The position numbers and the translations under genes are program-made. The notes beneath the pieces were generated by a model that saw only the letters and a program-made list of their open reading frames with translations, was not told the DNA's origin and made no database searches. Positions 1-64,000 of a DNA stretch of 64,000 nt are shown piece by piece. Every line of letters begins with the position of its first letter. Positions within the stretch are counted from its first letter, which is position 1. The stretch comes from Microvelia longipes (Eukaryota > Arthropoda > Insecta > Hemiptera > Veliidae), in the NCBI GenBank assembly GCA_018340805.1, contig JACMZG010001911.1, positions 37,025,557 through 37,089,556 of the forward strand. The letters are read 5' to 3'.

Positions 1-3000
1 TTATAAAATATGTGTAAATAATTTAAAAGCTTTATTAATATGTTTTAGTATGAGAAAACTTAAGATATGTGCAAAGATATAGTTTTTGATTAAGATATTA
101 AGCCACCAATACAAGCGAAAAAAGTGATATTTATTCATGGTGTAATAGAGTGTAAAGGTCTCGGAAGTTGTAAGAATATTTACGAGTAGACAAAATTTAT
201 ACCGAGATAAGAAAATAATAAAATATGATAACTGTTAATATAAAATCAATATAAAAAAAGGGAAACAGAGTTCTGTCTAAAAGAATAAAAACAAAATTAA
301 AGTGTTATTAATTAATACAGGTAATTAAGAGATAACAAGAAAAAGAAAAAAAAAAAAAAGAAACCTCCTTTGCTTATTAGATTGTTAATTAAATTGGATA
401 AATACTCTATTCCCATTATTTTCGGTCTTCAACTAAAAATTGATGAGATTATTAATGAGATTGGCATTTCTTACTGTTATTTTTCAAGAAAATAATCAAT
501 CGTTTTGGTTATGAATTATGATTACATAGTCCAACTTTCGATAACTCTCGGTTACTTTGTATAATAAATGTATCTGTTTGTAATTGTAGCCTCTGTTTAG
601 CACTATCGAACAAGACGACAAAAAAGTAGTCACATTATTCTCTTTAAAAAAATTAATTATAACAAATGTTTTTATGACAAATACGAATGTTAATGTTTAG
701 CTTGAATATAAAAAGGGTTTGGAAATAGTTTTTTGAAAATTTATTAGTCGTTTTAATTTAATTACGTGGTTTTTGAAAACTTAACAAATATGTAATACTC
801 AATATATTATAGTATATGAAATTTTGTATTACACTAATATATGTGCATGGTATAATTTTCATATTAACAATTTGATTCGAATATATGTGATATTATTCTC
901 AAGCATAAAGAATTGAAAAATAAATATATTATCGATATTGTAAATTAGTTGTCCATTTTAATTTTTGTATTTATATAGTATTAAACTATAAACATCTCAT
1001 TATCTATAACTAATTACTAATTAAAATATTATTCTTATCTTGTATTCTTAAAGATTTAAAAACACTGATTGTCATAAATAATGTTTACTGTATAATTATA
1101 ATATGTTTCGTCAAGTAATCCATACTATTAATAATACGATGCCTACACTTATGTTAGCTTGTATACGGGCAAAATAAATGCATATCGTCTCATCTATTCT
1201 TATCTATTTTTTTCTTTACTTCTTCTCTCTTCTCACCTCTCCATTTTACTTCTCATCAGGACACAAAATCTTTACACATTAAATCAACATAAGATAAACT
1301 ACTGTTTTTCACACTAAGATTGATGGTCACCGCTTTTGTGTGAATTCAGTGAAAGGCAATAGGTAAGAAAAATAGAATATAAAAGACGGTAAAATTAAGT
1401 GTTCGAAAAATTAAAAATCGTTACGTTTTTTTTTTCCGCATTGGGAAGGTCTAATGTATCACCAAAAGTAATGACATTTTATAATAACAATCATTTTACT
1501 ACACTTAGGAGATTAATTGAGACGTTGCTTGCGCGATTTCATTCATGAGTAAGACTTTAAGAACAAATTTTAACTCTTGCTTAATCGTTAAATTCTTTTG
1601 TTAATAAAAGTAATAAAATAAAATAGTAAAAATATGTCTGCATAAGTGGCTTGTAAAAAGCAATCAGTACTTAAAAATTTGGTTCATTTAAAAAGTTTTA
1701 TTTTTATTCATTAATGAAATCTAAAGTATATAGTTGAATTTCACATTGGGAGGTGGGTATGACATTTTGTAATATAGTTTCGTTATTAATAAATATAAAT
1801 AAATCTGCAATGTAGTTTAATTAAACAAACAAATTATAGTTAGAGCTTTTTTAAATTTACCAATCAAATGCACAATAAACAAATAAAGTAGTTAAAAATA
1901 ACAAGCGTTAAATATAAATCAACATGCCGATTAATTAATTATTTATTAAATTTCACATTCCTTACAAAAAAATATGGTAAAAAGTTTTAAAGCAAATACC
2001 AGAGTGACATTTTCAGCCTTAAATACAATTTTTTGACTGTACTGGAACAGTACAATTTGGATTATTGTTTTAGGCATACCTTTATGTTCACTCGTTAAGG
2101 TTTGAGTGTGCGCTATGTGGAAAATTGCATTGCGTTTAGTTACTTTGCTCCAATGTCACGATGAATCAACTCAAACGTATTGTTGAGTTAGTTAGGCTCA
2201 TATGTTTGAACAATCAAGCGGTGAGTAACTTACAGTAATGTGAAAATATGTCAAACATAATCACTTACAAAACTTTATCGACTCAAGTAAATCTCTGCAT
2301 TAGCTCTGCAGTGAGTAAAATTCAATTCCAATGCAGTACTTCTGCATCAAATATCCGTAATTAAAGATAACCTAACTTGACTTTAGAAACAAATGTTTAT
2401 CCTCATAAAATGTTTAAAATACTACTTCTGATTATTTTTTAACTGAATGTAAATTCTAAATAGACAAATACTTGTTGTTAAAGGGTAAATCTTTTTAACT
2501 TTAATCTTAAGTTTAAGATAGACAAGTAAAAAAGCTATTTTTATTTTCTCTACTGTTATTAATTGTTTATGTATGGTATATATGAACGTATTGTTAAAAT
2601 AAAAGGACATTAAGCAGAAATTAGATAACTGAAAACAAGGCTGCCTGTATTTATAATTTTTACATATTATAAATACTGATATTTTTACACTTATAACAAC
2701 CTTTGATGTTTAAATATTTAAAAAAAATATTATAGCAGTAATTATGTTATAATTATTATTCTGCTATAATTATTATACTGAATGTTACATTATTCTGCTG
2801 TTATGTTTTGCAATTGAATTCTGTATTGTTTTAATTACAGAATTCTAAAAAATAAAAACATTTATAGCAATCCTTGTGTCTAGCAAGTTTTAGTTGATAA
2901 CAGTAGCTAGGCTGTTAAACTCAAACACTAGTTGCAACACTAGTAATATTGCCACAGGTGGTTTTATGTTTGAACATATCAATTGATAGTACAAGTGGTG

Positions 3001-6000
3001 GAAGTAACTAAGTAACGTTTTACTTTTGATCTCATTAATAGATTATTTAAACCCCTTTTAAATATTTTTCTAGCCTGCCTAATATTAAGTTGGAGGCAGA
3101 CGATTTAATTTATATTTTCTTCAATTATTTGAAAGTTAACAGGGGATATATCTAAAACATTGAGGATGGAATAGGATGTTTTAGGGTTTGCCAAATAATC
3201 TAACACACGCAAATAACCAAATTTTATTTATTCGCCCGAAATTTGTATTAATTTAAAGATTGCAAAATGGTTGCCGAGGCACTGATAAAATATATACGTT
3301 TATCAGCTAAATACTGCAACAGTTCTATACCATTACAGTTCGATGGAGCAAAATCATTGAAGGAACGAAAGTTACTTTTCTTCAATTTAAAATGCAAAAA
3401 ATATGGTTCCGGTCTTGCACCAAATAAATATTGTATACTTTTGCCAATAAAGAACTTGTTAAAAAAATATTAAATTAAAATGACATATTTGGCTAAAAAT
3501 TTTCTGTAAAAACTGAAGTATAAACCTTTATAGTGAGATAACCTGTGTTTATTAATATGTTACACATTATAGCTCCAACATTAAAAGCACCTTATTTCTG
3601 GGTAGCCCGTATGTTCGTCAGTGATATAGGATGTTCATGTTTTGCTACTTGTATATCATTTTTGTGATGACTATACTAAGTTGAAAATCTTGAATTTTTA
3701 AAGCAAGCTTGAAAAAAGGGTAATCCTGATGATTTCACTATAATTAATAACAACGAGATCAACCAGTAAACGAAACTAAATTTGTAATTTAGTCCTTCTT
3801 GCAGCGGACTGCTATTTAATTTTTAACGACATGACTACATTCAAATAAATACATTAAAATAAATAATTTTATTTAAATAAAATAATTGGTTTTAAATGTA
3901 ACAGAATTTCTGGATATTTAAGAGAGATTTAAGATTTTGAATCAATTACGTACTTGAACACCGTTTGATGTAAAACAATGCCAATACAGAATAGATTCAA
4001 CGACTCTTGTGCTCCCTAACTCTGTAAAGATCTGAATTTCTGGGTTAATTGTTACTAACTGCTTCATACCCAATAGCTTTTAATAAGAATTTGGTTTCTG
4101 TTGAAATCTATACATATTAGACATTTTTGGTTAGGCTCCTTTTTCTCAAACAATTTTTAAAACTTTCAATGCCACTCTTGTGCTTTTAACAATTCAGAGT
4201 TTTTGTTAATGTTTAGTTAGTTCCATGTTTAAGTATTTTCCGCTAGTTTTTATCCTCTTGAGCTTTTAAAAAAATGGTTTTATTGAGATAATTAATGCTT
4301 AATCGCTGTCATTTAGGCATCACAGTCTATGTTCATTATAAAAAAAATGTCTCTCGTGTTACAAGGAGACCAAAATGTGACATATCAGTAAAAAACTGCT
4401 TTAAAAGAAAACTGCTAGTATTTAAGTTCTTTTACATTGAAACTTCTTTAAGGTTTTCTAAACAACGTAAAAAAGTAAATTACACTCCTTCCATTTAATA
4501 TGAGCACTTTATGTATGTATCTGTTACAACTGAGTTGTGATGCCTGGTAAATAATTTCAAACAAAACCATGACTTTGTGTCTTAGGTCATTACAAGCAGT
4601 ATTTACTTTGAATTTGATGTTAATCTAATATTTCTGTAAGAATTATATTTAAAATGCATTGAATTATTGATAAATTATAATTTATCTATTAGCAATACTA
4701 TTTTTTAACATTAAAATGTTACTACTCATGAAGCAATCTCAATTAATCTCCATTAGGTTAAATATCTGTAGCCTAGTTTAATTTCACTTTACTTTAATAT
4801 TCTATTTCTCCTATGCCTTTCACTGATCCTTTACCTCAATTGTGGACAGACTGATAAGAGTATGATGATAAATGGTAGTAAAAAAAATGTAGAATGTGTA
4901 TGTTCATTTTGCCTATAACTGTAGAATTATTAATAGGGTTTACTTGACATTTTATTTAATTATTTTGCAATTGTTAATAATAGATATATTTTATAGATTA
5001 GATTGTTTTATAAATATTTTATGATAATTATTTTAATCTTGGATTTTTATCGAAATTAATATTATACATGCAAATTTGTTTCATCAATTATTATGTATTT
5101 AATTTTGGTTAAGTTTTCAACTAATTAAAAGTGATAGTGAAGAAAAAAAGAAGATTTGATAGATAATGAGTAAAATACAACATTTAAGGCCTTTCTGCTA
5201 ATTTTCCTTAGACAGAACTCTGTTCCTTATGATTTATAAGATCATATTTTATTTATTCGTATAAATTTGTCTATCGAATCTACGCCAGCCTTTACTTTAC
5301 AATAACTTCCTGTTGCTTTAACTTCAAACTACTCAAGTTCCACTAAACTTTAAAGTTTAGTAACAGTAAACTTTAATTTTCTTTTACACCCCTAATAGAT
5401 CTACTATCGTAATACTAAGTAAATCTACTTTGAGGGTCCTAAATTCTGCCCGAACCTTTATTCTTCCTCATTCTGTCAGTGATAAATTCTACTATTTCCT
5501 CCTCCTGATTTGTTGTTACATTTGTAGATCTACCTAAATTTACCTAATATTTAAGATTAAAAAACTTCTTATCTAAGCTATGCAGTTGCTAAACTAAGGG
5601 TTGTGTATTTTATCAGTTCAACTTTTCATTTGTGTTAAGACGCCTTCAGTGCAGCCTGTGATTGCCTCATCATTCTATCTATTGTTTGGTCCGACCCCAA
5701 GCTCTCTCCCTTGTACTCTTCCCCTTTAACTTTTACTTGAAAATCTTTTTTGTCTTTTCTGTTGAATGAATATTCTCTTTTTCTGTTTTTCCTCAAGAAA
5801 ATGTCTTTTTTTCTTTACAGTTTTTATCTCTAACCCCGTCACTCTCCTTTTTAATGATGACTGACAATTTAGAAATGATAAACCCTTTTTTTGTTTTAAC
5901 TTTCTCATATTTTTTAGAATGTTTTTTGCTTAATGTTGAGATTTTTGCTACATTTCTTTTATGGCATAAAGAATATTTTCAAACTTATTCTGTTGAGATT

Positions 6001-8560
6001 ATTATTTAGATTTAGAAAAGCCTGGTCATCGAGCTCTATTACCTTTTTTACAATGAGCTAACAAAACATTAATTAAAAATCAATTTGGGAAATTATATCG
6101 GACGGAAGATCCTGTGCTATGGTGTCTCATTATTCTTAACATATCACTTAAAACTCTGAAACGAAGCCTATTCATTTTCTTCTATCGAATGCATGTCAAT
6201 GATTCGGGATAAAAATTTATCTTTAATTTTTTTAAGGTTTTTTTCACTCAGATCTTGGTTACATTCTTTTCATTATTACAAAACTAATAATCTGCTTTTA
6301 AACTAGATTGTGGTTTCTTAGGCGTTACAACTCGATAGCTGGGTAGAGAAAAAATGAGAAAAAATATAGCTCCATTTTTAAGAGAGGGGGTTTTAATCAA
6401 GTTGCAAAAATGGAATGGTACAAATGTAAGTTTAATTTCTATTGCAGGGTTGAATCATGAACTGCTATTTCTGGAGGTTGGTTTCTTGTTATCGATAAAA
6501 CTTAAATCTTTGATTTGTTTAATATTAATTTGTTAAAACACCAAACGAGTGTAGTAAAAAACTAATTACAATCGTCTCTAATTTTCCTGCTTTAGCAAAA
6601 TCTATCCATTTTTGCATTGTCTGAGTATCAATTCATACGGTTTTAATCTGTTTATATGACAAAATATTCATTGAATAATCTACGTTTATCAATAACAATT
6701 ATTCGTATTTTCCATTCTAATAAATTATTTACAATGCAGTATAATATTGTCTAGTATTATACATGCATTTCATGGGCATCTTTTATGCTTAATAATTTGT
6801 TGGCTTTGTTAAGGTTAACGTCAAATGTCGATTCAGTTAATTACAAGGCATTGATAATGCATATGGAAACTCCATCTCTTGCGTATCTCCCCTCTGGTTT
6901 CTCCTATGTTTCCCTTACTAAGATTATCCCTCTACCTTGTGTCTACTGCTATTTCTAATTAATATTGTTACCAAGGTTTTGAAACACAACGTTACCACAT
7001 GAAATAAACCCCCAATTAAATATTTAATACTGTATTCTCTCCCTAGTCCAAGTTTTAGAAGTATCTAACGTATTAGATTATAATTTAGCGTATGATTATT
7101 ATTTTAAGCATTTTCAACGTATATACCTTATACTCAAAGTTCATGCGACGTACTCTTAAAACCATTTTTATTCGTAATTTTAATTTATAAAATTGTGTAA
7201 ACTACTTGTAAAACATTTGTATTATTTGGTTTAAAAGAAATCTAGTACGATGGTTGTATGATGCTTTTATTAAGTTTCATGAATCATTGTTTAAAAAACA
7301 CTACCTTTTCTGTTTGATTTCAAGATGTTTAGTGTGTAATTTTAAGTATAACTTTTGTTAAAATTATTGGTTAGTTAATTTTAGTCATAAACAGTAGAAT
7401 ATTATTAATGTCAAGTAAACCCCAACTTAGCTTGTTTTATATTTTATTGTTTTGCTCTATATTATGTGTTTAGAATTGAATTATTATTACGTAAAGGTCT
7501 ATTGTAGATGATCGCTCATACCTAATTTTCATCTAGTCTAGTTAAAGAGTTATTTTTATAGCTCTAGAATATTTTTATAGCGTGTCTTTAAAGCAATAAT
7601 AATTAGCACATTTATGCGTGGGACTGAATACTTTCATATTGTTAACATGTAGTTTGGATATGGGACCTGAGGTCTGTCTATAACAATTTCAGTATCGAAA
7701 TGTTGTTGGCCAATCCGAGAAATCTTTGAAATATTAGATGGTCCCAAAATATCTTTCTTGTGTCAATAGAGATTTTGTAACAGGTCAGTGTTCCAAGGTA
7801 ATATTGCAAGCGCATATCACACAACAGTTAAAACCTTTGTTAGGATTAGAGGTTGGAAACTATGTGTTGTAACTTTATTATAACATTTAATATCTTAGTA
7901 GCCAACCGTAAAAGGAACTCACATTTTAAAAAAAACATGCGTGACATGAAAAAATAGAAAGTCCGTTTCAGGATCTATTGTTCCGTGAGTGTATTATTAG
8001 GTATGCAGGAACAACCTCAGGTAGCATGCATCTACAGTGCTCAAAGTTTTGTTTATAGTTGGTTTAGCTATTAATAAATACTATTTATATATATTAAAAG
8101 TGTAGATCATGCTCCTAAGAGGATAGTCTTAGCGCCCGGTGCCCCGAAATCGAGTGCTTAAGCGGCCTGTAATCGGTGCTTTGTAGGCCTGCAATTATTT
8201 GGTTTTTTTTAACTAAACATTTTTATTAACTTTTTTGTTGCAATATTACTGATTTAGTCCTACTTGTAAAACTTATAGTTTTTATTGTTTCGTATCCTTA
8301 ATCAATTTCAGTGGCTCCTATGTTTCGGAATCATTATGAAAGTAAGGTTTTCGTTTCATTGGGCATGGATGACAGGGAAATGTGATTCAATGTGAAAAGC
8401 TTTCTTGATACCCGTTCCTCTTCTACATCATTTGATAACGAAGAACCTCGGAATTACTCATAGATAATACTATGCTGTTGTAAAATAAATGTAAATTGCA
8501 ATTGTAAGCAATTAACAACTCCGAACTAAAATAAAGTAATACTAATACTGGAAATTATAC
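1..8560. other. AT-rich noncoding DNA, no gene recognised
   Basis: I see no convincing coding exon, RNA gene or complete transposon in this stretch. Open frames are short, AT-driven and lack codon structure. A slightly GC-richer patch near 8110-8200 (containing gcgcccggtgccccgaaatc) has no identity I can assign. Because Rbp6 exons begin at 18247 with a split codon and no RRM-encoding exon is visible here, the stretch is probably part of a large upstream Rbp6 intron, but that is inference. Confidence 0.5.
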
Positions 8561-9330
8561 ACATAAGCGAACAATTGTGCATATATGTAAATCATAAAAA
8601 TATATGGAAACGTATAAAAAAAATCAGGTAAATGGGACCATGGAACTTTTCCTTACTTCGAATTTGCTACGTTTATCCTCACTGTTTTGGACTCGCTTTG
8701 CTTGTCTTCAGAATATAAAAATCACCAAATTTATAGAAATATAGATGGAATACATCTTCGGACTCGCTGCGCTCGTCCTAAGACAGTAACACATTCGTTT
8801 TATTCCCAGCGTTCACTCACTCTTCGGATGCTGCTTAACATTTATGATCCGACGTAAAACCAAACACTTATTTGCGGCATTGAAACAAAACTTAGTGTAC
8901 TTATTTATTACGTAATTGGACACTAGTATCAAATTTCAACGCAATTGAATCATTCATCCGATAAAAATGAAACTAAAGCTGATAATGTGATTTATTTGCC
9001 ATTCACAATCAAATCAATCAAAACATAATTCCACGTTTTATGAATTTTCAAACTTTTTGCTAACTAAGTATTGCCGGTCAAAGATGTCATCAAAAAATAT
9101 TTTCCGTATTGAAGATTTTCTGAAGATTGATTTTTGTATTAAGTTTCGATTCTCTAGCAAAAATACATGGGGAGCTGTGATTAGAACAAACACACATACA
9201 CAAGCACACACACACAGACAGGCAATATTGTGATAACTATTCAGAAAGTCTTAAAAACTCCTGAACGGATAATTTAGGTAAAATTCGTTTCCTGTAAACA
9301 TAAGGAAGAAATGAGGAAATGTAAAAATAA
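8560..9330 (-). mobile_element. Fragment of a dispersed repeat carrying GAGCGAAGCGAG-type motifs
   Basis: Positions 8620-8800 are an inverted, diverged copy of 38920-39075: both carry the same order of an imperfect ggtacc-like site, a short spacer and two GC-rich motifs of the type gaggacgagcgaagcgagtc. Separately, 9170-9330 resembles 39300-39440 in direct orientation (a CA-rich stretch followed by a shared segment around cctgaacggat). No coding capacity is seen. It is a degraded interspersed repeat whose class cannot be decided from the fragments. Confidence 0.55.
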
Positions 9331-9343
9331 ACCAATGAAAATA

Positions 9344-9462
<119 letters not shown>

Positions 9463-9565
9463 TAGAAGACCTTTCCTATTAATTACATCTTTTTAAAGAA
9501 AATTACGCTGAATCTAATAACTACTTCTATAGTTTTTGATCGGACTGGCCCAGAATCCTGGCAAC

Positions 9566-9845
9566 CATAGAGATATATACTGGAGGGAGCATAGGCTATC
9601 TTAATACATTGAGAGGCCTGAAACCTTTTTAGTGGGGCTCTCAGGGGCTCTGTGTAACCTCATTGAAACCTCCTCTAAGAGGTAGTTTGTTTATCTTGTG
9701 ATTTGTATTTTAAACATTCTACTATATAATTTACTGTTTGTTTGTTCTGTTTATTTGATGATAATGATAATCGAATGTGGTCAGGTTACTTTTTCGATGT
9801 TTCAAAATTCAACCAATAGGGCCCCTCTAGTAATATATCTCTATG
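9566..9845 (+). mobile_element. hAT-like MITE, complete copy with 8-bp TSD
   Basis: A 280-bp non-coding element bounded by inverted ends catagagatatatactgg and its complement ending atatctctatg. It is flanked on both sides by CTGGCAAC, a perfect 8-bp target-site duplication. An 8-bp duplication is the usual signature of hAT-superfamily transposition. Related copies lie at 61448-61907, 61975-62258 and 63152-63469. No transposase is encoded, so it is non-autonomous. Confidence 0.85.
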
Positions 9846-10484
9846 CTGGCAACAGGATTCACTTTTACTTTTCCTCACCTACGAACGTAGGTATGTAAAA
9901 GTGTAAAAAATATAACCCTAAAATATAAAACCCAGGTTTTATTATAACTATCCATTATAGGCACTTTTATGGTTTTATCATTCTGTGCGTTTAACTTCTG
10001 TCTGTGTTCAGCTCTACCTAGTTTGCTGAGTTAATAGTTTAAAAAAAATCGTGAAAAATATGAAATTTAAATTGAAGTTTTACTTAAATCTACATTTCAT
10101 AAGTGAGAAATAGATCTATGGTCTAATTAAGAATTTTTATTTTGTTTTTGATCGCTATTTTGAAAACATTGGCTTTTTAATTTTTAAAATTTGAACTGTC
10201 TTCAAATTCCAAACTTCAAACTATTGTGAAAAAAATGTGATAATTGCTTTAATTTTAGTTTGTAAGTTAGTGTACTGGCTAAAATATTTTTTTTTTCTGA
10301 ACAAAAATATTTTTTATATATTTGTGCAAGAATTAAATATATTGCTAATATTCCTTGAATGGTTTGAAATTAAACAAACTATAGGTATTTTTAATGGTTT
10401 CGTAAACATATGAAAGTAGTTTTTGTACTACATGATTGAATGGCTATCAACTGTATTACTTTTCGCATTAGGTAACTTTACTAT

Positions 10485-10605
10485 TCTGACGTCGAGCGCA
10501 GCGAAACCGAAGTTATATAAGACAATTCAGAGGTTGAACGAACCGAATCCGAATTTGTGTGGAAAAGTACCGAGGTACCCAGACCCGATTTTTCATAAAT
10601 AAATT
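10485..10605 (+). mobile_element. Short fragment of the dispersed GAGCG/GCGAAG repeat
   Basis: Contains gacgtcgagcgcagcgaa and further right the segment ccgaggtacccagacccgat, matching in order and orientation the repeat near 38920-39075. It ends about 145 bp before the Polinton-like element. Confidence 0.5.
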
Positions 10606-10741
10606 GTTTCATCTATATACGTATAACTTCATGTACGCTATTATACGTTCTTTACATTTACAGTTTTAATATTAATTAGCGTCTATCTAAATATCTTTGT
10701 ATACTTTAATTTAATCAAAAAACGGTATGATACTATATTTA

Positions 10742-11107
10742 TCATACTGCAGTAGGGGCAAAAGGGGCATTCTGGCACCTCCTCCACCTCCTCCTCCTCC
10801 TCCACCTCCTCCACCGCCACCACCACCTCCTCCTCCACCGCCTCCTCCTCAAGCATCTCTTTATAGTTTTATATCCCCCCCTCTCTTTTGCTTTGCATAG
10901 TGTAATAACAGTAACATTAAATATGCTTTGCATAAAAATAAATAGGTCCCCACCATATAGGTAGAAGCAGGATGATTTTAGGTGTGAAGTAGTAGACCAC
11001 CCTGGATAAGTGTCTCTCTTAGTAAAAAGCCTTCCCACCACGTCAAGGTGGAGACACATCGGGAAGGTGTACAGTGCCCCGTCCTCGCACTGTACTATGG
11101 CGACCAT
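10742..11107 (-). CDS. Outward-reading ORF inside left TIR (hypothetical)
   Basis: A 121-codon open frame starts with ATG at 11107 and runs toward the tip of the element. It stays open through the last TIR base and stops only in flanking DNA. The first ~80 residues are mixed and end in a stretch rich in K, E and R. The rest is an R/W repeat produced by translating the GGN tract (RRRRWRRRWWW). The same frame exists in the right TIR. I recognise no family. The first part overlaps palindromes, so the DNA may have been kept for structure rather than protein. A genuine protein is doubtful. Confidence 0.3.
   Translation of the reverse strand: MVAIVQCEDGALYTFPMCLHLDVVGRLFTKRDTYPGWSTTSHLKSSCFYLYGGDLFIFMQSIFNVTVITLCKAKERGGYKTIKRCLRRRRWRRRWWWRWRRWRRRRRWRRCQNAPFAPTAV
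10745..10750. repeat. 6-bp target-site duplication, left (TACTGC)
   Basis: TACTGC directly precedes the left tip AGTAGGGGC and recurs directly after the right tip at 15797-15802. Confidence 0.9.
11030..11095 (-). promoter_or_regulatory. Two adjacent stem-loops in left TIR
   Basis: These mirror 15452-15517. One hairpin has 9-bp perfect arms GTACAGTGC/GCACTGTAC with a 9-nt loop. Beside it is a longer hairpin with arms CCTTCCC/GGGAAGG and an inner CCAC/GTGG. They could be a protein-binding or replication structure of the element, or RNA structures in an outward transcript. The function is inferred only from the duplicated, symmetric position. Confidence 0.5.
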
Positions 11108-11264
11108 CCTCTTTAAAAAAATATCGCCTCTATATATTTGTTTTGTATTTTTTTATATTTTTAATTTTTTTGTATTTTTTTATATTTTTAATTTTTTTTT
11201 TTTATATTTTTATATTTTTTCTAACGTATTTACAATTACACTTACATCTCGTTAGCGCCATATA

Positions 11265-11427
11265 GGTTTACGGGACGCTATGCCCACGCCAGTGACCTTA
11301 AAAGATGGAATATTGCGGTTACGGGACGCCATGCCACGCCAGGGACCGCTCTGAGGGTTTACGGGTCGCTATGCCACGCCAGGGACCCTCTATGGGTTTA
11401 CGGGACGCCATGCCACGCCAGGGACCC
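11265..11427 (+). repeat. Four iteron-like direct repeats in left TIR
   Basis: Four copies of a ~33-bp core beginning ggtttacggg, continuing with acgcyatgccacgcc and ending agggacc (agtgacc in the first copy). They start at about 11265, 11316, 11355 and 11394, so the last three are spaced 39 bp. The array is mirrored at 15121-15283. It is GC-rich against an AT-rich background. Iteron arrays near termini often bind replication or transposition proteins, but here that role is inference. Confidence 0.7.
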
Positions 11428-11515
11428 AAATTATGGCACGCTTCGCCATACTAGAGTTCCATCTCGTATTTGCGGCAGCTGCTGAGACATGAGTGTAAGG
11501 CTATTTAACATATGA

Positions 11516-11869
11516 TTAAACTCTAAGAATAAACTCGAAAATAAATCCCACTCTGGTTTTTTTTAAAACAACAAATATTTTATCTTCTTCATTCGAACAA
11601 ATCGGACGAATAATAACTTGACGTCCGTGAAATTTAGGATTAACCAATCTTACTTTTATTAAACCAAATTTTCGACCAAGTTGTACATCTTCTTTTACTA
11701 CGTTTTACAAAATAATTATCAATTTCATTTTTCGCGGATTCAACAACTCAAAATCGGACATGTGAATGTTTACACTTCTTTTACCATGTTCTAATCTCAA
11801 GAAAGCTACACCTTTAACTAAACAAACTAATACCTTTTTACCGTCACTTAGATGGTAAATGGTCGACAT
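11516..11869 (-). pseudogene. Small leftward ORF of the Polinton-like element, one in-frame stop
   Basis: ATG at 11869 opens a 54-codon frame (begins MSTIYHLSDGKK) that meets TAA at 11707-11705. The same frame is then open for a further 62 codons to 11516, running into the left TIR. Composition across the stop is coding-like on both sides (K/R-rich, hydrophobic alternation), which suggests one ~117-residue protein interrupted by a nonsense change. A consensus TATA box and initiator lie just upstream. I do not recognise the family. It lies directly downstream of the capsid-like gene on the same strand. It could be a small virion or DNA-binding protein, but nothing seen decides this. Confidence 0.5.
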
Positions 11870-11879
11870 CTTGCGCAAT

Positions 11880-11914
11880 ACTGATTTATTATTGCTCTGC
11901 TTTCTTTATTTATA
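11880..11914 (-). promoter_or_regulatory. TATA box and initiator of the small leftward ORF
   Basis: TATAAATA occupies 11914-11907 and TCAGT, the arthropod initiator core, lies at 11884-11880. The distance from the first T of TATA to the initiator A is 32 nt, the expected core-promoter spacing. The ATG follows 13 nt after the presumed start site. Confidence 0.65.
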
Positions 11915-11947
11915 CATACCCCCACCCCTCGACCAGACATGTCTATT

Positions 11948-13554
11948 CATGTCATTTTATGCACAATGCTAGTCAGGGGGTTGTACTGAACTAATCTATC
12001 GTGTAACAATAGACAGTACGCGGTAGTATTTGCCGGGAAATCTTTTTCAGATTCAAATTCTAATCTCACATCTACCGGACCCTTTTTGATAGACTCTGAT
12101 TGTTCGAACAATCAATGATTACAACAGGACATTTATTCTTAAAATCTGTAAAGGATACGTACGGTAGACTCTGATAAGTGTTGTAGTACGACGTTTGAAA
12201 CGCCGCGTACATGTGGTATAATAAAGCAAATTTATTTTGGGAGAATTTTAAATTTAAATCATCGTAGGGGAACTCGTGAATTGAGATAAAGCTTGACATT
12301 TGTCAAGTCGCAGTAATCGAAACAACTGGATGCCTTATCGACGACGTTATTTCTACCCTTTTGAAAGGCTAAAATTAAAAATCGCGGTTTCTCGAGTTGA
12401 GTCGAAGTTTTAATCGACCATACTTGTCGGTTTGACGTAGGTAATAGCGGATACTCGTGCATATCCCACGCTCGGAAATGGAGAGAAATTATTTTTTCTG
12501 TTTTTAAATAATTAATTAAATTTAGTTTCTGAACTTCGTTAACCGAAACGTAAGGTATTTTCCAACAAAGCGATAGTAGTTCAATTTTAACTTTCTCGCG
12601 AACTTCTGCCCGTGCATCCGTATCGACGTACGGAACATGTTGTACAAAACAATTTGAATCGTTTCTCGCTCTTACTAAAATTAGCTCTTGCTTTACGTTT
12701 ATCAAAACTTTTCGGTAATCTTCCGCGAATCCTAGTAACGAGGATAAAGGTAGACAGACGTTGTACCGGGTGGATGATTCTTCTTGTACTTCATTGAAGG
12801 GTATTGTCCATCCCATATTTGTTAGAGAATACGATATAGGCGCGTGAGATGCAATCCCTTTTAGAGTCGAAGTCATTCCGGGGTTTCTGACTTTATCAAT
12901 CTCAACTCCACAAATTTCATACCGGATCTCGTCGAATAAAAACGGGAATGCGTTGTTGATGAGTCTGTGCTTCGCCGGTGTCGTATTTCCTCCTTCTTTT
13001 AAAAATGATAGTTCCAAATATATAAAACTTTCACTCGGAAGCGAATAAATGTCTTGGATTTGTACCGGTATCCGTATCTCTTCTCCGGCGTCTAGCTTTG
13101 AGTTTGCGTACGGATAGTGAGTATGATACTCTAGACTCTCTATAGATTCATCATATTCGGGGTGTTCACTTAAATTTAACATCTCTACCATTTTTGGCTC
13201 TTCTATGTCTTTGTTACTTACTACATCATCAATAGGTTCATCCTCCTCATCATCTTCTTCATCCTCCTCCTCATCGTCTTCTTCTTCTTCTTTTCTATCC
13301 TTTTCCGATCCACATACTGCCTCGCTAGAGTTATTATAGTTTTCAATTGACTCATCATGTTTACCTGCAATGGCGTCCTTGTAGAATCCCAACTCTGAAA
13401 CATCTTCGCGTTCAACCCCCTCACAGTGTTTATCTCGTTGGTGTCGAAGTAAATTCTTTTTATGTACAAACTTTTTACAGCAGTCTGGACAATTAAATGT
13501 CAAGTTTTCAAATCTCTTCTTGTAGAGACTCGAATCACGTATCTTGGAGAACAT
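11948..13554 (-). pseudogene. C2H2 zinc finger-capsid-like protein gene, two frameshifts
   Basis: The main frame runs from ATG at 13554 to a stop at 12259 (431 codons). Coding continues in a second frame overlapping at about 12299-12259 and ending by 12072, and then in a third frame to a TGA at 11950-11948. The gene is therefore broken by a frameshift near 12260-12300 and another near 12075-12115. Residues 22-43 form a C2H2 zinc finger (C22, C25, H38, H43; C-X2-C-X12-H-X4-H). Residues 89-110 are almost all Asp/Glu. From about residue 145 on is a beta-rich domain with motifs such as FLFDEIRYEICGVEID and LLGFAEDYRK. It resembles, from memory, a family of uncharacterised arthropod proteins found in transposon-like settings. 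In Polintons the expected large structural protein is a double-jelly-roll capsid, and I infer that role here. It would form a shell around element DNA. The frameshifts are real damage or assembly indels. Confidence 0.6.
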
Positions 13555-13576
13555 CTCTGCTCGGTGTCTGGCTCAA

Positions 13577-13612
13577 TACTAAAGTTGGAGCTCCACTAGC
13601 TCTATATATATA
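13577..13612 (-). promoter_or_regulatory. TATA box and initiator-like site of the capsid-like gene
   Basis: A TATATATATAG run spans 13612-13602 on the minus strand. TTAGTA, a variant initiator, has its A at 13580, 32 nt from the first T. The register within the alternating run is ambiguous. ATG follows about 26 nt downstream. Confidence 0.5.
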
Positions 13613-13693
13613 CTAAACGAAAGCTAAAACACCGCTAAAGCGGCTTCAACAACTCCAGTTATACCCATATTAGCTACAACACAACACCAAATG

Positions 13694-14394
13694 TGCTCGT
13701 ATAGGCTCTGCGATAGTTCATATTGGCTCCACATCGGCTCTAAATGGCTCATATAGGCTCCACACCGGCTCTAAATGGCTCATATAGGCTCCTACTCGGC
13801 TCCAAATAGCTCATACTCGGCTCTAAATGGCTCCACTCTGGCTCCAAATGGCTCATATAGGCTCCACTCCGGCTCTAAATGGCTCATATAGGCTCTAAAT
13901 CGGCTCATATAGGCTCTGCGATAGCTCATATAGGCTCTAAATGGCTCCAAATGGCTCATATAGGCTCCTACTTGGCTCCAACACGGCTCCAAATCGGCTC
14001 ATATTGGCTCCAACATGGCTCATATAGGCTCCAAATGGCTCATACTCGGCTCTAAATGGCTCATATAGGCTCCACACACCGGCTCCAAATGACTCATATA
14101 GGCTCCAACTCGGCTCCAAATCGGCTCATATAGGCTCCACACCGGCTCTAAATGGCTCCACTCCGGCTCTAAATGGCTCATATAGGCTCCAAAGTGGCTC
14201 TAAATGGTTCATATAGGCTCCAACACGGCTCTGCGATAGCTCATATAGGCTCCACACCGGCTCTAAATGGCTCATATAGGCTCCAAAGCGGCTCTAAATG
14301 GCTCATATAGGCTCCAAAGTGGCTCTAATTGGCTCATATAGGCTCCCTACTCGGCTCATATAGGCTCAAAATAGGCACCTACTCGGCTCCAACA
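13694..14394 (+). repeat. GGCTC minisatellite with ~10-11 bp periodicity
   Basis: About 700 bp consist of subunits of 10-11 bp each beginning GGCTC, mainly GGCTCATATA, GGCTCTAAAT and GGCTCCA(A/C)A followed by CC, CGG or similar. They are often combined into a ~31-bp trio. The array lies between the divergent start sites of the capsid-like gene and the rightward gene. Translated runs such as GAYMSHLEP are by-products. The spacing equals about one DNA helical turn, so the GGCTC boxes would fall on one face of the helix. Confidence 0.9.
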
Positions 14395-14401
14395 AGATGA
14401 A

Positions 14402-14437
14402 TATATAAGTTTATGATTTAAGGGGATATGATCAGTT
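14402..14437 (+). promoter_or_regulatory. TATA box and initiator of the rightward gene
   Basis: TATATAAG at 14402-14409 and TCAGTT at 14432-14437, with 32 nt from the first T to the initiator A. This is the same spacing as at 11914/11882. The ATG at 14463 follows 29 nt after the presumed start site. Confidence 0.7.
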
Positions 14438-14462
14438 GTATCTCGGCTTCCGTGCTGTCAAG

Positions 14463-14987
14463 ATGCCTTCTACCGCTATTATAGATATTCAAGGGTTTGT
14501 AGATAATGAGGGGCAAGTCATCGTTAAAGAGCTCGCATGTTTGGACCTGGAGACGAAATCGTCTTCGAGCTGGTTATTTTTACCACCTGCAAATTACATT
14601 CAAGATTCTAAATCTATGAAAACAAATTCTTGGCTTACATTAAATTTTCACGGAATAAACTGGGATGACGGTGATGTTGAGTACGAGCGATTGTATTTAG
14701 TGTTTAAACTTTTATCTAATCGGTACACACACTTTGTCGTTAAAGGTAAAGTACGTTTATTGAAAAAATACTTGCCAAATAATTGCGTCATTATAGATTT
14801 ACTTGCGATAGAATGTCCCAAAATTAGTTCATTGAGTTATAGCTGGAGGCCCTGGCTCCTTCATAAGAATAATAAAAAATTTGCTTGCGCTCAGGCTCGA
14901 GTATGGAGTTTGTATAAATGGCTCGTAAACGGACCTGCACTCGGTTTGACCATAAATTTACTACCGATTTCATGTGTAGCCACGTGA
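14463..14987 (+). CDS. Unrecognised protein of the Polinton-like element, possible RNase H-fold/exonuclease relative
   Basis: I chose the ATG at 14463 (174 codons). The frame is open from 14436, but only with a non-ATG start lying on the presumed transcription start. The protein opens with STAIIDIQGFVDNEG and VKELACLDL, then has THFVVKGKVRLLKKYL and VIIDLLAIECPKISSL, and ends near a Cys-containing CAQARVWSLYKWL. This order (a D-containing strand, a later lysine-rich helix, then an IIDLL strand) is faintly like DEDD exonucleases, but the acidic set is incomplete. From memory, similar unnamed proteins occur in other arthropod genomes. It is transcribed away from the capsid-like gene across the minisatellite. 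The last ~25 codons change character and an overlapping frame opens at 14918, so the 3' end may be frameshifted. The function is not established. Confidence 0.6.
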   Translation: MPSTAIIDIQGFVDNEGQVIVKELACLDLETKSSSSWLFLPPANYIQDSKSMKTNSWLTLNFHGINWDDGDVEYERLYLVFKLLSNRYTHFVVKGKVRLLKKYLPNNCVIIDLLAIECPKISSLSYSWRPWLLHKNNKKFACAQARVWSLYKWLVNGPALGLTINLLPISCVAT

Positions 14988-15120
14988 GTTTCATTTGTAA
15001 GGATTTATTTTCGAGTTTATTCTTAGAGTTTAATCATATGTTAAATAGCCTTACACTCATGTCTCAGCAGCTGCCGCAAATACGAGATGGAACTCTAGTA
15101 TGGCGAAGCGTGCCATAATT

Positions 15121-15283
15121 GGGTCCCTGGCGTGGCATGGCGTCCCGTAAACCCATAGAGGGTCCCTGGCGTGGCATAGCGACCCGTAAACCCTCAGAGC
15201 GGTCCCTGGCGTGGCATGGCGTCCCGTAAACCGCAATATTCCATCTTTTAAGGTCACTGGCGTGGCATAGCGTCCCGTAAACC
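15121..15283 (-). repeat. Four iteron-like repeats in right TIR
   Basis: Mirror image of 11265-11427; on this strand each copy reads ggtccctggcgtggca, then tagcg/tggcg, then acccgtaaacc or cccgtaaacc. Confidence 0.7.
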
Positions 15284-15410
15284 TATATGGCGCTAACGAG
15301 ATGTAGTGTAATTGTAAATACGTTAGAAAAAATATAAAAATACAAAAAAAAATTAAAAATATAAAAAAATACAAAAAAAATTAAAAATATAAAAAAATAC
15401 AAAAAAAAAA

Positions 15411-15417
15411 TATATAG
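15411..15417 (+). promoter_or_regulatory. TATA-like box ahead of the outward TIR ORF
   Basis: TATATAG lies 29 nt before the ATG at 15440 and 41 nt before the stem-loop. No good initiator is seen at the expected distance, so outward transcription is only a possibility. The mirror copy is present in the left TIR. Confidence 0.3.
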
Positions 15418-15439
15418 AGGCGATATTTTTTTAAAGAGG

Positions 15440-15805
15440 ATGGTCGCCATAGTACAGTGCGAGGACGGGGCACTGTACACCTTCCCGATGTGTCTCCACC
15501 TTGACGTGGTGGGAAGGCTTTTTACTAAGAGAGACACTTATCCAGGGTGGTCTACTACTTCACACCTAAAATCATCCTGCTTCTACCTATATGGTGGGGA
15601 CCTATTTATTTTTATGCAAAGCATATTTAATGTTACTGTTATTACACTATGCAAAGCAAAAGAGAGGGGGGGATATAAAACTATAAAGAGATGCTTGAGG
15701 AGGAGGCGGTGGAGGAGGAGGTGGTGGTGGCGGTGGAGGAGGTGGAGGAGGAGGAGGAGGTGGAGGAGGTGCCAGAATGCCCCTTTTGCCCCTACTTACT
15801 GCTAA
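15440..15805 (+). CDS. Outward-reading ORF inside right TIR (hypothetical)
   Basis: It encodes the same 119 residues as the left TIR frame up to the element tip, after which the flanks differ (ending AV left, YC right). An overlapping frame from 15691 reads through the GGN tract as a Glu/Val-rich stretch followed by PECPFCPY. Protein-level identity of the two copies mirrors DNA identity and is not evidence of selection. I recognise no family. Confidence 0.3.
   Translation: MVAIVQCEDGALYTFPMCLHLDVVGRLFTKRDTYPGWSTTSHLKSSCFYLYGGDLFIFMQSIFNVTVITLCKAKERGGYKTIKRCLRRRRWRRRWWWRWRRWRRRRRWRRCQNAPFAPTYC
15452..15517 (+). promoter_or_regulatory. Two adjacent stem-loops in right TIR
   Basis: Arms GTACAGTGC (15452-15460) and GCACTGTAC (15470-15478) pair perfectly around a 9-nt loop. 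CCTTCCC (15480-15486) pairs with GGGAAGG (15511-15517), with an inner CCAC/GTGG at 15496-15499/15506-15509. They lie about 280-345 bp from the element end. Confidence 0.55.
15690..15770 (+). repeat. GGN-rich tract near right tip
   Basis: About 80 bp of GGA/GGT/GGC triplets, G-rich on the strand leading to the tip at both ends of the element. It could form two-tier G-quadruplexes. Confidence 0.85.
15797..15802. repeat. 6-bp target-site duplication, right (TACTGC)
   Basis: Perfect match to 10745-10750. Confidence 0.9.
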
Positions 15806-16434
15806 TATCTATTAAAAATCAACAATCTAAAGTCAACTTCAATTACGATAATAACATTGTATTTGATGTTAATTTGATTTTATTCTGTTTAATAATTTAA
15901 TTTAAAACACTAACATGAAGCTACTGACAAATTATAAAAGCTTTTTGATAAAACAGAGAGGGGTTTTTAAACAGAGAATTGGAAAGTGATAATGCAGTTG
16001 TGAAAACTCTAGAAAAGGCGTGAGTTGGAAACTTGACGACAAATAAATACCCGGAGATGTTTGTAAAGCAAACCTTTGAGCCCCAGATTATTGAATTTAC
16101 ATTTAACTGAAGGGCCGGTTTATTTTAGCAGAGCAAGTGCCCCGGAGCAATGTTATCTTAACTCGATCCTCTCTCATATAACCCGACAGTGTAAAATTTC
16201 TTCTATTTTTCCTCGGAAGTACTATTGACGATGACTTAGTGGTAAAAAAATTAATGTTATTTCTATTTTTAGTCAAATAACAGTTTTGATTAAAGAGTAA
16301 ATATGTTATTGTCTTAGTTAAATTACATTTACTGTATTTTAATACCCCTTAAGAGCCAAATTAAATGAGACAACACTGCTTTGATATCCTCTCTATTTAT
16401 GAATATTTACTAGTAATATTAATTGTTAAATTTT

Positions 16435-16690
16435 GATTCAGGTTATTGTTATGTTTTAATTATAAATAATTAAGAGAAAATAATTTTAGAAAATAATGAA
16501 TATGTTTTCTTTTAGTGTAAATAAATAAATAAATAAATTATAATATATATATATATTATATATATTATATATATATTATTTATTTATTTATATTATTTAT
16601 TTATTCACACTAAAGGGAAACATTCATTATTTTTTAAAAATATTTTCTCTTAATTATTTATTATTAAAAATCGATAACAAAACCTGAATC
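16435..16690. mobile_element. Foldback/MITE-like long inverted repeat
   Basis: Imperfect arms of about 110 bp. The left arm starts gattcaggttattgttat and runs through taattaagagaaaata and tagtgtaaataaataa. The right arm is its complement, ending aacaaaacctgaatc. The centre is an (AT)/(TTTA)-rich hinge. No target duplication can be fixed with confidence and no gene is present. Confidence 0.65.
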
Positions 16691-18246
16691 TACACTAAAA
16701 GTATTTATACATTTTATACATTTATATTTAGCATTATTATTTTTTTTCTTTTTCATTTGATTGACAGGAATTGGGTTTCTTTTCTTTGAACTTTTAACCC
16801 TCGTATGCACTGATTTAAAACGAAAAAAAGATTCTTTAGAAACAAAACTCTTTGTTAAAGAAGTGAAAAAAATATATACAGACAAAGAAAAGAACAGAAA
16901 AATTATTAAGATAGTGAAAAACAAGGGAATCCTTTTAAGGAATTGCTGAGGGTGGCATCGAAGGCAGTGAGCCTATCCTTTCCTTCCGTCCTGCTTTAAG
17001 TAGAAATCTTGAAGAGTAGATGGTTGGAAGTTTAAAGGGTCAGGTGAGAAAAGAGGACTGAAGTGTTCAGTGAAAAAAAATCTTAGAAAAACGTTAAGAG
17101 TGTTTCACGAGAAGTGTGATAAAGAAAGCAAGAAAAGAAAAAAAAGATAAAGTTGGGGGTTAGTAAAGGTGTTTTTAAAGAATGTTGTGAAAGATCTCTT
17201 CAGGTAGATAGATGGAAGAAAAAGAAAGCTTTACTTATTTTTACCACAGGCGCACCGACGAAAGTACTTTAGTTGAGATATGGAATAAAAAAATCATAGG
17301 AAAAAAAGAAATGTAAAGGAAAATAAAGTAAGACATGTTTGGATGGAATAGTTGCTGAGCCTGCTTCAGGCTGGATATACTCGTACTTAGCTACACGTGC
17401 TTCACAAACTTACCATTCAGTTTTTTTTAAAGAAAATAAGGCGCAAATGGATTTAAGTAAACAATGAAATAAGAAAATGGATTGAAAATGTTTGGTATTA
17501 GTTAACACATTTACCTAAGTATTAAACTATTATAGTTACATTTGTTTTTCCGATCTGATTTGCGATGTTTATAACTTTAATTTATGCATATACTTGGTTC
17601 CCAAAATTACCTAATGTATGTGTTTAGCCCTCTCTTCTGGTGGTTACAAAAGACGAACCTGTTCAAAGTGAAAATAAGTCTTCTAGAGACAAATAATTTG
17701 GTTTTTTTTGTGTGGGGGGGGGGAGTGACCGAAATATTATTTTGGTTCAAAATTTGTTTCAGATCAAAAACATTGGAGCAATAAAATAATTTTTTGGATC
17801 GAAGTTAATCTCCCCAGTGAGACTTGAACATACAATCTTTACTTCTCATATACAATTCTGTAGCAAAAGCTACAGAATTGGATTTTTACTTTCGTTTAAC
17901 ATTTTAATTTAGTCTCTTATTTTTACTTTCTATCTCCGAATTTTATTTTAGTCTACCATTTTAAAATTAAAGATAAAAAGGTGTTAAGTGCTTTCTAACC
18001 TATACAGTAAGAAAGGATTTGACATCTTTTTATCTCTGGTCTTTAAATGCTGCACTAAAATAAATTTCAGGTGTAGAAAGTAAAAAGTGAGAAAGTAAAA
18101 ATAGAAAAAGGTTAATTTTAGTCCCTTTTGGAAATAAATTATTTTCCCTTTAAGTTGTACTTATTTTTTTTAATGATGTTTTTACTGTCTAATTACCCTA
18201 ATTATTTTAAATTAATGCTTATGATTATTTTATGCTTATGTTTCAG
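16691..18246 (+). other. Noncoding stretch, presumed Rbp6 intron
   Basis: No exon is supported here. Purine-rich patches at 16950-17300 lack a consistent frame. There is a perfect 12-bp-arm hairpin at 17853-17880. The last bases form the acceptor for the exon at 18247. Confidence 0.5.
17853..17880. repeat. Perfect hairpin, 12-bp arms
   Basis: CAATTCTGTAGC and GCTACAGAATTG flank a loop of AAAA. Confidence 0.9.
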
Positions 18247-18330
18247 GTTTCCCAGCGGCTGCGTATGCAGCATACGCTGCGGGACGTGGCTATTCAGGCT
18301 ACCCTAGCTTTGGGCTTCCTTACCCCACAG
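18247..18330 (+). CDS. Rbp6: Rbp6/Musashi exon A (C-terminal linker region)
   Basis: An 84-nt exon after acceptor ttatgtttcag and before donor gtaatt. It is entered with 2 nt completing a Gly codon (if the prior base is G) and left after 1 nt, so both borders are phase 1. It encodes FPAAAYAAYAAGRGYSGYPS followed by FGLPYPT. This matches what I know of the Tyr/Gly/Ala-rich region after the two RRMs in Musashi proteins (vertebrate MSI2 has GFPAAAYGP). Musashi proteins bind UAG-containing motifs in mRNA 3' UTRs and repress or modulate translation in the cytoplasm of neural and stem-like cells. The RRM exons are not in this window. The assignment to the Rbp6 rather than the msi paralogue rests on this peptide and the C-terminus. 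Confidence 0.88.
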
Positions 18331-21300
18331 GTAATTTAGGGGGTCAACAACATTTGGCCCTTATCCACCCTCTCCATTTGGACCCACTCTGTCTCCATAC
18401 CCTTCCACTATAACCCTTTCCTCGCCATAATCAACAAAATGTTTGGAGCTTATTGGATACGCGTCAGCTTGTTTAATAGTCTTATTTCTATTTGATATAA
18501 TACACATTTTGCTTTATAAACAGTGAGAAGTATTAAAAAATTAGAAACAAGTCAAATTAATTAATTTAGAAATGTTTCGCTTTTAATTTTTGTAGTATGA
18601 AGTAAATTTTTGAGGGGTTAACTTACAAAAAAAGAAAGAAAGGGAATAAAACTAACTTAAATCTTGTTTTGAAACAATTAAAGAAACAGTGATTTGGCGT
18701 TTTGTTTTTCCGCAGTTTTAATTAGTATTGTTGGGAATATTTCCTTGACTTTGTTTATCTATAGGTAATATAGTAATTAGCTTTTTAAGATAATATTTAG
18801 GTATTAATGCTATGTCAAAAGAAATAATGCGAATATTAGTACATGTTAATCATTAGGGTTCAAAATCATTATTTCAACATTAAACAATTAGTTTTAGTTA
18901 ATTTTAAAATAGTTACTTAATAATTTATTTAGACATAAAATGATATTGCAATGTAGTGGAAAAACATTTAAATAGTTAGGATACATTTAACGTATTGTAG
19001 ATGGGTTGCATTTGAGACTATAGGTGTAGGTAAGATCTAAATAAAAATAAGGAATACTATATTTAATTTGTTGCATAGTTGTAATAAATATGCTGAAAGA
19101 TATTTAATAAAAATATTTTAGGGACATATAAATGAAAAAGTAAATATCAGAACTAACCAATATAATAGTTCTTAATTAATAAAAATACGCATATAACTTT
19201 TAATTCAAAATTTTATTTATGTATTTAATTTTTAAATTGTTAAATTTTAATTTAAATTTAAAAAAGTATAAAAATATATAAAATAAATTTCAACGATGTC
19301 TAAAATTAATTAAAAAAAAATAGTTTATTTAATCAATTCGGTTTGTATCTGTTTTTAACATTTGACTGGTTATTTGGTTTTAATTAATGTCAAATTATAT
19401 TAAAGGGTTTTTTTATTTGACGTAATGGTTAATGAAAATAAATTATTTAAAATAACTAAACCTTTGATGATTATTAACGCATAAAAAGTAATTAGAGATT
19501 TGCCTTTATTTTTCTCGTTTCCTTTTTTATTTCAAGTTCGAAGCTATTTTTACATAAAAACGGCTTTTTTCAGACCCTCATTTTTTACAGATTTAGTCGG
19601 TGTATGTCGTTATATTAAAAAATAAATATTAAACGAAATGCACATAAAGGCATTAATTTTGCTGTTAATATTACTAATTATGTATTTATACATAACATTT
19701 ATTATTGCTGTGTGCAGTTGCATTAGAAATTAGAAAAATCAATGTTTTACTTGGTAAAACGATTCTGATTATTCACCTAAATCGTCCTAAACTTTTCTTT
19801 TACTGTAATTTATTACATTAAATTTGTAAAATGGCCAACTGTAAAGAGTATTACGACTCTCTTAAAATAGATATTATTTAGTTACCGAGTCTACGTTTCG
19901 TTAGAATGGAACGTAGACTTCCCTGAAAAGACTCAGAAGCTCAGTCTAAAGCTGCACTGAATTTCCCAAACTACCAAATCCGATTAATAATTCTTTGTAG
20001 TAATAAGTTATCGTTTTATTTAACCGCGCTCTAATTCTACGGTTGTATTTTGAGTTGAATAAAACTCCACTGCTTATTATTTTTTTTTTGTCAAAATCCT
20101 TGCTTTCTTTAATGTAATTTAATAAAAAATAAGTAAATAAATATAAATTTAATCTGTGATATTTTGTTTAAATTCGACCGTCTTTGCTTGTTTAAACAAC
20201 TCACAAATGTTTATTTAAGTATAAAGCTTCCAAACCTTTGCTTTGACTATACATAGTGCTTGCTTCAATTAAATAGTTGCTGAGTTTGTAACTGTAATTA
20301 AAGGCATTTTATTTATTGTTTTTCCATCACTAAACTCTCTACCAAAGATATGCACTACCGATTTTTTAAAAATTTATTTTTAGCATAAAAGTTTTTTTAT
20401 AAAACGCACATTCCATTTATTGAAGAGCTCAATAGTTCATTAAGAAATTACTTTGTGAGTATATTATTCGAAATAATTGATGCTAAAGTTGTAAAGTGTG
20501 TATCAAAATCCGAATTTCTATAATATAATATTAGGCAATTTTTTGTTTATAGCTTCCCTATACAGTACCAAATATCTTTAGGTTAATTCGAAATTAACCA
20601 CAGACATTAAACAAGTGACTCTATTTGACATACAGCCAACGATTTAATCATGGACTGTTTTTATCTAGAGATACCGTCGCATACCTGTAGCATAAATTAA
20701 TTAGGTAAACTTGTCTATTTTATCATCTTTGCCATCACTAGACTTAAATTACTTTAAAGCACTTTAATACATATTGAACCAAAGAAACGGTAAATTTGCC
20801 AAACAAATATTTTAATATGCTGTGATATCTTAGGCAATTATAATAAGAAAAAAGTATAAACTTATAAAATAAAGGTACAGGAAAAACCAATTTCAGTTTT
20901 CAATTAATGTTTGAAAAAATATAATGAAAATAATTTTAACTTTGCTCCAGGTCTAAACATTGCTTGCTTTTTCCTTGCTTTTCCTTTTGAAGCCCCTATC
21001 CTTCGATTGAACCCCTATTTGTGTTTTGCCAAAAACTTCTTCTTTTCTAACCCCTATTCCCTTGTCTGGCTGTGTGCTTTAAAATACAAAAAAAAACTTT
21101 GGCCTGAACTAGGGAAGTCGGCGTTCCCTCACTTCTGTCTTTGTATACATAATTATTTTGTTACTTCTTCCTATTTTGTGTATAAATTTATTTGCAATAT
21201 TTAAAATCCTCTATAATTTTTCAAGCTTCATGAAGTGTGCTAGTTGTGTGTGTGGGGGTTAATTATTGAAAGAGAAATATTTCACAAAATAAGTTATGTA

Positions 21301-22853
21301 AATATTGTTTTTCTTATAATATTATTGCGGTTTTTACTGCACTAAATTTTTTAATTTCTTTTTTTAATTAAATATTTTAATATTTAATTAATTTTAATAT
21401 TAATATTTTATTTAAAGTTATTTAATAAATTTGTAATCTATTTAACAAGAAATGTTCACTTACATAATATTATTTAAAACAGCAAAAACAAATGTTAACA
21501 TTTTTTATTCAATTTTTAGTTTTATGCTTATTTTATGTTTAATATGTTAGTTGCTTAAAATTTTGTAATAAATTCAAAATTCGTCCACAAAAAAGAATAA
21601 TCAATTATTATCATATTAATGAAAATATTTGTATCTTTAATTACATTTTAAAAATCTATTCTTTGAAATTACTTGTATTAATTATATAAAATAAATGATT
21701 ATTAATTATATCTGTTAAGTGAATAAATATGAAATAAAAAGCCACATCTCACATATCTTAACATGTATACCCAGTGCAATACTTATTATATAATTAATAA
21801 ATTTAAAAAAATAAAAAATGAAAAAACACAAAAAATAAACTGTGTAACTTAAGATATGGTTTATATCTATAATTATAATTTGCCAATTAAGAAGAAAAAA
21901 TATATATTAAAATTATATGTTGCTTCAAAAAACACATGCATTCTTTGAGATTTTTTATTTAATTTTAAGTTTTATCTCTCATTTCCTTGAGAGCAACCAA
22001 AGTTGATTCGTCCATGGATCGTGTTTTCTCAATAAAATAAATTGACTTATACCCCCATACAAAAATTAGAAGTTTTTAATTCAAATTCTTATGATTTGAA
22101 TTTAAATTTGAATAAATTGAAATATGAATTTTATTTAAAAAATACATTTGATGTAAATAAATTTTATAGTGTTCCTGATTTGAAATTTTTAACAGAATAA
22201 TTGTTGATGTTGTTGAGTATAATTTTTATTGTATTCGCTCATTTGAAATAATTTTTAATTTTATTACCTTATTTATCATATAGCTTAATTTGTAATAAAT
22301 TTTTATTTTTATTGTTCTTTTCCATTGGAATTATATCTTAGTATAAGAATATGAGTCTATTGACGATATTTTATTGATTGTAATTAAGTATAAATAACTA
22401 CAACCAACCAACAAACTTGTTTTACATGCTAAGCACAAACATTATTTTATAAAATAAGGTTCTAAAGGCATTTTATAAATTTGGAACACTTTATGGTTAC
22501 TAGTTACTTGATTAAGGAATTAAAACTAATTTTAAAAAGATTTCGTCTAAGTTGTTGTATTGGTAAATGGTTAACTATTTTTTGTTGATTATTGACGCAT
22601 TAAATATAAATTTTAATTTATTTAGTAAATTACCACTTAATAGAAATGTTTGCTTCTAATTATTAACATAAGAAATATTTAAATAATTTAATGATGTGGC
22701 TAACTTGTTTCTACTTCTAAAGCTTCAGTGACAGCATAAAGTCTATTGCTATTTAAAGCCAGCATAATTTACACAAAAACGACTAACCGTAAATTTGAAG
22801 CTTCACGCTGGACAGAAATATTGTAAAAAACAAAATGTATTTTTAATTCCCAG
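18331..22853 (+). other. First part of Rbp6 intron A-B
   Basis: AT-rich intron. The frame of exon A stays open after the donor for 27 more codons to a TAA at about 18410, over GC-richer, C-rich sequence, so intron retention would add a short tail. Nothing else is recognised. Confidence 0.6.
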
Positions 22854-22940
22854 GATGGGCTACAATATACAGTTCAATGCGGGGAGTGCGCGAGTGCCCA
22901 AGACCCGTACATAAAGCCGACGTGAGTCAGCATTGCGTCT
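22854..22940 (+). CDS. Candidate alternative Rbp6 exon (F)
   Basis: A GC-rich island in AT-rich intron, preceded by acceptor tttttaattcccag and followed by donor gtgagt at 22941. A second gtgagt lies at 22922. Taken in the frame of exon A, it reads GWATIYSSMRGVRECPRPVH and then KADVSQHCV. The 87-nt length keeps the phase-1 rule of the other cassette exons. Joining to exon B at 32328 would give T+GA, an immediate stop, whereas joining to exon C or D keeps the frame open. Read through without splicing it ends CEFIY and stop, so it could also be an alternative last exon. With the inner donor (68 nt) the downstream exon would be read in another frame. I do not recognise the peptide. Confidence 0.4.
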
Positions 22941-23768
22941 GTGAGTTTATATACTAATCATTAAATTTATAAATAGTTAATGTGGTTTTCATAGCAAATG
23001 TTGATAAAATTCATTGTTTTAAAGTCTAAGATTTATATAAACTTTAAAGAAAAATTAGAACAAATAGAAACGTCTATGTTCCGTCATAGTTTAATATTAA
23101 CGTTTTAGATTTAAAGCTATTTATTCAAAACATTTCTTAATAAAAATTATTTTAGAGTTTGATTTTTGTTAAAATATTATTATGTTATTAAAATGAGTGT
23201 TATAAACCAATAGAATTATAATTTAAATAATTAAATTAAACTACACCGCGTAAGGCATACTCAACGTTTAATAAGTTTTTATTTTCATGAATTTAGTAGA
23301 AGTTTTTATTTATAATCCTACGTTTCTAATAGATTAACTAGATAAATTGTTTTAATAATATAACCTTGCATGATTTAGTGGCAAAGATTAGGTTAGTTGT
23401 TAATTCGATCTGTGTAAATAGTAAGTAAAATATTTAAATATATTTATTAAAAATGGACGACTCAATTTCTTGGTTGCTGTCCATTTTTTAATGTCGAACT
23501 ATTTTAATTAATTATGTATAGGTTGTTTTATTTTATTAATTTATAGTTCGATTTTTTTTCTTAAAAATAGATAGAGCCGTTAAGTTAAATATGGAGTTTA
23601 AATAATACCTCTAGCTTATCTAATACTAATAAACCTTGTGAACTAATAAGCTGGCTAAAATGTTTTTAATTCTAAACCAAATTTAAACCATCATAGTGAT
23701 TCATAATTTCATCACTAATCTTGGAGCTCTGTCATTGCTGCGAAATTTTATTATGCAAACCATGTATT

Positions 23769-23931
23769 AATGAATAAAAACGGAACAGTATTTGTCTCTC
23801 CACACATTATTATATTTATATAACAGAGCCGGCTTTCAACCAGTAACAGTCATCATCAGTGCCTACATGACAAATAATGTCATGCATTGATCATATGTTT
23901 GTCATGTAAAACTGTTCTGTTTTTATTCATT
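23769..23931. mobile_element. Short MITE-like element with 21-bp inverted ends
   Basis: AATGAATAAAAACGGAACAG at the left and its complement at the right (ending TTTTTATTCATT) match with one mismatch. The interior is 121 bp. Flanking ATT on both sides may be a 3-bp duplication, but this is too short to be sure. Confidence 0.5.
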
Positions 23932-25189
23932 ATTACGGCACTCCACAGCTCAATTCAACCATTTATTATTATTATTTCTTGCAGACAAATTAATAAGTAA
24001 TATATTTTTGAACCTACGTAAACCGATTAAATGGTTTTCTAAATTGCCAACATTTTCCTTAGATTAGACTTTTAAAATTAAAATAAGATTTATAATTTTG
24101 TTTATTTTTGATATTTCAATCTACACATTTTTTTATTCTAAAACTTCGAGTTTATTACAGGCTCTTATTTTAGAATTGAAAAAAAAAACATTTTAACCTG
24201 TCATCAAGCCACTTGGTTTATTCCGTGTAGTCTTGTTAGTTTTTTTTTCTTTACCTTAGACATTTAAAACAAATTTTTAATACCAATTTACATAATTTAT
24301 GGTTTTATTTCTCAGAGCAATCTCTAATATGAACTTGATTTTGTTACACCTGAATTTAGATGGCTCAAATTGCGAATGCTTAGTATTGGTATTAAACCTT
24401 TGTTTTCTTAGTTCACTTTAAATTAATAGAAAAGAGAAATAAATGTTGGATATCTTGCCTCGCGTTGAATCGACTCTTTTTAAACTTGCCGAAGAAACAT
24501 CAAGACTGTCATCGCTGGAGGCTGTTGACTTCATCATTGGAAAGTGCTTTTTTTATTACTTTGAAAAAATGTTTTTAGTTGTTCAATGTAGTTTCAGAAT
24601 TAAAAAAAATGAACTAATCATAAAAGTATTCTCCATACAGTTATTTTGATTTTGTGTTTTTAAAAATAGAATAGATTTTTTAATATTTTTCGTCGAAGTG
24701 TTTTTTTGTAGTATTAAATATCAGATGTTAAAAAGAAATATGTTCTAGAGTATATTATTACATTTTTGTAGTTTTAACATAACTGGATTTCTGTTAAAGA
24801 TTTTAGTGTCCTAACTACGCTTGAACTAAATTTAAATTTTATCTGTTGAATTATCTGTCATAAATTTTATTATCTGTCATAAGTATAGTGTTCAATCATG
24901 CTTTAAGTAGTAATCAGCATTACATTAAAGAGAAAGGATTACGGGACCAATATCAATATTTAGGTCCATAGCGACACTTTAAACTGAGAATAAAGTGTTA
25001 TGTTATATTTATTGAAAAGGGTTAAACTTTTCAAGATTATCTTATGCAAAATTCATCAAGTTTAGAAATGTGACAGTGCTATGGTTAGGCTCTATTATCT
25101 TTGTTTCAAGAAAGCTTACTCAACTGCTCTAAAATGTGTGAACTTAAAGTATGATATTATTTATAGAATAGATAAAAAAAACTATAGAA

Positions 25190-25545
25190 TAGAATATTAT
25201 TGTGGCTATTTTTTCATAGAATAGAATTTATTGTCATATGAATAAATATTGTGATATCCTAATTGTAGACTAGGTAAATAATTGTGATTCAACTTTAAGT
25301 AGAATAGAAAATATTGTGGATATTTTTCATAGAATAGAATTTATTGTCATATGATAAATATTGTGATATCCTAATTGTAGACTAGGTAAATAATTGTGAT
25401 TCAACTTTGAGTAGAATAGAAAATATTGTGGCTATTTTTTCATAGAATAGAATTTATTGTCATACGAATAAATATTGTGATATCTTAATTGTAGTCTAAG
25501 TAAATAATTGTGATAAAACTTTTGGTAGAATAGAAAATATTGTGA
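25190..25545 (+). repeat. Tandem repeat, ~113-bp unit, three copies
   Basis: The marker catagaatagaatttattg recurs at 25215, 25328 and 25441, with matching sequence between. Degenerate tagaatag motifs continue to about 25800. Confidence 0.9.
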
Positions 25546-27406
25546 TCAATATTTAATTAAATAGAACATAAGATTTATTTAGAATAGGTCATAAAATTTA
25601 TTGTAGAATAGAATTATTTACTTGTGATTTGTGATAAAATTGAATTAGGATAGAAAATATTTTTAATAACTTAAAGTTTAGAATAATAATTTTTACCAAA
25701 TAACTTGTTTTTAGTATAGAAAACATTGTGATTTCAAAGTGTTTTTTTGTTTAGAATAGACATATTAAATGTGAATTTTGTTTGGTTTTAGAATAGAATA
25801 TTTAATGTTTTCAAAACTAAATTTTTATTATAATTATTAAATTGTTTTTTTTTATTTATAAATTATATCTGCGTAAACATGTTGGAATTTTAAAGTAATT
25901 ATTATGAAAAGGGTATATAATAGCGAACTATTGGTCTATAGTTTTGTGTAACTATTGGTCCATACTTTTGTTAACTATTGGTGAAACTTTGGTGTATGAC
26001 TTTAATAAAAATGATCAAAAAATCTGGTCAGGACTTTAAAAGGAATGCCGTAGTACATACGGTCTTGCATTTTTTGGTGAGATTGTTAACTTAAGTTTGT
26101 TTGATTCAGCATTTTAAACTGAGCCTCTTGATGTACCCTTTTCCTTTGTGTTAAACAATTATTTTTACTGTGAAACTTAATTTTAGTTCTATCTTTTACT
26201 TTAATGTTATTTCTTTAAAGTTTTTTTTAAACAACATTTTAACATAGATATTAGTAATTGGGTTTATTAGTTAGGTGCGTGTGCGTCTGTTTCTGTGTGA
26301 TTTTATTTTATTACTATTAATTTCTTTATTAATTTTTATTTAGTCTTTTAGCCTTATCCTTCGTACTTCCTTTCCAGTTTTTATTTATTAAATTTAATTA
26401 TAGTTATAATTAGAATAGAAATTAGTTTATTATATTTTAAGTTAAGAGATAGCGATTAGAAGTGGGTTTTATTGTAGTTATGTTTAATCAATATAGTTAT
26501 GTTTAACGTTAAAATTATTGCATTAAACTTTAGTAATTTACTAGAACTTAAGATTTTTAAATAACTTTCACTTTTAACTATTAATTTTTGTAGAAATGCA
26601 ATAATTTTATCTTTACAACTTAAATGACGAATTCTTAAAGAAAACGATTACGACAATATAGTTGTTGTTTCATAAAAATCAATCTTTAAGAATTCATTTT
26701 GTTGACTTAATAATTTATTTTCATTAGTTAATATTTTGAAAGTCATTCATTTTGAATTTCATTATTTTTATAATCAATGAATAAATTATTATTTTAAAAT
26801 TATTATTTCAAACATAATTACGAACAATGAATAATAGTGATTTAAATATATTAAGTTAAAAATTAGTCACCATAAATCGCCTTTCTATATAAAAAAATAA
26901 CTACATGTGTAGATTTTTTTAACATTTTAGTCAAATTTATTTGCTTTGGATTATTTACAGTTATATGCACATCACTGTATCATTTGATTGTTGATGAATA
27001 TTAATTTTTGAAAGTAAATTATTATTTTTTTATTTTATTTTATTTAGAAGTAGGGTAAAAACTGAAAAAGAAAATATCTTTTTACTAAAAGATAAATATA
27101 ATAATGAATCGATTTATTCATTATGGAGTTTTCCATTTATTTTAATAAATTTATAACAATTAAAAGTCACATTAAGTTTGGAAGTCAGACTTATTTATTT
27201 CTTACTTTCAAGACATCAAAATGCAGGACGTTTACATATCTGTTTTATGACTTCCTTACTAAGTTTTCCTTTTGTTTTATTTTCTTAAGCATATTTTTCT
27301 CTGTTTATTGTTATGTAAAAGGATATTTTCATTATTATTTTTGAAAAAGATAATGTTCCACCATAATAATATGTCCGGTAGATATTTTTCTTGTTCTTTT
27401 TTACAG

Positions 27407-27480
27407 ATGTTGTGCAAGCAGACAGGGTTAGGGGTAGTTATTTCAGTCTCCTAACACATATGACATTCCTGGTCGTATAA
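27407..27480 (+). CDS. Candidate alternative terminal exon in Rbp6 intron
   Basis: A long pyrimidine tract ending ttgttcttttttacag at 27406 is a strong acceptor. Entered in phase 1 from exon A it reads D, then VVQADRVRGSYFSLLTHMTF and LVV, then TAA at 27478. No good donor is seen before the stop. It could be a short alternative C-terminus or a cryptic acceptor. I do not recognise the peptide. Confidence 0.2.
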
Positions 27481-30110
27481 TATTATTATGACACCTTTAG
27501 GCCGCTTTTTCCTCAAGAACTCTATCCCCTTCGCCGTTTTTTCTTGACTTTTTTCTATGACTTTACTACCTTTTTGTATGACCTGGACGCTTCTAGCCTT
27601 AGTTTTTTACGACTATCCAAGTCTTGTCTTTATTTTTATTCGCTAGGTTTCCACTAGATACTTGGTTGTGTGTTAAAAATTATATTTTTTTCTTTTATTT
27701 TAAACAGTATTTCTTTTTTATGTCTATTTATGTAAGTAGGTATATAGTTTCTTATTGGTGATGTTCTTAGCATATATTTTATCTTTTTATACGACTCAAC
27801 AAACTGAAGGTTATATTATATTTATTGCTATATTTACTGATAACATTTTTATATCCTCGATATTTCTGGTTTTCTTTTTTTTTAACAATGTTATGAATAT
27901 CTTTACATAAATCTTATCAATTTGGATAAACAAGTCATACTTAAAAAAATTAATAGAAATATTTTTTTTAACCCAAAAAATAATTTTAACATAGTTCTAT
28001 TCCTTAGAAAATATCATTTAATTCCTCCATGATTAATATGATCAAACTAACCCGGTATATATTTAATTACATTTTTGCTTAATAATTTATCACTTCTATT
28101 TTTAACAACTTATTACAATACAATTTATTATTAACAAATAATGAGACGACACAATTTTCTTGGAAATATTTTTTTACTGATGGATTGATATAACGAGAGC
28201 CTATATTTTTCAAAATAATTAATTACGTTTAATTTGTCTATTTTCACAAAATTTAAAAAATGTGTTATTTATTAATTCTTTTTATTTGTTTCCTTAAAAA
28301 TGGGTAAAATGTTTTGACCTTGTTTTAAATATTTCTGAATCTATTTTTATACGAATAGGAGAAAATTGAAATATGCTTACATATTTTTATTGTCTGAACA
28401 TTTTAATCTATTTATATTGCATAAAAATGTGAATTTCATACGCTTAAGTTAATTTCGACGTTGTTTCTTAAAGTTTTGAATATTTTTAAGCACAGTTTTT
28501 GTAAAATGATAAAAAAATACTCATGTATTTTTATTTACTTATTATTATATTTAAAAAAATGCCGAAAGTTTAAAAAAATTGAAGAGAACAACAAGAATTG
28601 CTTATTTCATTCTTTTGTCAGAGTTTATTTTTAATAAGAAGAGCCTGTAGATAGAATGAAAAGGGAATGGGAAGGAATGCCCTGAATTTTGCTTTTTTAA
28701 TACTTCCCCCTCCCCTCTTCTTCCTCCAATCCTAAAAATCTTATTATAATCTTTTCAGCCGTAAAAAAATGTTTTGTGGGGAAAAAATAAAAAAATAGGC
28801 TAAAGGCGGTGAGGAGAAATGTCTTGAGAGTATTCAATCCAGGCCTGTCCTTCCAGTCGTAACCTTTTAACACTCGACATCGGAGCAATAAAACTCAAAT
28901 TCCTTAAAAAATTATATTCGACCTCTTCCTTAAGGTTTTACAGAATCTTTTGGTTTTGTTTGTAGTTTTTCTATTTCGTTTTTTAAAAGGATATGCTAGT
29001 ATTGTTATGTTTATTCTAGTGTGAATGCATTCTATGCAATTTCTAGCATTTCTTCTGAATTTCTCTTTTAGTGAGAGATAATATTTTGTTGTTTTCTTTT
29101 ATACGGATAATTTGAACGCCTCGGGGGAAAAGATATTGTAAGAAAGAATTTTCTGATGTTCTTTTTAGGTCTATAGGTCTTTTTTCACTATTTGAATTAT
29201 TTCTATTTTTTCTAATACTGTTATATTTGACGTTTTATACACATTTTTTTGGACAATATATTTTTTAGCTTTTCTTTGACTGATCTAGCGTTGTAAGATT
29301 ATGCCCTTAGGTTTCAAACTCAAATCTTTTCCTTTTCGTCTCAATAAAAAATATTTTTATACTCTAGGTAAGGGGCATAAAGTAATGTTTTTTTTCATAA
29401 AATTGTCTTTTAAAGAAAAAAACCAACATAATAAAGTCCTGTTTAAACGGTTTGTGAGATTTGCCCTAAAGCAGTTTTTTTTGTTACTCTAGATAGGATC
29501 ATAAAAGTCAAAACAATAAAAACTTCATATTGGTTATTTCCTTTTTTCTTAAATTATAATTGTTTTCGAACAGAATGGTTTTTGATTCCATTTCTCGTTT
29601 TTATGAATACTGAAAACTGTACAAGCGTAAACATTGAATTGCTTCAAGGGTTTATGGTCTGCATACATTTGACATAACTACCATAAAAATCATGCTATTT
29701 GCTTTATAGGCTTTTAAGAAATATTTACTCAAAAAGCCATCGGGTTTTAGTTTGTTATACCTTGCAGATTTATCTTGGATTAAGTTTGTTACTTAAGTTC
29801 TTGATTTATTCATGTTTATTTCCTCTTGGGTCATGACCTAGTTAAAACTTTTTTATACTTACCCAGCCATAACTTAGCTGACGCATGGTTTCATTTGATT
29901 TCATAATTTTGCTTCCCTTTTCTATAATTTATCCGCTAAATCTAAAAAAATAAGAATAAGAAACTATCTTTTATCACATGAGTTAATTTAGTTAATAATA
30001 TTAGGAGTACTCTATGAGTTGTCTACTATCAATTAAGTATAATACCAAATTTAGATTACTATACTGCTTTCTGATATTTTATTATTTTATTCATATATTT
30101 CTATCTTATA

Positions 30111-30206
<96 letters not shown>

Positions 30207-30224
30207 AATATAAATATAAATATA

Positions 30225-30277
<53 letters not shown>

Positions 30278-32327
30278 CCGACTATTGTGATATAAATATA
30301 TCTATATTTAAATCTATCTATCTATATGCAAACCATCGATAGGTGCTACAGTACTATGTTACTATGCTGTACAAAATGTTACAAACCTGACGTTGCATCA
30401 ATAGTATTACTCTTTTAAGTGAATCATGATTATCCCTTTAATTACGACAAACATTTTGCGATAAATTTTTTATCTCTTTAATTACTCCACCATTCTTTAA
30501 CTCTAATTAGACAAAAACACAAATTCAACTTTAATTTTCAAATAAAAAACTTGATGAGCGAGCCATGTATTTCACCGCAAAGGTAAAATAATTAAAATTT
30601 ATTTATTCTGAATTAGCATGATTATGGTCTATATCTAAGGGAGTCTTATTAATTATAGGTCTATTCGATTTTCTATAAACATCAAGGTAAAATAGGTATT
30701 TATCAACAAAACTTTTTAGCATGGTTATTTTTCTTTTATTCTGACTGCCAGCATGAAGTATTTATTTACTGTCAAATATATTTATTTTCTTTTTTATTTA
30801 ATTTTGTTGTCTTTTGTTTCTCGTTCTTCATTTTAGTTGTTTTTGTAGTTATTTTTTTGCGTTCTTATTTTTTGTGCTAATTTTATTGTTTCAATATTAA
30901 GTTCAATGAAAGATTGTTTACGTGAGACTAGGAAAGTAAATGTTTTTTTTTTGGGTGCTCCTGTGTTTATTATATCAGAGTACCAAAGCACTTGTCAATT
31001 TTATTTCAATGAGTTCTCTTCGGTATAAGTTTAAATTCGTTAACTAATTAAACTCAAGTTTATACTTAAGTTGTTGAAATTTTATTTTTAGATTTGTATG
31101 CTTTTTTTGTTTGTCCAACAAAATGTCACCAAAAATATGATTGTTTTCTCTAAATTTACTATGCTGGTACGAATTTTGAAAGCAAGCCAAACAATATTTT
31201 GAAGATTGCATTAAAATTTGGGATGTAATAATTTCTTGGCTACTGATAACGATAAATGGCACATTTTAAGGAAATACTTTGATCACTTGAGACAGTGATA
31301 TATTCTTTAAGTTGAGTGCTTTTTAACTTAAAAAATAAATATTTTTTGAGATCGGATTATTTCTATACTATTATTGTTGTTTGACTACTTGTCCGTATAA
31401 TACAAACATAGTATTAGTTATTTTAAATGGTAACGCTTGTTTGCACTTATTTTATTTTTGTACTTGTTGTCCCACAACCTATGACTATATTTTATTCATG
31501 ACTTATTTTATATATATACGTTATTGACTTCTTGTATTTTTTATTATTATTCTTTTCATTACCTTCTTTCATTCATTATTTTCTGTTTATTATTTTTATA
31601 TTATTTTCTGAATTTGTAATTGTTATTTTCTGTTTTAAACAAATTTAAGCTTAGACATTTTTTAGCTCCAATATGTTAGTTGTTTTAGTTATAATCATTG
31701 AACTTGTTTTTTTTTAGTTTTCTTTTTTATTTTTTCTTGAGGATGTTTTTTTTCTTTTGTTCACTAGAATTTTCCTGTGAATTTTTTTATCCTCTTGCTT
31801 TTTTATGTCTTGCTTGTCTCAACATCTGGGAAATATAAGAAGAAAATTATTAGATATTAATCAGAATATTTAAATCTAATTGCTATGCCTGTATTTTTAA
31901 CATAACTAAAACCGTTTAAGAAAAAAAATAAAATAAAACACTCTTAAAAAGCACTTAAGAGTTATGAGTTTAAACAACGGAAACTACCTGATAGGTTTCA
32001 GCTATCCGCTGTGATGATAATATTAGGAGAATAATTCTTATATTACTGTAATATTGATAAATAGTGAATATTTACTACTCAGGCTGCAAAGTCGAATTGC
32101 AATTACGAAGTGTTAATTGAAATATTAAAGTAAGGAAGACGCATGCTACTGATTTAAAAAGTAATTAATTTAATTTATTTTCTTATTCTATACATTTTAC
32201 TTATGTTATTTTATTTATTAAACTCAATTAGTTTCTTGATAAGTTATAAGCATTAGCTTTAATATATTCTGATAGTATTGGTGTAATTGGTGAGTTATTG
32301 TAAATATATTTTTTGCTCCATATTCAG
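27481..32327 (+). other. Rest of Rbp6 intron A-B
   Basis: AT- and T-rich intron with an (AT)n block at 30115-30276. No gene or RNA is recognised. Confidence 0.6.
30115..30276. repeat. (AT)n microsatellite block
   Basis: About 160 bp of alternating AT broken by short ATT/ATAAATA interruptions. Confidence 0.95.
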
Positions 32328-32498
32328 GATATCCATATGGTTACTATCCTACAAGCTCACCTGGTGGAGATACAAGGTACTATCATGAATATTCTAGTGG
32401 AGGGTCCAATTCAAGACAATCCAATGATTCACCTGCTAGACCCAAACAACTTGTACTCAGGCATGAATCTGGCGATGAAAGGAAAGCCTATATAGCAG
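32328..32498 (+). CDS. Rbp6: Rbp6/Musashi exon B
   Basis: A 171-nt cassette exon between acceptor ccatattcag and donor gtaaaa, with both borders in phase 1. After the Gly completed from exon A it encodes YPYGYYPTSSPGGDTRYYHE, then a Ser/Asn/Gly stretch and KQLVLRHESGDERKAYIA. The start continues the Tyr/Gly-rich pattern of exon A, as in a low-complexity RNA-binding-protein tail. The end is more charged and may be a lineage-specific insert. The exon carries a second long open frame (shifted by one) that closes at 32493-32495. Because the flanking phases match, skipping it would leave the frame intact. The exon call rests on splice sites, phase and composition, not on a family match I can quote. 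Confidence 0.78.
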
Positions 32499-35400
32499 GT
32501 AAAACAATATTATTTCTATTAAGCACTTTAAATCTACATTAAGGCCCAAAATTCTTTTTTTTAAGTTTAATAGAAACGTTTTTAAGTGAGATTATGAGAC
32601 TATTTTATCAACATAATTTACATATTTTCACATTATTCTATCTCTATAATTGAAAACTAAAGAACTTTTATCCACCAAGATAAAAAACTTAAAATTAGAA
32701 TCGACAAACAGTTGACTTCTCGTGTCCAAAATGAAATAACAGTATCCTTAAAATTTTCCATTTAAAATGCACTTTTCCTTTCTTTGAGAAAATCACGCTT
32801 TTGCACTGACCCACAAGGTATTTTATTCTAATTTCTGCAATTTGATATAATAAAAATGTTTAGATTCTTCAAATTAATATTATTTACAAATACATTTCTT
32901 TTATAATTTGTCATAATGTGCTGTTCTTGTATTATTGAATTTAATTTCAATTATATTTTAATTTCTTATAATTTTTAGGTTCCAAGGAAAATTTATATTG
33001 GTAACAATTTTTTAATTTAATTTTTTCTTCATTTTGTCTTTCATCTATTTCAAGAATACTTTTAACTATAGTTTCATTGATTTTTTTGTTTTTATTTCGC
33101 AGTGTATATTAATAACTGAAGGTATTTTGAATTTAATAAGTTTATTTACTTTATTTTAATATCAAAAGGCAAGAAACTAGACGATTTTTAAAGTAAATAT
33201 AAGGCTACTTGTTTAGTTCGTGTTTTTAAAAACGATAAATAAGAAAAAGTATTTTTTAAGTTCTTTGCTTTTTTCTTTTTATAAAAAATATTTTTATTTT
33301 TCTTTAAACTCTCGTGCTGAAAACCATCTTAAGTGTATGGGCACTAAAATTAAGTGACGGTCGTTTAAAAAACTGGGCGCTGGGAAAAATTATGCTTTAA
33401 CTTTGAAAAGAATACTAGGTCTTAGAAATGGAGAAGGAGGCTTAAATTTTTGTAAAGCACCAGCAACTCTTTAAGAGTCGACACAAGGCAACTTTTTAAA
33501 GATTATATTCCTGGTAAACACCGACTTTTTTCATAAGTATGCCTCTTTAAAAAGTTTTCTTTAAGTTTATTTTTATGATCTACTTGATGTAAAAACACAC
33601 GTGGATTATGTGAGCACATTATAATATTTCTTTTATTAAATGTTTCTAACTTGTTTTCAGTATTTTTCGGCTGAATAATGTTTTTTAGCTTAGCTCTTGG
33701 TTAAATATGTTTCTTAAAGTTTTAAACTTCGTGGTATCACCTGTAATTAATTTTAGGATTATACATGTAACTACTTCTCTAGAAAAGCACAACAAATATT
33801 TATTTTAAATTATTTTAATTTTGTTAATTCTTTTATAAGATTTATTTATTACATAAAGTGATATTAAAATGTGATTTGTGTAACTATCGGATAGGATCCT
33901 GAATTTTGTGAAAACTTTTTTGCTCTCAAAATTTGTTGGTTAAATCCTTGATGTTTGTTGATTCTTTAGGACCGTTAAAATTGGTTGATTCCTTCACTTG
34001 CTAATACTCTTCTTAACAAAGTTAATGCAATTAATTATTCTTTACTTATCTATAGGTCTTGACGTAAGTCACATGAATGCATGGCATCACGTGTAGCTGT
34101 TGATTCTCTAAACAGTAACAAACTATGTCTAAAAGCGCTTAGGCTTGACGACAGAGTTTGTGACAAATTAGTAGCAGAGCTCTTGTATAATATTGGCACC
34201 AGAGTTTATTGACAATATTGGCAACAGAGTTTGTTGACTATATTGGCAAGAGAGTTTATTGACTATATTGGCAACAGAGTTTGTTGAATATATTGGCAAT
34301 AGAGTTTATTGGCTATATTGGCAACAGAGTTTGTTGAATATATTGTCAAGAGAGTTTATTGACTATATTGGCAACAGAGTTTGTTGACTATATTGACAAG
34401 AGAGTTTATTGATAAATTGGTAGCAGAGCTCTTATTCAATATTGGCACCAAAGTTACTATATTTGCAACAGAGTTTGTTGATGAGATTGGTAGCAGAGCT
34501 CTTAGACAATATCGGCAGCCGAAATTCTTGACAATATTGGTATTGGAGCTCTTAAAAATTATTGGTAACAAAACTGTCGAAGAATATTGGGATAAAAACA
34601 TTGGTTGTAGCTTATTTGACAGTATTGGTTGCAGAGTTTTTAAATATTATGGTTACTACGTGTTATATGGTATATTATTCTTAATATCTGAAAACTCTAT
34701 AACCAACACTTGGTTTTAACACTAGTGTTAAATGTGTATTTATCTGTATATTATGGTAAATTTTGTATCAACATTTTACTTCATACATTCATCACTGTTT
34801 ACCTCGTTAAACCATTTTGCAAAGATAACTTTCATTTACCTACATTGTTATGGTGGAATGTTAGTCATATTTATTTATTTACTATTTTAAGGACTTAGTT
34901 TATTTAATGAAACTTTATCCAAACAATTCAGTTGTCATTTAATAGAGACGAAATAATGTTACATCTGTTTTGTAATTACAAATGACAAATGTTAAATAAA
35001 GTAAGTCCTTTAATTATTTTCTGGCTTTATCTCGGTTAAACTTATTAAGTAATGATTTTTAAGTTTACTTTAGTGTGTCATTTTAATATGCACATTGTTG
35101 ATTAGTAATCATCTTTGAACCTTGATAAAATAACAGTTTAACTTAAAAATTTATGAGCATTAGATAGGTTAGTCCTGTCGTAAAAAATATAATATAATTA
35201 CATATATACTGCTTCTTAAATGTTCAAAATACGTTTCAAGGATTGATTGCCTTTCTTTAATATTTCTTAGTACTCTAATGACCTCATTATTTATTATATA
35301 TAATAAATTCACATCAGAATTTAAGTTCATGGTATCAAAAATGAAGTACACTTTATTTTATGAAGTACACAAAAGTAAACTTAACATGTAAGCTCCCCTA

Positions 35401-35541
35401 TTATCATTTAAAGTTAAATAGTTTTAACTATTTTTATAGACCCTGTAACATTCTTGTAAGTTCATTTACTATGCAATAAGCTAACACTATTGCTTTGTGT
35501 GTTGTGTGTCTGTGTGTGTTTGTGTTTTATATATAAAACAG
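32499..35541 (+). other. Rbp6 intron B-C
   Basis: Noncoding. The only notable content is the minisatellite at 34190-34640. Apparent open frames there are translations of the repeat. Confidence 0.65.
34190..34640 (+). repeat. ~25-bp minisatellite, decaying rightward
   Basis: The unit gactatattggcaacagag plus tttgtt repeats regularly to about 34420. Half the units have ggcaagagag, giving a ~50-bp alternation. Increasingly diverged units with ggtagcagagctctt continue to about 34640. Confidence 0.9.
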
Positions 35542-35607
35542 TGGATCTAACTAACGGGCAGTTAACGCCTAACAATAACACTCCTCTTCTAACCCAAGCG
35601 TTATCAG
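35542..35607 (+). CDS. Rbp6: Rbp6/Musashi exon C
   Basis: A 66-nt exon between acceptor tatataaaacag and donor gtaaac, with both borders in phase 1. It reads VDLTNGQLTPNNNTPLLTQA and then LS, with the first Val codon split with the previous exon. It fits equally after exon A (giving PYPT-VDLTNG) or after exon B. The Asn/Thr/Leu-rich peptide agrees with my recollection of the insect Rbp6 linker, but I cannot confirm the match here. The small size and symmetric phase mark it as a possible cassette exon. It lies in the region thought to engage translation partners downstream of the RRMs, but no motif for that is visible. Confidence 0.8.
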
Positions 35608-36190
35608 GTAAACATGGCTTTTAACAATCTTTTCCCCTTTTCTTTCCTTCTGTGTGTTCCCCTTTTTTTTAACCGCTAAAAGTAATCATCTTTTTTAACT
35701 GTAATGCTCATTATGATAATGTTTAATTTTCTTTAACATCAGTGTTCTTTTATAAACATTTTTATAATTTTTATTATCTCATTTACATAATAATTAGACT
35801 TTTTGTGTGCTTAACTTTTGTAGTATGCATGTAATTTAAACGCAATTTTTATGTAGTTGGAAAGAATTATTAGACTTTTGTAAAATATTGTCTAGTTTTA
35901 ATTTTTTTTAATCTTGGTGTTTTTTAATTATTTATTTTTACTTGTTTTTATCATTACATTGATTTCTATTGACAAATTAAATATTTATTAAAATAAGGTA
36001 TAAATTATCTAGTTTTTTTGGCAAAATTTTTCTTGCGGGAAAATGTTACCAAAAAAGAGAGAGAAATGCACGAAGACAGCGATCTGTCAACAGTGTTGGA
36101 CTCAGGGTCTGCCTCATACCAACTAAAACTCATTCCCCGAAACACCTTGAACCTAGCCTAGAATCGTTATTTACATTACATCACGCTAGG

Positions 36191-36422
36191 AATAGCTCAT
36201 TTTTACATAGCTCATTTTATACCTCAATAAAATAATACCTCATTTTTACATAGCTCATTTTATACCTCAATAAAATAATACCTCATTTTTACATAGCTCA
36301 TTTTATACCTCAATAAAATAAAGCCTCATTTTTACATAGCTCATTTTATACCTCAATAAAAAAATACCTCATTTTTACATAGCTCATTTTATACCTCAAT
36401 AAAATAACACCTCATTTTTATA
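36191..36422 (+). repeat. 43-bp tandem repeat, about five copies
   Basis: The segment acatagctcattttatacct recurs at 36205, 36248, 36291, 36334 and 36377 with almost no divergence, suggesting recent expansion. Confidence 0.95.
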
Positions 36423-37799
36423 TTGCTAGGTAGAATAATATACTACTTGAATTTTCCATTTCCTCGGTGTAATTAAGTATTAGACGGGATTTCAGTCGTC
36501 TTCCCTTTTTACCGTAAAACTCTCGAAACATTAATATGTATTAATGTGAAACATTTAAATAAAAATATATTTTTTCTGTTCCAAATATTTAGCTATATAG
36601 TAGGAATTTAAAAAATATTGTTAACTTAACTACGAGTTTAAGTTAATGTGTTTAACTTAAACAGATTCGTTTAACTCATCTTTTTATATGTTAGCTTTTT
36701 TCCAAAAATAACACATTGTTTTAATGAGGTAATTTTTGTTTGCATATTTTTCTTAATTTGTTGCCACCGCTTTTTCTATTATAAGCGGTTATTCCTATGC
36801 TTGGATTGATTTAATTTTAGCATAATAAAAATACACGTATATTATTTTAATATTAATATTGAATATATTGTTTTAAATTATATAATAATACAATTCTACA
36901 ACTATTAGATATACAAAACAAAGTGTGCTTCTAAATATTTCAACCTTTTTGTGCTAGATTTTTTTAAGGGTTTACCCTTAGTAGGGGTCGGTCCAAAACC
37001 TTAACCGCACTGGTGGTTTTACTGTTGTGGTCTGCACCAACTGTAATACTTATTTTTTACTCAAAAGTTAAAACTTTCCTTCTTTTTAACTTATACGCGT
37101 TAAACTTATTTAATGGTTTGTTTGAATTTTGGTTAGTAATTTTTACTATACGTATGACTTTTAATATAATATTTATTCTTGTTCTTCTCAATTGAAGGGA
37201 TTAAAATTATTTTAAAAAAAAACCTAGGACTCGATTTTTATCATGTTTAATAATATCTTGCAAAATAAGGTATTGATTGCTTTATTGAATATGTCCCAGC
37301 AATATATATTTTTTACCGTAATATATTTGAGATGGATTTAAGAAATACGTGAAATTTATTACTCACTGATTACTAGTACTGATTCACTAGTACAGATTTG
37401 TTTACTTGTACATTAACCAAAATTGACCTGCGGTTTTACTTAGGAGCCTATCTTTTATTAATTTTTATTCATTACGAAAATATTAAAAATCTGATTGTTA
37501 TGTTATATTTTCTAATAATTTGAATTTTATGTGGTTAAATCCTGCCCGATAATGCCGCCTCTTTTAAACTGCTCACAAACAATTAATTTAATTGATAAAT
37601 TATAAACACACAACTTAAATGATAAATAATGATAAACAGAAGATTGCTACGAAAAAAAAAAGAATCATAATTATTCTTGAACCAAATGCTACAACTAAAA
37701 TAAAATGAAAATGCAAAAAAGAAAAAAGAAGATAAAAGATCTACATGTTATGCGAAAGCGGTGCATGTTTAGAAAATAAAGAGCCATAGCAGGGATACT

Positions 37800-37852
37800 G
37801 TTATAGTTAATTTAAAAAAAAAAAAACAAAAAAAAAACAAAAAAAAAAAACA
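37800..37852 (+). repeat. Poly(A)-rich tract
   Basis: Runs of A interrupted by single C. It lies about 50 bp before the 37905 repeat copy and could be an old poly(A) tail, but nothing upstream supports a retroposon. Confidence 0.6.
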
Positions 37853-37904
37853 ATTAATTTAATATCTTTTTATTTTTATACTTTTTCTCATTTATACCGT
37901 AGGT

Positions 37905-38060
37905 ATATATGAAAAGTATTTGCAAAAAAAATTCGAAACCAGGATGTGAATGGAATTATTCGTTTCAGGTGTTTTAAGGTCTCCTATGTGGTTTCACAAA
38001 GTTGCCTGTATGTATGTGTCTGTTATCATCGTTTTGTTATCACATGTTTTTTTTTTAAAT
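37905..38060 (+). mobile_element. Truncated copy of the dispersed repeat
   Basis: Aligns with 38472-38640: both begin with taccgta and tatat, continue aaaagtatt, tttgcaaaaaaa, and then gtggttt, cacaaagtt or cgcaaagtt and gttatcatcg. It ends early. Confidence 0.7.
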
Positions 38061-38471
38061 TATAAAAAATCAGTCTTAATGATGCAGATACTGAATGTAC
38101 CATTAACTGCAACAAATAGAAATAGTTCTGTAAAACTTTTATGATTATAAATATTTTTGAAGTCAATTAAAATTAATTCGCATTGCCTTTTTGAACAAAC
38201 ATAATTCACTCATATTTATATTTTGACAACTATTGTAAAAATAATACTATAAATAATAATATTAGTCGCCCAGCAATTTCAAGTAAAACGAAAACTAGAT
38301 AAAAATAAATTACTTTTTTAAAGAAGAAAAAACGCGGTGAAGTAAAAAGGTGTTTTAAACATAATTAGTTTATTTTTAGTCACAATAATGGCCACTCATC
38401 GCTGCTGTCTTGACTGCCGTCTCTATTTTAAGTTAGATGATAATAAACTTCAAAGTTCATTTTTATGTTTC

Positions 38472-39445
38472 CTCATTTATACCGTAAATATATAGGAAAA
38501 GTATTGTGTTTGCAAAAAAATCCAAAACTGGAATTATCCGATTAAGGAGTTTCAAAAACCTCCTGAGTGGTTTTCGCAAAGTTCTTGTCTGATTGTGTGT
38601 GTGTGTCGGTGTCGGTTATCATCGTAGCTCCTTTGTATTTATGTTAGAGAGTTGAAACTTCGTACAAAAATCAGTTTACCGCTATAGTTGTGCTATTCGG
38701 AAAATATTTTATGATGTCATTAACCCGCGATAATGACTTAGCGAACATTTCGAAAAATCATAAGAAGCGGAAAAACTATGTGATCACACTAAGATTTGGC
38801 ACAATTTAGTCATGTATACGACTAACATGTGTGCCAAGTTTTATCCCAATATCAGCATTAGTTTAAATTTTATCGATTGACTTGTGTACGTTTTTTTAAA
38901 TGCATTTACTATCTGAGGACGAGCGAAGCGAGTCAAACTGAAAACATGTTGCAGTATACATTTGACGAATTGTATATTCTGAGGACGATCGAAACGAGTC
39001 CGAAGCAGGGTGGATGAGCGTAGCGAATCTGATGTGATGAAGAAAAGTTCTGAGGTACCCCGTACCCGATTTTTTTAAAAGAGAATCAAATTTAATATAA
39101 AATTTGGAGGTGGCATTGTCACTCGGGGAGGTGGATTTGTTTAAAATTTTAACTCGATTGCTCAAATTATAGATTTTTTACTATTTTTTTTAATTTTGAC
39201 GCTTCAATTATATAGAATAACATGCTCCAAAATATTTATCTTCGGTTTAGCTGAATAGGACCTTTTTGGAGAAGTTTCAATTCTTTCGTGTAAAGACAGC
39301 AGGGGATATGCGTGACCTACGAACAAATATGCACACTTACACAGACAAAAAGGCAGCATGATGAAAAGTACTCAGCACGTCATAAAAGTTCCTGAAACGG
39401 ATGATCATCTTTTTTGTATTTGTTGGGTAAACACAATGCCTTTCT
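38472..39445 (+). mobile_element. Longest copy of the dispersed repeat
   Basis: A ~970-bp segment, fuller than the other copies at 8560, 10485 and 37905. It contains two GC-rich motifs, gaggacgagcgaagcgagtc at 38916 and a variant at 38982, and a ggtaccccgtacccgat site near 39053. The minus-strand open frame at 38896-39165 simply translates these motifs (SLRSSSDS) and is not a gene. No transposase or reverse transcriptase is visible, so it is a non-autonomous element of unknown class. Confidence 0.6.
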
Positions 39446-40027
39446 TTTAAGAAGGGTATATACCTAGTACAGTATATATACAGTACTAGGTGTAAAAACT
39501 AACCCTAAAATGTTAAAACGAATTTGGTAATTCTAAAATGTTCAGTTATATTTTTACGCTTCACGCTATTTGCAAATTTCCAATAAGATTTGTTGGTTTA
39601 CATTAGATTCTATCTAAGATTGTTAGATTTGGCTGTAATTGTTACAATCCAGGCAAAGACTCTTATGGAATTTTTCGAAGAAAACCCAAGCTGTGTGTTA
39701 AGAGTTATGTCAAGCAGCCAAGTTATGTCGTCTGGAATGTCACTATTATACCTTGACTCGAGAGCAATTAGCCCTTCCTCCCACACACGCCCTTACTCTT
39801 AGCACAGTTTTCCCTTTTATCTTTCACAGTTTTCTCTTTGTTTTGATGAACGATCGTTATTGCTAAAAAGCTTGTTTAGTCGGAGTATAATTATGTTTAA
39901 TAATATCTTGCTGGAGTTAAGGCTATGATTAATGTGTTAATTGCTGTTCTGTTTAACTTGAGCTAGTTGTAGTAAGTTTCTTTGTTGGAGCACTAAAATA
40001 ACATTTGATTTATTATTTATCACATTC

Positions 40028-40129
<102 letters not shown>

Positions 40130-42045
40130 GCAATAGTCTCCACGTGCAGATTATTGTGCTTGCGTTGCTAACTCATTGTCGGTCGCGAATGGTTTTATAA
40201 AAGAACCACCTTTCGGAACCAAGAGCCATAAGCCGATAATAGCTGAAGATAACTAGCAGAACTTGTTTTTGAATGAAACATCTCTTTAGCTCTCCTGTTA
40301 TCTTAACCATCATCAGTTTTGCTTGAACTTACCGATCTTGGGTCTATCGGAACTATTTGACCTTACTGCCTATATCTTCTCACATTGTTTCTAATACTCT
40401 TAAATGAAACTTTGATTTATTCTAAAGAAGGCTTAAAGATATTTGATGAAGCCCAAATAAGCTTGAATTAATAATTTCAATAAATCCCTAATAAAATACT
40501 TAATTTTATAATCTTAGATTCGTATTGCGTTTTTATTTTTCAACTGTTCCAAAAAAAAACTATTATTTTTTCTTATCGGACATTTTATGAGTTCAATAGG
40601 CTGTTTTTCCTTTCTCTTTGATTTGAAGAAACATCAGAAAATTCCCAATATCTTAATGCCTAATGTAGACGGTACCGTAGATTGAGTGGCTTGGTTCATG
40701 TTAGGCTATTTGTTCGGTACCTATTGTTACCTACGTATTTTTCAAAATATTTTCTAGGAGACGTACTTTTATTATCTGAATCGTTAAAAATGTCTGAAAA
40801 TCAGAATCATTTGGCATTAATTCATAGATCCTTTCTTCTAACTCTTTGATATTCGTAAAAAAATCTCATTCCTTATACATAGAGAGGTTTTTCACTTAAT
40901 TTTTCTGTTGAGCTATCCAACCTGTCATATTTTTTTATAGAATAGACTAAAAGGTGATGAGATTGCATTTTCTGAACACTTTTAAGATTGTAGTTTCAAG
41001 AGTAAGTTGTTAACTTTATGTGAGTGAGTTATGAATAGTTTAAGAGAAAATAAAAACCCTATGTTAGAGGAGGTTGTTAGAAAATAAGAAAAATATTCTA
41101 GATATAGGTAGGATACGTTTAGATATCTAAGTTAAAGGGAGAATCTCAGTCGTAGTCTCTTGGCACTAGAAATTACCGAACTTCATCCCTATCTTCGCTC
41201 TCAGTTTCCCTGGATGGCCATTATTTTTGGCCCTCTTCGTACTCTTACCATTTTCTACCTAAGAATTTATGTATTTTCCTTTACCATCTAGTTGCCTCTT
41301 ACCCTTGCCCTATGATGTATAACAAACCGCAAAAGCACTACTTGCTTTCTCTTATAAATAAGAAATAATCGCAATTTTCGAGATTTCTCTTCGCTTACTA
41401 AAAGGGAAGAGGTTCTATCTATGAGACGTATGTGAGCTTTCACCTCTCCCAGTCCTTCTTCAACATACATTAATATTATTTCTTACCTAAAAAATACCGT
41501 TTTTGCTTCCTATATCTTGTAACCCACATTTTCTTAGAAATTGCCCTTATACCTTGGACTTGTTTATATTGCACGCGAGGGTAAAACTCATCCTGGTTCT
41601 AACAAATCTCAACCTCCTTATCCTTTAAATCACATCCTCTATGCGATATCCCTTAATGTATTTTCTCCAACCTTCTTATGTATTTTTTTAAAGTAATTTT
41701 ATATTCAGAATCCGTTTTTAGTTTATGGATACTTTTTAAAATTGGTTTCAGAGTCATGTAATATTAATTTTTTGTATTTCTAAGATAACTGACTTCTATG
41801 ATATCCAATCTACAACCCGCACATCTTATTATCTTTATCTTTCATTGTTATTTATATTTAAGACTGCAGCACTCATGACATTCTAATGACTTTTATAATG
41901 ACTATTTATTATTTTATAAATAACTTTATCACTTATCTTATAATTCGAGTAAACTTCGACTCCATAAAAAATATTTATTCAATATTACTTGTTATCATAA
42001 GACTGATGTGTACATTCTAGCATTCAATAAGTGTGTGTACATTCT

Positions 42046-42079
42046 AAGCTATGCAATAAGTACACTTATTGCATAGCTT
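42046..42079. repeat. Perfect hairpin, 16-bp arms
   Basis: AAGCTATGCAATAAGT and ACTTATTGCATAGCTT are separated by AC only. It is a near-perfect palindrome in an intron. Confidence 0.9.
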
Positions 42080-45000
42080 ATTCTGTTGTAATATTTCCAT
42101 ATCATCAGAATTCGTTAAGCATAAAATCATTCTTAAAACGCTACGCTTTCTGTTTAAAGTTTTATTATTTAAATTATTCGATAGCTGCATTTCCATCGTT
42201 TCGAAATGTTAAAAAAGTAATAAAAATAAATTTTGTTTTGTGGGCAAATGAATTCTTTCAGAGTGTAGGTAAATTGAACAGAAACGTTGGTTATACTAAA
42301 ACAATACATGACAGGATTCTAATTTCGTTATATGTTTTTGCGTTTCTGCTGAAAAACTGTATTAGTCTGTTGACTTTTTTATCGAGTGGCTTACTAACTG
42401 GAGACCCACGAGTTAGTCAAAATCAATAGACAAACATCGCTTTCAATTAGGTAAAACCCTAGAGACGAACCACCTAAGAGAAAGTTCCAGTGGAAAATTG
42501 GCGCCCCTGATAAATGGGGCCGCGGGGGCCTCTTTTTAAAACGTAGCCCTACACTCCTCTGCTTGGACTAGGGAATTCGTTAGAAGCCATACAAGATACG
42601 AAAGCGCCCCCAGCGGACGGTATATGGACAGGAAGGTTATTAAAATGCATATGGGAGCTGATGTATTCAGATATGGTAATATGGAATGAAGGGGAAAGGC
42701 TATATACCTAGCATGGAATGAGGTTCATAGCCGGGCGAGGCTATTCTCTCTACGTATAACTACTAACATTGTCATGGAGTTAAAACCTTCATCCACTTCT
42801 AGTAAAATGTTACAAAATTCTATTTTTTTCTCTCTCTCCTGTCGCTTCTCTCATCCTAAACGAGGTTAATACTTTATCAAAACTATAAAAATTGGTTGAG
42901 GGGATAAAATCAATTTTGCCTTTAGGTTTCTTATTTATTAATGCTTTTTACAACGAGCCCAGCAATAAAATTGACTGTCTACAGTGAAAGCAAAACTTAA
43001 TCTTCCATTTTCCCTTTTCCGGCTTTTATTTCAATATTCTTTGCTGACATATCAAATGATTTTATTATACTAAACCCATTCTTAATTTATTTAATTATTA
43101 TACAGCCTTAAATGATTGTTTTATATTTATTTCATTAACTAAGAAGTGAAATTATTAATTAAAATGTGAAACCAAATGGGGCAATGAAATAATTTTTTAT
43201 AAAATATAAAGTATATTGTGGCTTTAAGATTAAGAGTAAATTTATCTTCAACTTGCTTAACGAAATAAGATATCCACTAATATTTTTAGGTATAATTAAT
43301 TTTTTTGTGTCAACGGAGGGGAAATGCGACGGCCCCTAGAAAAAAGCTTTAACCCTTGGAATCAAAGCAGCTAAAACACCTAAAAGGAGATGGCTCCAGA
43401 TCATACGTAGGGTTCGTCTACCTAAGATTTCCCCTTGAGAAATTACGGCGACGAAGCCTAGCCCATAGTCCTGGCTTACCTTGAAGTTTGGGGACCGACC
43501 GACTTCTTGTCTGGCCAGCCGATACCGAAGCGGCGATTGTGGGTATCATTAATAAAAATCAGCATCATGAATACTAACATTTATGATAGTGTTCATAAAG
43601 TACTAGTATTGAATGGGATGTGTAATGCTTTTAAAAATTCAGTTTAAAGAAACATTTAAAAAGAAAACAGGCAGTATGCGGGAAAGGAAAGAACACTTGT
43701 GGGAATCTATAACGAAGTAAAGTCGTAGACTTAGTAGTATTTTTAAGAAGGTAAAAAAGTTGCACACTGGAAAATTGCAGGTAAAGGAGAATCGATAAGG
43801 AAGAATCTCCTAAGCTTGGAGGACCCCGTGTAAGAAGCCTGGAGCTAACAGAGCCGATCATGTCTCAAGATCAAAGAACAACCTTCTAAAGGAATCGCCC
43901 CTTGAGATAGTCTACCTACACCCCTAAACCTTTCCAGCTTATAGAAAATACTCTTATCAATTTTTTTCCTTTCTGAAAGCTTCAAAACAGAGATAAGGAT
44001 TTTAGCAAAAGAGCAGAAGAAAATTCTTTTAGGAAACTACATAGAAAATGTATATACGGTCTTAAAGCCATCTGATACTACAAAAAGTCAACGTTTTTCA
44101 CTTCATGACTTAATCAAATAAGAATTTTTTCATCACATCCACTCTCCTATGCAATCTTTCATGTTCAGCAATTTATTTTTTATGAGCGTTGACATGATTT
44201 CTGATAGTATGGAACATGTAAATTATTAAAAAAATAGTCTGTCTTAACCTGAAGTATGTATGAGTGATCCAGATTCCTGATTTCAAAAAGGTCATCTAAC
44301 GATCTGATCACGCTGGTTGCATGAACTCAGAGCTCATTTAAAGAAGATTAAAAACTTTTAATCATCTTTAAAAATGAGATAAGCAAATAAATGACATAAT
44401 AATCTGTGTTGCCTCTTTACTTTTTTCTAAGCTGTTTTGTCTGAAGTTTGATTTTAGCTGTGTTTAAAATAATCCCTGAAAATATGAAATATAATAAGAA
44501 ATAAATAATACGTCCAACATTTAAAATTTGGGAATTATAGGTTAAATACATTATTTGATTGGTGACAATTCGATAAAATACGTTCGCACAGCGCTTTGAA
44601 GATAGGTTTAAAAACGCTAAGCAACTTCAAAATTTCGTCCACGTAGGGTTAAGGTAATTCAATGCCCATCCAATGCATCATTCAAGTTATTGTAAATTTT
44701 GCTGCTTTTTCTTTCAATTATTTTGCGCTTTAAACATATAGCGAGGCTTTTAACATCTGCTGCGTGATTTTTGACGTATTACAAAGGAATATAAAACAAT
44801 AGCATTTTGCAGATTAATTTAAGTTGCAGATAAGTTGGGTTCTACAGTATTTGGTGCGGTAATTAGATACAATAAAGTAGGTTAGAAATACAGGTAGGAC
44901 ACAAAATCATTCGATCAATGTGCGTAATTCATATCAGTGTATGTTTCATTACCTTGTAACCACCCATAGTTTATTGCATTAAAGAACATAACACGATCAG

Positions 45001-46377
45001 ATGTTATATACCGGAAGCTTACATCTATCAAATTTGTCAATATTGAAATGAATTTCTCTATAACAAATTTTCATGGGAATTTCTGTTCCATAGTCACCTA
45101 TTTTATAACCCCACAAAATCCGGCTTGGAATTGGAGCCATCCTTTGCGTTGCTGATAGCATCCCTAATATTATACATTATTGTACATCAATGATATACGA
45201 TATGGTGTTAAGACCTTTTGTTTTTGCTGTTGTTGGTTTCTATTTGGTTTTTAGACCTTTTTCATTTGTTTCATTTTGTTTGTTTTTATTAAAATATAAT
45301 TTGTTATAATTTGTTAAATTCCCTTTTTTCAAAGAAAATAGTCGTATTCATTTATTTCATGCGTGGGAACCAATCTAATTTCAAAAAGGGGTAATATTAG
45401 TTTTTTAAACTTTAAAAAAGTAATAAAATAAATTGTTTATTATTTAATATGATTGATGTTATTGATTTATTAAATAATTAACTTTTCGTCTTGTTTCATT
45501 TTGGAAGAGTTCCTGTCATTTCTCCGTTCCCTTAGGTTAAGAATGAAACTTGCCTTTATTGCATTCCTTCGACGTCTATAAACATTTTTTTTCTTCCTCT
45601 TCTTTTTTCTTTTTACCGATTGAACACAATATCCTTTTTATTGCTTAAAATTGCGAAAGACATAATATCAGAATATCGATTTTTCTGTATTTTTTGCAAT
45701 TTAAGATTCAATTTTTTATTATGACTTAATATTTCAATTTTCCTTGTAGAGTTTGATGATACCACCATTTTCTACTCTCACCTTCCTTTTAGGGAAATTT
45801 TAGTTAGCTACTACCCTTTGCTAACATACTAACTACTAACATACATATGCTATACTAACATACTACTATTAACATTAATTACTATCGTCGTTAATACTTT
45901 CTTTTCTATCAAGATTGCATCATAATAGTTGGTTATTTTTTCCTGGTTAATTCACACAATAGTTACACTATTATTCCATTAATATTTTAGAAAATATAAA
46001 TGCCCGCATACGAAGTTATATATATTCATCTTATCAAATATAGATTTATGCTTAAATCTGCTATTTGCCACCTGCTGTGAAATGTTTACTTGTTCAATGG
46101 TTTGCGAAACTTATAAAGAATGCATGTCCCTGCTTTCTATTTTCTTCTTTTAATTTTTTTTTATTTTGGGTGTTGGTGTGTGTTCTTAAGTACAACTTGG
46201 AGTAGATATTAATGATTCCTACTGTTGCTGCATTTACTCGTATTGTATTTATAATAACTGTATTTTTACTTTTATTTCCCTAAATATTTCAATCTCATTT
46301 TATTTAACCTATAATTAGTGCTGTTAATATGTTTGATTTTAATTTAGGTGTCTCTGTTTTGTTCTGAATGATTACAG

Positions 46378-46604
46378 TAATGAACAACTATCAAGCGGCT
46401 GCAGCTGCTGCAGCGGCGGCCGCGGCAGCGACTGGTTTCGGCCCGCCCGCTTCACCTCACACGCCGCGACCGGGGTTTCCTGGCGCTAATTCGCCCGGAC
46501 CTACATTAGATATGTACCCTAATAGTCAAGGAGCTCCGCCGGCCGATTCCGTAGGATATGTTCAAGCGGCCAGCCCTCAATCTTCGGCCTTCCCCACCAT
46601 CGCC
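46378..46604 (+). CDS. Rbp6: Rbp6/Musashi exon D (poly-Ala and conserved C-terminal region)
   Basis: A 227-nt exon, much more GC-rich than its surroundings, from acceptor tgaatgattacag to donor gtaagc. It enters in phase 1 (Val codon split) and leaves on a codon boundary. It reads MNNYQ, an Ala run of about 12, TGFGPPASPHTPRPGFPGAN, then SPGPTLDMYPNSQG, and VGYVQAASPQSSAFPTIA. Vertebrate MSI2 has the parallel order Ala-rich, GGFPGANSPGPVADLY, YISAASPQ, so this is a firm family match. The frame stays open after the donor to a TAA at 46683-46685 (tail VSRAPITYNPVSTKK and on), so intron retention would give a different C-terminus. An alternative donor gtcagt further in would also keep phase 0. 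An earlier acceptor at 46347 is ruled out by an in-frame stop. Confidence 0.92.
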
Positions 46605-49202
46605 GTAAGCAGGGCGCCCATCACTTACAACCCTGTCAGTACCAAGAAAATTTGGGCTGACATAATACTAGTCGAGACAAAATAAGCTTTTAGTTACTGG
46701 ACAAATGAGTTTTGAATCGAATATATAATATGAATATCGACTAAGTTGAATTCCAGTTCCACTTTATTCGATTTGGGTAAAATGGTTCGCGTTACCTAAA
46801 AAGATGTTCGATGTAAGATTTATAAAACACAAAGGAATGGACTGGAAGCAATATTTTGTCTCCGACTAATTTATTTAAATTTTCAATGCAGAGTACAAAT
46901 GTTTTTCAAGCACTATTAGAATTCACTCACTTTGCACCGCTAGTAACTTTCCTTTTTTCTTTTACCTTTAAAATACTTAAACCTAAGGGTAATTTCACTG
47001 TCAATTTCTTGTTATTATGAAAGGGCATTCAAAGGTTGATGGATCTAAATGTTAGTTTTCCTTTTTGTTTTTCATTGAGATTTCCACCCCTTTTCAATTG
47101 TTTGCATTATTTATCTGTTTCTATGTACATAACAAATTTAGTCTATTATTATTCACCATAGATTGAATGAAGTACTCCTAATTACCTTATTTTACTCAAA
47201 GAAGTTAATCTTGTTAAACATATTTTTTCGTTGTGTTTATTTTGTTTAGTCCCACTAAAAAATCATAATTTAAATTAACAATTATCAAAAGAAACTTTTC
47301 ACAAAAATTATAACCTCCGATTAAACATTTTTATAGTTTAACATTTTTTAATTAAAATCAATTGCCTAAAAAATATAAAAAGAAATATTTTTTAACCTTG
47401 CTTAAGCTAACTAAAACCTTGTAGCTTTTTTCTTTACTTTGTTTAAACTTAGAGCAATATTTAATAATCCTTGAATTAGCTTATTAATATGTTAGTGTTT
47501 AGGAGATGTGGACCATAATGCCAGTTGCGGGCTTTGTTTGCCATGTATAGACTATCTGGTTTTAGCCTAGGGCATTAATCACAATATCTTAGGGTCCAAC
47601 GTCCTTTTTAAGTTTAAAAATTTTAAAAAAGTCAGCGTTTTTTATTTCTATATATAGGTGCTTTTTGTCTCAAAGAAGTGTTGCTAAAAGGGTTTGTTTT
47701 TTTACATAACTAATTATTCTCAGTGGCACTTTGGCTCATGGCAAATCAATATTCAAATCTAATATAAGTATAGGTTGGAAGAGGACTTAATAATTAAGTG
47801 TATTATATTTAGTTAGTTTCAGAATTGTTGTTAGTGTACAATATTGAAATCATAAATTAATATTTGTTCGACTTAAGCTCAGTACAACAAACAAAATATT
47901 TAATTTAGTTTGTTAGATCTAGACTATTGAAATGAACGAACCCATCTTTCTGATGATTTGAAAATGCGTTTAAGGTAGCTTTGGAATTTTGATACTTTAC
48001 GATTTGGTTGATTTTAATACTTACTTTTTACTATTGCACCAATTGCAACATGGACGGGTGTTTATAGGTGATTCATATTAAATATTAGCTCCATAATGAT
48101 ATTAATACATCTATAATTGGTGCTTGTGTTTGCGTTGACGTCATTTGATTTAATAATCAATTTTTAAAGATTGTTTAACTGTGGTCTTCTGTTTCTTTTG
48201 TAGAAACTTCAATTTGTCTCGCTTATGAATGAAAGGCCAGAAATGCCTCAACTCGTGGCCTACTTTCTTTCTGGTTAGCTACCACCTTTTCTCCTTAATA
48301 ATCCATCTGTAAACCTATAGATGTAAAACATACCTATAGATTAAATAATAAAGCCTCATTAAACCTTCATGGTGAAAATCTATCCCCTAAAAACAAAAAG
48401 TGTTGCTGTGTTATTGTATTCTCTTTTACTGCTAGACTGAGAGACATTTTTAAACATGTGCTGCATTGTATTCTTACTTATTTGTTGTAGCTGATTCTAC
48501 TGTTTCTCTTTATATTTCCCCCTTTTCATGGTAATTTTGTTAAGAAAATCTATTACTTGCTTATGACATGTCATTATATTTCTTGTCCCTTCAAAGCCTG
48601 TTACCTTTAAAGTTGTGCAATCTGAGAATAAATTAAAAGATGCAGGCCTAAAAATTGTATATTAATCATTCTTTTTCTATGCTGTTGATTCTGCTTAATA
48701 ACAATCAATATATTATTATAAATCAATGCACATTAAATTTCGTCTAATGCTGTTAGTAAAATATAGTGAACGAAACAAGCTATAAGAAACAGTAAGTCTA
48801 ATTAAACACTAAGGTTAACTGTGTTAAAAAGTCTTTTATTTGTTTATTCCAATCAAAACAATTTATTATTCCCATGATGTGTCTTTTGAGGTGTTTGAAA
48901 ATAAAAAAAAAATCATTATTTTTATACAAGTAATATTAGTGACCCATAAATATTTATTATGAATGCTCCATATTTATTTTCCACGTACAATCTTTGTAAA
49001 TAGCATAATATTTTAGAAATAAACTACTGGTTATTTTTTTTTAAATTCGTCATAGAATAATAAAGTAGTAATAATTTGTACCCTGCATTCAATTTTAATA
49101 GTTTTTTTTTTATTTACATTAGTAATTTTTATGAATTTTTATATTTAGTTTTAAATATTAGTTAATAATAAAATAATATATTTTAAATATAATTTGTTTC
49201 AG
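46605..49202 (+). other. Rbp6 intron D-E
   Basis: A 2.6-kb intron. Nothing is recognised apart from the read-through tail in its first 81 nt. Confidence 0.7.
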
Positions 49203-49244
49203 GGACCATTGATACCAGCTGCTTTTACTAATGGTTACCATTGA
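49203..49244 (+). CDS. Rbp6: Rbp6/Musashi last coding exon E
   Basis: After acceptor aatttgtttcag the frame is entered in phase 0 and reads GPLIPAAFTNGYH followed by TGA at 49242-49244. Vertebrate Musashi proteins end GPLIATAFTNGYH, so this is a nearly exact match to the conserved Musashi C-terminus and fixes the end of the gene. Exons A to E together give 590 coding nt (196 residues plus stop when the first split codon is counted), in frame throughout. The exon is very short before the 3' UTR, so a purely ab initio gene finder could miss it. Confidence 0.93.
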   Translation, partial: GPLIPAAFTNGYH

Positions 49245-49534
49245 ACCATGGCGTAACCATAAATCAACTTCTAGACTCAACTCATAGCACATAACACGTA
49301 TTTATAAAAAAAATTAAAAAATTAAAAAAAAATATATGCATTAAAACCTAATGGCAAATTTATACAATACTTATATATATTTTTAAATTGAGAGTATATT
49401 GTTTAATGTATAATACTTGAGTAACTTTGCCAGCAGGTTTTTGCAAACCCTACTTATTATAATTAAGGTACTTGTTTATAATAAGAGTTATATATATTAT
49501 AAATAAAAATAAAACATTTGTATGTGTGTTGGGG
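49245..49534 (+). other. Rbp6: Proximal 3' UTR of Rbp6
   Basis: AT-rich sequence following the stop, ending at the first plausible poly(A) site. Distal sites are likely also used, because AATAAA recurs many times further down. Confidence 0.5.
49502..49534 (+). terminator. Candidate proximal polyadenylation site
   Basis: Two AATAAA hexamers (49502-49507, 49508-49513) are followed at once by a GT-rich element, tgtatgtgtgttgggg, at 49519-49534. This is the usual arrangement of signal and downstream element, though the gap between them is shorter than typical. Confidence 0.45.
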
Positions 49535-52500
49535 TAAACAATGTTTATGGATAAATGGCCTCGCCTAAATTTTTCTGATTCTATGGCCTCTCATCCCCCT
49601 CCTTCTCTCCCTTTATATTATTTTTTAGTTATTTAAGATTTTAAAACAATAAGAAATATGATAAATTAATTATATATGTATACAAAAAATATTACACACT
49701 TCATATACATATATATATTATACATATGAATATATTATTAAAACACGAAAAATATACATTTAAACTAAAAAAGTATACATCTATAAATATGATAAATAAA
49801 TTTAATAATAATAATTAATCAAATTGAATTCTGCCACGTAACAATGCAGTTGGTTAAATGTTTGAAAAAAAAATTAAAATATATATATATTTCACAAAAT
49901 GTTGATTTAATATAAAATTGTGTATATAATTAAATAATGTAACCCGGTATTAATAATAAACAAATATTGATTAATGAATACATATTCTTTTATATGCACA
50001 CTAAAAGCAAATTGTTTTATTTTTATTAAATAAAATAAAACATACTATGTTAACGTATAATACAAGTTGTGTGTATACTTACTTAAAAAGAAGTATTATA
50101 AATGAACGAGGAAAAATACTTTGTGAATTTGTAGCCTTCACCTATATCTGTACAATGCATTCTTAAATATTTAAGGTTTTTTAACAAAAATGAAATTGTT
50201 TAATTAAAAAATGTGTTAGTTGAAAACATTCATACTTGATGACCTTTGGCTGTTCCCTTTCTTTTTCCTCCTCTATTTTCTTTGCATTAAAATAGTCTAT
50301 TAATCTAATTAAATTGATTTAACATCATTTTTTATTATTTGCTTGTTCTTAATAACTTAATTAATTCTTCATTATATCACACGATTATTGGATCTTTGTA
50401 CCACTTGTACAATATTTATTTTATTATTGGAAGCATCATGATTTCAGAGTTGATTTTCCTTGAATAAAAAATTACTTAAATTTTGTTTTATTATTTTATC
50501 ATATGTTTATTTATATATTTTGGAGGAATAAAAAATAAAATAATTATAATATAACAAATGATTCGACTAACACTAAGCTCACAATTTTTTAATAAATTAA
50601 AAAAAATATTTTTCATCATTAAATAAAATTATAATAATTACATTATATTTTTAAATAAAAATTAAAAAATAAGTCTGTATATATTTAAAATGCGATAATC
50701 GATTAACGAAAAAAATTGTGACCCATGTTATGCCAGCTTTTTTGATTTTTATTATTGATTTAAATTAAATGGTGAGAAACTATCATTTACATACTGTGTT
50801 CTATCCATGTTTTTATGTTAAAGTTAATCTTAACTAATTAAATAAGGGACTTTAATTTGATAATTATTTTAAAATAATAAAATAAATAAAAATAATAGTT
50901 GTTATTTAAAGTTATAGTATAATAAATTGTTGACCATTTGTTTTTTATTATTTAATTTTTTTTAATTGTTTTTTTATCTTTATACTTTTTTTAAAAAAAA
51001 ATATTAACTATTAATTAGTTCTTAAAGTAATAAAATATATCTCTGAGTTCTTACTTTATTATTTTTATTTTATCTTATAAATATTATCCTATAAATTTTA
51101 ATATTTTTCTTGTATTCATCAAAAATATAACTTCATTTAGTTCCTGTGTCAAAGAAATGAATAAATTATATATATTCCTCCCTGCCCCCCATTGTGGGCA
51201 ATCCATTGTAATAGAAAATCGATGTGACACCCACTCTCATTAAGTATTATTTTTTATTGCCTGCAGAACACATCAATAAAAAAATAAGATAAAAAAATGT
51301 ATTTCTCTTGTTTAAGTTTACATGCACTATTAATATTTTGTATGCAACTTAGCATGATATCAATCATCCATATTCTATTAGAAATAATTTTGATAATATT
51401 TTCAGATTTTTTGTTTGTTATTATTATTTCTTAATAGTTGTTAGAGGTGTTCTATGGGTTCCTAAATATTTATGTTTAAAAACACTTTAAGTCGGGCTAA
51501 TTAATTTCTTTGCTTTTTATCTATAGGGTGCCTCAATTCCAAAGTTAAAATCTTCTTTTGAAACCATCCTTAAGGCTATATTAGTTTTCTTTAGAAAGAC
51601 TGACCAAAAAGTAGAAAAAATTAGCACATAAACAATCCGTTGTTAATTAAATTAATATCTGTGAAGTTAGTTTTTATTAAAACTATAAATTAATAAATTA
51701 TGACAACAGAGCAAATGGATTTTAACATTCTATAAATATTTGTAGAAACTTATTGTGGGAAAGAAAATAAAACTGTATTTATCACACAAAATAAAGCGTG
51801 AACATATTTAACATTTTTTAACTCCTGGTCAGCCTCATGTAGAATTTGTTTATTTCAATCGTAATTTAGTAATTGCGGTTCTGTTATAATTACTTATATT
51901 TAGAATTGAGATTGTTTACATTTGAAATGTACTTTTATTTGATAATAATATAAATTTACCTGACTGCAGTGCATGAAATTGTATTGAATGTTCTTCCAGT
52001 AAGTGTGAAGTAAACAAAAAAAAATTAAATAGTTAAAAAAAATAAGAAACTAATGTGATTGTTAGTCGTTCAGATTGTAGAATATAATTAGGATCATTAT
52101 TATCTTTATAAATAATTATTTATTTTAACTGTTATTTATTTTTGATTAGTTTGTCTTTCTTCTTGAGCTTTGTTTTTTAAAATTGCATGTCATAAATCAT
52201 TAAAAGAATAAATCAATAAAGTTTTTCATTAAATTAAATTTGAATGCTACCTTTAAAAATATATCAGTTCTCCAAATAAAAAAAAAATCTTAAATCACAC
52301 AGTTTGATTTATGAATTTTTCAAATAAATTAATAAGGAACTTGAACATTATCATTTTAAAAATATATCTACAAAAATTATTATGACTTCTTATTTTATTT
52401 ATTAAAATTTATTTCTTCTATTTTTTGTATTTTCAAATTTACAGGGTATTTTTGTATTAAATTTAATCAAACGATTATTGTTAACGTTGCTATGATTTTT

Positions 52501-55500
52501 TTGAGTTTAAACTATTTTTTTTTTATTACCTTATTTTACATTGTTTTATTAATTTTTTATACTTTATAAAATTGAAATAAATCAATATTTATGTAAATTA
52601 ATGATAATTTTCGTATGATAATGGACCAACAAATATCGATTTATTATAAAAAAAAAATATTTATTGAGGTATTGCCATTAAAGTTGGGGTAAGTTTTCAT
52701 AAAGCATAATATAAATTCAAAGATATAATTCAATTAATTACCTTAATTAATATTGAGGTTGATAATTGAGCTAGAAAAAAAACTTATTTCTTTTTGCTAA
52801 AAGTAACTTGTGATGGAAAGATGTTTGCTTCAAGTTTTGGATAAAATGTTTATTTAAAACAACAAGCTCTTCTAGAGAGCAATATGTTTTGGATAGAAAA
52901 CTCCAATCATGCAAATAGTTGCTATATATTTACATTTCATATTATTTTATTAAATTTATGATTCTATTATTATTACATATTTTTTATTTCTATTTTATTG
53001 TGAATGCAAATAATATCTAGTATGTTATGCTAGAAACGCTTAGTGTATAATTGAAATAAAAAATAACAAAATTAATAGAAACTTTTATATTCTCTCTCCT
53101 TAGGAAAGAATCATGAATATTTATTTTAAATAAAATCCTAATGAAATTTACTGTAAATAAAATTAATTATGTGACTTATTAATTGTATTTTTTACACAAA
53201 AATAAATCAAAATAAAAACAGAAGTTAATTTATGATTGGTAAATTAAAAATAGGGCGTTAATTATCTTATAAATTTAAATTTTTGTTTGTATGGCATTGT
53301 TTTCTTTTTTCTTCATTATTTTTATTAGTTTAAATCGAAATCGAATTGTGTAAATAATATAGACAACATGATAAATTAAATTTTGTATTTACAATAAAAA
53401 GTAAAAACAGTGACGTACTTATATTATCATTTGACAGTCCCAATTAACAATATTTGTTCTGTTTTCTATTGTCTGACGTTGCTGATTTATTTTTTAACAT
53501 TTCAACTAAATAGCTATGAAATACAAAATTCCAAAAAGGTAAAAGAGTGAATCTAGAGTGCTTCTGTAATTGTTATTACATGTCATTGTTAGTCTATTAC
53601 ACTTGGAGATATTGATACTTCAGTTAAAATAGTAGACAGGTATATTAAGTCCTCTCTTCCTATTACAAACCTACAAAATTGCTTAAATTAAACATATTAT
53701 TTGCTTAAATTATTTAATTTTAATCATACAGTGAATATAAGGTACTTAATAATTTACTTTTACTTCTTTGAAATCCCTTTTTAATGCCTCTCTCCTTAAT
53801 AACAAATATGAATTAATAGATAGAGCTAAATATATTGATCAAAATAAATAAATAATTCTTTATGTTAGTACTGCATTTAAAGAGAAAAAAATCAGCAATG
53901 TTATAAATGATGTTGGAAAACAGAGTTTTATTGTTTTCTGTACTCGTTAAAATTAACTGTTTAAGTTATAATTAAAAAAATAATGGTACCATTTTATATT
54001 ATGTGATGCTCCGTAAGCTAAACCCCTACCACTTCCCTCTATCCCTAGCTCTTCTCCCTGATACACTTTCCTTTCTCTATCTTATGACCCCCTTGTTGTT
54101 AACTATAACTTTTCAAATTTTTAATATTAAGGAGAAAAAACTCTCAAGAACAAAAAGCAATATTTAAATGTAAATTTAGGTTTATGATTATATAAAAATA
54201 TATATAATTAATAAATTAATTTAAGTTAAAAAAAAAATAAATAAAAAAAACAGTTGCTAATATATTTATCTCAATAAACAAGCTTGTATGAATTTTTCAA
54301 AGAATAATCAAATAAATAAATGAAAATAAGGAAAACTGTATAAAATTTACTGAATAAATTATATTTAATGTATTTTGATACCAATGGGAATAAATAAATA
54401 ATATGTATGTAAGAATAATAATATAATATTCATAACCATACAATTATTTGTCCACTCAATAACAACAACAATCTTATTCCAAGTTTAATTATTATTTATT
54501 TAAATATTATTTTAGCTAATTATTTTGTGTTTACTTATAAATAAATACAGTTTTTTTTATATATTGCAATACAAAGATTGATACATTTTTTATACTCTAA
54601 GAGTCTTTGAGATCAAACCTCTTCTGTAATAGTCTGCTATTGAGATTGCAATTCTAATTTGCAATACTTTAGATTCAAATCAATGATCCCAAATACAAAA
54701 ACTTTAGAATTAGAGTGTGTAATATGTATCAGTCGATTATACTAGAATTCAAAAAGTTTTCAGAGCACAAATTAATTTAATTTGATTAATTTATAAGTAG
54801 TGTATACTTATAATCAAGGATTTTAATATGGATAAACTAATTGTAAATATAATATTTTGTAAAGTTGCTACTTACTTTAATTATTCTTGTTAATCTTCTC
54901 CGAAAATCAGAACAAAAATACTTTTGAGATCATATTTAATTCAATTGAAAGGATTTAAGCAGATTCCTTGGGCCTGTAAAAAACTAAAATGTATGCATAT
55001 TTTGTTGTTTTATATTTGGCATGACGCTTAAAATAAAAATTATATTAAAACATTTAGAATAATCTTGTTAGCCTGTTCTATATTGTGTAGACCATATTTG
55101 ATATTCATCAACATAATTCGTTTTATTTAGCATTGTCACCATAAAAAATTAAATTGTACTCTTAAAGCCAAATGTTTTCTTTGTGCTAAAAAATTTTGAG
55201 TTTTTGTTCAAATATTTTTTACTTTTTAATTTCGATTTTTAATTGTTCTTATTAATTTACTTAAAAAATAAGAGAAAAATTCCTTTTTGTTATTGTTAAA
55301 TCCGAATAAAGTTTAATTCAATTGAAAGGATTTGAAGGAGATATAATTGGTTATGTTAATGAGTATTAATTATTAACATTGACTTTATTTTAATGCTATG
55401 TCAATAGGACAATTGCTTTAAATAATCTTCACAGGCCAATTATTTTTATTCCCTGCCTAATTATTATCTTAAACTTAAATCAAATTATTTGATCTCACAT

Positions 55501-58500
55501 TTTTTCTGTTAATTATGGTGGCTTATATAATCAAATATTAGCGATAAAAAGCCAACTTTTAAAATAAATGAGAAATAAAAAAAATGTTATTAATAATAAA
55601 TAAATAAATAATAATATAAACATATATTTTTCATATCTGAACAATATTTATACGAAAAAAGCTATGACATAACTGACTTTTTGTATTTGAATATTATAAA
55701 TTTATAACATTAATAAAAAATAATTAATTAAATATTTTAATTATTATTTTTTAATTTTTTATTTGAGGCTACAGAAAATTTTATGAAATAGAATAAAAGA
55801 ATAAAAAAATCTTATTTTATAATTTTAGGTAATAAAAATTGTAAATTTGTTTAAAATAGTTTCTTTTTTAATAAAAATAAATTAAAAATAGTATTTTTTA
55901 CAAAAATAATGAAAATATAAATGTTAAAAAAATTAGGTTGTAATGTTTTTTGTAATACAGCTGATTCTATAGAAATGATTAATGTTGAGTCAAATGTCTA
56001 GATCATGTAGTGTTATTAGATAAAAACTAAATTAACAAAAAGACGATGATTGTGATACTGAAAATTTAATGTAAACCGCGAGGGAATCATCTGTCCAAAT
56101 TTATTTTTATTTTTGTGTTTTCATTATTAGAATAATACAGGGTGAGTTGAAAAGAATTGTGAGGTTCTAAGGTATTTTCATTAGCTGAGATAACCAACTT
56201 CTTAAAAATTAACTGTGATATGAGTCAGTTTGTGTTAGAAAAGTACTGAACATACTTCAGATTACTGTATCTCTTTAACAGCTCATTATTAGAAGATACC
56301 TTGTATGATAGTTCTGGGGACTCATTAGCTCGTTCTTTTTAAGTCTGAAGAAATAATGTCTTGAAAATAACATACCTTCCATCTCAAAAGGATTAAATGA
56401 ACTAAATTTCAATTTGGCAGCAATATCAAAATTACTATCTTTAAATCTAAGTAATCAAAGTTTCACTTGATTTTAAAAAAACAGTCATCTGCTTAAATAA
56501 TAATTGAAATAATTCTTTCATGGAACCAATGTTACTAATTTTATGGGGTTCATTCATAAACTTACTTTGTAATACAGTATATATAATATATCAATCTATT
56601 TATCTTATAAGATATTTTGCCGATTGCTAGTGATAAATCTAGTGTTGTTTAAGGCAAACCAGCCTCTTGTTTCTTTTGCAATGACTGACCACCCTGTGTT
56701 ATTTTATTCACTCCCATCATAAAATATTTTATTTAAACTATTTTACAGCTTTATTCATTTTAGATAAAATTACATATCACTGGAAGCTAATTATTTTATG
56801 ATTTTTTATTACTAATTAAACCCCTCTAACTATTTTTTTCATTTTACTTTTAGTTAGATTTAAATCTAATTCCAAATGTGTTCTTATATGAAAATTTTAA
56901 ATCATACTAGAATCAGATTAAAATTTTAAATTATAACATAAAAAAAAATTGTGGTCTATTACACTGTAGTTTAGCAAAGAATTAAAAATAAATAAATAAA
57001 CGCCACAGGCTTAAGTGCTACTACCTCTTACGAGGGTTCTGACAATATAATTGTATTAAAAATTACTTTAAAAATAAATAAAGCAAATTATATATTCATA
57101 ATTTAATTTTTATTTAATTCCTTTTTTGCCTTACAAAAATTGGAATATATATTGGCCTTACACGATTTTCATATGTTTTATTTGTTTTTTTAATTTACTA
57201 TTTACTTCTTTGTTGTTGTTCTATTAACTACTTAGACGATAAAATTTGATTTTAATTAAATTAAGTTGTAGTTTTAAACTAAGCTGAGACTATTTGTTGG
57301 ATTATAGGTTAAATTTCTTTCAAATTATGTATGAAACAATTACATTTGCACATCAATAAAGTATTGACCTTATTTAAAAGTGACTTAACTACATTCAAAA
57401 GTATAAAATGTTATAACATCAAAGAATATTAACGATGTAACTGTGGCTTTTGCAATCATGTTTGGTTAAAATTGTATTTATTAGTCACTTTGAACTATAG
57501 TAATTAAGTCGGAGCTTTATGATTTGTGTGGGAGAAAGAATTCTATTGGCCCTCCAAACTAAATCTATGATGCTGGACCAAAATAATTGTTTATAGAATT
57601 TTTTCCTAACATGATTTTTGTACCTTTGATAAAGCCAGAACTTGATTAGTTATTTCTTAATTGAGGTATTTTCACCTTGAACAAAACCTTATAAAGGGCC
57701 TCTCTAGCTAATAAAGTTGGTAATATTTAGGTGTAGGTACAGTTTTCATTTTGTCTTGAAAATTCATCAAATTAAGAATAATTGACCCCAATATGTTTTA
57801 AGAGAAAAATATTTTGCGGCGCTTTGCTGTACTTTTTCTACATGTAGGTTATACAAATTATTTTCTTTTAAGAATTAAGTTTTCCTTTTAATATTATTAC
57901 ATTATATTATTTTATGTATGATTTTTCTTTTTATATAAACATTGTTATCCAATATGGAATTTAAATCATAAGATGATCATATAAGTAAAAATTCATAAAT
58001 AAAAATTAATAAGAAATAATTTATAATATTAATATTTAATGATTATAACGTTTAAAAAAGTATAATATAATATTTACATTTTTGTTATTTTATGTATCTG
58101 TTCTTTTATTTTATTTATAACACAGACAGCTGAGAAAAAAAATGAACAATCATATTAAGTATCGCATAATAAGTTAATGATTCTAAGAAATCAAATGCTA
58201 CCTTAAAGACGATATGTGGGATTTTTCATAATTTTCTGATGGGCTCATAAAAAGGTTGAACACTACATGATGACTATTTAGCATATGCCTTAGAGCATTG
58301 TGCGCAAAAGATTATTTCTGTGATTTCACCACTCTAACTTAATGTGTATACATTTTTTACGCAGTTTACAAGCAATCAATTTCTTTAAAATGTAAAAATT
58401 GTGATTAAATGGTTAAAGGTGGAAACTACCTCTCATCTCTGACATCTGTAGTTAGAGGGAGTATCCTCCAACTTAAACTGTCTCTCAAAATTTCCTTTTA

Positions 58501-59900
58501 CAGAAAAATTGATAGCTTGTAAACTGTGCAGGAAATGTATGTATATGTAAATTTGTATTATGGATGCAACAGTGAAACAAAAAAAGTCTAACCTGTATAA
58601 TGCTCAGGAGGATTATTTTAAATACTGTAGTTCATACTGTAGTTAAACCTTTTTGTGTCTATTTTAGAAATTTATAAAATAATCCATTTATATATTAAAT
58701 GTTATCTTTATATTGCTTAAACATTAATTAGTAAAATTCCTTCATATGTATTTTGGTGTGAAGGCACTAATGAACTGAGGCTTATATCTTTCTTTGGAAG
58801 TAGATGGCTACTTCAAAACATTTTAAAGTGGCCATAAAATGACTTCTTAAAACTCATCAATGTCATCCTAAACATACTTCCAAATGTGCTTGTTCTCCCC
58901 TATGTTTGAAGAATGATGTTTCCTGATAGAAGAATGATTCTGTTTCTCGAAACAATAAATGAATATCTGTCCACTCATTATCAAACATTTATGAATCAAA
59001 AAATAATCTCAGAGTCCTGCAATTTTCAAACCAAAATTTTAATAACTAGTTAACCCAATAATACAGTCCGATTTAATGATTTAATAATGTATGAAAGTAA
59101 CATTTAGTATTAATTAATTTAAATTGTATCTAAAAACAGTCCAGTTTTTTAATCTTAATGGCCTTATATTACAATGTAAAACAATTTAATTTATTGAATT
59201 TGTTTATTTGGATTTTTTCTTTCACAATATAATAAAATTAATTATTAACTTAAAAAGCAATAAAATTTAACTTTTTGTATTATGAAATTAAATAATAATA
59301 TTAAGGCATAATTTGTACAAAACTTAAGTTTATTTCTATTTGTCTATGCCTCTAAATTGGATGATAATATAATATAAGTATAAAAGTTATACCTTATTAA
59401 TACATAATAATATTTACACGCACACTCCACTGCTATGATTATTTAAAGGAAAATAAAAATTATAATAAAGTATAATGATGAAAAGATTTAATACATTAAA
59501 TTGCGTACTTTTACCTCAGCTTTGTTCTTCATAAAAATTATATTATTACTTTTTTATTTATTTTTGTTTTCCTATTTTCATTGGAATGGGAATTTTCTAT
59601 TTTTTATAATTTCTTATTTTATAATGTACAGACATTTAATGAAATTAAATAAAGAATTATATATATATAAATAAATATATAAAATAAAAATAAATGAACT
59701 AATGAATTTTGTAAATATATTATTATATACATTAATATATTATTGATTATTATATATAAATAAAAATGTCTATATATATAAAAGCATTATAATGAAAAAA
59801 AATTGATCGAAAAAAGAACTAAAAGAAATATTGGTCACACTGTGCCGTATATGTGAATTGAAAATAAAAAATCAAAAACCAAAAAAATATTAAAAACAAA
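49535..59900 (+). other. AT-rich DNA, possible distal 3' UTR, no gene seen
   Basis: Ten kilobases with few open frames and no recognisable gene, RNA or complete transposon. Many AATAAA hexamers are chance expectations at this base composition. Long Musashi-family 3' UTRs are known, so part of it may be transcribed. Confidence 0.5.
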
Positions 59901-60129
59901 AAAATTGTTCAAAAATTTGTTATTTCATTTTTTAATCAAATTTTCCTTAACCTATCTTCCCATCAATGTGCTGAGCAAGTTTATCTGCAAATACTACTAC
60001 AGCTCCATTATAAAAATAAAAAATTGGATTTTTATATATTTTATATGGGTAACATATTTTTTTTCTTCATTTAACCTTCAAAATATAATTCTAAAGTACC
60101 ATAAGTGGATAAGGAGATCTAATTATTCC

Positions 60130-60168
60130 CAGTAGACTCAGTAGAAATATCTTTGCTTGAGTCTACTG
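60130..60168. repeat. Perfect hairpin, 11-bp arms
   Basis: CAGTAGACTCA and TGAGTCTACTG flank a 17-nt loop. Confidence 0.85.
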
Positions 60169-60484
60169 TAATATTACAAGGTATATGTATGGGTTAAAGA
60201 GTTGAAATGCAAAACTGCTCTAAAATCCAATAACAGTAGTCAATTAATTGTTTATGACATATAAGAAAATCGTACAACTAATTTTTAAGTATTTATGATT
60301 TAATTTATCAATAACTTTAACTCTATAACTTTTCAAAACTGTCATAATATATTTTACTTCATTTAGAATATCAGATTCCAACGTTCGACATAATCAAATC
60401 AAGGATACATTCTACTTCTTCTTTATTGGGAAGGTTCTCTTCGAAGGTTTTTCGACAAGCTAACTTTTTAGTTCACATATTCAT

Positions 60485-60790
60485 TTAAGATGGAGTAAGA
60501 CCTGATATTAGAAATAGAAATATTATCTTTATGGAATCTCCTAATGAAGACAAATGCCTTGGAGAGGTTCTTAGGCTTTGCATAGGGGCTAAACTAAAGA
60601 GATTCGGCACAATTATTACCATTTTTAGTTCACTTGGTACCTCATCATTCATAGTCCCAATGATCTTGGTCGCCCAAATGTTAGTACACTGAACAGTTTT
60701 TAATTGTTTTAACCCATAATATAGCACAATATTAGCTGAAGATGCCTCTAGTTTTGCATTTAGAGTTATGCTGTTAAAAACGTCATACAC
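60485..60790 (-). CDS. Unrecognised 101-codon ORF
   Basis: ATG at 60790 opens a frame unusually long for DNA this AT-rich, with mixed composition (WATKIIGTMNDEVPSELK, SLRTSPRHLSSLGDS). The opposite strand is also open across most of it. I recognise no family. No promoter, splice partner or neighbour supports it. It may be a decayed transposon fragment read on either strand. Confidence 0.2.
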   Translation of the reverse strand: MYDVFNSITLNAKLEASSANIVLYYGLKQLKTVQCTNIWATKIIGTMNDEVPSELKMVIIVPNLFSLAPMQSLRTSPRHLSSLGDSIKIIFLFLISGLTPS

Positions 60791-60830
60791 ATTTCGACAA
60801 TTTATTAATTATATTTTAGTGTTTCATTAA

Positions 60831-60832
<2 letters not shown>

Positions 60833-60919
<87 letters not shown>

Positions 60920-60925
60920 ATATAA
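60833..60925. repeat. (AT)n/(GT)n microsatellite
   Basis: Alternating AT with one AATA break, followed by a short (TG)n run. Confidence 0.95.
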
Positions 60926-61447
60926 GTTTCTTTTTAATATCCTAAGTTTATATAAGTTCCTTGAATAAAGTCGATTTAAGGAACTTAAATCTACACACTT
61001 AGTCGATTTGCCATATAACATGGTAATCCCATTGAGCATAAAAAATAGAGAGAAATCAAACACAAATTTAAAAAAAAAACTGCACGTACTTTATACGAAG
61101 TGTGCAGGCTTGCAATCAAAACATTAACTGTGCAGGTCCTAAATTTAAAGGCAAACTTACTCCCGATGGTTTCCTGTTGTTTTATTAATTGGTTATAAGG
61201 AATGGTAAAAAGTAATATATTTTCTTTTTATAACTGTTGTATTTTAATTGACTTGACGAGCACCAGAAGTAACTAAAATCACGACACGAACGGCAAGCAC
61301 AGAGGAAAGTTGAGGAGTACACTCGATTTATCCTAGTTACATAACCTGCGTTTCGTGCTTTTTTGCTGTAACCATGGGAGGTAGGTTTGCTCTTATTTTT
61401 CTATCTCACATACAACGTTTAAGGGCTTAAAAAAGTTAAGCGTCATC

Positions 61448-61907
61448 CGTAGAGATATTTTACTAGAGGGGCTCTATTCGTTGAATTTTTAACATTAAAA
61501 AAATAACCTGACTATGAAAGACTATCAATATAATCAAATAAACAGAACAAAGTTGTGACTTATTAAGTGTGAACAAAGTGACTTAGAAGAAGTCTCTCCA
61601 CAAAATAAAATTTTATTGGCAAAGCCCTTTCAACCTAATGAGAAGCCATCATCATTAATTATAATGGACTCCATTCACGCTCACTCTAAGGATATATTTT
61701 GTTGAAGGTTAAAAATACAAATCAAAACACAAACCATGTGCAGAAAGCCGAAAACAATTGATTTAATATAACCTTAACTCACTCTTAAAAGGAGTTTTAA
61801 TGAGGTTACACAGAGCCCCTGAGAGCCCTAAAATGATGTTTAAGCATAGCCTATCTCATAATGTACTGAGATAGGCTAGGCCCTCTTAATACACACATAT
61901 CTCTATG
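61448..61907 (-). mobile_element. hAT-like MITE, longer copy in reverse orientation
   Basis: Left end cgtagagatattttactaga and right end acacatatctctatg are inverted relatives of the ends at 9566-9845. Flanks are GCGTCATC and GCGCCATC, an 8-bp duplication with one change. The interior, read on the minus strand, shares the ggggctctgtgtaacctcat and gagtgagttaaggtt segments of the other copies. Non-coding. Confidence 0.75.
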
Positions 61908-61908
61908 G

Positions 61909-62452
61909 CGCCATCCCCTTTATTGAGAAACCTTGTTGTAACCTCATCGTAAACTTATCCAATAGTGTTTTAAGCATAGAGATATATACTATAGTGGGCA
62001 AAGCCTATCTCAATAGGCTTGAAAGCATCCTTCATTGAAACATCCTTCAAGAGTGAGTTAAGGTTGTAATTAATAAATTTATTTCGGTTTCCCGCACATT
62101 GTTTGTGTTTTGATTTGCATTTTTATCGTTCTACTATATCAGTTATTGTAATTTTGTACTGATTATTTGATTATATTTATAAGCGAAGGTGGTCAGGTTA
62201 CTTTTTAGATGTTTCAAAATTTAACCTATACGGCCCCTCTAGTAATAATATCTCTATGGTTTTAAGGTTCTAATAAATCAATCGTTGTCAGCTTTTCGCG
62301 CATTGATAATGTTTTGTTTACTGTGTTGGAGATACTGTGATTTTTTACTGTTTGATTGTATTAATAATCGAAGGTGTTCAGATTGATATTCCGATGTTTC
62401 GAAATTCAACCAATAGCACCTCTCTAGTTTTAAAGTCTCTATGGAATTTAGT
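61909..62452 (+). mobile_element. Older hAT-like MITE copy split by a nested insertion
   Basis: The left piece before 61975 keeps a diverged tgtaacctcat segment. The right piece after 62258 keeps ttttaaggttctaataaatc, cgatgtttcgaaattcaacc and an end ctctagttttaaagtctcta. The younger copy at 61975-62258 interrupts it. The left boundary is uncertain. Confidence 0.55.
61975..62258 (+). mobile_element. hAT-like MITE, complete nested copy with perfect TSD
   Basis: Ends catagagatatatactatag and ctagtaataatatctctatg. Flanked by GTTTTAAG on both sides (61967-61974 and 62259-62266), a perfect 8-bp duplication. It is inserted within an older copy of its own family. Confidence 0.85.
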
Positions 62453-63151
62453 CGTCTCGCTTAGTGCCACTAAACATCCTGATAATGGTATATTTATTAG
62501 TAATTCTATTAACATCATCGATTAGTTTCCCGACTTTTTTAACAATCTGTAGTTTTTACGTTCGTTTTCGCAATAATATGCCGTGATAAAATTTAACAAA
62601 AAACTCACGAAGTAAGTGTTATAATTATTAAATATTAATTTAATATTTAATTATAAGTAATAAATAAGATTTGATACATAATTTTGTCTAATAAAATTGA
62701 CAAAATAATTTTGTGAGAGACGCCTAGAAACGAAACAGAGTAAATGACTTTCGTCATCAATAATGACGAATCTCGAATGATGGAACAGTTCCCAGATGTA
62801 GCTTAGCGTTTGCTTGTTACATTTCCCCGGTGCCTCTAGCACAATTATTTTGGGTCAATTAGTCATATTTTGAAAACTTAGTAGTATGGAATTATATGGT
62901 CTTCAACTTTTTAGATTAACCTTTTAGGAAGATTATACAAATATTTTAAAGATTCATGAATTAGATTTGTATAATTATATACATTTTATGTAATATTTAT
63001 ACTGAGTGTAACATTGAATGTTCTAATAATATTGTAATTATAATATTATTTGACACATATATTAACAATCTAGTTATCATTGGATCATTTGAGCTTGACC
63101 ATTGTAGACTTCCGATTTTAACCTTTCTCTAAGGTCAAATATAGATACAAC

Positions 63152-63469
63152 CATAGAGATATATTCTAGAGGGCATGGCCTATCTCATTACATTAAGAGT
63201 CCTGAAACATCTTTTTGGGGCTCTTAGGGGCTCTTTGTAACCTCATTAAAACCTCTTCTATAGAGTGTGAAAGAGTGAGTTAAGGTTATAATATATTAAT
63301 TGTTTTCGTCTTCCCTCAAATTTTTGTGTTTTGATTTGTATTTTAAACGTTCTACTGTGTAAGAGTCTGTATTTTTTCAGTTTATTTGATTATCTTGATT
63401 GTCGAAGGTGTTCTTTTTCGATGTTTCAAAACTCAACCACAAGGGCCCCTTTAGTAATGTATCTCTATG
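63152..63469 (+). mobile_element. hAT-like MITE copy
   Basis: Ends catagagatatattctagag and ttagtaatgtatctctatg. Flanks GATACAAC and GATGCAAC form an 8-bp duplication with one change. Short open frames inside it recur in the other copies and are not genes. Confidence 0.8.
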
Positions 63470-64000
63470 GATGCAACTGTATGTTTAAAGTAATATTTAT
63501 ATCATTAGTTTTATATTATTTATATTATATAATATTATAAATGATATAAATTTATCATTTATATCATCCAGTACGGATGATATAATGATATTGTAAGTAT
63601 AATATTCTTTGGCAGATAAGTAAACTATCTAGTTAGGTTAGAATCGAGTCATAAGGCATCGTGTAATAGGCTTTTGGTCTGGTCAAGGATCTTGAATAAA
63701 GGGCATTGAATATAAGGGAACTTCACTGACCCCATGAACGTCGTATGAGTTATAGCGAAATGAAGGAAAGGGTATGTAACAAGGATAATACGAATTTAAC
63801 ATATATTAACATTTTAGGGCAAAGTTTGATGAAACGAAGTCGTAACAAACAAAATAAAGTATATTACTTTTACTATTTGTTTATAATCTACAATAGGAAA
63901 GTTTTGACGGAAATTAAGTTAGCATCTGCCTCTAACTTTAAGACCTACACAGTTAATGAATTATTGTAAACATGTACAGTTTTTTACGTATGTTTTGTGA
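63470..64000. other. AT-rich DNA, nothing recognised
   Basis: Includes an imperfect atgatataaa/tttatatcat palindrome near 63541-63570. No gene is supported. Confidence 0.5.

What the first reader, a model, noticed from the sequence alone, without database searches (positions are those of the whole stretch)
10751..15796. A complete 5-kb miniature Polinton-like element that carries a capsid-like gene but no visible polymerase or integrase
The ends are unambiguous: ~797-bp TIRs, 5'-AG tips and a perfect 6-bp TACTGC duplication. Those are Polinton/Maverick hallmarks, yet the element is only 5,046 bp and its interior is a structural-type gene, a small ORF and an unknown gene. Ordinary non-autonomous derivatives tend to lose the coding interior. 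This one seems to have kept, or to consist of, a virion-like module. It could be a satellite of full Polintons (borrowing PolB and integrase, as virophages borrow from a helper) or an undescribed group of small virus-like transposons.
Basis: partly seen in the sequence, partly recalled or inferred. Interest (0 to 1): 0.92.

Follow-up and report, generated by a model that had tools for sequence, protein, structure and literature searches.

The report
Satellite Polinton carrying a capsid gene
A 5-kb virus-like transposon in an insect-like genome keeps a virus shell gene and one private gene but lacks the polymerase and integrase of the larger Polintons that share its ends, so it looks like a satellite living off them.

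Summary
Confirmed: a complete 5,046-bp element with about 798-bp inverted repeats, AG tips and a 6-bp TACTGC duplication. It has a zinc-finger/double-jelly-roll (DJR) capsid gene (broken in this copy), a small ORF and an intact 174-codon gene (p174); no polymerase or integrase.

It is not a one-off. Of 20 genome loci fetched by best TIR match, 15 are the same 5-kb class and 5 are helper-type Polintons or a derivative with related TIRs. Helper loci encode PolB, rve integrase, an A32-like ATPase, a protease-like ORF and the same DJR protein; one spans 11.1 kb with its own 6-bp duplication. The window element matches four helpers at 94-95% over its left 2.4 kb, then departs into a block they lack (zinc finger, minisatellite, p174).

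Of 120 p174 places listed, none has a listed integrase hit within 20 kb. Variants shared between p174 copies are mostly silent (21:7); single-copy ones look neutral (11:41; Fisher p 4e-6), so p174 was probably selected while the class multiplied.

Best reading: a satellite Polinton family moved by helper enzymes, keeping a capsid gene and a private gene. Mobilisation and packaging are inferred.

The parts
10745..10750 (.). left target-site duplication TACTGC
10751..11548 (+). left terminal inverted repeat, tip AGTAGGGGC; homologous to helper Polinton TIRs
11265..11427 (.). subterminal 39-bp direct repeats inside the left TIR (mirrored at about 15121-15283)
11549..11878 (-). small gene, interrupted by one stop in this copy; homologous to a 150-aa ORF in helper locus L008 and a 159-aa ORF in L024
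11947..13191 (-). double-jelly-roll major-capsid-type gene (PF21738), two frame breaks in this copy; start placed by comparison with relatives
13192..13554 (-). C2H2 zinc finger plus acidic stretch in frame with the capsid gene; no match in the helper-type loci held; homology to helpers ends at 13208
13663..14394 (.). minisatellite (GGCTC-rich) between the two divergent transcription units; matched in all fifteen fetched 5-kb loci
14463..14987 (+). p174: intact 174-codon gene, found only without integrase nearby within the reach of the searches, with a silent-biased variant spectrum
15001..15796 (-). right terminal inverted repeat
15797..15802 (.). right target-site duplication TACTGC

Best explanation
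The element is one copy of a multicopy satellite (non-autonomous) Polinton family. Shown by sequence: it shares tips, TIRs, the small gene and the capsid gene with helper-type Polintons of the same genome (one about 11 kb tip to tip), which carry polymerase, integrase, an A32-like ATPase and a protease-like ORF; it lacks all of these; and it carries a private block (zinc-finger extension of the capsid ORF, minisatellite, p174) that the helper loci held here lack. Inferred: the helper's protein-primed PolB copies it from the shared TIRs and the helper's rve integrase inserts it, giving the same 6-bp duplications. It keeps p174 and a capsid gene because their products favour its own propagation, probably packaging or competition for helper functions. 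Its capsid gene probably also exchanges sequence with the helper's: near-fixed differences between the classes were found only in the first 19 codons, next to the private block.
Against: No mobilisation, transcription or particle was observed. Loci were picked as the best matches to this copy's TIR, not at random. DJR constraint in the 5-kb class (shared 44:20, ratio 0.13) may come from exchange with helpers, and the zinc-finger block shows no significant constraint (p 0.30). The capsid gene is broken in this copy, truncated in L006 and L018, and in pieces in several others; only 5 of 16 copies read through the zinc-finger/DJR junction. No helper was shown intact throughout: integrase has stops in the L016 and L013 rows. 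The matched TIR of helper L016/L023 is only about 220 columns. Integrase and p174 searches scored only part of their candidates (126 of 1,361; 150 of 331). Parts of the helper stretches read N or were not fetched. p174 has no named relative.
Confidence: 0.8

Rival explanations
1. A passive deletion/recombination derivative of the helper: moved in trans because of its TIRs, with genes that are baggage. Capsid constraint reflects gene conversion from helpers, and p174 constraint reflects a full-length p174-bearing source that was not seen.
For: The window's left 2.4 kb is helper sequence at 94-95%; in the shallow DJR tree 6 of 7 helper-type rows form one group (0.990) nested among 5-kb rows and the seventh, L016, joins the 5-kb copy L002 (0.975); class differences only in codons 1-19; many copies broken; the 8.2-kb fold-back L004, with an exact duplication, shows that plain defective derivatives also get inserted.
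Against: One private block is in all fifteen 5-kb loci (p174 in 14); p174 shared variants are strongly silent-biased while single-copy ones are neutral; no p174 place of 120 lies near a listed integrase hit; the 64%-identical p174 in L024 gives dN 0.24 with dS beyond estimation.
Confidence: 0.15
2. An interfering satellite: the zinc-finger-tagged capsid protein and p174 act against the helper (poisoned capsids or template competition), so the family works partly as a Polinton suppressor. It overlaps with the best explanation.
For: Many more p174 places (120) than close integrase rows (17 of 85 entered at 76% or more); zinc-finger block in frame with the capsid ORF and specific to the class.
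Against: No functional data; the zinc-finger block shows no significant constraint, and high copy number is also expected of any short non-autonomous element.
Confidence: 0.12
3. An autonomous small virus-like transposon with an unrecognised transposase or replicase (for example p174).
For: p174 is conserved, of unknown fold and apparently private to the class.
Against: Tips, TIRs and 6-bp duplications are those of PolB/rve Polintons in the same genome; p174 is 174 residues with no convincing Pfam or PDB match.
Confidence: 0.03

Closest known systems
Polinton/Maverick transposons (PolB, rve integrase, ATPase, protease, DJR capsid)
   Same: AG tips, 6-bp duplication, long TIRs and DJR major capsid gene; left 2.4 kb 94-95% identical to Polintons in the same genome
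   Different: 5 kb instead of about 11 kb for the helper measured here (15-20 kb in PMC4028283, abstract); no PolB, integrase, ATPase or protease; private zinc-finger block and p174
Virophages such as mavirus and Sputnik (satellite viruses with DJR capsids)
   Same: DJR capsid fold and inferred dependence on a helper
   Different: mavirus-type virophages encode their own polymerase and integrase (recalled); here these are missing and the apparent helper is a Polinton
Strict satellite viruses and capsid-forming phage satellites (cfPICI) (recalled, no call)
   Same: keep a capsid gene while borrowing replication from a helper
   Different: a eukaryotic genomic transposon whose capsid gene is the helper's own; packaging not shown
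Polintons lacking capsid genes (PMC4028283, abstract and passages) and Spodoptera Mavericks without DJR capsid (PMC5803895, passages)
   Same: partial Polinton gene sets exist
   Different: the reverse partition: the Spodoptera Mavericks keep integrase and PolB and lack the DJR capsid; this keeps the DJR capsid and lacks integrase and PolB

Membership tests
Polinton/Maverick, autonomous | 6-bp target-site duplication | tested here: met
   window and 9 of 10 other elements with both tips found
Polinton/Maverick, autonomous | protein-primed DNA polymerase B | tested here: not met
   no helper-gene hit in the window or in fifteen 5-kb loci; interior ORFs listed
Polinton/Maverick, autonomous | rve integrase | tested here: not met
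   no listed integrase hit within 20 kb of any of 120 p174 places
Polinton/Maverick, autonomous | DJR major capsid protein | tested here: met
   PF21738; fold of the 85%-identical relative P0001; gene broken in this copy
Non-autonomous (satellite) Polinton | ends shared with an enzyme-bearing Polinton in the same genome | tested here: met
   L008, L010, L013, L016
Non-autonomous (satellite) Polinton | multiple copies with the same structure and own target-site duplications | tested here: met
Non-autonomous (satellite) Polinton | mobilised in trans by the helper | not testable with these tools
   needs new insertions or an assay
Satellite virus | capsid gene kept under selection in the satellite itself | tested here: inconclusive
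   ratio 0.13 for shared variants within the 5-kb class, but exchange with helpers is likely
Satellite virus | forms particles containing its own genome | not testable with these tools
   none
IS3EU/GingerRoot (also 6-bp duplications) | TA..TA or occasional TG..CA termini | tested here: not met
   tips are AG..CT; termini as read in passages of PMC10045372

The most novel reading that the evidence does not exclude
A true satellite virus of a Polinton: the 5-kb family encodes a modified (zinc-finger-tagged) major capsid protein and p174, which together package the satellite's own short genome selectively, while the helper supplies PolB, integrase, ATPase and protease. The second, diverged p174-bearing locus (L024) would be an older lineage of the same kind, making satellite Polintons a long-lived class.
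Probability: 0.25. Interest if true: 0.92.

Novelty: new variant of a known kind. Interest (0 to 1): 0.75.

Why it matters
Polintons are thought to be both transposons and viruses, mostly on the strength of their gene content. A coexisting family that lacks replication and integration genes but keeps a capsid gene and a selected private gene gives an internal natural experiment: if capsid products matter for its spread, Polinton capsids are doing something in animals today. It also gives insect proteins labelled only 'uncharacterized' or 'double jelly roll-like domain' a concrete genomic setting in this genome: beside the protease-like ORF and integrase of a Polinton. In ten library searches (judged from listings, plus passages of six papers) I saw no such satellite described; the library holds open-licence papers only.

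Tried and rejected
One-off internal deletion: rejected by fifteen further 5-kb loci with the same private block. Unrelated transposase superfamily: rejected because the TIRs belong to PolB/rve Polintons in the genome. The p174 family by sequence: two searches found nothing (with 28 candidates, with 19); Pfam gave only DUF6577 at 0.051, below its cut-off, nothing for the L024 relative, and the PDB nothing; single-sequence fold useless, pLDDT 30. An impression that p174 resembles a family of uncharacterised insect proteins, perhaps an RNase-H-like nuclease, is recalled and untested. Relatives in IMG/VR and in prokaryote genome contigs: none. One 19-base tip match in IMG/VR lay in an unrelated coding-like stretch and is taken as chance. 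PHROGs: nothing useful. Protease: no Pfam match; named from position and recalled motifs only. ATPase: Pox_A32 below its cut-off. PDB hits of the first capsid ORF are zinc-finger and low-complexity matches.
Full report
WHAT IS THERE. The window holds one complete element, 10751-15796 (5,046 bp), flanked by TACTGC on both sides. Its TIRs match at 98.5% over 802 columns with 2 mismatches; the first 389 bases are identical without a gap. Inside lie: a minus-strand unit made of a small gene next to the left TIR, a double-jelly-roll (DJR) gene, and an in-frame upstream stretch with a C2H2 finger (Pfam 0.018, below its cut-off; the motif is plain by eye) and an acidic run; a minisatellite; and a plus-strand 174-codon gene (p174) next to the right TIR. 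The two units diverge from the minisatellite. The DJR domain (PF21738) is spread over three frames, so this copy's gene is broken at two places; p174 is intact.

THE GENOME. The window's assembly (664.6 Mb) answered four searches (other attempts did not complete). The TIR gave 492 first-look candidates, of which 40 were scored. I fetched 20 stretches around the best TIR matches. Fifteen belong to the 5-kb class (L002, L003, L005, L006, L007, L009, L011, L012, L014, L015, L017-L021): all match the zinc-finger block (341-346 of 346 bases) and the minisatellite, and 14 match p174 over its length (L021 has none). Of these, L006 and L018 have a truncated DJR gene and L021 an inverted duplication. 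With the 29-base tip and up to 6 edits, both ends were found for 11 elements; 10 of 11 have exact 6-bp duplications, all different, and L018 has none. For the other loci both tips were not found this way. Nine of the ten are 5-kb class (4,851-5,952 bp, the window's included); the tenth is L004 (8,212 bp).

THE HELPERS. Five of the 20 loci are helper-type. In L008, L010, L013 and L016 the window's 10751-13208 aligns at 94-95% (L013 and L016 from 10778; L013 to 13195), and homology stops just upstream of the DJR start. Beyond it lie, in order, a protease-like ORF, an rve integrase (2.4e-12) with a chromodomain-like end (4.5e-4, below its cut-off), a 167-aa ORF, an A32-like ATPase (0.0014, below its cut-off) and DNA polymerase B (1.9e-24); the Pfam values are for L010, and L008, L013 and L016 were matched to it by tblastn, L013 and in part L016 in decayed form. 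L016, followed into L023, runs about 11.1 kb tip to tip with ATGAGG on both sides, and its TIRs match over only about 220 columns. L004 is an 8.2-kb fold-back derivative of a helper with two inverted DJR ends. In the own-genome integrase search, six rows at 96% or more over at least 289 residues have no stop inside (my count). No helper was shown to be intact throughout.

TWO CLASSES, NO MIXTURE SEEN. tblastn with six helper proteins (E 1e-6) hits none of the fifteen 5-kb loci and nothing in the 64-kb window. Conversely, the zinc-finger block, minisatellite and p174 have no hit in L004, L008, L010, L013, L016, L022 or L023; the far ends of L010 and L013 were not fetched and some of these stretches hold N. 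Genome-wide, the 150 p174 rows fall into 120 places, and none has one of the 85 integrase places entered within 20 kb; of 38 TIR hits outside this element, 23 have p174 within 6 kb, 10 integrase, none both, 5 neither. The zinc-finger block has 116 candidates; all 40 scored match at 96-100%, and 35 of 40 have a p174 hit within 2.5 kb. These counts are lower bounds, since the tool scores only its best candidates. By my count, 21 p174 rows, the window's included, cover at least 168 residues at 94-100% without a stop.

SELECTION. Mapping 15 copies onto p174, variants shared by two or more copies are 21 silent and 7 replacement (ratio 0.09), while single-copy variants are 11 and 41 plus 5 nonsense (ratio 1.01); Fisher p = 3.8e-6. 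So copies appear to decay neutrally once inserted, while the lineages that multiplied kept p174. For DJR within the 5-kb class (15 copies), shared variants are 44:20 (0.13) and single ones 37:37 plus 5 nonsense (0.28), Fisher p 0.037. The helper-type set (7 copies) gives 19:4 shared and 29:10 plus 1 nonsense single. The zinc-finger block (16 copies) shows no significant constraint (3:8 shared, p 0.30; 10:34 single, p 0.23). The reading frame through the finger into DJR is fully open in 5 of 16 copies (W, L003, L005, L015, L018). Copies are related, so these tests treat variants as if independent, and the copies were chosen by TIR match.

EXCHANGE. The DJR tree is shallow. Six of the seven helper-type rows (L004 twice, L008, L010, L013, L022) form one group (0.990) nested among 5-kb rows; the seventh, L016, joins the 5-kb copy L002 (0.975). 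The 13 near-fixed differences between classes (at least 80% in each) lie in the first 19 codons; those in codons 1-4 may be an alignment effect at the gene's edge. This fits recombination or conversion between helper and satellite over most of the gene, held off near the private block. It also means that DJR constraint alone does not prove that the satellite uses its own capsid.

A SECOND LINEAGE. L024 carries an intact 178-codon p174 relative (64% identical; dN 0.24, dS beyond estimation) overlapping the start of an intact 159-codon small gene on the same strand, downstream of a DJR region 94.5% identical to the window's, with a distant version of the TIR. No integrase or polymerase was found in the 10 kb held, part of which reads N. 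It may be an older satellite lineage or part of an unseen Polinton.

HOW IT LIKELY WORKS. Shown: shared ends, shared duplication length, missing enzymes, coexisting enzyme-bearing relatives, a private gene with a selected variant pattern. Inferred: helper PolB replication from the TIRs, helper integrase insertion, and a role of p174 and the tagged capsid in packaging or competition.

LITERATURE. PMC4028283 (abstract and passages): Polintons are 15-20 kb with PolB, rve integrase, ATPase, protease and DJR capsid protein, and some lack the capsid module. PMC5803895 (passages): Spodoptera Mavericks lack the DJR protein and carry a parvovirus-like one. PMC10045372 (passages): Polinton duplications are 6 bp; IS3EU and GingerRoot also make 6 bp but end TA..TA or TG..CA. 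PMC12220804 (passages): rve integrase typically gives 6-bp duplications; polinton-like viruses are 14-40 kb. PMC6431247 and PMC10328495: passages only. Ten library searches listed nothing that I recognised from title or abstract start as a satellite Polinton; the library holds open-licence papers only.

VERDICT. A real, multicopy satellite-type Polinton with a capsid gene. Structure and relations are firm; mobilisation, packaging and the role of p174 are open.

Noticed in passing
L004 (whole locus): 8.2-kb fold-back element with two inverted helper ends (TIR, small gene, DJR, protease/integrase pieces) and an exact 6-bp duplication: a plain defective helper derivative that was also inserted.
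   Followed up: partly
L021: 5-kb-class element with two DJR regions in inverted orientation and no p174.
   Followed up: no
L022 and L008: Two helper-type Polinton bodies lie close together in the same orientation; the one in L022 is much more decayed.
   Followed up: no
L024:4134-6607: Diverged p174 and small gene next to a DJR region that is 94.5% identical to the window's: a mosaic, or exchange of the capsid gene between Polinton lineages.
   Followed up: partly
protein P0073: A PF21738 capsid-type protein is filed under a Hodgkinia cicadicola MAG; probably insect DNA in a symbiont assembly.
   Followed up: no
structure search, BFVD entry R9XLG5: A Cotesia sesamiae bracovirus protein is among the best structural matches and has the highest sequence identity of the 50 listed (16%).
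   Followed up: no
window 61447-63477 and 9562-9853: Dispersed repeats of about 100-340 bp, in both orientations, shared between the two regions.
   Followed up: no
window 25185-25566: Short tandem array, copies about 90% alike.
   Followed up: no
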